From IMG/VR virus record IMGVR_UViG_3300019776_000846, positions 1 to 43,330 of that record: 43,330 bases of DNA, one strand, 5' to 3'. The DNA is from a virus. Of this stretch, positions 1 to 43,330 are shown piece after piece; the first letter of the stretch is position 1; every line of letters begins with the position of its first letter. The position numbers and the translations under genes were made by a program. Under the pieces are notes generated by a model, which made no database searches, was not told where the DNA came from, and worked only from the letters and a program-made list of their open reading frames with translations.

Positions 1-53
1 CCCCCGTACTCACCGTGAAAGGGTGATGTCCTAGGCCTCTAGACGATGGGGAC
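1..53 (-). tRNA. tRNA-Glu(TTC), 5' part, cut by window edge
   Basis: The reverse complement starts GTCCCCATCGTCTAGAGGCC and continues into an anticodon stem-loop TCACC-CTTTCAC-GGTGA with anticodon TTC. This is the typical 5' part of bacterial tRNA-Glu. The T-arm and 3' end lie beyond the left edge of the window. It is a host gene, 32 nt beyond the attL copy of the tRNA-Ala 3' end and on the same strand, so before integration it was probably co-transcribed with tRNA-Ala. Confidence 0.93.
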
Positions 54-84
54 CTGGATTACTACGAGTTACTATTTTAAATGC

Positions 85-99
85 TTGGTGGAGATAAGC
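85..99. other. attL: attL core (15-bp direct repeat)
   Basis: TTGGTGGAGATAAGC is identical to 43232-43246. Fourteen of its bases are the 3' end of tRNA-Ala including the encoded CCA (read on the minus strand). The match stops on both sides, so this is the duplicated crossover region and the tRNA fragment left behind by integration. Confidence 0.93.
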
Positions 100-161
100 A
101 AAACCTAAAACCACCATGAGAGCCTTATTCTATAAGGGTCTAATTAAATTTGCTTTAATCA

Positions 162-182
162 TACCCCCAAAAATACCCCCAA
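162..182. repeat. Putative integrase arm-type sites, attL side
   Basis: Two direct copies of TACCCCCAA begin at 162 and 174, 12 bp apart. The same pair with the same 12-bp spacing occurs at 43080-43100 beside attR. Paired short direct repeats on both sides of the core are what arm-binding sites of a P4-type tyrosine integrase look like. The function is inferred. Confidence 0.7.
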
Positions 183-200
183 CCGCAATAAAACTCAAAA

Positions 201-227
201 CCTTGTTTTAAACGCTTTAAAACAAGG
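201..227. repeat. Perfect 12-bp inverted repeat
   Basis: CCTTGTTTTAAA (201-212) and TTTAAAACAAGG (216-227) are perfect inverted copies around CGC. On the minus strand the hairpin is followed by TTTTGAGTTTT, so it could terminate leftward transcription before attL and tRNA-Glu. It could also be a protein-binding palindrome of the attachment region. Otherwise the stretch 100-309 has only the TACCCCCAA pair and no gene. Confidence 0.6.
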
Positions 228-309
228 TCAGCCGAAATTATAGCCTATATCGAATTTTCGCTCCCCCCTTTTCTATTCGCTCAATTGATTGCATCCATTT
301 ACCAAGCAT

Positions 310-351
310 TTGACATATTTACCATTTTGGTAATAACATACCATTTTGTAA
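310..351 (+). promoter_or_regulatory. Promoter with phased operator pair of cargo operon
   Basis: TTGACA at 310-315 is a perfect -35 hexamer, with -10 candidates at 331-339. The palindrome TACCATTTTGGTA (320-332) fills the spacer. A second copy, TACCATTTTGTAA (339-351), begins exactly 19 bp later. It matches the element found in front of most phage operons. The arrangement implies that the phage regulator controls the cargo genes. Confidence 0.7.
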
Positions 352-371
352 CTTATCTAAAAGGAAACAAA

Positions 372-836
372 ATGGAATCGACTAAAAATCAGAGAATTAA
401 AGTTAGACCCGTTTTTGATACTGGGCAAGGCGATTTTGATGAACGCTACTCAATCTTTTTAAAAAAAGATGAGGAGTTTTTGGCTCAATTTAATCTATTG
501 CCCTGTCCTTTTTGTGGTCACTCTGAACATGACTTTATTGAAACGAATCGGGTCGATAAACGAAAGGTCAATAAGCTAGGCAAGACTCACAAAGGCATTT
601 CGATTACCCATCAGGTTGAATGTCAATATTGCGGGGCAACGGCATCAAAAGGTTATACCTACCCTGAAGGTGACGCGCTTACTGACGACATGATTGCAGA
701 ATCCTATGATGCGGCGGCATTGGCGTGGAATTCAAGAGCGGCAATATCGGAAAAGGCTTTCGAATTGGTCAATAAGCTCATTACTTCCGCAATTCAAGGC
801 GTCAATGAATTGCCTGCGTCGAAAGGAGGTTTATGA
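372..836 (+). CDS. Lar-like two-CxxC zinc-binding protein
   Basis: The 154-residue product has CPFC at residues 45-48 and CQYC at 84-87, followed by DAAALAWNSR near residue 112. This LPCPFCG...CxxCGA...A..AWN(R/S)R layout is the signature of the Lar restriction-alleviation family and related phage zinc-ribbon proteins. Lar proteins are known to alleviate type I restriction, but many relatives are uncharacterised. The start is ATG 372, behind AAGGAAAC; an upstream TTG at 285 would add a hydrophobic stretch lying over the operators and is rejected. It is the first gene of a three-gene operon beside attL and overlaps the next gene by ATGA. The zinc-finger call is secure; the restriction-alleviation role is inferred. 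Confidence 0.72.
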   Translation: MESTKNQRIKVRPVFDTGQGDFDERYSIFLKKDEEFLAQFNLLPCPFCGHSEHDFIETNRVDKRKVNKLGKTHKGISITHQVECQYCGATASKGYTYPEGDALTDDMIAESYDAAALAWNSRAAISEKAFELVNKLITSAIQGVNELPASKGGL

Positions 837-1300
837 CCAATTTAAAGAAAGCCAATTTTAATGTTGTGAAGGATGCAATCAAGCATCCCGAACAGCAATG
901 GGAGTCAATGGGTATTGATTTAATGACTCCTGTGGAATTACGTACCCTGAAAAAAATAGATGCAATCAAGGACTATTGGGATAGAAAAGAAAAGATGCAG
1001 GCGTTTTGCGCCAAAATTTTGAAGCGGGAAACCTTATTAGAGCCAAATATGTACATCAAGGTGGTTTATAAAAAGTCCTTTCCAGAGCCAATTTCAATGC
1101 TGGTAAAGCGCTTTTCCTTTAATTTTTATGCCGGCATATTTCAAATCAAAGGCGTGCGGATATTAAAAGATGGCATGGTTGGGCAAAAAGACGACCGATA
1201 TGCCGCTTTACAAGATTGTCAAATCTATCGCCGCAAACTCGACAACACATGGGAAAGGGTTACTTCCCTAGAATTTTTAAGGACAAATAATGCTAGTTGA
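833..1300 (+). CDS. Uncharacterised protein, middle gene of left-end cargo operon
   Basis: I do not recognise this 155-residue, lysine-rich protein. Its start lies in the ATGA overlap with the Lar-like gene, behind a strong GGAGG at 825-829, and its end overlaps the nucleotidyltransferase gene by 11 bp. Translation is therefore tightly coupled across the three genes. No signal peptide, membrane segment or metal motif is visible. The C-terminal half looks like beta strands alternating with basic residues. The operon lies at the phage edge and points away from the late genes, which suggests an accessory function expressed in the lysogen. No biochemical function can be named. Confidence 0.8.
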   Translation: MTNLKKANFNVVKDAIKHPEQQWESMGIDLMTPVELRTLKKIDAIKDYWDRKEKMQAFCAKILKRETLLEPNMYIKVVYKKSFPEPISMLVKRFSFNFYAGIFQIKGVRILKDGMVGQKDDRYAALQDCQIYRRKLDNTWERVTSLEFLRTNNAS

Positions 1301-1973
1301 TCCAAATACCTTGATGTATGGCGTAGCACCCAAAATCTTGCAACAGCTTGCTAAACGACTTGTCGTCAAAGAATATTGCGATGTAGAGGATATTTGCGAA
1401 GGGCTTGGTGTGCCTGAATCTGAAGCACGCCCTGTTATTAATGCGCTTATTCAAGACGGCTATCTTTCTCAAAACCCAATGGATGCCGAGGAGTATCTTC
1501 AAAGCACCTTGGAGACGAAAGAGACTGAGTGGTTTATTCCTACGCCTAAAGTTAATCGCTTGAATTTGGCAACCATCGGCAAGGGTATTAGTCGCGCCGA
1601 GGCGGATAAGTTGCTGAGCGAGGTCATTGATGCCGCGCGTGATATTAAATTGCACCAAGCAAATTATGGCGGTTGGTATGTAGCCAAATTGTATGTCTTT
1701 GGTTCCTATCTTGATAAAGATAAATCGCATTTAGGTGACTTGGATATTGCTTACACAGTCAATTTTGATAAGGCTTTTCGCTCGCAATATGATAAAAACC
1801 CAATTTTGTATGTTGAGGAGCGGACAAAAAAAGGAAGAAAAGCCCTTGTAAGATTAAATTGCCATAAAACACAAAAAATAAGCCTGCATGATTACGAAGG
1901 GGTTGAGTTGTTAAATACCGAGTGCGTTCAGGTGTATTCCCATGATGACCCACTCAATCTAACGATTGTTTAA
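1290..1973 (+). CDS. Winged-helix plus nucleotidyltransferase-domain protein
   Basis: The 227-residue protein has an N-terminal helix-rich part (about 15-60) that reads as a winged helix (DVEDICEGLGVPESEARPVI). The second half carries GSYLDKDKSHLGDLDI at about 138-153. That is the GS-x(10)-D-x-D active-site signature of the DNA polymerase beta-type nucleotidyltransferase fold, with G138, S139, D150 and D152. Minimal nucleotidyltransferases of this fold include AbiEii-type toxins, MNT antitoxins and antibiotic-modifying enzymes. A distant third carboxylate is not obvious. It is the last gene of the cargo operon, overlapping the previous gene, with a terminator hairpin at 2050. A toxin, defence or modification role is inferred only. 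Confidence 0.72.
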   Translation: MLVDPNTLMYGVAPKILQQLAKRLVVKEYCDVEDICEGLGVPESEARPVINALIQDGYLSQNPMDAEEYLQSTLETKETEWFIPTPKVNRLNLATIGKGISRAEADKLLSEVIDAARDIKLHQANYGGWYVAKLYVFGSYLDKDKSHLGDLDIAYTVNFDKAFRSQYDKNPILYVEERTKKGRKALVRLNCHKTQKISLHDYEGVELLNTECVQVYSHDDPLNLTIV

Positions 1974-1977
1974 CGTC

Positions 1978-2130
1978 CTATCGCTTCTTTCGCTTCTTGA
2001 TGGCTTTTTTTACAATCTGACGGTTCTCATTTGATATTCCCGCTGGCAGGCGCCCCATTCGACGGGGCGCTTCTTTTTGCGCCCTCATACTAATCAGAAT
2101 TTTCTCAAGTTGCGCCTGCAAGTCGCTCAT
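1978..2130 (-). CDS. Small basic protein at end of late operon (50 aa)
   Basis: Fifty codons starting MSDLQAQLEKILISMRAQ and ending in a lysine/arginine-rich tail (KKAIKKRKKR). The start ATG overlaps the stop of the preceding 48-residue membrane ORF (ATGA), which argues for coupled translation. A longer reading from 2238 would run through that ORF and lacks support. I do not recognise the family. It is the last gene of the leftward late transcript and ends 4 bp before the convergent cargo operon ends. Part of it is coded by the GC hairpin that serves as terminator on the other strand. Confidence 0.55.
   Translation of the reverse strand: MSDLQAQLEKILISMRAQKEAPRRMGRLPAGISNENRQIVKKAIKKRKKR
2050..2078 (+). 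terminator. Rho-independent terminator of cargo operon
   Basis: GCGCCCC (2050-2056) and GGGGCGC (2064-2070) form a 7-bp GC stem with a 7-nt loop, followed by TTCTTTTT on the plus strand. It lies 77 bp after the nucleotidyltransferase stop, inside a small gene coded on the opposite strand. Confidence 0.75.
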
Positions 2131-2273
2131 GGCATTAAATTTATACCAAGCAATACCCACGCAATCACCACGACAACTAAGTACACGGTAAAACACAACC
2201 CGACGACCATGCTCCATATCAAAATCAGCGATACCCAATCACTAATTTTTTGCTCATTGTCTAAGTCGTTCAT
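2127..2273 (-). CDS. Small single-span membrane protein of lysis cassette (48 aa)
   Basis: The product begins MNDLDNEQKISDWVSL and is then almost wholly hydrophobic to the C-terminus (about residues 15-44), so it is one transmembrane segment with a short charged N-terminus. The ATG overlaps the Rz stop codon (ATGA) and its own stop overlaps the next ATG. This chain of 4-bp overlaps is typical of translationally coupled phage genes. It may be a holin or antiholin accessory, judging from position and shape only. Confidence 0.6.
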   Translation of the reverse strand: MNDLDNEQKISDWVSLILIWSMVVGLCFTVYLVVVVIAWVLLGINLMP

Positions 2274-2773
2274 GGTTTGACTTTCCTATCGGACAAAATG
2301 ACCGCTTGGCACGCGGCAAGTTGATTGGCTACTTGGTCGGCGTCGTCGGCGAAGCCGATAAGAAAAGCCCCATCCGACTGAGAAAGTTGGACTCGCGAGG
2401 CACCATGACTGAGGCGGGCGGCGGCGGCAGTGTTACCGTTGGCGGTGTCACTATTTGGGCAGTAGGCGTTGATGTACAACCCGCCAGTAGCATTAAGGTT
2501 AATAAGACGGGCTTGTGCATTTTTTTGCTCCTTGAGTTTGGTTTCATACAGCGTGCTAATCGCGGCAATGCGGTCATTCGCGGCGTGCTCTGCCATAAAG
2601 ACTTTGTTGTTGGCTTCGGTGATTGCATTAGATAAGGCAATCGCGTTGCTCGCTCGCTCCTTGTCCCACTGCCCTTGCTTTAAGCCGGCACCTATATGCC
2701 ATCCTGAAAAGAAAATGCACGTCACTAACAGTGCAATCCCAATGACTTTAAAAAGTAACGATTGAGGCAACAT
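2270..2773 (-). CDS. Rz-like inner-membrane spanin (i-spanin)
   Basis: The 167-residue protein has an N-terminal membrane anchor (about residues 7-26) followed by a charged helical region rich in Ala, Glu, Lys and Gln (about 35-95). This is the layout of Rz i-spanins, which span the periplasm and join an Rz1 lipoprotein to fuse the membranes at the last step of lysis. The decisive support is a lipoprotein gene embedded out of frame within it. The start overlaps the previous stop (TAATG). The C-terminal part (about 110-167) is an Ala/Asp/Gln-rich extension. Confidence 0.85.
   Translation of the reverse strand: MLPQSLLFKVIGIALLVTCIFFSGWHIGAGLKQGQWDKERASNAIALSNAITEANNKVFMAEHAANDRIAAISTLYETKLKEQKNAQARLINLNATGGLYINAYCPNSDTANGNTAAAARLSHGASRVQLSQSDGAFLIGFADDADQVANQLAACQAVILSDRKVKP
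2329..2520 (-). CDS. Rz1-like outer-membrane spanin lipoprotein, embedded in Rz
   Basis: This 63-residue ORF lies entirely inside Rz in another frame. It starts MHKPVLLTLMLLAGC, a short signal peptide with a clean lipobox LAGC (lipidated Cys15), followed by a proline-rich stretch (TPPTVTLPPPPAS). Both are hallmarks of Rz1 o-spanins. The start is fixed by AAGGAG seven bases upstream. The mature lipoprotein should sit in the outer membrane and pair with Rz. Nested Rz/Rz1 coding is known from lambda; this pair keeps the fully embedded form. Confidence 0.88.
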   Translation of the reverse strand: MHKPVLLTLMLLAGCTSTPTAQIVTPPTVTLPPPPASVMVPRESNFLSRMGLFLSASPTTPTK

Positions 2774-3027
2774 TACGCACTCTCCTTGGGTTCGGTATCC
2801 TTTTTGGCATAAATAGCCGCGCCATGCGCCGCCGCGATAATACCGATGGCTTCAGCGTAGTCCCGCAGGGAAAAGGCTTCACCGCGATAGACATTCCAAA
2901 AAGCACCCACCGCGATTACGATGGTTGAAATCATCCAAGACCAGCGCCCAATATCGTGCGATTTACCATCGACCCCCGTCAGAAGGTCAGTAAAAATCTG
3001 ACATAAGGCGCACGTTTTTAAGTTCAT
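2773..3027 (-). CDS. Holin-like membrane protein (84 aa)
   Basis: The 84-residue product has CALC near the N-terminus, then a hydrophobic segment (ISTIVIAVGAFWN, about 32-46) and a second weaker one (about 58-74), ending in a charged tail KKDTEPKESA. The segment DIGRWSWMIS followed later by AHGAAIYAKK resembles small proteins that sit beside spanin genes in Burkholderiales phages and are often called holins. The start ATG overlaps the stop of the 36-residue ORF (ATGA). It lies directly upstream of Rz. The holin role is inferred from position and membrane segments. Confidence 0.62.
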   Translation of the reverse strand: MNLKTCALCQIFTDLLTGVDGKSHDIGRWSWMISTIVIAVGAFWNVYRGEAFSLRDYAEAIGIIAAAHGAAIYAKKDTEPKESA

Positions 3028-3134
3028 AGCAAGGCAATGAGTCCAAACGCGAGAGTTGCTAAGACTAAGCCTGCCGCCAACCAAAACATCGGGGTATGCG
3101 GTTGATTAATAAAAGCCAGTATTTTTTCTTTCAT
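3024..3134 (-). CDS. Tiny single-span membrane protein (36 aa)
   Basis: Thirty-six codons beginning MKEKILAFINQP and then a continuous hydrophobic helix to the last residue (LAAGLVLATLAFGLIALL). A textbook AGGAG lies 5-6 bases before the ATG, and the stop overlaps the next start by ATGA. It is the first gene of the lysis cassette, right after the tail tip gene. Its size and topology fit a small holin, pinholin or antiholin, but there is no family signature to choose between them. Confidence 0.65.
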   Translation of the reverse strand: MKEKILAFINQPHTPMFWLAAGLVLATLAFGLIALL

Positions 3135-3155
3135 GTTTTTCTCCTAAAGTAATTC

Positions 3156-6011
3156 TCAAAAATTAAATGTGCCGGAAGTAGTAAAGGAATGAACCCAATG
3201 CGTGCCATTGCCATCGGTGTAGGACGTGACAGTTCCGCCAGTAGCTTGTTGTGAACCAGCGATATACGAAATAATGACAACGCCTTTACCGCCATACGAG
3301 CCATTGAGATTGGCTTGGTCGCCACCGCCACCGCCACCGCCACCTTTGTTGTCAGTACCATTGGTGCCCGAAGTTGTCGTGTTAGAGCCGTTACCACCGC
3401 CACCGTTGCCACCCAAGCCTGCGGTATTGTTGTTTTGCCCCACCCCACCGCCACCACCACCGGCGTAATACACCGCAGTACCAGTGATTGAGGAGCTAAT
3501 GCCGATACCGCCATTGGCGCCATTATTGGTGCCCACCACGTTATCGCCTGACGCGCCAGCGCCGCCACCGCCTGCGCCGCCATAACCAGTATTCGCATTA
3601 CCGCCGGCATAACCCTGACCGGAAGTGTATGAACCGCCCGAATGACTATTGCCATCGGATGAGCCACCACCGCCACCTGAACCACCCGCTGATCCATTGA
3701 CATCAAAGCCTGCACCGCCGCCACCAATGGCGGTAATCGGACTATTCAAACCAATTTCACTATTACCACCATTGCCCGATAAGCTCGTGGAAGGGGTACC
3801 ACCTAAACCTACGGTAATTGAATAACTGCCTGCGGGTATCGTGGTCGAACCTGTTAAGACGCCACCACCACCACCGCCGCCGCCGCGCTTGCCACCGCCA
3901 CCACCGCCGCCGGCAACCACTAAATAATCAGCGGACAGCGAACCGCTTGACCCTATGACTTCATCGGACGCGCTAACGCTTTCTGTCACATTGGCGTCAT
4001 AGCCAGCATGGGCGCCGTTTTCAGTAATGGTGTACACATACGGCGTCACACTCGCAAGACTCAATTCCATTTGGCTTTGCGGATTAAAGCTCGTAAATTT
4101 AAAGTAAACGACTTGCCCTTCATAAAAATTGGTCGGCAATAAATAACTAAAAGTGGCGTTGTCGTATTTACCAAAGGGCGCATTAATCGCGTGCGCTGAA
4201 ACCGATGAGCCGTACATTCCGCGGTACAGCCCTGTGAGGGCATAGCGCCCTGCCGATACCAAAGTGGCATTGCTATAGCCAATTAACTCACCGCCCACGT
4301 AGCAAAGGGATTGCCCATTGGCGGCATCCGTACCCGAGACGCTATACATCGCCCCTTGACCTTGGCTAATATCGACATACAAGGTGTTGACGTTATCGGG
4401 ATTGGTGCCGCCGTATGTTGGTAAATACGTATCCACGAAGCCCACAATCGCTTGATTACCAATCGCGCCAATTTGGTAATACGTAGTGCCATCGGTAGAG
4501 AGCCAAATATTTGCCCCGCCAAAGGTGGCTGGATCACCATTGGTCAGAATAGATACCTGCGCGCCTTGCGTATTGACAAGGGCATACGGGGGTTCAAAAA
4601 TAATCGGTGTATTGACAATCGGTGGTGTCACATAACCGTTTGGTTGATACCCTTGATTGCTAATTTGCGGCAATTGCACTGCCCATTGCGCGCCAAGTAA
4701 AAATTCTTCGGCTTCAATTTCTAATAAGCCTTGGTCATTCTCCGTAATACTCACAATGCGTACTGGCAGTTGCGATAAATTCATACCCGCTTGGGTGAGC
4801 GTCACAATATCCATCGGCTCTAAGAGTGCATATTCCCATGAGAGCGTAAAGCGATAGGTATTGCGTACAGAAATATTGCGATTTTTAATCAGGTTGACGC
4901 ACATCACGCCTGCCGCCGTATTACTAATAAATGAAGCTGTCATTTTGTTGGCAGTACGCAAACCAATTGCCTCGATACTCGCTTGATCTTTAGATTCCAC
5001 CAAGGCGGCGGTATAGCCCCGCACTCCATTAATGGTGGAATTATCAATACACTCCAATTGCCAACAGTTGTACGCATCATGGGTGTCGGCGCGACTCATC
5101 TCAATCGGATTCTCACCATCACGGCAAACGAAATCGTCGTCAGTCAAGTTGTATGCCGCTGAAGTTACAGGAGTAAACGTATAGCCATTCGCGGTGAGCG
5201 CTAAATCTCCATACGGAATAAATTTAAGCACCCCGTCTGACCAAACAGCGGCGGCGGCAGTACATTCCAAAATATTATTAAGGTAATCGCGCGCGGAGAC
5301 TTGGGTGGTAATCGCGTCAGAAAATGCAATGTTGAGCGAGCCTAAATAATTGGTGTAGCTATTCGGAGCGCTCACCAAACTCACCATATCTATTTGACTA
5401 CTTTTAAAACCTGCCCCATAAACAGGGTTGGTCAAAAAATCGACAATCATGGTCGCAGGATCAGCGTCCGCACTCGTCACGCCGGTACCGGCAAACTTCC
5501 CAATCACTTCAAACCACAATTGCGGAATCGTATTGCTTGACCCCAAATCCAATGCACCATTGGCAAGATACGCAATATTTTTGTACGGGTAGGCTTGCGT
5601 GGGGTGCTTACTGACTAAATAACTCCATGGAGTTTGTGTAGGCGAACCCACAAACGGTGTCAGTCCTAATGCGCCATACGTAGTGGTGCCGGTATTGTTG
5701 TACACCGTGCCAAAACCATTAACTTGCCCCTCGCAAATACCAAACATCACGCCTACGGTGTAGGTGTAGGTAATCGTCGTCGTCGTTGTTGTGCCTTGAC
5801 CAAAAATATGAGTCGCTACCCATCCACCGCCGCCGGTAGTTTGCGATTGCACGTGTTGAACGGGCGTAAAGTCGCCATACCAAAGTAAATTGCTCGATAC
5901 TTTTACGGAGCCATAAATCAACGGGACAGGCAAGGCTTGAGTTGCCGTTTGCAATGAAAGGCTACCGTACTTGGTTGCCTCCGTAGTAATCGTGGTGTTT
6001 TTGCCTTGCAT
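3156..6011 (-). CDS. Tail tip / central fibre protein with glycine-rich C-terminus
   Basis: This 951-residue protein is at the place of lambda J, directly downstream of the NlpC/P60, DUF2163 and DUF2460 tail-tip genes. The N-terminal 450 residues (LPLIYGSVKV-like start and the ECTAAAAVWSDG region) resemble the hub part of J-like tail proteins. Residues about 450-670 look like Ig/fibronectin-type beta domains. Near residue 678 there is one copy of the motif ESVSASD that is repeated 33 times in the 19051-24516 protein. Residues about 690-930 are extremely glycine-rich (runs of 7-9 Gly, with AGSYSITVGLGG). This matches the glycine-rich receptor-binding domains at the ends of phage fibres, so host recognition is likely here. 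Confidence 0.82.
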   Translation of the reverse strand: MQGKNTTITTEATKYGSLSLQTATQALPVPLIYGSVKVSSNLLWYGDFTPVQHVQSQTTGGGGWVATHIFGQGTTTTTTITYTYTVGVMFGICEGQVNGFGTVYNNTGTTTYGALGLTPFVGSPTQTPWSYLVSKHPTQAYPYKNIAYLANGALDLGSSNTIPQLWFEVIGKFAGTGVTSADADPATMIVDFLTNPVYGAGFKSSQIDMVSLVSAPNSYTNYLGSLNIAFSDAITTQVSARDYLNNILECTAAAAVWSDGVLKFIPYGDLALTANGYTFTPVTSAAYNLTDDDFVCRDGENPIEMSRADTHDAYNCWQLECIDNSTINGVRGYTAALVESKDQASIEAIGLRTANKMTASFISNTAAGVMCVNLIKNRNISVRNTYRFTLSWEYALLEPMDIVTLTQAGMNLSQLPVRIVSITENDQGLLEIEAEEFLLGAQWAVQLPQISNQGYQPNGYVTPPIVNTPIIFEPPYALVNTQGAQVSILTNGDPATFGGANIWLSTDGTTYYQIGAIGNQAIVGFVDTYLPTYGGTNPDNVNTLYVDISQGQGAMYSVSGTDAANGQSLCYVGGELIGYSNATLVSAGRYALTGLYRGMYGSSVSAHAINAPFGKYDNATFSYLLPTNFYEGQVVYFKFTSFNPQSQMELSLASVTPYVYTITENGAHAGYDANVTESVSASDEVIGSSGSLSADYLVVAGGGGGGGKRGGGGGGGGVLTGSTTIPAGSYSITVGLGGTPSTSLSGNGGNSEIGLNSPITAIGGGGAGFDVNGSAGGSGGGGGSSDGNSHSGGSYTSGQGYAGGNANTGYGGAGGGGAGASGDNVVGTNNGANGGIGISSSITGTAVYYAGGGGGGVGQNNNTAGLGGNGGGGNGSNTTTSGTNGTDNKGGGGGGGGDQANLNGSYGGKGVVIISYIAGSQQATGGTVTSYTDGNGTHWVHSFTTSGTFNF

Positions 6012-6448
6012 TAGTTAGCCCATGCCGAAAAGTATTTAATGGGGCGATTAGCCAACGGATGCTCAGTAATTTTGCCTAGCATCACTTGTTTATGGATGTC
6101 GCACGCGTGCACGCACTGGACTTCATCAAGCATGATGAGAATATGCGAATACGCTCTGCCAAATTGCACTGCCGCAAGGTCGCCTACTTTGGGTGTTGAT
6201 ACCTCAGTCATACCGTAATCAACCATGCCTGTTAAAACAATTTCATCGCAATGATGCAAAAACCAATTGGGAATATAGGGTGACGGAATTATCGGTTTTT
6301 TAATATGGGCAACGTCATACACGGCAAGTGCCAAATAAACACAATCTACCCCCACCCCCTTAATTGAGGCGGCATGGTGATACGGCGTACCAATCCATGT
6401 CAGGGCTTCTTGAACGCAGGCGGCGCGAAGTATGCTCTCTGGCATCAT
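6011..6448 (-). CDS. NlpC/P60-family tail tip peptidase-like protein
   Basis: The 145-residue protein keeps the NlpC/P60 cysteine peptidase pattern: VDCVYL with Cys36, YSHILIM with His102 and a later candidate His114 in QCVHAC. Tail-associated NlpC/P60 proteins (lambda K type) lie at the tail tip and may cut peptidoglycan during DNA entry. Position between the DUF2163 gene and the tip protein gene is as in other siphoviruses with this module. The start overlaps the previous gene (ATGA) and the stop overlaps the tip protein start (TAATG). Confidence 0.85.
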   Translation of the reverse strand: MMPESILRAACVQEALTWIGTPYHHAASIKGVGVDCVYLALAVYDVAHIKKPIIPSPYIPNWFLHHCDEIVLTGMVDYGMTEVSTPKVGDLAAVQFGRAYSHILIMLDEVQCVHACDIHKQVMLGKITEHPLANRPIKYFSAWAN

Positions 6449-7299
6449 GCAATCGTCACTTGTGATGGTACAAACGGGAATGAGGTGTTATTTGCAAAAT
6501 TATTAAATTTATTAGTGCAAGTAGTAGCGCTCTTATCGCATCCCCAATACGCAGTAAACCCATCACCCGTGCTACAGGGATACGGTAGTGGCGTATTCAA
6601 TATCAATTGATAACCATTAGAGTTTTTAATCGTGCGAGTCAAACCCGTGTTGACCCCATTAGCAAACACAATCGTGCCAAGCCAAAACGCGGCTGACGTA
6701 GCGCCTGCCCAATTAATAGTCGTTACCGTTGAGCCCGCCTCGACCGTACCGCTAAAAGCATAAGAGCCTTTATTGACTCCGCAACCTTCGTCATACAGTG
6801 TGTTTAAGCAATTGGCTTGATACAGGCGACGTGGCATTTGTACATCCAATAACGCCAAGTCGGATTTCACTTTAATTTCCGCTTGCAATCGGTTGAGCGA
6901 ATTCACGGTCGAAATGTAACCGGTAAACAATAAGATGGTGCCTACTGGCGGGCTTTGCCAATCAGTCATATAGGCGCGGTATCGCACCACGCGTCCGCCA
7001 TCAAAAACACCCTGCTGGAGCGCTTCAATAAACGGTACCGCCCCAATCAGGTCATTCGGGCTTGCCGCAATCGTAATATTTTGCTCATCGGCTTCCAGTG
7101 TTGAGGTCAGTTTGTAGCGCAACCCCGATATTTGTAAGCCAAACGGCGAATACGTGACGCCATCGACCGTAATGGGTATATCTGCCGTGGTATAAAAATA
7201 TTCCCCACCAATCGCTGTACTAAGCACAAATAAATCCGCACACACAAATTGGCGATGGCTATTTAATAAAGCAGTAAGCGCAGGACTAGCATTTTTCAT
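6445..7299 (-). CDS. DUF2163 / phage BR0599-family tail protein
   Basis: The 284-residue protein has the family layout: N-terminal LTALLNSHRQFVCADLFV, a central GYISTVN and LDVQMPRRLYQANCLNTLYDEGCGVN, and the C-terminal WGCDKSATTCTNKFNN...FPFVP. Proteins of this family (also gene transfer agent ORFs) form part of the tail tip hub. The conserved cysteines (CNTLYDEGC, GCDK...C) are all present. It overlaps both neighbours by 4 bp in a tail operon DUF2460, DUF2163, NlpC/P60, tip protein, which is a standard order. Confidence 0.88.
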   Translation of the reverse strand: MKNASPALTALLNSHRQFVCADLFVLSTAIGGEYFYTTADIPITVDGVTYSPFGLQISGLRYKLTSTLEADEQNITIAASPNDLIGAVPFIEALQQGVFDGGRVVRYRAYMTDWQSPPVGTILLFTGYISTVNSLNRLQAEIKVKSDLALLDVQMPRRLYQANCLNTLYDEGCGVNKGSYAFSGTVEAGSTVTTINWAGATSAAFWLGTIVFANGVNTGLTRTIKNSNGYQLILNTPLPYPCSTGDGFTAYWGCDKSATTCTNKFNNFANNTSFPFVPSQVTIA

Positions 7300-8249
7300 G
7301 GCTTAACCGACTGCAAAGTGAGTTTTTTTAATTCCCACAATTGATACATGAAGTTGGAATAATCTTGGGCATCCTCACCAAAGCGGACACGGTAATACCA
7401 TGTATAACTGGCGGTAATCGTCGTACCAGTTGCCGGCGGCACATCAAACACAATTTGATTGGGTGAGACAAACGTCCACCCCGTTGTTTGCTCGGTCGTG
7501 ACGCCGCCCACGGTAAAAAATACATGAAGCGTAGCGGGATTAACGTAGCCAATCGGCTCAGTAAAGCCGGCATACGTTTTATAAAACGTATATTTGGTTA
7601 GCGCTCCATCCCCTGCCCCTACTGAGCCGCCCACGATGACATTGACCTCATTGGCATCTTTATATAAAAACGTGTCAAACGAGCCTTGGCGTTGCAAAAA
7701 AAAGCCCATGAGGGTTTGCAATTCGTTATGAGAATCCGCCCGTAAAAATTCATACGTCATATCCCACTCCCATAGGGGATAGGAATAATTGCTCACGCGC
7801 ACTTCTCGACCACTGACGTGCGGGGCAATCACAGTTGAAAATTTGGGCTTTTTGACAATATTCCATGTCAAGCCGGCAAGAGTAGGAAAAAGATAATCGC
7901 TCACGGGGTTGTATTCCTCAGTGTTGGGAGAAAGTTGAGTAATGTCGTACAGCACCACTAATGCACTGTGCATACTGGACATCGTGAGATTCGCGCCTTC
8001 GGCAAGCACGCATTGATTGATTTCGGTGGTTTGAAAATCCGGTATGGGCTCTACTAAAGCCTGTAATACGCTCATACTTATGTGCGTCGCAGGATTGCCA
8101 TCTATCAGCGCTCGCTTGCTCGTTGAGCTTGCAATTAAATTGGGCGCACCGTCGATTAACGCCTGTTTGTGAATCGCAAGCGCCTGCAATGGCGGCGTCC
8201 CTTCCGCCAAGACAGCCTTGGTATTGCGACTGATATAGACGCTCGTCAT
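7296..8249 (-). CDS. DUF2460 distal tail protein with unusual N-terminal extension
   Basis: Residues about 115-317 match the DUF2460 (TIGR02217) tail family: LTWNIVKKPKFSTVI, VSNYSYPLWEWDMTYEFL, GFFLQRQGSFDTFLYKD and a C-terminal YYRVRFGEDAQDYSNFM. The family forms the distal tail hub beneath the DUF2163 protein. The first 110 residues are not part of that family. They contain degenerate repeats of roughly 22-25 residues around QALIDGAPN, RALIDGNPA and CVLAEGANL, each followed by a serine-rich beta stretch and ALV. No strong ribosome site precedes the start, so the exact N-terminus is uncertain. Confidence 0.83.
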   Translation of the reverse strand: MTSVYISRNTKAVLAEGTPPLQALAIHKQALIDGAPNLIASSTSKRALIDGNPATHISMSVLQALVEPIPDFQTTEINQCVLAEGANLTMSSMHSALVVLYDITQLSPNTEEYNPVSDYLFPTLAGLTWNIVKKPKFSTVIAPHVSGREVRVSNYSYPLWEWDMTYEFLRADSHNELQTLMGFFLQRQGSFDTFLYKDANEVNVIVGGSVGAGDGALTKYTFYKTYAGFTEPIGYVNPATLHVFFTVGGVTTEQTTGWTFVSPNQIVFDVPPATGTTITASYTWYYRVRFGEDAQDYSNFMYQLWELKKLTLQSVKP

Positions 8250-8252
8250 ACA

Positions 8253-9866
8253 TTAGGACACCAGCTTGTAGCCGATTTTGGCGGCATTGACATTGGCAGG
8301 CGTCCAGCTTGCCGAAGTATTGGGATCAACGGCATAAATATCCGTGACGCCAGCATAAGAAGTGCCTAACGATGTCGTCGCACCATTCGATTGTGTACCC
8401 CCTGAAATAATCAGGTTGCACGCGGCGCGGGCGCCTGCATCATTTTTAGTGAAAACACCCGTGACCTGCACGCCATACACTATGGAATTGGTCGATAACG
8501 TGCCATCGGTTGTAAAACTATCTTGTTGACCGACGGTATTAGAGTAATTGTAGGTATTGGCATTGTCACAATACTGCTCACCAATTTCACCGCAATTATC
8601 GCAAGTGTAGTTATAAACAAAATTAATGTAATTGGTTTGACCAAACGGATCAGGAGTACCCGTTGCCCACGGAAAAGTCGTTGGTGGTGAGCCATACGTT
8701 TGCGTGGTCGAATTAAAAAATGGTAAAAAAATTGTATTGTTTTGGTTTAAATAATAATAAGCGTTATCAACCGTATTTAAAGATACACTGGCGTCAGCAA
8801 ACCAACCAAAAAAATACTGCACCCCTTTCGTTAAGGTGACAGGTGTCCCAAACGTAAAGCGATTCATACCCACAGCCAATGCCGTTACTTCGTTAGAGGT
8901 TGCCAGTAGCGTTTTGGGTCTGCCTGCCGCGTCAGGGTCAACGGTGTAAATCACGCATTTAATGTGAATCGAGGGCGTTAAAACCGCAACCTGTAAATCG
9001 ACTGACGTGAGCGATAGCGTTTGTGGAGCATACCAATTGGCGTAACTTTGATTTTGTGCGCCATTAATTTGCTCCCATGCTTGTTGGGCGACCACGACGG
9101 TATTAGCAGGTAAGGTCACCGTCCCTGAAACAGTCATTGACAGATTCCACGCCTCTAAAAAACTGTAATACGAATCGGCTTTGGGAGTAAATTGCACTGC
9201 ATTGTTGGCTAATGGATATAAGGTGTTGACGCGCTTATCGCCTAAAAAAGTATTGTTCGGATAAGTCCCTGCCCCTGTCGTGCCATTACATAAATACAGA
9301 TCATCTATATAAAAACCATTCGTACAACCAAAAGAAATAGTGCCGGTATTGAGTTGTTGGCTATATTGAGATAAATTCAAATTACCAATAGTCACAACCG
9401 TGACACCATTTAAACGCACGGTAATAGAGCCTACCGTTGCGCTATTAGATACGCTGATCTCCCAAAAATTCCAAGCGCCAGCATTAAATAAACCCGCGTT
9501 GCTAGTTGCAACCACATAATCAAAACCTTGATAGTTATAGGTTCGAAGCGTGACAGAACCACTGGTAACACTAAAATCCATCCTGCACGTGGAAACATAA
9601 GCGGCATCACGAAAAGTAATAGTGAGGTCTTGCGTTGCGATAAATTTCGCGGCAAAGCCTAAATAGATTGGCGTTGCTGGCACGGGGATAGTTAAATCAC
9701 TCGAGTCTAATACCACGCAGTTACCAGCAAAACGCCCTGCCGCAGTGACGTGATAACGCTCCGATTCGCTACTCGAAGATATATTGGTATTGCGCCACCA
9801 ACCCGATTGGTTCATTTGTGCAGAGCTTCGGTAGGTATCAAAGCCGTCGATAAAAAGTAACGCCAT
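8253..9866 (-). CDS. Structural tail-region protein with LamG-like N-terminus
   Basis: The product (537 residues from ATG 9866, behind GGGAG) starts MALLFIDGFDTYR and continues as a beta-rich, cysteine-poor protein. Residues about 1-195 look like a concanavalin/LamG-like jelly roll (FAAKF, WNFWEISV, FYIDDLYLCNG), a fold used by phage appendages to bind glycans or other proteins. The middle part begins LFLEAW-like and the C-terminus has CDNCGEIGEQYC at about 415. It sits between tape measure and DUF2460 genes, where many phages encode an extra tail protein. A carbohydrate-binding or tail-decorating role is inferred. Confidence 0.65.
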   Translation of the reverse strand: MALLFIDGFDTYRSSAQMNQSGWWRNTNISSSSESERYHVTAAGRFAGNCVVLDSSDLTIPVPATPIYLGFAAKFIATQDLTITFRDAAYVSTCRMDFSVTSGSVTLRTYNYQGFDYVVATSNAGLFNAGAWNFWEISVSNSATVGSITVRLNGVTVVTIGNLNLSQYSQQLNTGTISFGCTNGFYIDDLYLCNGTTGAGTYPNNTFLGDKRVNTLYPLANNAVQFTPKADSYYSFLEAWNLSMTVSGTVTLPANTVVVAQQAWEQINGAQNQSYANWYAPQTLSLTSVDLQVAVLTPSIHIKCVIYTVDPDAAGRPKTLLATSNEVTALAVGMNRFTFGTPVTLTKGVQYFFGWFADASVSLNTVDNAYYYLNQNNTIFLPFFNSTTQTYGSPPTTFPWATGTPDPFGQTNYINFVYNYTCDNCGEIGEQYCDNANTYNYSNTVGQQDSFTTDGTLSTNSIVYGVQVTGVFTKNDAGARAACNLIISGGTQSNGATTSLGTSYAGVTDIYAVDPNTSASWTPANVNAAKIGYKLVS

Positions 9867-12313
9867 CACAATCTCCCGTATTTATTCGCTAAAGTCAGGT
9901 TTGTGCCATTACGCATCGAATCTTTAATGGTTTGAGCAATCGCCCCTTTATGCTGAGAAAAGAATTTTTTAACGCCGTCGGCATCCATCGCGCTGACATT
10001 GAAATGCACGTTGGCAGAGCCACCACCATTACCATTGCTTGCCATATTGCGAATCACATCGGCTTGACTAGCTGGCAAGACCATCTCGCGCGCGTGTAAT
10101 TGCGCCATCGGATTAACACCTGCGGGGACGTCATAACCGCCGGAAGCTGAAATAGACCCTAACGCACCTTTAATGAGTGCCATCGTTGAAGCAAATACCC
10201 CTGCGACCATCGTCCAACCAATAAACGGAATGGAGGCGACCGATGCGGCGGCGCCCGAAGCGCCCTCTGCCGCATTTGCCCCGACCACAGCAGTTGCTTC
10301 AGTCGCTTTGGTGGCGGTAGTAGTTGCCGCCGATGCCGCCATTAACGATTGTTTTGCCGCGGTAGTGGTTTGCATCCCAAACAATTCGTGCATTTGCTCG
10401 GCAAGCCAGCGTTGCAACATTTTGGCTAAAAAATCCGTAAACATTGCCAATATGGACTGCATCATATTTCGCATAGCTTGTTGCAAGGTCAAGGTACCTT
10501 GCACCATGCCTTGTACGGAGGAGCTAATCGCATTGGTGATGGGCGAAAGCATTTTGCTATAGGAGGAAACGGACTCTTTGACCATGCCCGTTTGAATTTT
10601 TTGCATTTGCAATTGGTGGGCTTGGTAAATCTCAAGCACTTTATCCAGTTGCTTTTGCTTTTCGACCGGATTATCAGGATCAAGTTCAGCCAACGCAATG
10701 CGCTGGGCTTGCGCGTTTTGAGCAATCATGTAGCGCTGATTCTCAAACTCTTGTTGCGCGCTTAAATCTTGGAGGACAGTCTTTTTGCCTAATTCCACCT
10801 CCATCTTGGAAGTTTCTTCAGCCAATTTGACTTTAGCCAAAGCCGCTTTTTCGTTTGACTCAATACTTTCTTTGGTTAGCGCTTCTTGGTCTTTGAGAGT
10901 TTTTTTATTGATTTCTAATTGCAAGCTGGCAATTTGTTTATCAATGGCAAGCATTTCTTCTTTGGATAATTTATGCGTCGCCTTTATATCCATCCAAAAT
11001 TGCTTTTCACGCTCCCGACTCATATCCCGCAGATTGTTTTCTGCTTGATACGCCAATTTCGCTTGGGTCAGTTCAGCTTCAAACTCCGGCATCCGGCTAG
11101 GAGCTTGTTTATCTTGGTGGTCATATTTTTTATGTCCACCAATGGGCTCGACTACGGTATCAGGTGCAGTTGCTTTGCCTGCATTGGTCAAGTCTTGACC
11201 CAATTGCACAAAAGTTGCCTTTATATCTTGAGCGCTTTTGAGGGTAAGCGCTTTAATTTGCGCTAAGCCTTTTTCCCATGATTCAGTAATCCTGCCATCC
11301 CACTTGAGGGCGTGCTCGACTATTTCAGCAAACATACGAACGGCAACACTGGCAATCTCAAACGAGGAAACGACTACCGTTGAAAACACTTTCGTCATCG
11401 CGCCGCAAAGATCAAGCACGCGCACGACTACCCTTAACGCCGCTTCAAAATACGGTAGTGAATAGGTGGCGACTTGGATAAAGGTTTCACCCAAGTCAAC
11501 CAATAAGGGCATCAATACATCGCCGACTTTATCTTTGAATGAATCCCATACGACGCTCATCTCATTCATTTTGAGTTCATACGCACGGGCACCATCTAGC
11601 GCTTCACCACCCAATACCAATCCAAATCGCTTCGCCACTTCAGCGCCCCGCGCCATCGCTTCTTCATTGAGTCTTGCTAATTTGTAAGCATCGGCAGAAT
11701 TACGCCCAAATAATGACATCGCCGCGGCATTGCGGTCGGTACCTGCCTCGTACTCCATCATGGCTTTGACCGCGTTTTGAAGCAGGTTTTTTTGATCTAA
11801 TAATTGATTGTTTTGACCGCGGGTGACTACACCCATGCGGTTTAAGCCTTCTTCATTGCTTCGTACTTGTCTATCGAGCTTTAAAGCCATGCTCGTATAT
11901 TCTTGGGCGGTCATGCCAAGCAATTTGAGCGAGACATTCAATTCACTGGCTTTGTCACTTGCCATACCAAAGCTATTCATCAAGCCCCGTACTTCGCCGA
12001 CATCCTCAATGGATTGATTGACCGCGCCAGCAAGCGCTTTCCATGCGGCAATTAATAAGGTAATTGGCAGTAAGACCGTGCTAATCGAGGCGCCAATCAT
12101 TGCCATCGCGCTTCCCACGCTTGCCGCCATGCCTTGTAGGGCTTGACCACTAATGGCAGTGTTGGTGGTGATGGAAGTACCCATGCCCACCACGCTTGTA
12201 TTAATCCGGTCTATAGCTTCTTTGACCGAATTGGAGGCGACATTGGTGCCTTCTTTTAGCCCTGAAGTATCGGCACTAAATTTGACTTCTACTGGGTCGA
12301 TGGATTCAGCCAT
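9866..12313 (-). CDS. Tail tape measure protein
   Basis: At 815 residues this is the longest gene of the tail module and lies just after the tail assembly chaperone genes. It begins VEVKFSADTSGLKEG, a common tape-measure start, and has an N-terminal hydrophobic stretch (AMIGASISTVLLPITLLIAAW). A second hydrophobic segment is around residue 700 (IPFIGWTMVAGVFASTMALI), with long coiled-coil helices between (about 400-600). Tape measure proteins set tail length and are ejected into the host. By the rough rule of 0.15 nm per residue the tail would be about 120 nm long. Confidence 0.92.
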   Translation of the reverse strand: MAESIDPVEVKFSADTSGLKEGTNVASNSVKEAIDRINTSVVGMGTSITTNTAISGQALQGMAASVGSAMAMIGASISTVLLPITLLIAAWKALAGAVNQSIEDVGEVRGLMNSFGMASDKASELNVSLKLLGMTAQEYTSMALKLDRQVRSNEEGLNRMGVVTRGQNNQLLDQKNLLQNAVKAMMEYEAGTDRNAAAMSLFGRNSADAYKLARLNEEAMARGAEVAKRFGLVLGGEALDGARAYELKMNEMSVVWDSFKDKVGDVLMPLLVDLGETFIQVATYSLPYFEAALRVVVRVLDLCGAMTKVFSTVVVSSFEIASVAVRMFAEIVEHALKWDGRITESWEKGLAQIKALTLKSAQDIKATFVQLGQDLTNAGKATAPDTVVEPIGGHKKYDHQDKQAPSRMPEFEAELTQAKLAYQAENNLRDMSREREKQFWMDIKATHKLSKEEMLAIDKQIASLQLEINKKTLKDQEALTKESIESNEKAALAKVKLAEETSKMEVELGKKTVLQDLSAQQEFENQRYMIAQNAQAQRIALAELDPDNPVEKQKQLDKVLEIYQAHQLQMQKIQTGMVKESVSSYSKMLSPITNAISSSVQGMVQGTLTLQQAMRNMMQSILAMFTDFLAKMLQRWLAEQMHELFGMQTTTAAKQSLMAASAATTTATKATEATAVVGANAAEGASGAAASVASIPFIGWTMVAGVFASTMALIKGALGSISASGGYDVPAGVNPMAQLHAREMVLPASQADVIRNMASNGNGGGSANVHFNVSAMDADGVKKFFSQHKGAIAQTIKDSMRNGTNLTLANKYGRL

Positions 12314-12522
12314 TATTTACTCGTTTGTGGGATGCTTGCTAAAAGTGCGTCAATATCTTCTTGCTTGTTTGTTTCTTTTTCACCATCTTTGCCAAAACCA
12401 AAATACGCGGCAATTAAAATATGTTGCGGCGGAAAGCGCTCGGTATAACGATTGAGCGCGGTTAGGCGAGGCATATCAAATTGGGTTCGGACTTCATCAA
12501 GACTCATGCCCGTGGTGAGCAT
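12313..12522 (-). CDS. Tail assembly chaperone, downstream part (likely -1 frameshift extension)
   Basis: The ORF from ATG 12522 codes for 69 residues but has no ribosome binding site. Its frame stays open upstream to 12588 and there encodes GDSLIWDDLFIHLMLTTG, which is protein-like (the WDDLF motif is usual in this family). This frame is -1 relative to the 12549-12881 gene. The gene pair before the tape measure gene is the place of lambda G and GT, where a -1 ribosomal frameshift makes a fused chaperone. The true product is therefore most likely a fusion entered between 12588 and 12552; a run of five G at 12572-12576 is the best slip candidate. Confidence 0.75.
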   Translation of the reverse strand: MLTTGMSLDEVRTQFDMPRLTALNRYTERFPPQHILIAAYFGFGKDGEKETNKQEDIDALLASIPQTSK

Positions 12523-12548
12523 GAGATGAATGAATAGGTCGTCCCAAA

Positions 12549-12881
12549 TTAAGCTGTCCCCGCCTTCGCTTCCCCCAAGGCTTGCTCCTTACGGCGCAAA
12601 CCCGATACATCCATGACAGCGAGCATGACGTTTTCCATGTTGCTCAAATCCACTAAATCATTAGCGACCTTCTCGCGCGTGATTTCGGGGTAATTACGTT
12701 GCAACGCGAGCGTAGTGCAATCAAGTACCAAAGTAATGCTGTCAATATCTAAGCCGCCTTTAAATTTCATTAGTCGGTCTTGGAATAATTCGAGCGCCCC
12801 CAAGGTCAATGGCGGCACCGTTAAAGTTTCGCCATTACTAAACTCGACTTCTACACCTTTGAATTTCGCCATACTGGTCAT
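12549..12881 (-). CDS. Tail assembly chaperone, upstream part (lambda G-like)
   Basis: About 110 residues with FKGVEVEFSNGETLTVPPLTLGALELFQ at the N-terminus, typical of tail assembly chaperones, which coat the tape measure protein during tail growth. It ends shortly after a G-rich stretch where the -1 frame is open into the next ORF. The start is taken at the second of two adjacent ATG codons because AAAGGG is then at normal distance; ATG 12884 or 12869 are alternatives. A palindromic operator (12886-12898) directly abuts the start and contains the ribosome site. Confidence 0.82.
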   Translation of the reverse strand: MTSMAKFKGVEVEFSNGETLTVPPLTLGALELFQDRLMKFKGGLDIDSITLVLDCTTLALQRNYPEITREKVANDLVDLSNMENVMLAVMDVSGLRRKEQALGEAKAGTA

Positions 12882-12885
12882 CATG

Positions 12886-12898
12886 TACCCTTTCGGTA
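12886..12898 (-). promoter_or_regulatory. Operator-like palindrome overlapping a ribosome site
   Basis: TACC-CTTTC-GGTA followed by GTATTT. Read on the minus strand it is AAATACTACCGAAAGGGTA and it includes the GAAAGGG ribosome site of the tail chaperone gene. It belongs to the dispersed phage-wide family. Confidence 0.65.
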
Positions 12899-12921
12899 GT
12901 ATTTAAAAACAATCAAAAAAA

Positions 12922-13689
12922 TTATCTATCGGTAGTCGCCCAAGTAATCGTGTTGCCGGCGCTATCTGCAAACGCGGAGAAATCCATTTCTGAAATTTGA
13001 AAATCATCGAGTTTGGTAGCAAACGAGAGCTTGGTAGAAATGCACTGTGGCAATGTCACAATCAAAGACTTGCCGTTGTAAGGCATATATAAATCTGCCT
13101 TAAAGGTCGGCGCATAGCCCATCAATACGTTTTGCACAGTGCTTTTGGTTGCGGTTGTGCTTGTGGCGGTGTATTGATAATTAATAAAGACAGTTTTACC
13201 GGTATCTGCCGCGGCAAAGGTATAAAGACCGGCGATGGACACGGAATACTGCCCTGTTGTTGGTGACGAGGCGACGCGAGTCATCGGTAAGCCAGTGCTA
13301 TCACGCACGCCCAAGTCGGCTGTCCATGTACCGGATGATGGCGGTGTTGGTGTGATGGTGAATGGGGTTGCCGGAATCGCCGCACCGGTGGTGTCATAGA
13401 CATCACTCAAAATGCCATTGGTGACAGTTTGACCAAAAAAGAGGCTATTGAGTAATGAGCCATTAATTTGAGCAAATTTGGCTTTGCCAGTAATTTTGGC
13501 TTTACCGCGACCGACAGCTACAGCAAATTGGTTTTGACCATATAACTCTTTGATGTCACCGCTAATATCGACGGAGCAATCTTGCAGTGTGCCAAATTGA
13601 ATCGGGGTTGGGTTGGTAATTGCGGTGCCAGTTGCATCGCTCAGTGGAGTACCCCACAAAACGCCTGAACCGAAAGTAAATTGTGCCAT
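12922..13689 (-). CDS. Major tail tube protein
   Basis: The 255-residue protein begins MAQFTFGSGVLWGTP and contains GTLQDCSVDISGDIKELYGQNQFAVAVGRGKAKITGKAKFAQI. This beta-rich block with a KELYG(Q/E)xQFP-like motif is typical of siphovirus major tail tube proteins. Residues about 95-190 (FTITPTPPSSGTW to INYQYTAT) appear to be an inserted Ig-like domain exposed on the tail surface. A good GGAG site precedes the ATG. The gene lies between the tail terminator and tail chaperone genes, the usual place. Confidence 0.88.
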   Translation of the reverse strand: MAQFTFGSGVLWGTPLSDATGTAITNPTPIQFGTLQDCSVDISGDIKELYGQNQFAVAVGRGKAKITGKAKFAQINGSLLNSLFFGQTVTNGILSDVYDTTGAAIPATPFTITPTPPSSGTWTADLGVRDSTGLPMTRVASSPTTGQYSVSIAGLYTFAAADTGKTVFINYQYTATSTTATKSTVQNVLMGYAPTFKADLYMPYNGKSLIVTLPQCISTKLSFATKLDDFQISEMDFSAFADSAGNTITWATTDR

Positions 13690-13711
13690 GGTAAATCTCC
13701 TTAAAAAATAG

Positions 13712-14140
13712 TTAGGTAGTCACTTGCATCGTTATGGGAACGATGGCAACGGCTTGATTGCCGAGCGTGCCTTCGTCAGTAATAATTGCGCCGTTGATCC
13801 AACAATGTTGGACAACACCCCCAAGGGTTTGCTTGAAATCGGGTGATGGATTGGGAGCCAATACATCGTCAATCGCATCTAATATGTTGTTGATCTGTAT
13901 GCTCGGCACGACTTCATTGGTATCGCGATGTGCGTATATCCACACTTTTGCCCCCAACAAATAAATTGAGGGCATCCCTTTGGTTTGGCTCGCTTGCTGG
14001 GCGTCTTGCGCTAAATACATCGCCGGCTGAGCACTGGGCGAGACATCATCCCAATGCGCCAAAATGCGTGAGCAAGTATTCATGCCGTCAATTTCATTAA
14101 GCAAATCAAACAGAGCGCCATAAGCGGCTTCGCGTCTCAT
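13712..14140 (-). CDS. Tail terminator-like (gpU-type) protein
   Basis: The 142-residue protein starts RREAAYGALFDLLNEI and has PAMYLAQ, a central YLLGAKVWIYAH and a C-terminal AIVPITMQVTT. That is the pattern of minor tail/terminator proteins that stop tail tube growth and make the joint to the head. Its place, between a gp10-like gene and the tail tube gene, supports this. It overlaps the upstream gene by 4 bp. Sequence signatures in this family are weak, so the call rests largely on position and fold-like features. Confidence 0.68.
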   Translation of the reverse strand: MRREAAYGALFDLLNEIDGMNTCSRILAHWDDVSPSAQPAMYLAQDAQQASQTKGMPSIYLLGAKVWIYAHRDTNEVVPSIQINNILDAIDDVLAPNPSPDFKQTLGGVVQHCWINGAIITDEGTLGNQAVAIVPITMQVTT

Positions 14141-14622
14141 GCGGTAGCTCCCCTCATCGTGCGATTGACGGTGCTCAATAATTCAGCGCGAATCTCCGGA
14201 AGCATTTGCTCAAGGCTGGCTTGCAAAAAGGAGCGTTTGGGCATGGTGACGGGAGGAATATTGACCCGTTTGGCAAAAATAATTTTGCCGCCCATTTCAA
14301 AGCGTAAGGCTTGGCGAGTTTTGGGATACACGGTACGCGCGGGAATTCTGCCGCCAAATTCGTGAATGGCGGCGTAATTGACATCGGTACCCACAATAGC
14401 GGTGGTACGACTGTCTGCGCTACTGACGGTGTAATGAATTGAGCGGCGCAAGCGCCCTGTCCGCACGTGCAAGACGTTATCGCTGAGCTTGGTTTTGACT
14501 AAGCCGGTCATTTTGATGGCTAAGCGCGCAACCGTTTTTGCCACGGCAGAATCTAAGGCTTCCCCGCGCGCTTTAAGTTGTTGCGGCACCTGCCGACCGC
14601 GAATAATCTCCGCGGTAATCAT
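14137..14622 (-). CDS. HK97 gp10-like head-tail joining protein
   Basis: The 161-residue protein has the gp10-family signature: VRTGRLRRSI in the middle, VNYAAIHEFGGRIPAR next, and MPKRSFLQASLEQM near the C-terminus. Members of this family form part of the neck between connector and tail. The neighbours (gp6-like connector upstream and tail terminator downstream) are exactly those expected. Both ends overlap adjacent genes by 4 bp, which shows a tight operon. Confidence 0.88.
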   Translation of the reverse strand: MITAEIIRGRQVPQQLKARGEALDSAVAKTVARLAIKMTGLVKTKLSDNVLHVRTGRLRRSIHYTVSSADSRTTAIVGTDVNYAAIHEFGGRIPARTVYPKTRQALRFEMGGKIIFAKRVNIPPVTMPKRSFLQASLEQMLPEIRAELLSTVNRTMRGATA

Positions 14623-15164
14623 ATTGGTACCACTTTTTTGTAGTTATTGAGAACCGTCCGCACGGAATCGGGAAAATCTTTTTGGCTATAAGTGATTGTT
14701 TCGCCTGATAAACCCTTACTGACTAAACCAATACGGTCTTTTTCGCGATAACGATTGGCAACGATTTCAATACAGGCTTGCCCAATTTCAGGGGGCACCG
14801 TGGCGTAGCCTGCGGTGTATGTAACCGTGCAATTGAGCGTGCCACTCACAAAGGCGTAGCCGCGCAATACAATTTTGCGTTCAGCAAAAGCGTAGCCGCT
14901 GGCAAGCGAATTGGGCGCTAATGGAATCGACACGCCATTGACCACCACGCTACTGACTGCCGTAATGGGGTAGTTGCTCACCATCCGAGTATCAAAACCC
15001 GTGCCATCAAACGTCTCGGTATAGCTTGTGGATGCAAAAGAGCGATTGAGCCACGATTGAATATAGCCACTTGCCGAGGACACTAAACGGTCAAGCAAGG
15101 GGTCATCGGTGGCACTCGTAATGCCCAAATACCCTTTGACATTTTCAACGGTGGTCAGATTCAT
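14619..15164 (-). CDS. gp6-like head-tail connector protein
   Basis: The 181-residue protein begins LTTVENVKGYLGITSATDDPLLDRLVSSASGYIQSWLNRSF, the helical start typical of HK97 gp6-like connectors that form a ring under the portal. It ends with an IGQACIEIVANRYREKDRIG helix and a segment KDFPDSVRTVLNNYKKV that is also usual. Residues about 55-120 form a beta-rich insertion (TYTAGYATVPPEI). It shares its first base with the end of the preceding small gene, and overlaps the gp10-like gene by 4 bp. Confidence 0.87.
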   Translation of the reverse strand: MNLTTVENVKGYLGITSATDDPLLDRLVSSASGYIQSWLNRSFASTSYTETFDGTGFDTRMVSNYPITAVSSVVVNGVSIPLAPNSLASGYAFAERKIVLRGYAFVSGTLNCTVTYTAGYATVPPEIGQACIEIVANRYREKDRIGLVSKGLSGETITYSQKDFPDSVRTVLNNYKKVVPI

Positions 15165-15376
15165 TACTCGACTTCTTCGGTAATGGTTTCAATCACCTTG
15201 CGCGGTCTGCCGCGGCGAATTGGAAAGGCATCGACTTCAACCCGCACGAATCCATGCGAAATTAAAATCTGCGCTAAATCAGCAGGTACGTCAAAAATGC
15301 CATCGGCATCGGGATCAAAACGCTCCCCACCATGACATACGACTTGACTACCTTGTGTGCTTTGCATTTTTGGCAT
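15164..15376 (-). CDS. Small protein between capsid and connector genes, AT-hook-like tail
   Basis: Seventy residues from ATG 15376 (GGAGA lies 9 bases before it; a TTG at 15391 overlaps the ribosome site and is rejected). The middle part FDVPADLAQILISHGFVRVE looks like the small domain found in head-region proteins of many phages after the capsid gene. The C-terminal part reads RRGRPRKVIETITEE, an AT-hook-like GRPRK core followed by acidic residues. Head-joining or capsid-associated function is guessed from position. The hook motif is short and may be chance. Confidence 0.65.
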   Translation of the reverse strand: MPKMQSTQGSQVVCHGGERFDPDADGIFDVPADLAQILISHGFVRVEVDAFPIRRGRPRKVIETITEEVE

Positions 15377-15390
15377 TGCTTCGTTCTCCA

Positions 15391-15416
15391 AAAGACCGCC
15401 CCCTTGTGAGGGGCGG
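15391..15416 (-). terminator. Hairpin after major capsid gene
   Basis: On the minus strand CCGCCCC and GGGGCGG pair across a 7-nt loop and are followed by TCTTTT. It lies 8 bp after the capsid stop. Such a partial terminator usually gives high capsid expression with lower read-through into the connector genes; the T run is short, so read-through is expected. Confidence 0.7.
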
Positions 15417-15423
15417 CATTGCG

Positions 15424-16935
15424 TTACGCGTTGGCGATGTTGTTGATGATTCCCATAGAGAACGGTGCATAGTGTTGCAATACACCGTCTGCGTAAGTGC
15501 CGTACTCATACTTACGGGTACGCAGTGGATACTCAATTTGGTAATAATCTTGACGCATCAACATTTGGCAAGTATTGGAAACATTGCTCATTGGATAAGG
15601 CAGGTTTTCTGAATACAAAAAGACTGTGCCGGCAGGCATATTCGGATGTACGCGAATCGCAACCTTGGTGCCGGTCACTTTATTCAAATACTCAGTACAT
15701 ACCACGCCACCTTGGATTGCTGATGGATTGCCTGCGTCAGTAGTCAAGCGCAGTAATGGCGCGCCGGAGTTACCGATGATCTTTTTGCTAATGTTGATGA
15801 GCTCTTGTGCGGACACATACATGACCGTTGGAGAGAGACGATATTTGTTGTAGAAATTCACAAACGCCGCTTCAAACTCTTGTATGCCACCTGCGCCATC
15901 GGCAGTCAAACCAGTACCCACACCGACGGTGCCAGTTGCTTGACTAGCGATGTAAGCATTGGAGCCAGTTTTAAATGCTTGATAGAGCAAGCCATCAAAA
16001 TCAAGGGCTGAAGTGGAATGGTCAGCGGCGCTTAATGTGGACGCCAATTGCGCGCCTGCATCGGATACCGCAGTCGATTTATAGCTATTAATGGATGTCA
16101 CGCCATTTAATCGCTCTGCACCTGCTAAACCGATAAACCATGCGTACCCTACAGCGCCCGCGACCGGAGTCACGGAAGCAGTCAAAGAGTCACCCGCTGT
16201 TTGAGATACGGTTGCGGCGGCAGATTTTTGAGCAGAGCCACCACCAAAGGTGTCAGTAGTGCCATCCGCGTTGGTACGAGTAATCGCGCCGGACACGGTT
16301 GCAGTTGCGGCATTAAATGAAGCGCCAATCGAGCCGTTATTCACACCCACGGTATCTAAGTAGGCTTGTAATCCCAACGCGACGCAAATCACAGAGTACG
16401 TTGCAGTGGTGTAGTTACCGCCGCCAGTGACATTGGCTACCGTTGGAGTTGGAGTAGTGCCCATATTGACAGAGGTATTGCCGCCAAGAATGAGGCGTTC
16501 TTCTTGCACCATCAAGCCTTGTAAGGTTTGCTCTACCGCCAGCGCTTTGACATCCTCAAAGTTTTTAGCGGCATAGTTGGCTTCAAAGGTCACATTGTTT
16601 TCCAAGCCATACCCACGAAATGAAGCAAATACTTCATTGAGTGTGTAGTCAATCAAACCACCACGCTTGCCTTCAGCAAGACCGGCGCGAGTGTTGTTGA
16701 CGTTGATATTGGTAACGGTTTTCCAGTTGGCTTGAGTCGCAAAGCCACCGCCCACGCGCGGAATACTATTACGCAAGGGAGTCAGAATTGGATAGAGTTT
16801 TTTGCTTGGTGCTTCTAAGTTGTAAGTCTGAAAGCCAGTAGTGCTAGTGGATGGTTGCACAAACGACTTGATGATGTCATCCGGTGTACTTTGTGCGACT
16901 TTAATCAGGTCTAAGGTTTCTTGGGTTGTGGACAT
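15424..16935 (-). CDS. Major capsid protein with inserted Ig-like domain
   Basis: The 503-residue protein lies after the prohead protease and before the connector genes. Its N-terminal part (LYPILTPLRNSIPRVGGGFATQANWK) and C-terminal part (YRLSPTVMYVSAQELINISKKI through MLMRQDYYQIEYPLRTRKYEYGTYADGVLQHYAP) read as an HK97-fold capsid protein. Residues about 170-290 are a Thr/Ala/Gly-rich insertion ending AVGYAWFIGLAGAERLNGVTSINSYK, which fits an Ig-like surface domain. The start follows GGAGC. A phased operator pair lies 32 bp upstream of the ATG, and a hairpin follows the stop. Confidence 0.9.
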   Translation of the reverse strand: MSTTQETLDLIKVAQSTPDDIIKSFVQPSTSTTGFQTYNLEAPSKKLYPILTPLRNSIPRVGGGFATQANWKTVTNINVNNTRAGLAEGKRGGLIDYTLNEVFASFRGYGLENNVTFEANYAAKNFEDVKALAVEQTLQGLMVQEERLILGGNTSVNMGTTPTPTVANVTGGGNYTTATYSVICVALGLQAYLDTVGVNNGSIGASFNAATATVSGAITRTNADGTTDTFGGGSAQKSAAATVSQTAGDSLTASVTPVAGAVGYAWFIGLAGAERLNGVTSINSYKSTAVSDAGAQLASTLSAADHSTSALDFDGLLYQAFKTGSNAYIASQATGTVGVGTGLTADGAGGIQEFEAAFVNFYNKYRLSPTVMYVSAQELINISKKIIGNSGAPLLRLTTDAGNPSAIQGGVVCTEYLNKVTGTKVAIRVHPNMPAGTVFLYSENLPYPMSNVSNTCQMLMRQDYYQIEYPLRTRKYEYGTYADGVLQHYAPFSMGIINNIANA

Positions 16936-16967
16936 GGTTTTGCTCCTTCAAAAATGGTTGCGTTGTT

Positions 16968-17005
16968 TACTTAATAGGTATTAATTGACTTAATTAGTAG
17001 TATTT
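16968..17005 (-). promoter_or_regulatory. Phased operator pair upstream of major capsid gene
   Basis: TACT-TAATA-GGTA (16968-16980) and GACT-TAATT-AGTA (16987-16999) start exactly 19 bp apart. The second is followed by GTATTT, that is, AAATAC on the upstream side of the leftward capsid gene. Both cores are degenerate copies of the phage-wide palindrome, but the spacing and flank agree with the better copies elsewhere. Confidence 0.6.
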
Positions 17006-17019
17006 GAGAACGTGCAAAA

Positions 17020-18327
17020 TCAGCGCACGCCGCCTGTTTGGTGAATCATTTTGATAAGGGATGCCGCTTCATTGACTTTGCCGACCGAATCGACCACGAC
17101 GGGTGCGGGAGCATTGCCATCAAAAGTGTCATCGGCTTTATTAAAGACGCGCAGTTGGGCTTTGGAAGGCGCCGGTAACGCATTAATGCGCTTGATCTCT
17201 GCCTCCAATACCTGCGTTTGAGCCGTCATCTTGGCAAGATTGCTTTCGAGTTCACTAATTTTGGAAAGCACCACCTCGGCTTTAGCAAGGTCGGCAGTCG
17301 TATCTGCCATCGCCACATCATCGCCCTTATCGCACTTGGCACCCATGCTTTTACACATATCGTGTAAGTCTTGGAGTTTGGCGAGGTTTTTAGATGAAAT
17401 TTCTCTGCCCGCTTTGGCAATATCACCGGTGGTATCTGCCATCGCGACGTCAGTCATCGCCTCGCTGTTATCTTCAGTAATCTCGCTGGCAATAAAGGCT
17501 TTGAGATTGGTAATCACCGCTTGCAGGCAAGCGACTTGATCCGGTTGGTTTTCCGCTTCAGCGCTTTCATTGGTGAGCAAATCAAACATGACTGCCAAGG
17601 CTTGTAGAGCTTGGGCTGAATCATGGATTTCTTGACCGGCAAATTTGGTTAAATCGGCTTTGCCACACTCATCGGGCGCTACTGGCTCGCTTGACGTATC
17701 TGCCGCAGGTTCTTGCGGCGCTGACGGATCAGCAATTGGAGCGTCAGGTGGTGTATCGGATTGGGGCACTTCAGGAGTAGGCTCACTAGGCGCGGGTTCA
17801 TTTACTTCTCCTTTGGCAAACGCCAACAATTGCTCGGGCTTAATCTTGCCGGCATCAAGTAACGCGGCAAGTTCATCAATCGCGCTAATGGCACCGCTAT
17901 TAGCATCTACGCCATCGGCTTTCCATACTTCGATGACCGCTTCCGGATTGGCGGGTCGATCCACAAGACTGATTTCCGATAAGCGCAGTTCAGTAATGGT
18001 TTCATCGACTTTGGAGACAGTTTTGCCGCCAATCGAAAATCCTTTGTACACACCCTCTTTGACTTTATTCCACGCTTCGTCGTCAACGACTTTGGCGGCA
18101 AGGTATAAACCTTTATCGTCAAGCGTGGCTTCTTTAGCGACGCCGACAGCGGACGGTTGGTGCATTTCGCGAATGTTCGCAAATTGCATATATGCTGGTA
18201 GCGCTTTGGCTAAAGCATCTTTTGAAACGCGCTCGCCTTGGACATCCATTGCTTCGGTGCTGGCATAGCCATACACCATGCGGGTTTCAGGGTTGACCTT
18301 GCAGATTTCGGCAAAGATATTTTGCAT
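17020..18327 (-). CDS. XkdF-type prohead serine protease with scaffold-like C-terminus
   Basis: The start is ATG 18327 (GGGGAG 8 bases upstream), giving 435 residues. Residues about 1-165 match the XkdF protease family: VYGYASTEAMDVQGERV, REMHQPSAVGVAKEA, GVYKGFSIGGKTV and EISLVDRPANPEAVIEV. The His in REMHQP and the Ser in GFSIGG are the probable catalytic pair. Residues 170-430 are acidic and helical with Pro/Glu-rich linkers (PAPSEPTPEVPQSDTP), and the pattern VAMADTTGDIAKA/VAMADTTADLAKA occurs twice. This is a scaffold-like domain, as expected in fused protease-scaffolds. It should mature the HK97-fold capsid. Confidence 0.85.
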   Translation of the reverse strand: MQNIFAEICKVNPETRMVYGYASTEAMDVQGERVSKDALAKALPAYMQFANIREMHQPSAVGVAKEATLDDKGLYLAAKVVDDEAWNKVKEGVYKGFSIGGKTVSKVDETITELRLSEISLVDRPANPEAVIEVWKADGVDANSGAISAIDELAALLDAGKIKPEQLLAFAKGEVNEPAPSEPTPEVPQSDTPPDAPIADPSAPQEPAADTSSEPVAPDECGKADLTKFAGQEIHDSAQALQALAVMFDLLTNESAEAENQPDQVACLQAVITNLKAFIASEITEDNSEAMTDVAMADTTGDIAKAGREISSKNLAKLQDLHDMCKSMGAKCDKGDDVAMADTTADLAKAEVVLSKISELESNLAKMTAQTQVLEAEIKRINALPAPSKAQLRVFNKADDTFDGNAPAPVVVDSVGKVNEAASLIKMIHQTGGVR

Positions 18328-18406
18328 TAACTTACTCCCCAATCATTGAATAGATGAAGGGAGTCTTGCACAGTTTTTTACAAAAACGCCTTTTAAGGTT
18401 TATTAG

Positions 18407-18419
18407 TACCTTTTTGGTA
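18407..18419 (-). promoter_or_regulatory. Operator-like palindrome upstream of protease gene
   Basis: TACC-TTTTT-GGTA is a perfect core of the phage-wide palindrome, between the endolysin stop (18425) and the protease start (18327). A leftward promoter for the head genes may lie here; on the minus strand TACTAAT follows the site as a -10-like sequence. Confidence 0.68.
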
Positions 18420-18424
18420 AAACT

Positions 18425-19042
18425 CTAAGCCACAAAAACCGATTGCACTACAGCGTATAAGGACTCCCGACCGGCTAAGCCGTTAAGTCCACCATTGATT
18501 TTTCGCGTGACCGCTACAAAGTCATTCGTATCAGCTAATTCGTTGCACCCATGCGCTTGCCAATACCACCCTGCGCTTTCGGCGGCATATTGTGGTGTTG
18601 CGATTAAATCCGGTGTTGCCAAAATCTGCGTTCGCATCCCAATCGCATCACCAAAGGCGGCATACATTGTTTTGCCCGTCAGCATGATGAGTCCCCTGCC
18701 CCTGTAGGTATAACCCTCGCCGGACGCTTCATCGCCATTGCCCATGCGGTTTGCATAAACCCGCGACCCAATTGCGCGTGGGTTGTGAGCATAAAGCCGT
18801 GCTTCGCTCTCGGAAAAGTAATGTGGAAAGACGGCAAGTAAACGCTCTGCCGAATAATTAAGATTTTCCTCAGTGTGATTGCAGTGCGCCGACTCATAAC
18901 TAATCTGCGCGAGCCACATATTGAGTCTTGTGGGGTTGTCATCAATTTGATATTGCGCCGCGACCCGTGCCAATTCATTACCCCACACGGGTAAACCCAA
19001 CACATTGCATACACCGGCTTCCGCTAATTTACGAATATCCAT
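18425..19042 (-). CDS. GH19-type endolysin
   Basis: The 205-residue protein has the glycoside hydrolase family 19 pattern used by phage lysozymes: LAQISYESAHCNHTEENLNYSAERL with the candidate catalytic Glu50, GEGYTYRGRGLIMLTGKTMY in the middle, and TRKINGGLNGLAGR near the end. It cuts the glycan strands of peptidoglycan. It has no signal peptide or transmembrane helix, so it should need a holin to reach the cell wall. It lies far from the holin/spanin cassette (2127-3134), inside the head region, which is unusual. GGA precedes the ATG at a normal distance. Confidence 0.88.
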   Translation of the reverse strand: MDIRKLAEAGVCNVLGLPVWGNELARVAAQYQIDDNPTRLNMWLAQISYESAHCNHTEENLNYSAERLLAVFPHYFSESEARLYAHNPRAIGSRVYANRMGNGDEASGEGYTYRGRGLIMLTGKTMYAAFGDAIGMRTQILATPDLIATPQYAAESAGWYWQAHGCNELADTNDFVAVTRKINGGLNGLAGRESLYAVVQSVFVA

Positions 19043-19050
19043 GATTTTTC

Positions 19051-22000
19051 CTAATGCACGATAGGGGCTAAACCTGCCCCTGTGAAAAAGACTAAAAATG
19101 CGCCCGTTGAGCGCAGTGGAATAGCAGAAAAGACCGTATCGCCCACCACAATCACTTCCACAATTTGAGAGTCGGTAATGCGAGCACCTTGCACCATATC
19201 GCTTGCACTCGCTGATTCAGCAAGGCTGGCAAGCCATAAGGCAGTTGCGCTTTGACTATCCCCCGCTACGGCGCTCTCCAATACGCTTGTTTGTACATTG
19301 ATATTGACTTGCAAAGACTCGGTGGCGCTGGCAGATTCGAGCACCACGGCAAGGGTTGTCCATAAACCACTAGCACTTTCGGTGGCGCTGACCGATTCAA
19401 TCACAATGGCATTATTAGAAAAATCTGCATCTTGGCTACTATCAGCAGTCGCCGTTTCGCTGACTGCCCCGACACGAATTGCCGCATTGTCCGCACTGTC
19501 AGTCGCGCTCACACTTTCACTGAGCGATTTAAAGACATTGGCTAATACCGCAATGCCTTCAGTCGCCGTGGCGGTTTCAGTTACAGCTTGATTGGTGCTA
19601 TTTGCGCCGCTATTGCTATCACTGGCACTTGCCGACTCACTTAATGCCATATAGACATTAAAGAGCGCGGTAATTGTTTCCGTCGCACTGGCGCTTTCCG
19701 AAACGCTGACATAGTTACCACCAATGCCATCAACACTTTCGGTAGCGCTTGCCGTTTCCGATAAGGTTTGATAGACGTTAAAAATTGCCGCCTGCAATTC
19801 AGTGGCACTTGCACTCTCACTTAACTCGGCAACGCGATTGGCAAAATTGAGCACACTATCAGTCCCACTAGCGGTTTCACTAATAGTCGCAAGTGTGATT
19901 TTGGCTTGGGTATAGTCATCACTGGCGCTTGCCGTTTCGGACAGGAGTCCAATTTCAGTGGCAATAACGGTAACGCCCTCGCTCGCGCTGGCAGTTTCAG
20001 AGACGGTTTTATTTGCCGCAAACGCCATCACTACACTATCAGCGGCGCTCGCGGTTTCCGAAAGGAGCACGACAGCGGCACTGACATTGCTCACGCTATC
20101 GGTTGCACTCGCGGTTTCGCTAATTGCTCCAACCGCATTAAAAGTTGTGGTCGCGCTATCCGTTGCACTCGCGGTCTCACTTAATACTTTATTGACAATG
20201 AAATTGGCTAATGCGCTCTCACCTGTACCGGCAGTTTCACTCAACGCCACATTGGTCGTCCAATTACCAACCACCGAATCGCTTGATCCTGCACTTTCAC
20301 TTAATGTCACAGTAATGCTAAAAGAAGCACTTTGCGATTCGGTTGCGCTGGCGGACTCTGAGAGCGCCCCTACATACGCTGAACCGCCTACAAAGGAATC
20401 TGTGGCACTTGCCGACTCACTTAACGCACCAAGCGCGGCTAATAAGACGGTAATGGCATCGGTCGCGCTAACGGTTTCGCTAAGCACTTGATACACATTA
20501 AAGATGGCAGTGACCGCATCGGTCGCGCTCGCGCTCTCGGCAATCGCGGCAATGGCAGTTTCTAGGGCGGCAATATTGTCAGTCGCGCTGGTAGTTTCGC
20601 TAACGGTTAAATTGGCGGTTTTGCTTTGGGCATAACTATCGCTGGCACTCGCTGACTCACTTAACGCCTGATAGACCGTGAAGATGGCACTAACCGCATC
20701 GGTCGCGCTCGCGCCTTCAGCAAGCGCCATATACACATTAAAGGTGGCGGCAATGGAATCGCTGGCGCTCGCGGTTTCGGACAATGCCATATTGCCGGTT
20801 TTACTTTGGGCGTAGCCGTCAGTTGCACTCGCGCTTTCGGCTAAAGCTAAGAAAATGGCAAAAGAAGCTAGTACAGTATCCGTGGCACTCGCGGTTTCAC
20901 TAAGCGTTTGTGTAGTGCTAATGGCATTACTAACACTCTCAGTCGCGCTCGCACTCTCGGCAAGGGCTTTAAAGACTGTAAAAATGGCGCTAGGATCATC
21001 GGTAGCACTGGCAGTTTCACTCGCGGCGACATAGACATTAAATAGCGCACTAAGGGAATCAGTCGCGCTCGCGGTTTCCGATAACGCCTTATTGATTGGC
21101 GCTACTCCCTCAATGCTCTCAGATGCGCTCGCCGTTTCACTGAGTAAACCCGTTTTAGGGGCTTTACTAAACAACCACCCAGTATTGTTGCTCACGCTGG
21201 TGCTATTAGAGCCGGCGTACCAAGTTGCGCCGCCCGTCGCGTTGCTATCTCTAAGGCTTAAATAATCACAATCAACAATATCCGATGCTTTTGATACGGT
21301 CGCTTGGACAGTGGATGTGCTAGAAATCACTGTAACAAGGTTGCCTGCCGTACCTCTGAGATTAAACGCTTCAAAAGTGGTGGTAATTGAGGCGGGCAAT
21401 GTTAGCGAAGTTGGCTGAACCGAATTGACCATATCAGCAAACGTATTGGCTCCTGTCACAGTGACACCGCCTGCTCCTGCCAATCGAATAGTAGGTAATG
21501 ACGTACCGCCTCCCGCTAGGGTTTGACCGGAAGCGGAAGTAAATTCAATGCTTGACCCTGTTGAGTAATTAACAGAAATGCTGGAGCTTAGATTTAACCC
21601 TGAAGATGCTGATAGTGATAATTTACCGGCACCAAAAGTTAAGGCGCGAGTATTGGCATTGTTGGATGAAAAGACGCCTACCGTATTGGTGTACCCATTT
21701 AGGTCAAAAGTACCATTCGTGAGAGTTTGCGTTCTTGATGTATTGAGCGAAAAATTATCTAGTAATTTCCAAGAACCCCCAACGCCATTAAATTCAATCG
21801 GTTGATTAAATGTTTTTCCCGCGGATGTAATGTTTCGTACTGTGGCGTTGGTCGAAGCAAAGGTCAAACTGTTATCAGTTGTCGAAATGGTGCTTAGCCC
21901 AGTAGTGATAGTTAAATCACCATACACTTTGGCGTTACCAAAATTTGCTGAACCGATTGTGGCGCCAGTGAAATCTAAATTTTTGGCGCTACATTTATCA

Positions 22001-24516
22001 AAATTAAGCGAGCTTAAATTGGCTTGAATATAAATATTGCTTACAGATTCACCATAAACGGCAGTATCGCTATTAAATAGGGTTAATGATTCAGAGCCAC
22101 TGCCCCCGCCCAAGTAAATGCCGCCGGTGCCCGTTACTGAGATATTTGTTAAAGCGTAATAACAAATATTGCTATTACCCCAGCCATAAGTTAATTGCAG
22201 TTTGCCATTCGTGCCATAAGCAATAGTTTTGGTATTGGCAGAATTGACATTGACTGATTTAACTGTCAGTGCGTTGCCATTTAGATCAAGTGTGCCCGCA
22301 TAGACTTGGACTCCACCCCACTTTGAATTACTCGCAATTTGGACGCTTGCGCTACTTGCTTTGGCATTGATGGATATTGCCGTATCGTTGCTAATTGAGT
22401 TTGAGGCAGTAATGGTTGCAGTACCGGAGCCTTGAAAGATAATTTGCCCCGAGGAAAAGGTAACTGAGGAGCTTAAATTCAGACCCCCATTCGCGCCACC
22501 GGCAACAATCGTTGTCGAAATATCAAAGGTAAAAGCGCTTGTGCGGTTGCTCGCATCAAATTTACTAAATGATCCCCAGTACCAATTACACGCTAAAGTC
22601 GAAGCGGAATTGTTATCAACGATGATGGTATCTTGACCAAGCGGAAAATAATTGGTGTTGACTGTGCCACCGGACGTATTTGACCAATTGTTATTGCACA
22701 TATAGCCACCACCGCCGCCCACATAGTAGGAGGTCTTGGGCGTTGTAAAGGTGACATTACTGCAATTGCCACCATCACTAATACTGGTTCCCGTTGCGGG
22801 AATACCTGCCCCAGCAAAGGTAATGCCATAAATATGTATGTCGTTTAGATCAAACGACGCGGCAGTAATTGTTATTTGAGAATTCGTGCCAGCAGTTGCA
22901 TTGGGGGCATGAAATAAGGTTTGACTATTTCTTGCAAGACCAGCCGTTTTTTGAAAAAGTCCCGAGCAAGTAATTGCTGTCATGTTCGAGAGCTCATAAT
23001 AATGAGGCCACATTCCAGCGGTGTTTTGGTATCCGTAAATAATCAGATTGTGGCAAGTGATATTGCCCTCTAATCGTATTTGATCCCACCATGTATCGTT
23101 GGTGTAGGTGCTAGAAATGTCATACCAAGTAACAGTTGAACCAAATTTAAGCGTAATGCCTCGAGCATTAACATACAAATGAGAGGTGCCGGCATTGAGC
23201 GTGAGATTGGTTTCATTACCAATATCAACGGGGGTGCTATCTCCCGTTGTGAGATAAATACTAGATGACCCTAATGTGATGGATCGCGTACCCGCCTGAT
23301 TGGATTTAATTGCTGTGCCATTTATGGTCTTGTTGGCGGTGATAAAGCTACCATTAATGATGAGCAAAATTGCACAAGTTAAATCCGTTAATAAAGTCCA
23401 TTCCCCACCAACCCCATCACAAGTAATATTCGAGGTAGCGTTCGCAATATTATTGGTGCTAATCGTATGACCGGTATCAGTAGCCTTAAATATTAAGGTT
23501 TGAGTCCCGCTTAGTGTTAAGTTGCTGGCTGGATAGCTTAAATTGCCATAAATATTAAGATTGCTATCAATGGCAAAAGTCATGGCTTGATCTAAGCCGC
23601 TAATTGTTAAATCCTTACAATTAATTGCGCCCGATAACGTAACGACAAACGATGTCCCCGAGTCAGACGAGCCATTAAAAAAAACATTAGTACCGGATGT
23701 CGGCACTGACGCTCCACCACTACCGCCATTGGTTGCAGACCAATGGGTTGTCGAGGAGGCATCCCATGTACCAGTACCGCCCACCCAATAACGATTGGTT
23801 AAACTGGCGCCCTCTATAGAATCTGTAGCACTTGCCGACTCACTAACCGTTTTATTGGCACTGAAAGTTTGAGCAACACTATCGGACGCGCTTGCCGTTT
23901 CACTGACGGACTCTGAAAAGGTATTGGCTTGTTTAAAGGCGACGGTGTACGCATCTAAAGTCGCAGTTTGCGCGGTGGTGCCCGTTCTTGCGGTGGTGGT
24001 CGTCGCCGTGGCTAAGTTTTCATCACAAACGAGCATCCCTGTGGTAGTCGTTGTCCTTGACCTACTTACCCTGCTCGTTGTTGATGCGGGAGGTGTCCAC
24101 GCTCTTGTACCACTAGAGGCGACACCGCCGCCATAAATCGAGAGCACTAAATCATTGGCGGCAGTGGTCGTGGTCGTATTGGTCGCAATCGTAGTAGCAG
24201 ATGCGGTTTTAACGGTGCTGATAACGTCGTAGGAGTTAATTCCGCTATAGGCTAAGACAACGGCGGCAGTAGCAGTATTGCTATTGGTGACGGTTTGCGC
24301 GGTTTCCGAAGCGCCGGCAAATTTGTACCAAATGGCTAAAAAGGGGCTGGCGTTATGTAACGCAATTTGCGTATAACCCGTGGGCGCAGTGCTAAAGGTC
24401 GCGCCGGACGTTGCAACAATCAGTAATAAATTGCCTTCAGCATAGCCACTAGGCAAAGCTGGCGTTGGACTTGCACCAGTTGAAACTGCGCCAGCGTTGA
24501 CAAATCCCCAAGCCAT
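19051..24516 (-). CDS. Giant repeat-stalk adhesin-like / tail fibre-like protein (1821 aa)
   Basis: N-terminal residues about 1-190 form a beta-rich domain (MAWGFVNAGAVSTGAS to YTVAFKQA). Two copies of the 20-residue repeat follow (about 198-236). Residues about 240-1110 are a parallel beta-helix-like region starting NRYWVGGTGTWDASS and rich in GNLTLSGT-type turns. Then come 33 contiguous repeats of exactly 20 residues, consensus LSE(T/S)ASATDSV (about 1125-1785), and a short hydrophobic C-terminus (GAFLVFFTGAGLAPIVH). There is no clear secretion signal, and the gene lies in the structural region, so a virion appendage is more likely than a cell-surface adhesin. A beta-helix plus stalk suggests host binding. 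Function is inferred. Confidence 0.75.
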   Translation of the reverse strand: MAWGFVNAGAVSTGASPTPALPSGYAEGNLLLIVATSGATFSTAPTGYTQIALHNASPFLAIWYKFAGASETAQTVTNSNTATAAVVLAYSGINSYDVISTVKTASATTIATNTTTTTAANDLVLSIYGGGVASSGTRAWTPPASTTSRVSRSRTTTTTGMLVCDENLATATTTTARTGTTAQTATLDAYTVAFKQANTFSESVSETASASDSVAQTFSANKTVSESASATDSIEGASLTNRYWVGGTGTWDASSTTHWSATNGGSGGASVPTSGTNVFFNGSSDSGTSFVVTLSGAINCKDLTISGLDQAMTFAIDSNLNIYGNLSYPASNLTLSGTQTLIFKATDTGHTISTNNIANATSNITCDGVGGEWTLLTDLTCAILLIINGSFITANKTINGTAIKSNQAGTRSITLGSSSIYLTTGDSTPVDIGNETNLTLNAGTSHLYVNARGITLKFGSTVTWYDISSTYTNDTWWDQIRLEGNITCHNLIIYGYQNTAGMWPHYYELSNMTAITCSGLFQKTAGLARNSQTLFHAPNATAGTNSQITITAASFDLNDIHIYGITFAGAGIPATGTSISDGGNCSNVTFTTPKTSYYVGGGGGYMCNNNWSNTSGGTVNTNYFPLGQDTIIVDNNSASTLACNWYWGSFSKFDASNRTSAFTFDISTTIVAGGANGGLNLSSSVTFSSGQIIFQGSGTATITASNSISNDTAISINAKASSASVQIASNSKWGGVQVYAGTLDLNGNALTVKSVNVNSANTKTIAYGTNGKLQLTYGWGNSNICYYALTNISVTGTGGIYLGGGSGSESLTLFNSDTAVYGESVSNIYIQANLSSLNFDKCSAKNLDFTGATIGSANFGNAKVYGDLTITTGLSTISTTDNSLTFASTNATVRNITSAGKTFNQPIEFNGVGGSWKLLDNFSLNTSRTQTLTNGTFDLNGYTNTVGVFSSNNANTRALTFGAGKLSLSASSGLNLSSSISVNYSTGSSIEFTSASGQTLAGGGTSLPTIRLAGAGGVTVTGANTFADMVNSVQPTSLTLPASITTTFEAFNLRGTAGNLVTVISSTSTVQATVSKASDIVDCDYLSLRDSNATGGATWYAGSNSTSVSNNTGWLFSKAPKTGLLSETASASESIEGVAPINKALSETASATDSLSALFNVYVAASETASATDDPSAIFTVFKALAESASATESVSNAISTTQTLSETASATDTVLASFAIFLALAESASATDGYAQSKTGNMALSETASASDSIAATFNVYMALAEGASATDAVSAIFTVYQALSESASASDSYAQSKTANLTVSETTSATDNIAALETAIAAIAESASATDAVTAIFNVYQVLSETVSATDAITVLLAALGALSESASATDSFVGGSAYVGALSESASATESQSASFSITVTLSESAGSSDSVVGNWTTNVALSETAGTGESALANFIVNKVLSETASATDSATTTFNAVGAISETASATDSVSNVSAAVVLLSETASAADSVVMAFAANKTVSETASASEGVTVIATEIGLLSETASASDDYTQAKITLATISETASGTDSVLNFANRVAELSESASATELQAAIFNVYQTLSETASATESVDGIGGNYVSVSESASATETITALFNVYMALSESASASDSNSGANSTNQAVTETATATEGIAVLANVFKSLSESVSATDSADNAAIRVGAVSETATADSSQDADFSNNAIVIESVSATESASGLWTTLAVVLESASATESLQVNINVQTSVLESAVAGDSQSATALWLASLAESASASDMVQGARITDSQIVEVIVVGDTVFSAIPLRSTGAFLVFFTGAGLAPIVH
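19185..21145 (-). repeat. 33 tandem 60-bp in-frame repeats
   Basis: The DNA shows a strict 60-bp period: the short conserved part (for example tcggtcgcgctcgcggtttc) recurs once per 60 bases with no indel over about 1.96 kb. It codes for (L/V/I)SE(T/S)ASA(T/S)D followed by a variable half. Third positions and the variable half differ between units, so the length is kept although the sequence has drifted. Two further units are at about 23810-23925 in the same gene. Confidence 0.9.
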
Positions 24517-24540
24517 AGCTATTACCTATTAATAATAAGG

Positions 24541-24569
24541 GGGGCGGTATTGGTTTAAGCTACCGCCCC
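24541..24569 (-). terminator. Strong inverted repeat before the giant repeat gene
   Basis: GGGGCGGTA (24541-24549) and TACCGCCCC (24561-24569) form a 9-bp GC-rich stem with an 11-nt loop, in the 87-bp gap between the 56-residue gene and the 1821-residue gene. On the minus strand it is followed by CCCTTATTATT, a weak T-rich tail. It may attenuate transcription between head accessory genes and the giant gene. Confidence 0.6.
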
Positions 24570-24603
24570 GAATGGCTTACAAAACTACAGCCAATGTATT
24601 TAA

Positions 24604-24774
24604 TTAAACGACTAAATCAGCTTCTTCAAAATAGCGTTCTTGAGTTTCACCTTCAGCATCAACCCACTCTATTAAGACAAGGTATTGCCCATCATCATTA
24701 ATCGCCGCACCCTTCACTACCCCTTCAAAATCTGTGTGGGCAATTCTGATAGCGGTATTTTTTGCAATCGTCAT
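24604..24774 (-). CDS. Small acidic protein (56 aa)
   Basis: This ORF starts MTIAKNTAIRIAHTDFEG and ends EERYFEEADLVV-like with the last residues FEEADLVV. AGGAG lies six bases before the ATG. The product is acidic, with an N-terminal half that looks like an SH3-type beta barrel (VVKGAAINDDGQYLVLIEWVD), a pattern seen in small phage proteins. It stands in the same leftward operon between a structural protein gene and the giant repeat gene. No function can be assigned. Confidence 0.7.
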   Translation of the reverse strand: MTIAKNTAIRIAHTDFEGVVKGAAINDDGQYLVLIEWVDAEGETQERYFEEADLVV

Positions 24775-24791
24775 GTTGTTCTCCTAAAAAA

Positions 24792-25343
24792 TTAAGTAAT
24801 GTTGGCGGTGTAAGTCACGTTTAAGGTATCGCCGGACGCGACGACCTTATCGCCACCTGTGAAGTTGCCTGCGGAATACAAAATGCCTGTCGTGCCTGAC
24901 TTGGTGTTATTGCTAGTTAAAAATGCGCCTGCAATCGTGCCGCCTGTACCGTTGATGTTGAACGCAGTCGCGGTAGTCGAGCGCGCAGTACCTGATGCCG
25001 CGTTCCAAGATGGAGTCGGACGGTTGGCGTTGGAATACTGCACGTTCTCTGTCCAACCGGAGTGTGAGCTCATGGTGTCGGCAATGTTGTAGGTTGCGCC
25101 GGTAGCCTGTAAACCCAAATACCATGTGGCGGTGTAGTTTGAGCCTGTAAATTGATTGGTCAAAATGTCGGTTTTACCGGCAGTCATCACCAAGTTTTCA
25201 ATGGTGTCAGCCCACTTTAAATTGCCATCGGCATCAAAACATTCCGCGTAGTAATGTCCTGTAATTGTGATGCCTTCATTGGCATTGCTTTGCTTGGCAA
25301 TACCACCATTGACGGTATCGCTAGTGTTGATAATATTTTCCAT
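24792..25343 (-). CDS. Putative virion structural protein (183 aa)
   Basis: The protein begins MENIINTSDTVNGGIAKQ and contains GHYYAECFDADGNLKWADTIENLVMTAGK, a pattern common in phage structural proteins near the capsid or tail fibre genes (Y.AECFD.DG.LKW...N.V...G...LL). The rest is beta-rich with many Thr, Asn and Gly residues (FTGSNYTATWYLGL, NVTYTANIT). It is likely a decoration or fibre-associated protein. A GGAG site precedes the ATG. It is part of the accessory block between the portal and the giant repeat gene. Confidence 0.68.
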   Translation of the reverse strand: MENIINTSDTVNGGIAKQSNANEGITITGHYYAECFDADGNLKWADTIENLVMTAGKTDILTNQFTGSNYTATWYLGLQATGATYNIADTMSSHSGWTENVQYSNANRPTPSWNAASGTARSTTATAFNINGTGGTIAGAFLTSNNTKSGTTGILYSAGNFTGGDKVVASGDTLNVTYTANIT

Positions 25344-25358
25344 TTTTTACTCCTTCGT

Positions 25359-25799
25359 TTATTGTTGAACTAAAGCAATCACATCCCAATAGCCTGCTTG
25401 GGCGTTATAAATACAGCCAAAATACAAATCCAATCCTGCTACGGTGCTTGGGGGAAGCGCGACGCCCACGGGTCGATAGCCACCAAGTCCACTATCAAAA
25501 GTTAAGGTTTGTGAAATGCCGTTATCGACAATGCGAATCAATAACTTTTGTGCGTCTTGAGGCGTCCCAATCGGATTTTGTAATTCCAGTGCGCTGTCTA
25601 ATGCGGTGAAATTAATTTGGTCGTAGTTGTCAATGTCCGGTGCCCATTGCGTCTCGGTAATTAAACTTAATACCCGTAAACCCCCACTTGCGCCTTGCAT
25701 CCCGCCACTGGTAATCGTGACAATGGTTTTATCGGGCGCAATTACCACGCTGTTTTCCAGCGGGCTAATAATCACTTTCGGGGTATAGATGGAATTCAT
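25359..25799 (-). CDS. Structural accessory protein, paralogue of the 26141 gene product
   Basis: The C-terminal half (LTFDSGLGGYRPVGVALPP then TVAGLDLYFGCIYNAQAGYWDVIAL) matches the C-terminal half of the 26141-26596 product (LTWNTDTGGFRPFAGITLP, YNAQDDYWDVID). The two therefore share a small beta domain, probably a receptor- or virion-surface module. The N-terminal part (SIYTPKVIISPLENSVVIAPDKTIVTI) differs. The stop and start codons are close to those of the next genes in the operon, with a 4-bp overlap to the upstream gene. The role is likely virion decoration or fibre base; this is inference. Confidence 0.65.
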   Translation of the reverse strand: MNSIYTPKVIISPLENSVVIAPDKTIVTITSGGMQGASGGLRVLSLITETQWAPDIDNYDQINFTALDSALELQNPIGTPQDAQKLLIRIVDNGISQTLTFDSGLGGYRPVGVALPPSTVAGLDLYFGCIYNAQAGYWDVIALVQQ

Positions 25800-26140
25800 C
25801 GCGTGACCTGTCCATCGACGACAAAAAAGCCCTCGAGCAAGCGGTAAACATTGGTGCCACTCGTCATTTCTAAGTCATACACATACTGACCAATCGCCAA
25901 TGCGCCGGTTGTGACAGCATCGACCAATAACGTAATGCCGCCCGTGTTGGTGAGCGCGATGCGTCCATTAGCGGTCGATAATTCGAGCACGCTCGTTGCG
26001 GCATCTTGGGCAGTACGCACTTGCATCTTGGCGGTATAGCCGGACAAATTGACGCCATTGCCCGTCGAGTCATTCCATTGCAGGGGCAAGTTGAGCGTTG
26101 CGCCCTGCTCGCACCATACTTTGTAATTGCCTGCGCTCAT
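25796..26140 (-). CDS. Small structural protein, baseplate-upper-like fold suspected (114 aa)
   Basis: The protein starts MSAGNYKVWCEQGATLNLPLQWND and continues LSGYTAKMQVRTAQ, with YVYDLEMTSGTNVYRLLEGFFVVDGQVTR at the end. This pattern (weak polarisation of N-terminal strands, then AxMQVR, then YDL...G.V.RLL.G...V...VTR) is widespread in phage appendage proteins often annotated as baseplate upper proteins. It lies between the two paralogous genes at 25359 and 26141. It overlaps the former by 4 bp and is adjacent to the latter. Its position in an accessory block suggests that it links a fibre to the virion. Confidence 0.68.
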   Translation of the reverse strand: MSAGNYKVWCEQGATLNLPLQWNDSTGNGVNLSGYTAKMQVRTAQDAATSVLELSTANGRIALTNTGGITLLVDAVTTGALAIGQYVYDLEMTSGTNVYRLLEGFFVVDGQVTR

Positions 26141-26596
26141 TTACTCTGCGCCACCAAGCGTGGCAGTATCAATCACGTCCCAATAATCATCTTGGGCGTT
26201 GTATATCATCCAAAAGTAGTAGGTGCGACCGGCTACCGTAGCGGTTGGCAAAGTAATGCCAGCAAACGGTCTAAAGCCGCCAGTGTCGGTATTCCATGTC
26301 AAATCTTGAGTCTCAGCGTTATCACTTAAAAACAACGATAAAGATTGACCGGCTAATGGCGTACCGAGCATCAAACCGATAGACGATTCTTGGGCAATGC
26401 CCTGTAAATAAAAGACATCCCCATTCGCCCAATCCAATTGCACTGCTTCGGTTGTCGGGTCAATCGTGATGGTTCGCACCACCGGACGATTTAGAAAGGC
26501 TTGCGCCTGACTATCAAACGCGATGTAGTCACCGTGCGCTAAATTAAGAAAGCTCGTACCGTGAGCGCCTAAGAGATTACCGTCGCGAGTTGTCAT
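26141..26596 (-). CDS. Structural accessory protein, paralogue of the 25359 gene product
   Basis: The 151-residue product begins TTRDGNLLGAHGTSFLNLAHGDYIAFD and has a C-terminal beta domain shared with the 25359 product (TGGFRPFAGITLP and IYNAQDDYWDVID). The N-terminal halves of the two are unrelated by eye. The order is paralogue, BppU-like protein, paralogue, and all three are translationally close, so they probably form one virion substructure. The last residues LGGAE are at the very end of the gene, one base from the next start. Confidence 0.65.
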   Translation of the reverse strand: MTTRDGNLLGAHGTSFLNLAHGDYIAFDSQAQAFLNRPVVRTITIDPTTEAVQLDWANGDVFYLQGIAQESSIGLMLGTPLAGQSLSLFLSDNAETQDLTWNTDTGGFRPFAGITLPTATVAGRTYYFWMIYNAQDDYWDVIDTATLGGAE

Positions 26597-26611
26597 TGAA
26601 ATTTTCCTTTG

Positions 26612-27115
26612 CTATGGTTTGGCTATAGGGGGTGCGGCTGGAATCGCAAGGACTAATCCTTTGCGCTCGAAAATGGCACGCACCTTGGGATTGACTTCAG
26701 AAATAATTTCTAAACCGGCTTCGCGAATGGCTTGCGCTTGATTGGGGTCAGGCATGACCGCGGCGGCTTGCATGGTGCGCTCATAGGAACGGAGCAAAAC
26801 GCACGACTCATCTATGTACGGCGCGCCAAGACTGAAGGCAAAACCCAAGCCGCCACCTGCCGCTCCCGCAGTCGAGCCGCAAAAATCCGATGAAAAACTG
26901 CCGGCGAACGCGGGCAGAATGGCGGTACCGGTGGTCTTAACGGAATAAGAGCCACCATACTCCACACCCGCAGGCGTGTTATAGGTAATCGCTTGCGAGT
27001 TGCCTGCGTTATTAGATGCTGAATTCGCGCGTGTTGTTGCGCTCGAATTGGAGGTAGTTGTTTGTGCCATCGCTACCATTGGCACGAAACACAACAGAGC
27101 GATGGTCTTTTTCAT
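26612..27115 (-). CDS. Exported protein with Sec signal peptide (167 aa)
   Basis: The N-terminus MKKTIALLCFVPMVAMAQT is a classical Sec signal peptide with probable cleavage after AMA. The mature part opens with a Ser/Thr/Asn-rich low-complexity segment (about 20-45). It then has two cysteines in a Gly-rich region (FCGSTAGAAGGGLGF and SCVLLRSYERTMQ) and a helical C-terminus ending in a proline-rich tail. It should be periplasmic, perhaps disulfide-bonded. It follows another exported protein by 2 bp, downstream of the operator pair at 27527. I do not recognise a family. It may alter the lysogen surface or be a late protein in the periplasm. Confidence 0.68.
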   Translation of the reverse strand: MKKTIALLCFVPMVAMAQTTTSNSSATTRANSASNNAGNSQAITYNTPAGVEYGGSYSVKTTGTAILPAFAGSFSSDFCGSTAGAAGGGLGFAFSLGAPYIDESCVLLRSYERTMQAAAVMPDPNQAQAIREAGLEIISEVNPKVRAIFERKGLVLAIPAAPPIAKP

Positions 27116-27117
27116 AA

Positions 27118-27498
27118 TTAGTCTCTACCGCCGCCATTACCATTAACGCTTGGTATTTGCGCTACGCCAATAGCACCGCTAATAGAGCCTGCACCGGCGA
27201 TTGCCCCGCCCGCACCGCTACCAGTTTTAGTGCCGGAAGTTTTGGTTTTGGTAGTTTGTGAAGCAGACGTTTGCACTGAAGCAGAATTGGGAGTTGTTTT
27301 GCCACTCACGCTGGCATTGCCTGAAGTTGTTGCTTTAGCTGATTGGCTTGAGCTACCTTGTGAACCATTGGTGCTCATTGCGGCGGCTACACCACCGGAA
27401 GCGGAACCTGCTGTGCCAGTAACACTGGAGGATTGGGATTGACCAGCTTGGGCAATACCTACGGAAGCAAATAAAGCAAATAACAGAATGGATTTCAT
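27118..27498 (-). CDS. Exported Ser/Gly/Thr-rich low-complexity protein (126 aa)
   Basis: A Sec signal peptide (MKSILLFALFASVGIAQA) precedes a mature chain made mostly of Ser, Gly, Thr, Ala, Gln and Lys, without cysteines (QSSSVTGTAGSASGG). Such a chain is expected to be disordered or amyloid-like. The ATG follows AAGGA, and a phased operator pair lies 28 bp upstream, so this is the first gene of a transcription unit with the 26612 gene. A secreted, disordered Ser/Gly-rich protein in a phage suggests surface modification or a periplasmic scaffold; this is not established. Confidence 0.65.
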   Translation of the reverse strand: MKSILLFALFASVGIAQAGQSQSSSVTGTAGSASGGVAAAMSTNGSQGSSSQSAKATTSGNASVSGKTTPNSASVQTSASQTTKTKTSGTKTGSGAGGAIAGAGSISGAIGVAQIPSVNGNGGGRD

Positions 27499-27526
27499 CG
27501 GATATTCCTTTGAGTTGGTGAAGTTA

Positions 27527-27558
27527 TACTATTTTGGTAAATAACTACTAATGCAGTA
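27527..27558 (-). promoter_or_regulatory. Phased operator pair upstream of exported-protein genes
   Basis: TACT-ATTTT-GGTA (27527-27539) and TACT-AATGC-AGTA (27546-27558) begin 19 bp apart. On the minus strand TATAAC next to the first site is a plausible -10. The nearest downstream ATG is at 27498, 28 bp away. Confidence 0.7.
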
Positions 27559-27569
27559 GTAATGCTACT

Positions 27570-27857
27570 TCATAAAATCCGGTTGTTGGTAAAAATCAAT
27601 AATTCCAATTCAGTGCCATACGCTTTTTCAAAAGACTTCTTGCCCGCGTGAATCGCGACCCCCAAATTGCCGAGCCGATGGTGCTGGGGGCATAGCCCAA
27701 TTGTTTGCAAATCGGTATTACGGCGAAAGCCGGCACGCCCAGTTAAGAGATGATGGATTTCACATTCACTAAAGCCGTACCCTTCGCGTAGGCAAACGCA
27801 ACACCCAAGGCGCGCAATGGCGTCAAAACGGGCTTTGCGGTCAATTCGCGAGAGCAT
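27570..27857 (-). CDS. Ref-like RecA-dependent HNH nuclease
   Basis: The C-terminal part has CEIHHLLTGRAGFRRNTDLQ then TIGLCPQHHRLGN, GVAIHAGKKSFEKAYGTELELL. This is the signature of the Ref family (recombination enhancement function of phage P1, RecA-dependent HNH nuclease), with HH, a cysteine pair (CCVC) and QHH as metal/catalytic positions. Ref cuts DNA displaced by RecA filaments. The start is taken at ATG 27857 (MLSRIDRKARF); a TTG at 27902 would add 15 residues and overlap the upstream gene by 62 bp. Neither start has a good ribosome site. It is in the late-direction operon between small unknown genes. Confidence 0.72.
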   Translation of the reverse strand: MLSRIDRKARFDAIARLGCCVCLREGYGFSECEIHHLLTGRAGFRRNTDLQTIGLCPQHHRLGNLGVAIHAGKKSFEKAYGTELELLIFTNNRIL

Positions 27858-28137
27858 TGGACACGCTGGAATGGAGAATAATCGCCCTAAAATTCCTTTC
27901 AAACGTCAGAAATTTCAATGCCAACAGTGAAAATTGAATTTCATTTTTCGTTTTGGCAATGCCAATGTCATAGGACTCTTTTTTTTGATGTGCGCGCAGT
28001 CGTTTACGCCCGTTCTCTAAGGCGGATAGGACACTAAAGAGCATTTCAATCTTTTCGCGCAACGCCCCTTCATCGACTACCTCATCGCACAATTCAAATA
28101 ACTCCAAGTCACTCTCAGGAATGTCGAGTATGTTCAT
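27841..28137 (-). CDS. Unknown protein upstream of Ref-like nuclease (98 aa)
   Basis: The 98-residue product (MNILDIPESDLELFELCD) is acidic at the N-terminus and helical, with a middle segment rich in Lys/Arg (NGRKRLRAHQKKESY). I do not recognise a family. It overlaps the Ref-like gene by 17 bp or more, so the two are translationally linked. A perfect operator palindrome (28142-28154) abuts its start codon; the ribosome site would fall within or next to this palindrome (AAAAAGGTAAACC). It may be a regulator or partner of the nuclease. Confidence 0.6.
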   Translation of the reverse strand: MNILDIPESDLELFELCDEVVDEGALREKIEMLFSVLSALENGRKRLRAHQKKESYDIGIAKTKNEIQFSLLALKFLTFERNFRAIILHSSVSNALAN

Positions 28138-28140
28138 GGT

Positions 28141-28569
28141 TTACCTTTTTGGTAGTATTTGCGGACGTAAAAAAGTACGCTGAAAGCTCAGCAAGGTATT
28201 TTGTGGATTAAAGACGTCGTGAAATATCCACGTTTGATGTGCCGTCGTTTTGGTCGGGAGGTGTTTAACTTCCTTTAGTGGTGTTTGCCCCTTTTGGGTC
28301 GTAATCACCCCTTGCAAAAAGCCGCTGTCCGAATGGTAAATAAAGGTGCGGATTTCGCCTAAGTGATTTTCCGTGCGCTTGAGGCGGTGCTTGGCTTTGC
28401 CCGTGCTGATATATTCCGCGGTAAACCACACCCCAAAATTACTGGTTCGCTTGATGATATTGCCTTGAGCGTTATAGGCTTCTTTGAGCCAATCGCCGTC
28501 GGTATCGGAATAATCAAGGGTGCGAGTCTTAGGGTCGTAGTGGCATTGAAAAGCACTGGTACGGATCAT
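28141..28569 (-). CDS. YD-repeat-like small protein (142 aa)
   Basis: The protein has two or three degenerate strands of the form LDYSDTDGDWLKEAYNAQGNIIKR, FGVWFTAEYI and IRTFIYHSDSGFLQGV. These short aromatic-Gly units resemble the YD/RHS-type repeats also seen in small phage proteins. The rest (TPLKEVKHLPTKTTAHQTW) is basic. It overlaps the previous 53-residue gene by 4 bp (ATGA). Its final codons lie within an operator. No function is known; the position directly after the portal-MuF gene suggests association with the head or its cargo. Confidence 0.62.
   Translation of the reverse strand: MIRTSAFQCHYDPKTRTLDYSDTDGDWLKEAYNAQGNIIKRTSNFGVWFTAEYISTGKAKHRLKRTENHLGEIRTFIYHSDSGFLQGVITTQKGQTPLKEVKHLPTKTTAHQTWIFHDVFNPQNTLLSFQRTFLRPQILPKR
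28142..28154 (-). promoter_or_regulatory. Operator palindrome at the end of one gene and start of the next
   Basis: TACC-TTTTT-GGTA followed by GTATTT is a strong copy of the phage-wide element. It codes for the last residues (ILPKR) of the 28141-28569 product and ends 4 bp before the ATG of the 27841-28137 gene, and contains AAAAAGG, a possible ribosome site. Confidence 0.68.
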
Positions 28570-28727
28570 GGGGTTTTGTCCTCGTTGGGTTGGTCATCGG
28601 GTTGGGATTCGGTGATAAACATAGTGTCGCCATCATCAAAGAGCACTTTGAAGGTATCGCCCTCATACGGGACGAGTAAGGCACTGCGCCCGTCGATAGT
28701 CACGCGTTTGATTTCGCTATTTGCCAT
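28566..28727 (-). CDS. Small acidic protein after portal-MuF gene (53 aa)
   Basis: Starts MANSEIKRVTIDGRSALLVP and ends DDQPNEDKTP. The start overlaps the end of the portal-MuF gene by 11 bp and its stop overlaps the next start (ATGA). The first 40 residues look like a small beta barrel (RVTIDGRSALLVPYEGDTFKVLF...). It resembles small SH3-like phage proteins but no family is certain. Confidence 0.62.
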   Translation of the reverse strand: MANSEIKRVTIDGRSALLVPYEGDTFKVLFDDGDTMFITESQPDDQPNEDKTP

Positions 28728-31700
28728 TGGTTTGCATCCCTTTCCAAGCGCTCATATAAGCGCGGTAATATTTTTGCCATGCCGGTTTCACCCCTGCCGC
28801 TTTCAGATTGGCAAGGGTTATTTGACTTTTGCCGCCGCCACTTTGTAGATACGCGAGTTTGTTAATTTCAGCGAAAGTTTCTCTAATTGCCGTACCCCCG
28901 CTATTTTTATTTTCGTAATAGCCACTCCACATAGCGGCAGAGTATTTAGTAATCCCATCTGCCGCCTCCAATTGATAAGTCATATATGGGGAGGTGCTCG
29001 CGTGCATATTATTAATAACTTGAAATACGGGATAGTCTTTATTAAACGAATCAGGGTAACGCCCTGCAATATCCGCATGGGCTTCGGGATTGCGCTCAAT
29101 TGCCGCTTTTTCGAGTGCGTACTGTTGTTCGACTCGGCTTTGAATTTGATGTCCAATTTCATGCGCGACGGTACCGCGAATCCGCTTATCCATTTCTTCG
29201 TCAGTCAATGACCCGTGACGGTCATACGCAGTCATCGCATAGACATCAATATGCCCATCGGGATAAGACCTACCTGATACAAAATAATCTTTTTCACCAA
29301 TAGTTGATTTTTCGATTGCATTGGAAAGCACAATTTGATTGCTGTCATAGTAGTGCGAATCAGCAACCTCATTGGCAAGGCTTTGCACGTGCGCTGAGTC
29401 CATGCGATTCCAGCCAATTTGCCGAGTGGATTGGGTATTGCTTGACTCACCACCACCGCCGTCAGTCCACCGTCCCTGCTCGTCCCGCTCTTGGTCGTCG
29501 CTGTATTTGGCAAATTTATGCGTTGCTTGTAATTGCTTATATGCGTTCATGTAGGTGCGGTAATAGGTCTGCCATACCGGTTTCACGCCAATTGACTTTA
29601 GATTGTCGCGACTTAATTGCGCTTTACCGCCGCCACTATTGAGATACGAAATCGCGTTGATCTCAGCAAAAGTTTCATGCAAGGCTTCTGCCTTTGTTAC
29701 TACCCCTTCGTGATACAAGTCCCACATGGTCGTGGAATAGGGTGTAATGCCATCCGCATCTTCTAAACGATCAAATAGCCCGCGGGTTTCATGCAAGTGA
29801 TTAATGCTTTGCGCGACTTTGTTGGCAGGATCAAACCGATTGGCTAAATACTCTTTGGCAACGTCATCAAACATGGCATGACCGATTTCATGGGCTATCA
29901 CCTCTTTGACGCGATTATCCTTTTGGCGCTCATCATAGATACGCCACGCTTTTGTTTCAACCATCGAGGCGGGATATAACTGAACGCCCCCATTGGGATT
30001 CGTAGCGCCGGTGACTTGAAATACTTTGCCTTCAATTTCAACCGTGCGATTTTCATCTGATACGCTAATCCGGTTGGGATTAAAGCCTTGGTTTTGAGCT
30101 ACTTCTTTACCAAGGTTGCTCACGTGGTCAGTTAAGGCTTGTGAGACGCCATGATTCCAGCCAAGTAAGGCTTGGGCTTGATTACCTTCACCGCCCCCGC
30201 CATCTGTCCAGCGTCCTTGCTCGTCACGCTCTTGGTCATCACTGTATTTTTCAAACTTTTCACTGTCATCTTCACCGGCGAGCACGGGCAATATGTCGCA
30301 TCGACAATTGGGGTGCGCGAGCGGCGCATCATCACCCGATTGAAATAGCTCATCAAAATCAATTGCCCCTTGGTCGGCGTTCGCGGCGCAATCATCACAC
30401 TCATCGGCGCCAGTAATCCACCGTTTTTTAACTTCAATGCCGCTATCAATCGCTTCTTGATACGCTTCCATATTGCCTTGTATATCGGCATTACCAATCT
30501 CGGTGCGGGCAATCGTTTCGGCGCGTGCCGGACTAAAAGCGTAGTTTTCCACCAATTTATCGGCAAGTTGTTGATTGCTCCATCCTTCTTCAATGGCTTG
30601 GGTAATATCGCCGCGCAAGTAGTCGCGTGTCGCATCGGAAGCGGCTTCACTATCGGCTAATGCCCATTGCGGATTGGGATTTTCGACCAATTGTCCATCG
30701 ACCCATTTTTTCCCTACCATCTCAGCGGCGCGGTCTTGGGCGTATTGCTCAGCCCGCTCATTGGCAAGGTTCACGTCCGCGCCGGCAATATTTTCCAATT
30801 GAATCTGCACGGCGGCGGCTTTGACCCCATCGAGCGCCATCGCGCGCAAGTACGGCTCGACATCCTCGGCAAAATCATCCCAATTGACCGTAATGGTGGC
30901 TAACAGCTTATCGACTGTCTCTTTGGATTCATCGACCGCTTTACCCATTGCCATGCGCCTGCCTTCAATGGCTAGGGCGTATTGCTCGGCTTTCTTACGC
31001 AGTGCCGCCTTAGTAACCCTTCGCAAGCCATTCAGATTTCGTCTGACCGCGCGGCGCTCTCGGTTTAGCGGGGTGATCCCCCGCACCGGCTTTTTTAGGG
31101 CTTTCTCCATCTTTTCAGAAAGCGGATTGTCCACTGCCGGCGGTGATGCCGTCTTACTTTCTACCGGATTAGTATCGCTTGTCTTATTTGGTAGTGTTTG
31201 CGTGCCAAGTAAAGGCGGCGGGGTCTCAGGTTCCTCGAGGGCATCTAAACCCAATTCTTCGCGCACCTCATTGGCAGTCTTGATGCCGGCATTGATATAA
31301 ATTTGATTAATCTGCGCTTGCATCATCGGATCAGGCGAGGCTTCATCTTCCCATTGCATACATAAATCGTCATAACCAAAATACTTGACGATGATGTAAT
31401 CAATCAGCGATTTAATCCACTGCATTACCGGTTGCAAGCCTTCTTCTTCCGCCGTGAGTTTGTTAGTGGTGGCTGTAGCGCGATTGACATCACTGATAAA
31501 AGCGGACGGGGCAATTGAAAAGGCATAGCAAATCACGCGCGCTAACCATTCGTCATAACTGTCTTTGAGCAATTCTTCTTTGGTATTGACCGAGGTCACA
31601 CCATTGGGTACAAACATGGTCTGACGCCGTGCACCGGTATTGCCAGCGAGCATACTTGCCCACCATTCGCGAAATTGCGCTACTTGATCCGGATTCCATT

Positions 31701-32484
31701 CCGCCGGCACACTCAAAATGCGATCCACCGCATCACCGTCGGTGTAATACTGGAGTTGACTGACTTGCCGGCGCAGTGCCGTATTGACCGTTAAGAGAAT
31801 TTGCTCTACCGGACTATAGCCATACACTTTATTGGTACGTAAATTGCGTGGCTTGTAAATAAGTTCATCACGCGAATAATCAACCGCGGGCACGCCTTTG
31901 AGAATTTGTTGATAGGCGACTTCGGGCGGTACGGGGGTTCTCCCCTGCCCGTCAATCACACGCTTAATGGTCGCGCCATCCATCGGCTCAAGTGCATACA
32001 GCGTATTACCGTAGGTATAGCGCGGATACAGTGTCGGTGCATCACACACGAATAAATCTTCGAGCACCATGCGAAGCCACTCCTCCCATGAGTGCTCTTT
32101 ATCGGGAAAGCGCAAAAAGTTTTGGATTTCTTCACAGCGCGCGTCTTGCTCTTTTCCTTCATCAACGGGTTTGATGAGAAAAGTCATTTTGCACAACATA
32201 TCTTTACGCGTTTCAATGACCAAACGCAAAATATCTAAGCCATCTGCCAAGGCACGCAATTCGGCAAACGTGACCCCCTCATAGACTTTGGGGCGTTGCT
32301 GAAGGTTGTAGCCGGTTTGATAATCAAACTGACGCCCTTCGGCTTGCTCTTGAGCGAATGGCGGTAAAGGTTGTGAGGGACTAAACCAATCGGACGGTTC
32401 AGCACCACTGACCACATACTTCACGCCGCGCACCACGCGGTCAATCACGCCAGTGGCGATGGGGGTTTTTACAGGCTCAGCCAT
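28717..32484 (-). CDS. Portal-MuF fusion with two C-terminal HEIGH metallopeptidase-like domains
   Basis: Residues about 1-430 form the portal (MTFLIKPVDEGKE, DAPTLYPRYTYGNTLYALEPMDG, SVPAEWNPDQVAQFREWW, TTNKLTAEEEGLQPVM). Residues about 440-740 are a MuF head-morphogenesis domain with ARTEIGNADIQG and the zinc-like CDDC...HPNCRCD. Next comes the linker YSDDQERDEQGRWTDGGGG at about 747, and a domain with HEIGH (about 864) and ETFAEIN; linker and domain then recur (linker about 992, HEIGH about 1108, ETFAEIN again). The HExxH plus downstream Glu pattern fits zinc peptidases. MuF proteins elsewhere carry C-terminal effector domains delivered with DNA, so the peptidases may be injected. Portal and MuF are certain in outline; the peptidase activity is inferred. 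Confidence 0.87.
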   Translation of the reverse strand: MAEPVKTPIATGVIDRVVRGVKYVVSGAEPSDWFSPSQPLPPFAQEQAEGRQFDYQTGYNLQQRPKVYEGVTFAELRALADGLDILRLVIETRKDMLCKMTFLIKPVDEGKEQDARCEEIQNFLRFPDKEHSWEEWLRMVLEDLFVCDAPTLYPRYTYGNTLYALEPMDGATIKRVIDGQGRTPVPPEVAYQQILKGVPAVDYSRDELIYKPRNLRTNKVYGYSPVEQILLTVNTALRRQVSQLQYYTDGDAVDRILSVPAEWNPDQVAQFREWWASMLAGNTGARRQTMFVPNGVTSVNTKEELLKDSYDEWLARVICYAFSIAPSAFISDVNRATATTNKLTAEEEGLQPVMQWIKSLIDYIIVKYFGYDDLCMQWEDEASPDPMMQAQINQIYINAGIKTANEVREELGLDALEEPETPPPLLGTQTLPNKTSDTNPVESKTASPPAVDNPLSEKMEKALKKPVRGITPLNRERRAVRRNLNGLRRVTKAALRKKAEQYALAIEGRRMAMGKAVDESKETVDKLLATITVNWDDFAEDVEPYLRAMALDGVKAAAVQIQLENIAGADVNLANERAEQYAQDRAAEMVGKKWVDGQLVENPNPQWALADSEAASDATRDYLRGDITQAIEEGWSNQQLADKLVENYAFSPARAETIARTEIGNADIQGNMEAYQEAIDSGIEVKKRWITGADECDDCAANADQGAIDFDELFQSGDDAPLAHPNCRCDILPVLAGEDDSEKFEKYSDDQERDEQGRWTDGGGGEGNQAQALLGWNHGVSQALTDHVSNLGKEVAQNQGFNPNRISVSDENRTVEIEGKVFQVTGATNPNGGVQLYPASMVETKAWRIYDERQKDNRVKEVIAHEIGHAMFDDVAKEYLANRFDPANKVAQSINHLHETRGLFDRLEDADGITPYSTTMWDLYHEGVVTKAEALHETFAEINAISYLNSGGGKAQLSRDNLKSIGVKPVWQTYYRTYMNAYKQLQATHKFAKYSDDQERDEQGRWTDGGGGESSNTQSTRQIGWNRMDSAHVQSLANEVADSHYYDSNQIVLSNAIEKSTIGEKDYFVSGRSYPDGHIDVYAMTAYDRHGSLTDEEMDKRIRGTVAHEIGHQIQSRVEQQYALEKAAIERNPEAHADIAGRYPDSFNKDYPVFQVINNMHASTSPYMTYQLEAADGITKYSAAMWSGYYENKNSGGTAIRETFAEINKLAYLQSGGGKSQITLANLKAAGVKPAWQKYYRAYMSAWKGMQTNGK

Positions 32485-33907
32485 TTAAGTGTCCTTCACG
32501 CATTTTGCGGACTTCCTCCGCGTAATAATCAAGTAATCCGGTTTTGCCACCGCCCCGTGCAAAATAATTGAGGGCTTGGGTGGTTGAATCCACATCATCG
32601 TCGTGCGCCCCGTTGGGAAAAGTGGCGAGCGAATGTTGGTAATCAAGTAACCAGTGCGCTTTTTCAGGTAAGAAAACTCGACCTGATTCGATGAGAGGCG
32701 TAATGGCGTAGGCTCTACTGACTTTATCAGAATCTACCTTAATTGGGACAATTGGCAGATTTGTTTCGCGGCGTAATTCTTGTACTAAAGATTGCCCGCT
32801 CGCTTTATCTTCGACTAATACGCCATTGGGTTTGTGTTGTTCAAATAAATTAATCGCGGCACGTTTGAGTTCGGGGAATTCCACGCGCTTTTTATAGCTA
32901 TCTAAAAGGTAATAACCACTCTCACACTCTGCCCATGTCGTGCACACCGAATAGTCGGCATTGCCATTGGCTTTAAAGGCGGTATCCCATGATTGAATCG
33001 TGCGCTTAATCTTGGGCACTGCCGAGTAATAGCGCCACCATTCATTTTTAAAGATGCCGCCCCCGCGCGGTGCAGGGGTTTGCATATACTGACCTGCAAA
33101 GTTATATGGATTGGACGCCTCTAAGCGCCGCAAGTCCTCGATAGAGTGTTTAAAACTCCACAACGGTTGGTCGTGTTCATTGATTGCCGGAATGTTGACG
33201 TGTGTCCACTGCTCGCCATTGCCGCCATTGAGTAAAAAACCGGAGAGATCATTTTCATGGAGGCGTTGCATGATGAGAATAATCGGCGTGTGCGGACTAT
33301 TGGTACGGCTCTCGAGCGTATTGCTAAACCATTCAAGGACACTTTGCCGCACAGTGTCACTACTGGCTTCATCCGGTTTGTGCGGATCATCAATAATGAT
33401 GGCGCCACCAAAGCCAGCGCGGGTCTTACCGGCACCAAAGCCGGTAATGGTGCCCCCTGCACCTGTGGCATAGACGACTCCGCCCGCCGTCGTGCGCCAA
33501 TCGCCCTTGGCAAAACTGTCTTGGCGCAATTGGACATTAGGGAAAATCGTCTTATAGGCATCACTCAAAATAATTTGCTTGGCAAGCGCTGAGTTGTTGA
33601 CCGCGAGCGTATTGGAATAGGAGGTATGAATAAACTCCGCGTCCGGTGCGCGTCCCATTGCCCACGCGATAAAGTTGACCACTGCCAATTCGGTTTTGGA
33701 GTAACGCGGCGGGATGTTGATAATGAGGCGTTTCGTTTTGCCGTTAAACACGTCCATGAGGGCATCACACACGGCGCGGTGGTGCCAGTTATTGCGCCAC
33801 GGATAACCTTTGCGGGCACGAAAAAGGTAGGAGGTAAAAAAATGCAGGCTCGCGTATGCCTCGACGCGCTCTGCTTTGGCAACCGCAAGGGCAGTCTTAC
33901 TGGGCAT
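32477..33907 (-). CDS. Terminase large subunit
   Basis: The 476-residue protein has the packaging ATPase motifs: Walker A PPRYSKTE (66-73) and Walker B AIIIDDPH (169-176). The RNase H-like nuclease domain follows, with SWDTAFK (306-312), VEDKASG (365-371) and HDDDVD (435-440). All expected acidic residues are present. It works with the small subunit to cut and pump DNA into the prohead through the portal. It overlaps the small subunit gene by 11 bp and the portal gene by 8 bp. Confidence 0.95.
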   Translation of the reverse strand: MPSKTALAVAKAERVEAYASLHFFTSYLFRARKGYPWRNNWHHRAVCDALMDVFNGKTKRLIINIPPRYSKTELAVVNFIAWAMGRAPDAEFIHTSYSNTLAVNNSALAKQIILSDAYKTIFPNVQLRQDSFAKGDWRTTAGGVVYATGAGGTITGFGAGKTRAGFGGAIIIDDPHKPDEASSDTVRQSVLEWFSNTLESRTNSPHTPIILIMQRLHENDLSGFLLNGGNGEQWTHVNIPAINEHDQPLWSFKHSIEDLRRLEASNPYNFAGQYMQTPAPRGGGIFKNEWWRYYSAVPKIKRTIQSWDTAFKANGNADYSVCTTWAECESGYYLLDSYKKRVEFPELKRAAINLFEQHKPNGVLVEDKASGQSLVQELRRETNLPIVPIKVDSDKVSRAYAITPLIESGRVFLPEKAHWLLDYQHSLATFPNGAHDDDVDSTTQALNYFARGGGKTGLLDYYAEEVRKMREGHLNG

Positions 33908-34397
33908 CTTCAGAGAGGTAGTTGTTCAGAGCGTCTTGGCGCGCTTCAAGGTATTCATCAATCGTCACCTCATTAAACTGCGGTGCATTGAGTTGCATAT
34001 TCAGATTGGGGTTTTTGGGATTGATTACGGCTTCAGCAAATTGAATCGTTTGCCCCCGATGCTTAAAGTCCACTTGAGCAATGCACTCGGCTTGCATGGC
34101 GGCGCGGACATTCTTGAGGCTTGCCGCGTGTAAATAGCGCAAGGCAGAAATTTTACTTTTGACGACATCCCGCACTGCGTTCACGTGTCGTTCATCTTGA
34201 CCCTCTAAGGCTTGTTCAGCTTGGATCAAACTGTTCACAATTGCCGCATTGGTTTTCTCTTTGCCTTTGGTTAATTTATTGACCACACCCACACTCACCC
34301 CGTATTCATTGGCTAAGTCGCGCTGAGAATATTGCCCCGTCAAAAAGTCCGCGACGATATTCTCTTTGACATCATCGGGAAGTGCTTTGCCTGCCAT
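33897..34397 (-). CDS. Terminase small subunit
   Basis: The 166-residue protein has an N-terminal helix-turn-helix (VADFLTGQYSQRDLANEYGVSVGVVNKLTKG), a long central helical part that would form the oligomer ring (about 55-110), and a C-terminal acidic tail (DALNNYLSEDAQ). It lies directly upstream of the large subunit gene and overlaps it by 11 bp. Small subunits recognise the packaging site of phage DNA. The ATG is preceded by AAAGGTGA. An operator palindrome (34431-34443) lies 34 bp upstream. Confidence 0.85.
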   Translation of the reverse strand: MAGKALPDDVKENIVADFLTGQYSQRDLANEYGVSVGVVNKLTKGKEKTNAAIVNSLIQAEQALEGQDERHVNAVRDVVKSKISALRYLHAASLKNVRAAMQAECIAQVDFKHRGQTIQFAEAVINPKNPNLNMQLNAPQFNEVTIDEYLEARQDALNNYLSEDAQ

Positions 34398-34430
34398 GAG
34401 CGTTCACCTTTGTTGGTATTTTTCAAATAC

Positions 34431-34443
34431 TACCATATTGGTA
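34431..34443. promoter_or_regulatory. Operator palindrome between terminase and early genes
   Basis: CAAATAC-TACC-ATATT-GGTA-TATTTT is a perfect core with AAATAC on the left. The flank orientation points to the rightward 34572 gene, while the leftward terminase gene starts 34 bp away on the other side. It may serve both directions. Confidence 0.7.
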
Positions 34444-34571
34444 TATTTTAGAAAACACGCAAAAGTGCCTCTTTTTTAGGCAAATTGACAAAGACTTGCG
34501 TGTTTTGACGGTATGGATAGACTAAAAGGGTAGTTTTTGCCTTGATCCCTTTCCCATAAGGACTGCTTACC

Positions 34572-34811
34572 GTGTTTATTTTTACCCCCGATGGCGGTAT
34601 GTTCATCGGGCTATCTGCCCAAGAAACCGTCAACCGCCTGCGTTTAGGGGCTTTTATGGCGTTTGCTTCGACCAATCAGCGCTACATGAAACAGGTCGCT
34701 TTTGTGAGTTTGAAGCGCAAAAATGCCGATATTCGGATCGACGATTACGACCATTTTTTGCTCGATTTAGACCACCACGGCTTTTTAAAGCTCGCCATCT
34801 CCGATTTGTAG
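34572..34811 (+). CDS. Small unknown protein (79 aa), GTG start
   Basis: The reading MFIFTPDGGMFIGLSAQETV to FLLDLDHHGFLKLAISDL looks like a real globular protein, whereas the overlapping minus-strand reading at 34448-34675 is lysine-rich and has no support. The start is GTG 34572 with AAGGA 11 bases upstream; internal ATG codons are also possible. It is divergently arranged to the terminase gene, from which it is separated by a palindromic operator and a TTGACA (34485-34490). I do not recognise the family. Confidence 0.5.
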   Translation: MFIFTPDGGMFIGLSAQETVNRLRLGAFMAFASTNQRYMKQVAFVSLKRKNADIRIDDYDHFLLDLDHHGFLKLAISDL

Positions 34812-34857
34812 TTTTCCCCTCTCCCACCAAATAAATTTATCAAAAGAGTATTGCATT

Positions 34858-34870
34858 TACCAAAAAGGTA
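34858..34870 (+). promoter_or_regulatory. Operator palindrome (symmetric A-tract core)
   Basis: TACC-AAAAA-GGTA preceded by ATT, followed by ATATAC. TAATAT next to the right arm resembles a -10. A degenerate right arm CGGTAGTAATT is at 34891-34901. Confidence 0.62.
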
Positions 34871-34948
34871 ATATACTGATACTGTTTTCACGGTAGTAAT
34901 TGGGTTCACGGGTGAAGTTGTTTGCTTGCTTTATTTCTTTTCAAATAC

Positions 34949-34980
34949 TACCATCTTGGTAAGTATTTACCTAAAAAGAA
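34949..34980 (+). promoter_or_regulatory. Phased operator pair before early operon
   Basis: AAATAC-TACC-ATCTT-GGTA (core 34949-34961) is followed 19 bp later by TACC-TAAAA-AGAA (34968-34980). The second half leads into the AAAAAAGGAG ribosome site of the 34995 gene. It matches the arrangement before the Cro-like gene. Confidence 0.68.
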
Positions 34981-34994
34981 AAAAGGAGTGCACG

Positions 34995-35219
34995 ATGGAC
35001 GATGTGAATTGGAATGGTGCAAAAAATTATGGCTTGGGCAAGACCTACGCCAGTAGAGATGAGGCGTTTCGCGATACCAATTACGCCACGGCGTTTTGGC
35101 GATGTGAGACTGACCATCAATACGGATGGCGTAAGACCAAGGAATTTTTAGAAGTGCTGACCCTTGGAGGCATTTTGCTGTGGGCTGTATATCTGTTGTT
35201 CAGTCTGCTTTTAAGATAA
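34995..35219 (+). CDS. Small protein with C-terminal membrane helix (74 aa)
   Basis: The start is ATG 34995, ten bases behind AAGGAG. The first 50 residues are soluble and charged (MDDVNWNGAKNYGLGKTYAS), and residues about 53-72 form a transmembrane helix (LTLGGILLWAVYLLFSLLL). It is the first gene of a two-gene rightward unit with operators upstream. Small tail-anchored proteins in this position of phages are often superinfection or host-takeover factors; that is speculation here. Confidence 0.62.
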   Translation: MDDVNWNGAKNYGLGKTYASRDEAFRDTNYATAFWRCETDHQYGWRKTKEFLEVLTLGGILLWAVYLLFSLLLR

Positions 35220-35229
35220 GGAGAGCAAT

Positions 35230-35577
35230 ATGGGCGGTTATGACGCTTGGTTAGAAAGTCCCTACCGCGATGCGGAGGACGAAGAAATTGAAACAGAGGA
35301 AGCGCTCGAAGAAGCGCAGTGGGATATTACGAATGATCTGCGTAAAGGTTCCATTGAAAATGCGCGCGATTTTGTCTGGGAGCACCTTGATGAAGAAAAA
35401 GATCAAATTGTGGCGCGTTTGTTGTATGAGTATTCGCGTAACCTGAGTAATGCGGCAAGTCCGGAGTTTGCCCGTTTGGTAGTGGGTTTGCTTGAGGATG
35501 TCGTCACGAAGGTGGCGCAGTCGCAAGTTGGTGTTGAAGTCGATGAGATAGGCTGGCTCGAGGGCATCGAGGCATAA
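35230..35577 (+). CDS. Acidic uncharacterised protein (115 aa)
   Basis: This protein is strongly acidic in its first half (YRDAEDEEIETEEALEEAQWD) and helical through the rest (VWEHLDEEKDQIVARLLYEYSRNL). A GGAGAG site precedes the ATG and the gene ends 19 bp before a strong terminator. I do not recognise the family. Acidic small early proteins can be DNA mimics or partners of DNA-binding proteins, but there is no direct evidence here. Confidence 0.65.
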   Translation: MGGYDAWLESPYRDAEDEEIETEEALEEAQWDITNDLRKGSIENARDFVWEHLDEEKDQIVARLLYEYSRNLSNAASPEFARLVVGLLEDVVTKVAQSQVGVEVDEIGWLEGIEA

Positions 35578-35595
35578 GCGCCCTGCTTTAATGCA

Positions 35596-35625
35596 AAACC
35601 CAAGCGCTCGACTTGGGTTTTTTTT
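35596..35625 (+). terminator. Strong rho-independent terminator
   Basis: AAACCCAAG (35596-35604) and CTTGGGTTT (35612-35620) form a 9-bp stem with a 7-nt loop and a run of about eight T follows. On the other strand an A/T context (TTTTGC) also allows termination of the leftward repressor operon. Confidence 0.85.
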
Positions 35626-35788
35626 ACTCTTTAAAATCTTCCGGCTTGGAATATTTGGTGGCATCCATAAGGATGTCAAAGGCTTCCCACTTTAAACCAT
35701 ACTCAATACATTCGAGTAGCTTTAAGTAGATGGGGTCATCGTCAAACGATGAATCCTCGCTTTGATTATCCTCACTTGCCGGTACCAC
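35624..35788 (-). CDS. Small acidic protein after the repressor gene (54 aa)
   Basis: A GTG start at 35788 overlaps the repressor stop by 17 bp and the product reads VPASEDNQSEDSSFDDDPIY then LKLLECIEYGLKWEAFDIL. The first part is acidic and the second helical. Codon use and overlap look genuine, but the only ribosome site candidate is weak (AAAGG), so it may be translated after the repressor by coupling. Such a partner could modulate the repressor. This is inferred. Confidence 0.45.
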   Translation of the reverse strand: MVPASEDNQSEDSSFDDDPIYLKLLECIEYGLKWEAFDILMDATKYSKPEDFKE

Positions 35789-36158
35789 GTTTTTTGCCTT
35801 TGACCAAATTATCCAATTCGCCGAGCACCACCGATTGCGCCTTGAGCGGGTCTTGGCGATACATGGTGAGACAAGATTGGATAAACGCTTTTTCTTGTGC
35901 CGTTGCTGACACGGGACGCGTTGTTGGTAGGCTGTCCATGTAGCCTACGGGAAGATTCAAGCCCCGTTCGATATTGCGCGCAGTCCGCGCACCAATATTT
36001 TTACGTTGGGTATGAATATGGGATAAATAGGCTTGGCTCATTCCTAATTCTTCTGCAAAGGCTTTTAACATCCCGTGGTCGGGTAAATCTGCGTGCTCCA
36101 TTTTAAATTTGGCAAAGATGCTGGCAAAGTTGGTGTAACGAATTTGTGAAGTATCCAT
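35772..36158 (-). CDS. XRE-like helix-turn-helix repressor without peptidase domain
   Basis: The 128-residue protein has a helix-turn-helix around residues 32-66 (LKAFAEELGMSQAYLSHIHTQRKNIGARTARNIE). The rest (FIQSCLTMYRQDPLKAQSVVLGELDNL) is a short helical tail; a LexA/CI-like S24 peptidase domain is absent. It faces the Cro-like gene across an intergenic region with several copies of the operator palindrome, as expected of a prophage repressor. Lack of the peptidase means that RecA-driven self-cleavage cannot induce it in the lambda manner. Confidence 0.78.
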   Translation of the reverse strand: MDTSQIRYTNFASIFAKFKMEHADLPDHGMLKAFAEELGMSQAYLSHIHTQRKNIGARTARNIERGLNLPVGYMDSLPTTRPVSATAQEKAFIQSCLTMYRQDPLKAQSVVLGELDNLVKGKKRGTGK

Positions 36159-36199
36159 ATTCTTATTGTTCCCTTACGTGTCTCCGTATGGTGCGCTTT

Positions 36200-36247
36200 T
36201 TCCTTTTTGGTAGCATTTGGAGATTACACCATAAAACCTTTTTGGTA
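36200..36247 (-). promoter_or_regulatory. Two operators upstream of repressor gene
   Basis: TTCC-TTTTT-GGTA (36200-36212, followed by GCATTT) and AACC-TTTTT-GGTA (36235-36247, followed by GCAAGT) are 35 bp apart. The flank orientation points toward the leftward repressor gene, which starts 42 bp from the first site. Both have one mismatch in the left arm. Confidence 0.68.
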
Positions 36248-36298
36248 GCAAGTATCTAGGGAAACCCCTTAATTGCTCAATATTTTTCTTTCATTTAC

Positions 36299-36330
36299 TA
36301 CCGTTATGGTATAAATTTACTTAAAAGTTA
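36299..36330 (+). promoter_or_regulatory. Phased operator pair before Cro-like gene
   Basis: TACC-GTTAT-GGTA (36299-36311) preceded by ATTTAC, followed 19 bp later by TACT-TAAAA-GTTA (36318-36330). TATAAA (36310-36315) at the right arm is a likely -10 of the rightward promoter. The Cro-like ATG is 46 bp from the first core. Confidence 0.72.
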
Positions 36331-36356
36331 AAAAGAAAAACAGAAAGGCATTATCC

Positions 36357-36644
36357 ATGGATGCAATGACCTACTGGAAGCGCTATGGCATTAAGCGCGT
36401 CCATGAAGTATGTGAAGCGGCAGGCACTACGTATGACTACTGGAAGCTGATTGCTTACGGCTTTAAACGCCCCTCAGTGGACTTGGCGCACCGTTTGGTG
36501 GAGCAGTCCAATGGCGAGATGGTCTTTGCTGACCTCCTTCCCCCAAGTACGCAATTGAAAAAGATGCTCGAGAACCGCAAGGCACAAGCCAAGCAAAAAG
36601 CCCAAGCAAAAAAGAAGCCGCGCAAAACAACCGAAGCTGTGTAA
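36357..36644 (+). CDS. Cro-like helix-turn-helix protein
   Basis: The 95-residue protein has a predicted helix-turn-helix in residues about 8-52 (IKRVHEVCEAAGTTYDYWKLIAYGFKRPSVDLAHRLVEQ). Its C-terminal tail is very basic (KAQAKQKAQAKKKPRKTTEA). It is divergent to the repressor gene and downstream of an operator pair, the place of cro. AAAGG precedes the ATG. It is followed after 33 bp by the DUF1376 replication gene. Confidence 0.72.
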   Translation: MDAMTYWKRYGIKRVHEVCEAAGTTYDYWKLIAYGFKRPSVDLAHRLVEQSNGEMVFADLLPPSTQLKKMLENRKAQAKQKAQAKKKPRKTTEAV

Positions 36645-36677
36645 GACCCGCGCGCAAGCGCACATAAAGGGGAATTG

Positions 36678-37400
36678 GTGCATTACTACACTCACAATAT
36701 TGGTGACTATCGTAAAGATACCGCTCACCTCACCTTGCTAGAGCATGGCATTTATCGGCAATTGCTCGATACCTACTACCGTGATGAGCAACCGTTATGC
36801 CATGACATTGCGAAGTTGATGCGTTCGCATAGCGTTCGATCACCGGACGAACAGCAAGCGCTTCAAAACGTACTCACGGACTTCTTTGTATTGACCGAAA
36901 AGGGCTTTATTCACACCCGTTGTGACAAAGAATTGGAGCGACTATACGGCAAATCTGCCAGTGCACGGGCATCGGCAATGGCGCGCTGGGGCAAGCGGAA
37001 TAAGGAAAGTGATGCGAACGCATTGCGTCCGGTATGCGAGAGCGATGCGAATGGGATGCTACCCAATAACCCAATAACCCATAAACCCAATAACCCAATA
37101 CAAAGCAAAGGCGCAGGACAAGTCCTGCCCGAGTGGTTGCCTGTTAATGAATTCAAAGCGTTTTTAGATCACCGTAAATCAAAACGCTCTGCCCTCACCC
37201 CACACGCGCAAAAACTGTTGATTGAAAAATTATTGGTTTTACAAACCAATGGGCAAGATTTAGTTGCCGTGCTCAACCAAAGCATTTTGAATGGCTGGTC
37301 AGGGGTCTTTCCTCTCAAAGCGGAGTTTGCCAACAAGGGTAACGCTTTGACTCAACACAACGCTGAAGTGATGCGGGACTTTGTGGGAGTTGCAAAATGA
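36678..37400 (+). CDS. DUF1376 / YdaU-like replication protein
   Basis: The GTG start at 36678 gives HYYTHNIGDYRKDTAHLTLLEHGIYRQLLDTYY, the standard N-terminus of the DUF1376 family (phage replication-initiator-like proteins, E. coli YdaU). AAAGGGGA lies at correct distance; a TTG at 36675 is rejected. A low-complexity linker (PNNPITHKPNNPIQSKG, residues about 129-145) is coded by short CCCAATAA-type DNA repeats, and a C-terminal helical domain follows. It should act at replication initiation together with the next gene. Confidence 0.8.
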   Translation: MHYYTHNIGDYRKDTAHLTLLEHGIYRQLLDTYYRDEQPLCHDIAKLMRSHSVRSPDEQQALQNVLTDFFVLTEKGFIHTRCDKELERLYGKSASARASAMARWGKRNKESDANALRPVCESDANGMLPNNPITHKPNNPIQSKGAGQVLPEWLPVNEFKAFLDHRKSKRSALTPHAQKLLIEKLLVLQTNGQDLVAVLNQSILNGWSGVFPLKAEFANKGNALTQHNAEVMRDFVGVAK

Positions 37401-38032
37401 TTGATGCAGATAAAAAACAATTTGCACTGTGTCTCATGGCGTGCGGCGAAATGTACGGCAAGGCACTTTCTAAGCCCGTGATGGCGTTATGGTTCGATGC
37501 CCTAGGGTCGTATGACATCGCGGCAGTTGAGGCGGCGTTTAAGGCGCATTTAGCCAATCCTGACGTCGGTCAATTTATGCCCAAGCCTGCGGACATCATT
37601 CGCGCCATTGCCGGCACCAATGGCGATGCCGCGCTCATCGCATGGGCGCAAGTCACGCGCGCGATTGAAAGCGTGGGCGCGTATCAATCGGTCGTGTTTG
37701 ATGATGGGATTATTCACGCGGTCATTACCGACATGGGTGGCTGGGTGGCGCTGTGTAACGTGCTCTCGAGTGAGTTGCCCTACAAAGCGATTGAATTTGA
37801 AAAACGCTATCGCGGCTATAAGACCCGTGGCACCCTACCTGCCTTTCCAAATAAGCTCATCGGGATTGCCGATTTACAAAATACCCCCCACGGGCTTGAT
37901 CCGGTTGCCCCTGTCTTGATTGGCAATGCAAACCAAGCCCAAGCCGTCTTACTGCGCGGTAAAGCCTTACCGCTCGATAAACCCGTTGCCTTCTTTTTTC
38001 CGCAGTTACACACCCAAGGAGCTAAAGCATGA
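37397..38032 (+). CDS. DUF6475-like replication-region protein
   Basis: The 211-residue protein begins DADKKQFALCLMACGEMYGKALSKPVM and has ALGSYDIAAVEAAFKAHLANPDVGQFMPKPADIIRAI. This is the pattern (D..AV..AF..H..NPD.G.F.PKP.D....) of a family that sits beside replication initiators in Burkholderiales phages; it is probably a helicase-loader-like or initiator accessory, comparable in place to lambda P. No motor motifs are seen. It overlaps both neighbours by 4 bp. Confidence 0.7.
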   Translation: MIDADKKQFALCLMACGEMYGKALSKPVMALWFDALGSYDIAAVEAAFKAHLANPDVGQFMPKPADIIRAIAGTNGDAALIAWAQVTRAIESVGAYQSVVFDDGIIHAVITDMGGWVALCNVLSSELPYKAIEFEKRYRGYKTRGTLPAFPNKLIGIADLQNTPHGLDPVAPVLIGNANQAQAVLLRGKALPLDKPVAFFFPQLHTQGAKA

Positions 38033-38328
38033 AAAAAATCGCCACCGCTTTTACTGGCACTGAAAATCCCCGTCAATTGCGTGCGCTTGCCGCCCTGCTT
38101 CGTCGTCCAATGCCCCGTGAGCACTTGGATAAAGAAGCGGGATGCTCCAATGCCCCTGATTTGGTGAGTAATTTGCGGCACAAAGGCTTGGATATTCCCT
38201 GCGCCAAAGTGCCCGATATTGACCGTGATGGCAATGAAATCCAGCGTGGCGTCTATTTTTTATCGGATGCTGACCGTATCAAAGTCAATCAATGGAAAGC
38301 CAAACCCCGTAAAGGTGGCAAATTTTGA
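38029..38328 (+). CDS. Winged helix-turn-helix protein (99 aa)
   Basis: Starts MKKIATAFTGTENPRQLRALAALLRRPMPREHLDKEAGCSNAPDLVSNLR-like (N-terminal wHTH), then GLDIPCAKVPDIDRDGNEIQRGVYFLSDADR. Small phage proteins of this form (helix-turn-helix with a conserved CSN.P.LV..LR.KG) are common downstream of replication genes. It probably binds DNA. Its stop is overlapped by the 24-bp repeat that also occurs upstream of the SSB gene. Confidence 0.72.
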   Translation: MKKIATAFTGTENPRQLRALAALLRRPMPREHLDKEAGCSNAPDLVSNLRHKGLDIPCAKVPDIDRDGNEIQRGVYFLSDADRIKVNQWKAKPRKGGKF

Positions 38329-38343
38329 CAAATATCAATTTTT
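38320..38343. repeat. 24-bp repeat, copy 1 (TTGACAAATATCAA)
   Basis: Identical over 24 bp to 39811-39834. The core TTGACAAATATCAA (38325-38338) is a palindrome of FNR/FixK form (TTGA-N6-TCAA). It overlaps the stop codon of the wHTH gene, about 87 bp upstream of the ERF gene. Confidence 0.7.
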
Positions 38344-38360
38344 CCCTTGCGCTCAAATAC

Positions 38361-38419
38361 TACCTTTATGGTAAAGTGGTAGCGTAATACCAAAAGAGTA
38401 AATACCTACTAAAAAGGGA
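38361..38419 (+). promoter_or_regulatory. Triple operator before ERF gene
   Basis: AAATAC-TACC-TTTAT-GGTA (core 38361-38373) is a perfect copy. TACC-AAAAG-AGTA (38388-38400) and TACT-AAAAA-GGGA (38407-38419) follow, the last two 19 bp apart; the last one contains the ERF ribosome site AAAGGGAA. Confidence 0.7.
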
Positions 38420-38424
38420 ACGAT

Positions 38425-39060
38425 ATGAAAGTATATGAAGCGATCAACAAAGTACAAGCGGCGCTCGCAAAAGAAGGCATTACCAAAAGCCGCAAAAACG
38501 TCCAGCAAGGCTATGCCTTCCGTGGCATTGATGATGTCTATAACGCCCTCTCGCCGCTTCTTGCAGAGCACGGCTTGTGTATCTTGCCGCGCGTCCTCTC
38601 GCGTCAGTGCGAAGAACGCCAAACCAAAGCCGGTAGCACCTTGTTTTATGTCACCGTCGAGGTCGAGTTTGACTTTGTGGCATCCGAAGATGGCTCCAAA
38701 CACGTTGTCAAAACCTATGGCGAAGCCATGGACTCGGCTGATAAAGCGACCAATAAAGCCATGAGCGCGGCGTTTAAATACGCGTGTATCCAAGCGTTCG
38801 CAATTCCGACCGAAGGCGACCACGATGCCGATTTAGTCACCCCGATGGAAGTGGTGCCCAAACCCATCAACGTGCTAGATGAAAAAGCGACCGGCGATTT
38901 TATGTACCTGATTGCTAACGCGGAGAACGTCACCGAATTACAAAACGTCTTTAAAAAGGCATATACCGCCGCGATTAAGGTCAATGACCAACATAGCGTC
39001 AATACCTTTACCAAGATGAAAGACAAACGCAAAGAAGAATTAAGGGAGGTCACAGCATGA
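38425..39060 (+). CDS. ERF-family single-strand annealing recombinase
   Basis: The N-terminal two thirds match the ERF family (P22 Erf): MKVYEAINKVQAALA, QGYAFRGIDDVYNALSPLLAEHGL, VEVEFDFVASEDGS, and MDSADKATNKAMSAAFKYACIQAFAIPTEGD. ERF proteins anneal complementary single strands and circularise linear phage DNA. The C-terminal part (about 155-211) is a helical extension. The ATG follows AAAGGGAA. It belongs to an operon with Gp157-like protein and has a triple operator upstream. Confidence 0.92.
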   Translation: MKVYEAINKVQAALAKEGITKSRKNVQQGYAFRGIDDVYNALSPLLAEHGLCILPRVLSRQCEERQTKAGSTLFYVTVEVEFDFVASEDGSKHVVKTYGEAMDSADKATNKAMSAAFKYACIQAFAIPTEGDHDADLVTPMEVVPKPINVLDEKATGDFMYLIANAENVTELQNVFKKAYTAAIKVNDQHSVNTFTKMKDKRKEELREVTA

Positions 39061-39662
39061 GTGCCAATGCCAAAGAAGTGATTGAAAAGGTAATGACCAT
39101 TAAGGTCGATCAACCGGTCTTAAAAGTCACAAGTAAAAATGAAGTGCCCCCGCTCAAAACGGGCTTAGCGCTTTATCAAATTGCTGACCAATACCTGATT
39201 GACTTGGGTCGTCTTGCCGAGATGGATGACATTGACGAGCAAACCTTGGCTGATACCCTTGAAGGACTGAGCGGTGAGGTTGAGGTGAAGTCCACCGCCG
39301 TGGCGCAATTTATTCGCAATTTAGAAGCCAATGCCGACGCGATTAAACAAGCCGAAGCACTCATGGCAGAGCGTCGCAAGAAGATTGAGAACCGCGCCAA
39401 TAATATTCGCGAGTATTTACTCAAGAATCTGCAACGCTGTGGCATCTCCAAAATTGAATCGGTGTTTTTCAATATTGCGGTGCGGGAAAATCCCGAAAGT
39501 CTTATCGTCGATGCCCAAGCGGACATCCCGCCGGAGTTTTATGTCCAGCCGCCCGTCCCTGCTCCGCAGTTGGACAAAATCAAGCTCAAGGCGGCAATCA
39601 AAGCGGGCTGTGATTTTTTAGGCGTGCGTTTAGAGCGAAAAATGCGGTTAGATATTAAGTAG
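39057..39662 (+). CDS. Siphovirus Gp157-family protein
   Basis: The 201-residue protein has GLALYQIADQYLIDLGRLAEM, a coiled-coil block (IRNLEANADAIKQAEALMAERRKKIENRANNIREYLL), KIESVFFNIAVRENPESL, and PPEFYVQPPVPAPQLDKIKLKAAIKAG..FLGVRLE. This is the Gp157 family. In lactic-streptococcal phages it gives resistance to superinfection; in other phages it stands beside recombinases, as here. It overlaps the ERF gene by 4 bp and ends before a strong terminator. Confidence 0.88.
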   Translation: MSANAKEVIEKVMTIKVDQPVLKVTSKNEVPPLKTGLALYQIADQYLIDLGRLAEMDDIDEQTLADTLEGLSGEVEVKSTAVAQFIRNLEANADAIKQAEALMAERRKKIENRANNIREYLLKNLQRCGISKIESVFFNIAVRENPESLIVDAQADIPPEFYVQPPVPAPQLDKIKLKAAIKAGCDFLGVRLERKMRLDIK

Positions 39663-39672
39663 TGGGGGTTAG

Positions 39673-39703
39673 GAGGTGCATTTCACGGTGCACCTCTTTT
39701 TTT
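39673..39703 (+). terminator. Rho-independent terminator after Gp157 gene
   Basis: GAGGTGCA (39673-39680) and TGCACCTC (39689-39696) form a perfect 8-bp stem with an 8-nt loop, followed by seven T and further T-rich sequence. Confidence 0.85.
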
Positions 39704-39713
39704 GTCTTTTTTT

Positions 39714-39834
39714 AAAAAAATTGAGAAATGTCAAAAAAAACGCCTTATTTGATCTTGTTGAAAAAAAATTGAGAAATGTCAAAAAAAGTCAGACTTTTGA
39801 TTGCTTGGATAAATTTTGACAAATATCAATTTTT
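39714..39834. repeat. Palindrome/iteron cluster upstream of SSB gene
   Basis: A 26-bp direct repeat (A7-TTGAGAAATGTC-A7) occurs at 39714-39739 and 39762-39787, 48 bp apart. A third related palindrome, TTGACAAATATCAA, is at 39816-39829 within a 24-bp duplicate of 38320-38343. All have the form TTGA-N6-TCAA. The region 39704-39964 is AT-rich and has no gene. It could be a replication origin or a promoter region controlled by a CRP/FNR-type regulator. Confidence 0.7.
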
Positions 39835-39964
39835 AATTTGTTGCTGTTTATATCGTTAGAGTTTCGCCCTCCGTTTTTGTTAAGCAAGACAACGGTATTA
39901 GGGTAAATGTTTAGTTATATATTTTAGAAAATGAGCGTAAGCTAGTAAGTCCGAAAGAAGAAAA

Positions 39965-40381
39965 ATGCAAAAAATTCACATCGTTGGCTATCTTGCCAAA
40001 GACCCTGAAGTCCGCATGACGCCTGCGGGCTTAATGGTGGTCAATCTAAATATTCCTACGGCAGATAAATGGAAAGATAAGACAACCGGTGAATGGCGCG
40101 AAGAAACCGAATGGCATCGTGTTGTATTTTTTGGAAAAAATGCGGAGAACGCACAAAAGTATTTAAAAAAAGGGTCTTGCATTGCCGTTGAAGGCAAACT
40201 CAAAACGCGCAAGTGGATCGACAAAGACACCGGCTTAGAGCGTCAAGCTACCGATGTCATGGGTGAGCATTACAAAATGTTTGGGGAGCGTAATAAAGCC
40301 CCCCAAGAAGCGAGCGCGGCGCAATACACGCGTGCCAAAGAATCACCTGAAGCACCCCTTGATGACGAAATCCCTTTTTAG
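39965..40381 (+). CDS. ssb: Single-stranded DNA-binding protein
   Basis: The 138-residue protein has the SSB OB-fold sequence: HIVGYLAKDPEVRMTPAG, NLNIPTADKW, EWREETEWHRVVFFGKNAENAQKYLKKGS, and VEGKLKTRKWIDKDTG. It ends in the acidic tip DDEIPF, which in SSB proteins binds partner proteins. It starts the second part of the early region and follows the repeat cluster. An AAGAAG-type weak site (ccgaaagaagaaaa) precedes the ATG. Confidence 0.95.
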   Translation: MQKIHIVGYLAKDPEVRMTPAGLMVVNLNIPTADKWKDKTTGEWREETEWHRVVFFGKNAENAQKYLKKGSCIAVEGKLKTRKWIDKDTGLERQATDVMGEHYKMFGERNKAPQEASAAQYTRAKESPEAPLDDEIPF

Positions 40382-40392
40382 AAAGAACCATT

Positions 40393-40569
40393 ATGTCCTT
40401 CTCCTTCCCCGTTACCCTTCCGATTACTTCATTCGCTGACTTACAACGTGAGCGCGATCAATTTGATTTAGCTGTCGCCGCCCACAAAAACATGGATGCC
40501 GATAGCAACGCCTTAATTAACGCGATGAATGGTCAATTTGATGAGATGTTTCGGTTACTCACAAAATGA
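40393..40569 (+). CDS. Small unknown protein between ssb and ninB (58 aa)
   Basis: Starts MSFSFPVTLPITSFADLQRE and ends NGQFDEMFRLLTK. It is 12 bp after the ssb stop with AAAGAA before the ATG, and its stop overlaps the ninB start (ATGA). Helical and amphipathic in its second half. No family is recognised, but the coupled overlaps make it a likely real gene. Confidence 0.65.
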   Translation: MSFSFPVTLPITSFADLQRERDQFDLAVAAHKNMDADSNALINAMNGQFDEMFRLLTK

Positions 40570-40952
40570 ATCGTTTATTTATCTTGCGCGAGGCATCGCA
40601 GTATGAAGCGATGTCCCATTTTATTGCCGCCCACTGGCAGGCAGTAAGCCGTACCAAGCCGTTATCGGTGGCAGTACGGGCATATAGCCCCAAGCGCTCA
40701 AGCGAGCAAAACAAGCGCTATTGGGCAATCGTTGGTGAAGTAGCGGAGCAGTCGTATTTAGATGGACGCACCTATAGTGGCGAAGCATGGCATGAGTATT
40801 TCAAGCGTCGCTTTATTGGTGTCGAAGATTTACCTGATGGGGGTTGTATTGGTATTAGCAGTGCCAGCCTATCAGTGGAAGGGTTCGCCGAATTTATGAC
40901 GAAAGTAGAGTTTTATGTAATAGATGCACTCGGGTGCGAATTGACCGCCTAA
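40566..40952 (+). CDS. ninB: NinB-family recombination protein
   Basis: The 128-residue protein has the NinB (lambda Orf) pattern: PLSVAVRAYSPKRSSEQNKRYWAIVGEVA, GEAWHEYFKRRFIG and the C-terminal ...FAEFMTKVEFYVIDALGCEL. NinB/Orf acts as a recombination mediator that binds SSB and single-stranded DNA, in line with the preceding ssb gene. The conserved RS.EQN..YW and W...FK motifs are present. Confidence 0.9.
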   Translation: MNRLFILREASQYEAMSHFIAAHWQAVSRTKPLSVAVRAYSPKRSSEQNKRYWAIVGEVAEQSYLDGRTYSGEAWHEYFKRRFIGVEDLPDGGCIGISSASLSVEGFAEFMTKVEFYVIDALGCELTA

Positions 40953-41008
40953 TGCTGGCGTAATTCATCCACATCATAATAAGTTTAAAAAAGAAATGAG
41001 GTAGCAAA

Positions 41009-41287
41009 ATGGGATTATCTGAAATACGAAAAGTCGTAGCCGCTACTAATTTTAATGTCGATGACTTTGAAAAAAGAGTAGATAACCATGAACGCATCGC
41101 TTCCCTAATAGCGAAGTCGATGGATTTGATTGCCAAGCACCATAGCGCCCTCCTGCTTTGCGTAGAGAGCCACGAAACGTGCAAGGCGCATGAAGCCAAT
41201 AAAAATCTCATCATGGCTTTAGCGATGTTGCTTAAATTGCAGGCGGAGCAGATGGCGTACTGCAAGACGCAACTAGCCCTCCATTGA
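41009..41287 (+). CDS. Unknown helical protein (92 aa)
   Basis: The 92-residue protein (MGLSEIRKVVAATNFNVDDFEK) is helical, with several cysteines and histidines (AKHHSALLLCVESHETCKAHE, MAYCKTQ). A GAGGT site precedes the ATG. It lies between ninB and a terminator. The His/Cys spacing (CVESHETCKAH) could bind a metal, but this is not a known signature. Otherwise unknown. Confidence 0.6.
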   Translation: MGLSEIRKVVAATNFNVDDFEKRVDNHERIASLIAKSMDLIAKHHSALLLCVESHETCKAHEANKNLIMALAMLLKLQAEQMAYCKTQLALH

Positions 41288-41296
41288 AGCAAAAGC

Positions 41297-41327
41297 AGTT
41301 TTTCCGCTTGACGGGAAAACTTTTATT
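41297..41327 (+). terminator. Terminator of early operon
   Basis: AGTTTTTCCG (41297-41306) pairs with CGGGAAAACT (41312-41321, one G-T pair) around CTTGA, followed by TTTATT. It separates the early operon from the excisionase-like gene. Confidence 0.7.
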
Positions 41328-41336
41328 CTGAAATAC

Positions 41337-41368
41337 TACCATTACGGTATTTAATTACAAATTTGATT
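41337..41368 (+). promoter_or_regulatory. Operator pair before excisionase gene
   Basis: AAATAC-TACC-ATTAC-GGTA (core 41337-41349) is a perfect copy of the phage-wide element. A weak second copy, TACA-AATTT-GATT, begins 19 bp later (41356). The ATG is 30 bp after the first core. Confidence 0.68.
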
Positions 41369-41379
41369 AAGGTAAGACT

Positions 41380-41583
41380 ATGAGTGAATCCACACCAAAA
41401 CTACTGACTGTCAAAGAGACCGCCGCGCTACTTACCGTTGGGATTTCAACGGTTTGGAATCTGACTCGCTCCGGTCAATTGCCCAATATCAAGATTGCTG
41501 ACAAAGTAACGCGCTGGGAAGAAGCCCAAGTGATGCAATTTATTGCATCCAAGCGCTCCGCCCAAGCGAGTGACACTAGATAG
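41380..41583 (+). CDS. xis: AlpA/excisionase-like helix-turn-helix protein
   Basis: The 67-residue protein reads LLTVKETAALLTVGISTVWNLTRSGQLPNIKIADKVTRWEEAQVMQFI, a MerR-type winged helix as in AlpA and phage excisionases. It is directly beside the integrase gene; its stop overlaps the convergent integrase end by 8 bp. A perfect operator lies just upstream, so it is under the same control as the lytic genes, which makes it the most probable excision director. The symbol is used by role. Confidence 0.72.
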   Translation: MSESTPKLLTVKETAALLTVGISTVWNLTRSGQLPNIKIADKVTRWEEAQVMQFIASKRSAQASDTR

Positions 41584-42955
41584 TTGCGAGTTGCTCATTT
41601 GCGGTAGAACCCAAGCGAAGCGCGGCTTGCGCTCTTAAATCATCAATGTAATCCGCCCACTTTTGCATCATTTCAACGCGCGCATCCCAATGTTCGGTAC
41701 GGTCATAAGCGCCTTGGTAATTGTCATCTTCTTTGACGTGCGAAAGCTGAATCTCACACACCTTGGGAGGAAAATTTAAGCGTTCTTCACACATCGTTCT
41801 TCCCATAGAGCGAAAACCGTGCGGAGTTAATTCAGATGGGGAGATTCCGACCCGCTCTTTTAAATAATTATTGAGAGTCATGTTGCTCATCATGCTGTAT
41901 TTTTTACCCCAAATACCACCAAAGACATATTTTTGATCGCCGGTAATTGGTTGCATGGTTTTGAGAATGGCAAGTGCTTGTTTAGAGAGTGGTATCTCAT
42001 GCTTCTTTTTCATTTTCATTTTGCTTGCTGGAATTAACCAGTGCCCTTTTTCCCAATCAATCTCTGTCCACTCCATTTTTCGCAATTCAATGGGGCGACA
42101 CCACACGTAAGTTAAAAACCGCACCCCCCAAATTGTTTGCGGTTGTGGGTTGCCTTTAGGGTTATCAATGGGGTCTTGGGCAATCAAGTGCATCACTTCA
42201 CCAACCCGCTTGGGTTCGCGAATACTTGGGATGGGCGTACTTTTTGGTACGGTAATCACGCCTTTTAAGTCGCCCGCAGGATTCGCATGATTTTTAGGAC
42301 ACCAACCATGCTGAATGGCATACCGAAAAATCGCTTTTAAATCCGTGCCCAAGCGCTCTGCCATATCTGCGCCGCTTTTACTACGCGCAGTTTTCATGGC
42401 GGCAACCACTTGGATCACTTCAATATCGACCACGGGAGTTGAACCAAACGCGGGGTAGGCAAAACGCTCCAAACGGCGCTGGCATTTAAAGGCGTAGTCT
42501 TTGCTCCAAGGCGTGTCACCTGTTGGATCAACCTTTTCTTTAATGTATTCAAGCGCGGCAGATTTAAAGCTATTGTCCGAAGCTATTTGGTCGCGGGCTT
42601 TTGCAAGTGCTTTGACTTGGGCAGGATCAATATTGTTGGCAAGGTGCTTTTTGGCGGCATCGCGCATCTCCCTTGCATCGGCAAGGCTGACCAAGGGATA
42701 GGAGCCAAAAGACGCCAGCTTTTCTTTGCCGCCTTTGGGAAAGCGGTATTTCATGTGCCAGTGCTTGCCACCTGAAGGGGTGACGAGCAAGTACAAACCC
42801 CCCGAATCTGCGGCTTTATATGCCTTTTCTTTGGGCTTTAAATTCTTAATTTTGGTGTCTTTATCCGCCCGTATTTTTTCCTCTTTGGGCAGGCTTTTTT
42901 CCCCATTTGAAGGGGCAATAAATGGCAAAACTACAGCGCTTTCGCTACGGTTCAT
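41576..42955 (-). CDS. int: P4-type tyrosine integrase
   Basis: The 459-residue protein has an N-terminal arm-binding domain (KEKAYKAADSGGLYLLVTPSGGKHW, DUF4102 type) and a catalytic domain with Arg287 (CRPIELRKMEW), a lysine in KMKMKKKHEIPLS (about 312-318), HGFR (His379, Arg382), LSHV (His406) and the nucleophile Tyr417 in YQGAYDR. All six active-site positions can be seen. A good GGAGG precedes the ATG. P4-type integrases act at tRNA 3' ends, as found here with tRNA-Ala. The gene ends tail to tail with xis. Confidence 0.96.
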   Translation of the reverse strand: MNRSESAVVLPFIAPSNGEKSLPKEEKIRADKDTKIKNLKPKEKAYKAADSGGLYLLVTPSGGKHWHMKYRFPKGGKEKLASFGSYPLVSLADAREMRDAAKKHLANNIDPAQVKALAKARDQIASDNSFKSAALEYIKEKVDPTGDTPWSKDYAFKCQRRLERFAYPAFGSTPVVDIEVIQVVAAMKTARSKSGADMAERLGTDLKAIFRYAIQHGWCPKNHANPAGDLKGVITVPKSTPIPSIREPKRVGEVMHLIAQDPIDNPKGNPQPQTIWGVRFLTYVWCRPIELRKMEWTEIDWEKGHWLIPASKMKMKKKHEIPLSKQALAILKTMQPITGDQKYVFGGIWGKKYSMMSNMTLNNYLKERVGISPSELTPHGFRSMGRTMCEERLNFPPKVCEIQLSHVKEDDNYQGAYDRTEHWDARVEMMQKWADYIDDLRAQAALRLGSTANEQLATI

Positions 42956-43010
42956 GGTATTCCTCCAATTGGCTAAATGGTTTAAAAGCCACGTATCTAT
43001 TGGCTGGCGT

Positions 43011-43065
43011 GGTTTTATATCCCGCTTTTTGATACGCTATTCTGCTTTTATATCCCACTTTCTGA
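43011..43065. repeat. Imperfect 22-bp direct repeats upstream of integrase
   Basis: GGTTTTATATCCCGCTTTTTGA (43011-43032, 22 nt) and the copy at 43044-43065 (differing at three places) start 33 bp apart, three helical turns. They lie between the integrase start and the attR arm sites. They could bind Xis or Int. A TTGA/CTGA-type box follows at 43062-43075 (CTGAGAAGTGTCAA). Confidence 0.6.
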
Positions 43066-43079
43066 GAAGTGTCAAACTA

Positions 43080-43100
43080 TACCCCCAAATCTACCCCCAA
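43080..43100. repeat. Putative integrase arm-type sites, attR side
   Basis: Two copies of TACCCCCAA begin at 43080 and 43092, 12 bp apart, the same pair and spacing as at 162-182 beside attL. Confidence 0.7.
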
Positions 43101-43193
43101 AAAGTTTGGATAGAGGCAATTCGATTAAAACAACGGTACACGACCATAACCCCAATGAACCAATAGGCATAAGGCTTCCAAGAAAGATGGACG

Positions 43194-43219
43194 TAAAAAA
43201 ACCCGCTAGAAGCGGGTTT
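43194..43219 (-). terminator. Terminator downstream of tRNA-Ala
   Basis: On the minus strand AAACCCGCT and AGCGGGTTT form a 9-bp stem around a 3-nt loop, followed by seven T. It lies 14 bp beyond the 3' end of tRNA-Ala on the phage side of the core, so it is phage DNA. Confidence 0.82.
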
Positions 43220-43232
43220 AATTAGTGAATAT

Positions 43233-43308
<76 letters not shown>

Positions 43309-43330
43309 GAAATCTCGCGATAAAACTACA

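Follow-up and report, generated by a model that had tools for sequence, protein, structure and literature searches.

Stoperator, or multi-operator, immunity, for example in mycobacteriophage L5, relies on one repressor site present in many copies across the genome. In phage lambda, ral is expressed from pL, early in lytic growth. According to reviews (PMC3874165, PMC12707154), Ral makes EcoKI, an enzyme of type IA, act as a de novo methyltransferase. The Lar family of the Rac prophage (PF14354/TIGR03655) is recognized by the signature CPFCG...CxxCGA...WNxR. Among nucleotidyltransferases (NTases), MntA of the type VII toxin–antitoxin systems (PF01909) is a GSX10DXD adenylyltransferase in which D39, D41, and D71 bind two Mg ions (PMC7641770). 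In HEPN pairs, the minimal nucleotidyltransferase (MNT) gene comes first in nearly all cases (PMC3710099). An NTase and a winged helix are also involved in the AbiE/MenT nucleotidyltransferase toxin–antitoxin systems (DUF1814), where the winged helix resides in a separate antitoxin.

We describe a three-gene operon at the left end of an integrated temperate phage. The phage occupies the window, that is, the whole stretch of 43,330 nt that was analyzed, and the prophage is bounded by a repeated att core, the right copy of which lies beside an integrase gene. We favor, at a probability of about one half, the reading that the genes form a horizontally acquired, moron-like accessory operon, controlled by the phage's own immunity repressor and serving early counter-defence. 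The operon is new as a combination, and its components are of known kinds. Feature coordinates are collected in Table 1.

Table 1. Coordinates of the operon, its control sites, and the prophage landmarks
Feature	Position	Strand	Description
Left att core TTGGTGGAGATAAGC	85-99		Exact repeat at 43232-43246; prophage boundary
Predicted promoter	310-339	+	TTGACA (310)-N18-TAACAT (334-339); 10/12 matches
Perfect operator TACCATTTTGGTA	320-332		Promoter spacer of the cargo operon; TACC-N5-GGTA palindrome
Second, degenerate operator TACCATTTTGTAA	339-351		19 bp on; overlaps last base of the -10 element
Gene 1, P0001	372-836	+	Lar-like zinc-ribbon protein, 154 aa; Pfam PF14354, PHROG 599
Gene 2, P0002	833-1300	+	Orphan basic protein, 155 aa; coding signal
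Gene 3, P0003	1290-1973	+	227 aa; winged helix (~4-66) and minimal nucleotidyltransferase (~100-205)
Predicted intrinsic terminator	2048-2072	+	Hairpin and T-run
Operator at early promoter	34858-34870		In spacer of an early + strand promoter; flanks attTACC-N5-GGTAata, same as cargo site
Phage repressor candidate	35772-36158	-	HTH protein, 128 aa; PHROG 5736 'transcriptional regulator', 3e-7
Operator-like sites	36200-36311		36200, 36235 (imperfect), and 36299 (exact); between repressor and cro-like gene
Tyrosine integrase	41576-42955	-	PHROG 1 integrase, 2.3e-54; beside right att copy
Right att core TTGGTGGAGATAAGC	43232-43246		Within 3' end of tRNA-Ala(GGC), 43233-43308

The two copies of the 15-bp att core match exactly, and no such pair is expected by chance. 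Bases 1-51 resemble in sequence, with no ARAGORN call, the 5' part of a neighboring tRNA-Glu gene. Searching with both tRNA ends and the spacer between them, we recover empty tRNA-Glu/tRNA-Ala sites; the window flanks match Polynucleobacter genomes best, for example P. yangtzensis, so the host is Polynucleobacter or a very close relative. Every locus read among those fetched is an empty site, with no prophage at the same att position. A 22-nt inverted repeat (68-89 and 301-322, 82% complementary) surrounds the left att core and the cargo promoter; these could possibly be arm-type sites of the integrase.

The preliminary description had proposed three tightly overlapping genes opposite to the late genes, beside attL, with their own promoter, operator pair, and terminator. 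Coordinates, Shine-Dalgarno sites, and coding signal agree on the genes. The first two open reading frames share an ATGA overlap and the last two overlap by 11 nt; all three are on the + strand, opposite to the late genes on the - strand, and are preceded by AAGGAA, AAGGAGG, and AAGGA, respectively. When scored by the phage's own codon use, the real frame beats the five other frames in 3 of 3 genes, with scores below those of most phage genes. The att core and the start of gene 1 place the operon next to attL, and the promoter TTGACA-N18-TAACAT carries a perfect palindrome in its spacer together with a degenerate second copy. The terminator stands in part: the hairpin (9 pairs, 7 of them G-C) is the best terminator-like site within the first 4 kb, but it is probable rather than proven, since its fold energy is unexceptional (z = -1.28) and it sits inside a short opposite-strand late ORF (1978-2130). 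The G+C content of the cargo block is 40.5%, versus 46-48% in the remaining phage. Its low G+C and weaker codon fit, as acquired cargo would be expected to show, mark the operon as accessory, as does its lack in the phages most closely related (see below).

The analysis yields its strongest positive result on regulation, in a network of operators. The palindrome TACC-N5-GGTA occurs in 10 exact copies in the window, where 0.245 would be expected, and it ranks first in an unbiased scan for palindromes once homopolymers are set aside. Phages with related terminases contain 10 copies in 1.15 Mb, which points to a site specific to this phage's own repressor. No operator in the phage scores higher than the copy in the cargo promoter, a rank that is partly circular because the scoring matrix was built from exact sites, this one included; the exact-match count is unaffected. 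Further copies precede early genes at 34431, 34858, 34949, and 38361, with another at 41337. Those at 34431, 34949, 38361, and 41337 display an extended left flank, ATACTACC or like it, before N5-GGTA; this flank and that of the cargo and 34858 sites would be two promoter layouts for one repressor. The cluster between the candidate repressor and the cro-like gene is presumed to be the phage immunity region, and we infer from this position that the repressor, whose counterpart in the closest near-complete relative (G865) is 43% identical, is the putative binder of TACC-N5-GGTA. As in stoperator systems, one repressor site is present in many copies; this phage differs in having only about a dozen, mostly intergenic and upstream of genes, and in the palindromic form of the site. 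Copies are also seen at the starts of late genes (12886, 18407, 27527 with one mismatch, and 28142), either 8-71 bases ahead of a start codon or where two genes meet; these may be stoperator-like internal repressor sites or secondary promoters.

A phage operator inside the promoter spacer suggests that the cargo operon belongs to the repressor regulon. By analogy with lambda pL and ral, the operon is probably off in the lysogen and on early in infection or induction. Such predicted repression makes a defence or toxin set at work in the lysogen less likely and favors a counter-defence role in the lytic phase. It bears directly on one alternative, in which the prophage expresses the genes and they shield the host from other phages through defence or superinfection exclusion. 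Such cargo commonly lies beside att, and the NTase models of PADLOC candidate PDC-S09 weakly match many members of the gene-3 family (best 1.1e-4), but the operator predicts silence in the lysogen, and genes 1 and 2 match no defence model; we consider this alternative quite unlikely, and rank it below an accessory counter-defence operon.

The product of gene 1, P0001, scores 40.9 bits (2.5e-10) against Pfam PF14354 (Lar), above the cut-off of 28.6, in keeping with its earlier designation as Lar-like; it also matches PHROG 599 (3.6e-11) and reaches 36.0 bits against NCBIfam TIGR03655, under the subfamily cut-off of 39.6. The Lar signature is represented by CPFC (45-48), CQYC (84-87), and WNSR (119-122), which provide two CxxC pairs and the WNxR motif. 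P0001 differs from Lar in being much longer, with approximately 40 extra residues before the domain and 30 after, and in a long insert that separates its two CxxC pairs. A single-protein scan of viral contigs returned no relatives. Many Lar-like phage zinc ribbons carry their name from homology only, which weighs against our preferred reading, as do the extra length of P0001 and the missed subfamily cut-off. The early, repressor-controlled placement predicted for the operon recalls that of ral in the pL operon.

The preliminary description of P0003, the product of gene 3, as a winged helix fused to a GS-x10-DxD nucleotidyltransferase holds at the level of the family. The motif is exact (G138, S139, D150, L, D152). 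On its own, P0003 stays below threshold against models of NTases and of winged helices: 17.9 bits against Pfam PF01909 (cut-off 21), 16.5 bits against the MntA model NF047752 (cut-off 60, E 0.0058), and an IclR-like winged helix (E 0.0012); there is no DUF1814 match. The MntA match, like those to PDC-S09, covers the shared NTase motif only. Single-protein scans of viral and genome contigs returned no relatives. In a search of Burkholderiaceae, matches were mostly restricted to the winged helix (residues 4-66) of regulator-length ORFs and were set aside; one chromosomal gene (L144/P0004) is a full-length relative of similar length. Via this gene we reach full-length relatives of both proteins, encoded by Arthrobacter, Pseudarthrobacter, Paenarthrobacter, Curtobacterium, and Thalassospira plasmids. 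These actinobacterial and alphaproteobacterial proteins (L147-L159) have the architecture and motifs of P0003 and are 20-28% identical overall.

In an 11-sequence alignment of the family, the invariant columns include G138, S139, G149, D150, and D152 (P0003 numbering), and a C-terminal RS-x2-3-IS motif is common to most relatives. The family profile matches bona fide MNTs over the GS and DxD motifs (hhalign 77%, E 2e-5), and a short phage relative (L246) passes PF01909 (21.9 versus 21 bits). A single-sequence AlphaFold model of P0003 is too poor (pLDDT 36) to confirm the catalytic fold or to serve a fold search. The plasmid relatives have no constant neighbor, and no Lar-like or gene-2-like neighbor is annotated beside them, indicating that they are solo genes. 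These solo winged helix–NTases of mobile elements form an unnamed family, the interesting residue of the operon. Members are also found in two unrelated, larger phage contigs of 81 and 69 kb (L246:5980-6405 and L247:6001-6786), the first with the NTase part only and no winged helix. A second branch of the family consists of proteins of 440-471 aa (L152, L153, L154, and L163), found on plasmids from Blastomonas, Novosphingobium, and Bosea as well as in one genome, in which an N-terminal part built as gene 3 is followed by a further C-terminal region.

Does gene 3 belong to a known toxin–antitoxin system? In such a HEPN/MNT (type VII) or AbiE-type pair, the NTase would act as antitoxin or toxin with gene 2 as its partner. 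P0003 shares with MntA the exact motif (PMC7641770) and a weak NTase-domain profile match, and the genes overlap. P0003 departs from MntA in its fused winged helix, the lack of a HEPN partner, a score under the NF047752 cut-off, and a C-terminal signature of its own, the RS..IS.. motif of most relatives, in place of MntA's. From AbiE/MenT it differs in that the winged helix is joined to the NTase. The HEPN motif Rx4-6H is absent from genes 1 and 2, the NTase comes last in contrast to the gene order of HEPN pairs (PMC3710099), the relatives of gene 3 stand alone and share no fixed partner, and the promoter appears to be under phage-repressor control. We regard a toxin–antitoxin pair as scarcely probable, and it too ranks below the counter-defence operon.

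Alternatively, P0003 could be a regulator of transcription or host takeover, with an NTase domain that is inactive or a mere ligand sensor. The N-terminal IclR-like winged helix and its resemblance to regulator-length ORFs are consistent with this idea, as is an uncertain third carboxylate: the candidate third Mg-binding acid, E176, for which MntA uses D71, aligns with D or E in most relatives, not all. The same uncertainty counts against our preferred reading. Against it, G138, S139, D150, and D152 are invariant, which suggests that P0003 has retained catalysis. We regard a pure regulator as very unlikely, and likewise place it below our preferred reading.

Gene 2 remains an orphan. Searches of Pfam, NCBIfam, and PADLOC, and of phages, plasmids, and viral contigs, turned up no relative of P0002. 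PHROG 8376 (E = 0.014) could not be confirmed as its family, and matches in Polynucleobacter are weak, frame-broken, and at chance level (one locus, L160, inspected). Motif searches find neither Rx4-6H nor CxxC; by motif, P0002 is thus neither a HEPN toxin nor a zinc ribbon. Structure prediction without an alignment was too poor for a fold search. Within the accessory-operon reading, gene 2 explains nothing, and we count this against that reading.

Do the three genes travel together? We compared 50 phage records whose terminases are related (32-79% identical); several of the records are fragments. Neither gene 2 (0/50) nor the gene-3 family (0/50) is present; Lar-domain matches occur in 4 records, 1 of which is over the cut-off, and none is close to P0001. 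The closest near-complete relative, G865 (terminase 71% and repressor 43% identical), is without all three cargo genes. These counts mark the trio as accessory and lend no support to a dedicated three-part system. The co-occurrence test proposed in the preliminary description thus fails, with the gene-3 relatives on plasmids standing alone; of its proposed anti-restriction, defence, or toxin set, the Lar and winged helix–NTase family calls survive, and joint conservation does not.

These results give weight to a serious rival, in which three unrelated accessory genes, each with its own job, were gathered by chance under one promoter. Co-conservation was found nowhere we searched, and gene 2 is an orphan. 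Conversely, the tight overlaps suggest coupled expression, and the genes may have a single origin, given that no close relative occurs in the collections. On balance we consider a chance collection unlikely, though deserving of real attention.

In the counter-defence reading that we prefer, the repressor would sit on the promoter-spacer operator in the lysogen and hold all three genes off. Upon infection or induction, the cargo would be transcribed early, away from attP and toward the end of the late region. By analogy with Lar and Ral, the Lar-like protein may blunt host restriction, pushing a type I enzyme toward modification. The winged helix–NTase would transfer a nucleotide from Mg-NTP to a target in the host or phage, with the winged helix possibly directing the enzyme to DNA; this modification would probably be a further step in host takeover or in counter-defence. 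A bolder and rather doubtful version holds that the winged helix–NTases are an undescribed mobile-element family, borne as solo genes by conjugative plasmids and phages, in which the winged helix finds DNA or a DNA-bound host defence complex and the NTase nucleotidylates it, so that covalent counter-defence would stand beside a Lar-type modulator and gene 2.

If the counter-defence reading is true, an enzyme of covalent modification joins the anti-restriction cargo of phages, and the solo winged helix–NTases of plasmids and phages become a testable family. If it is false, the locus is an ordinary accessory operon. The operator map additionally offers a simple prediction of when each accessory gene of the prophage is on.

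Elsewhere in the prophage, the tail-tip protein (951 aa, - strand) yielded no close relatives of the phage; it has a C-terminal glycine-rich stretch of more than 200 residues (3156-3900), and matches in the phage collection cover residues 6-666 only, with the glycine-rich end outside. A 1255-aa ORF (28717-32484, - strand) adjoins the terminase large subunit; its relative in G865 aligns to residues 1-735 only, and the remainder may thus be an extension or a fusion.
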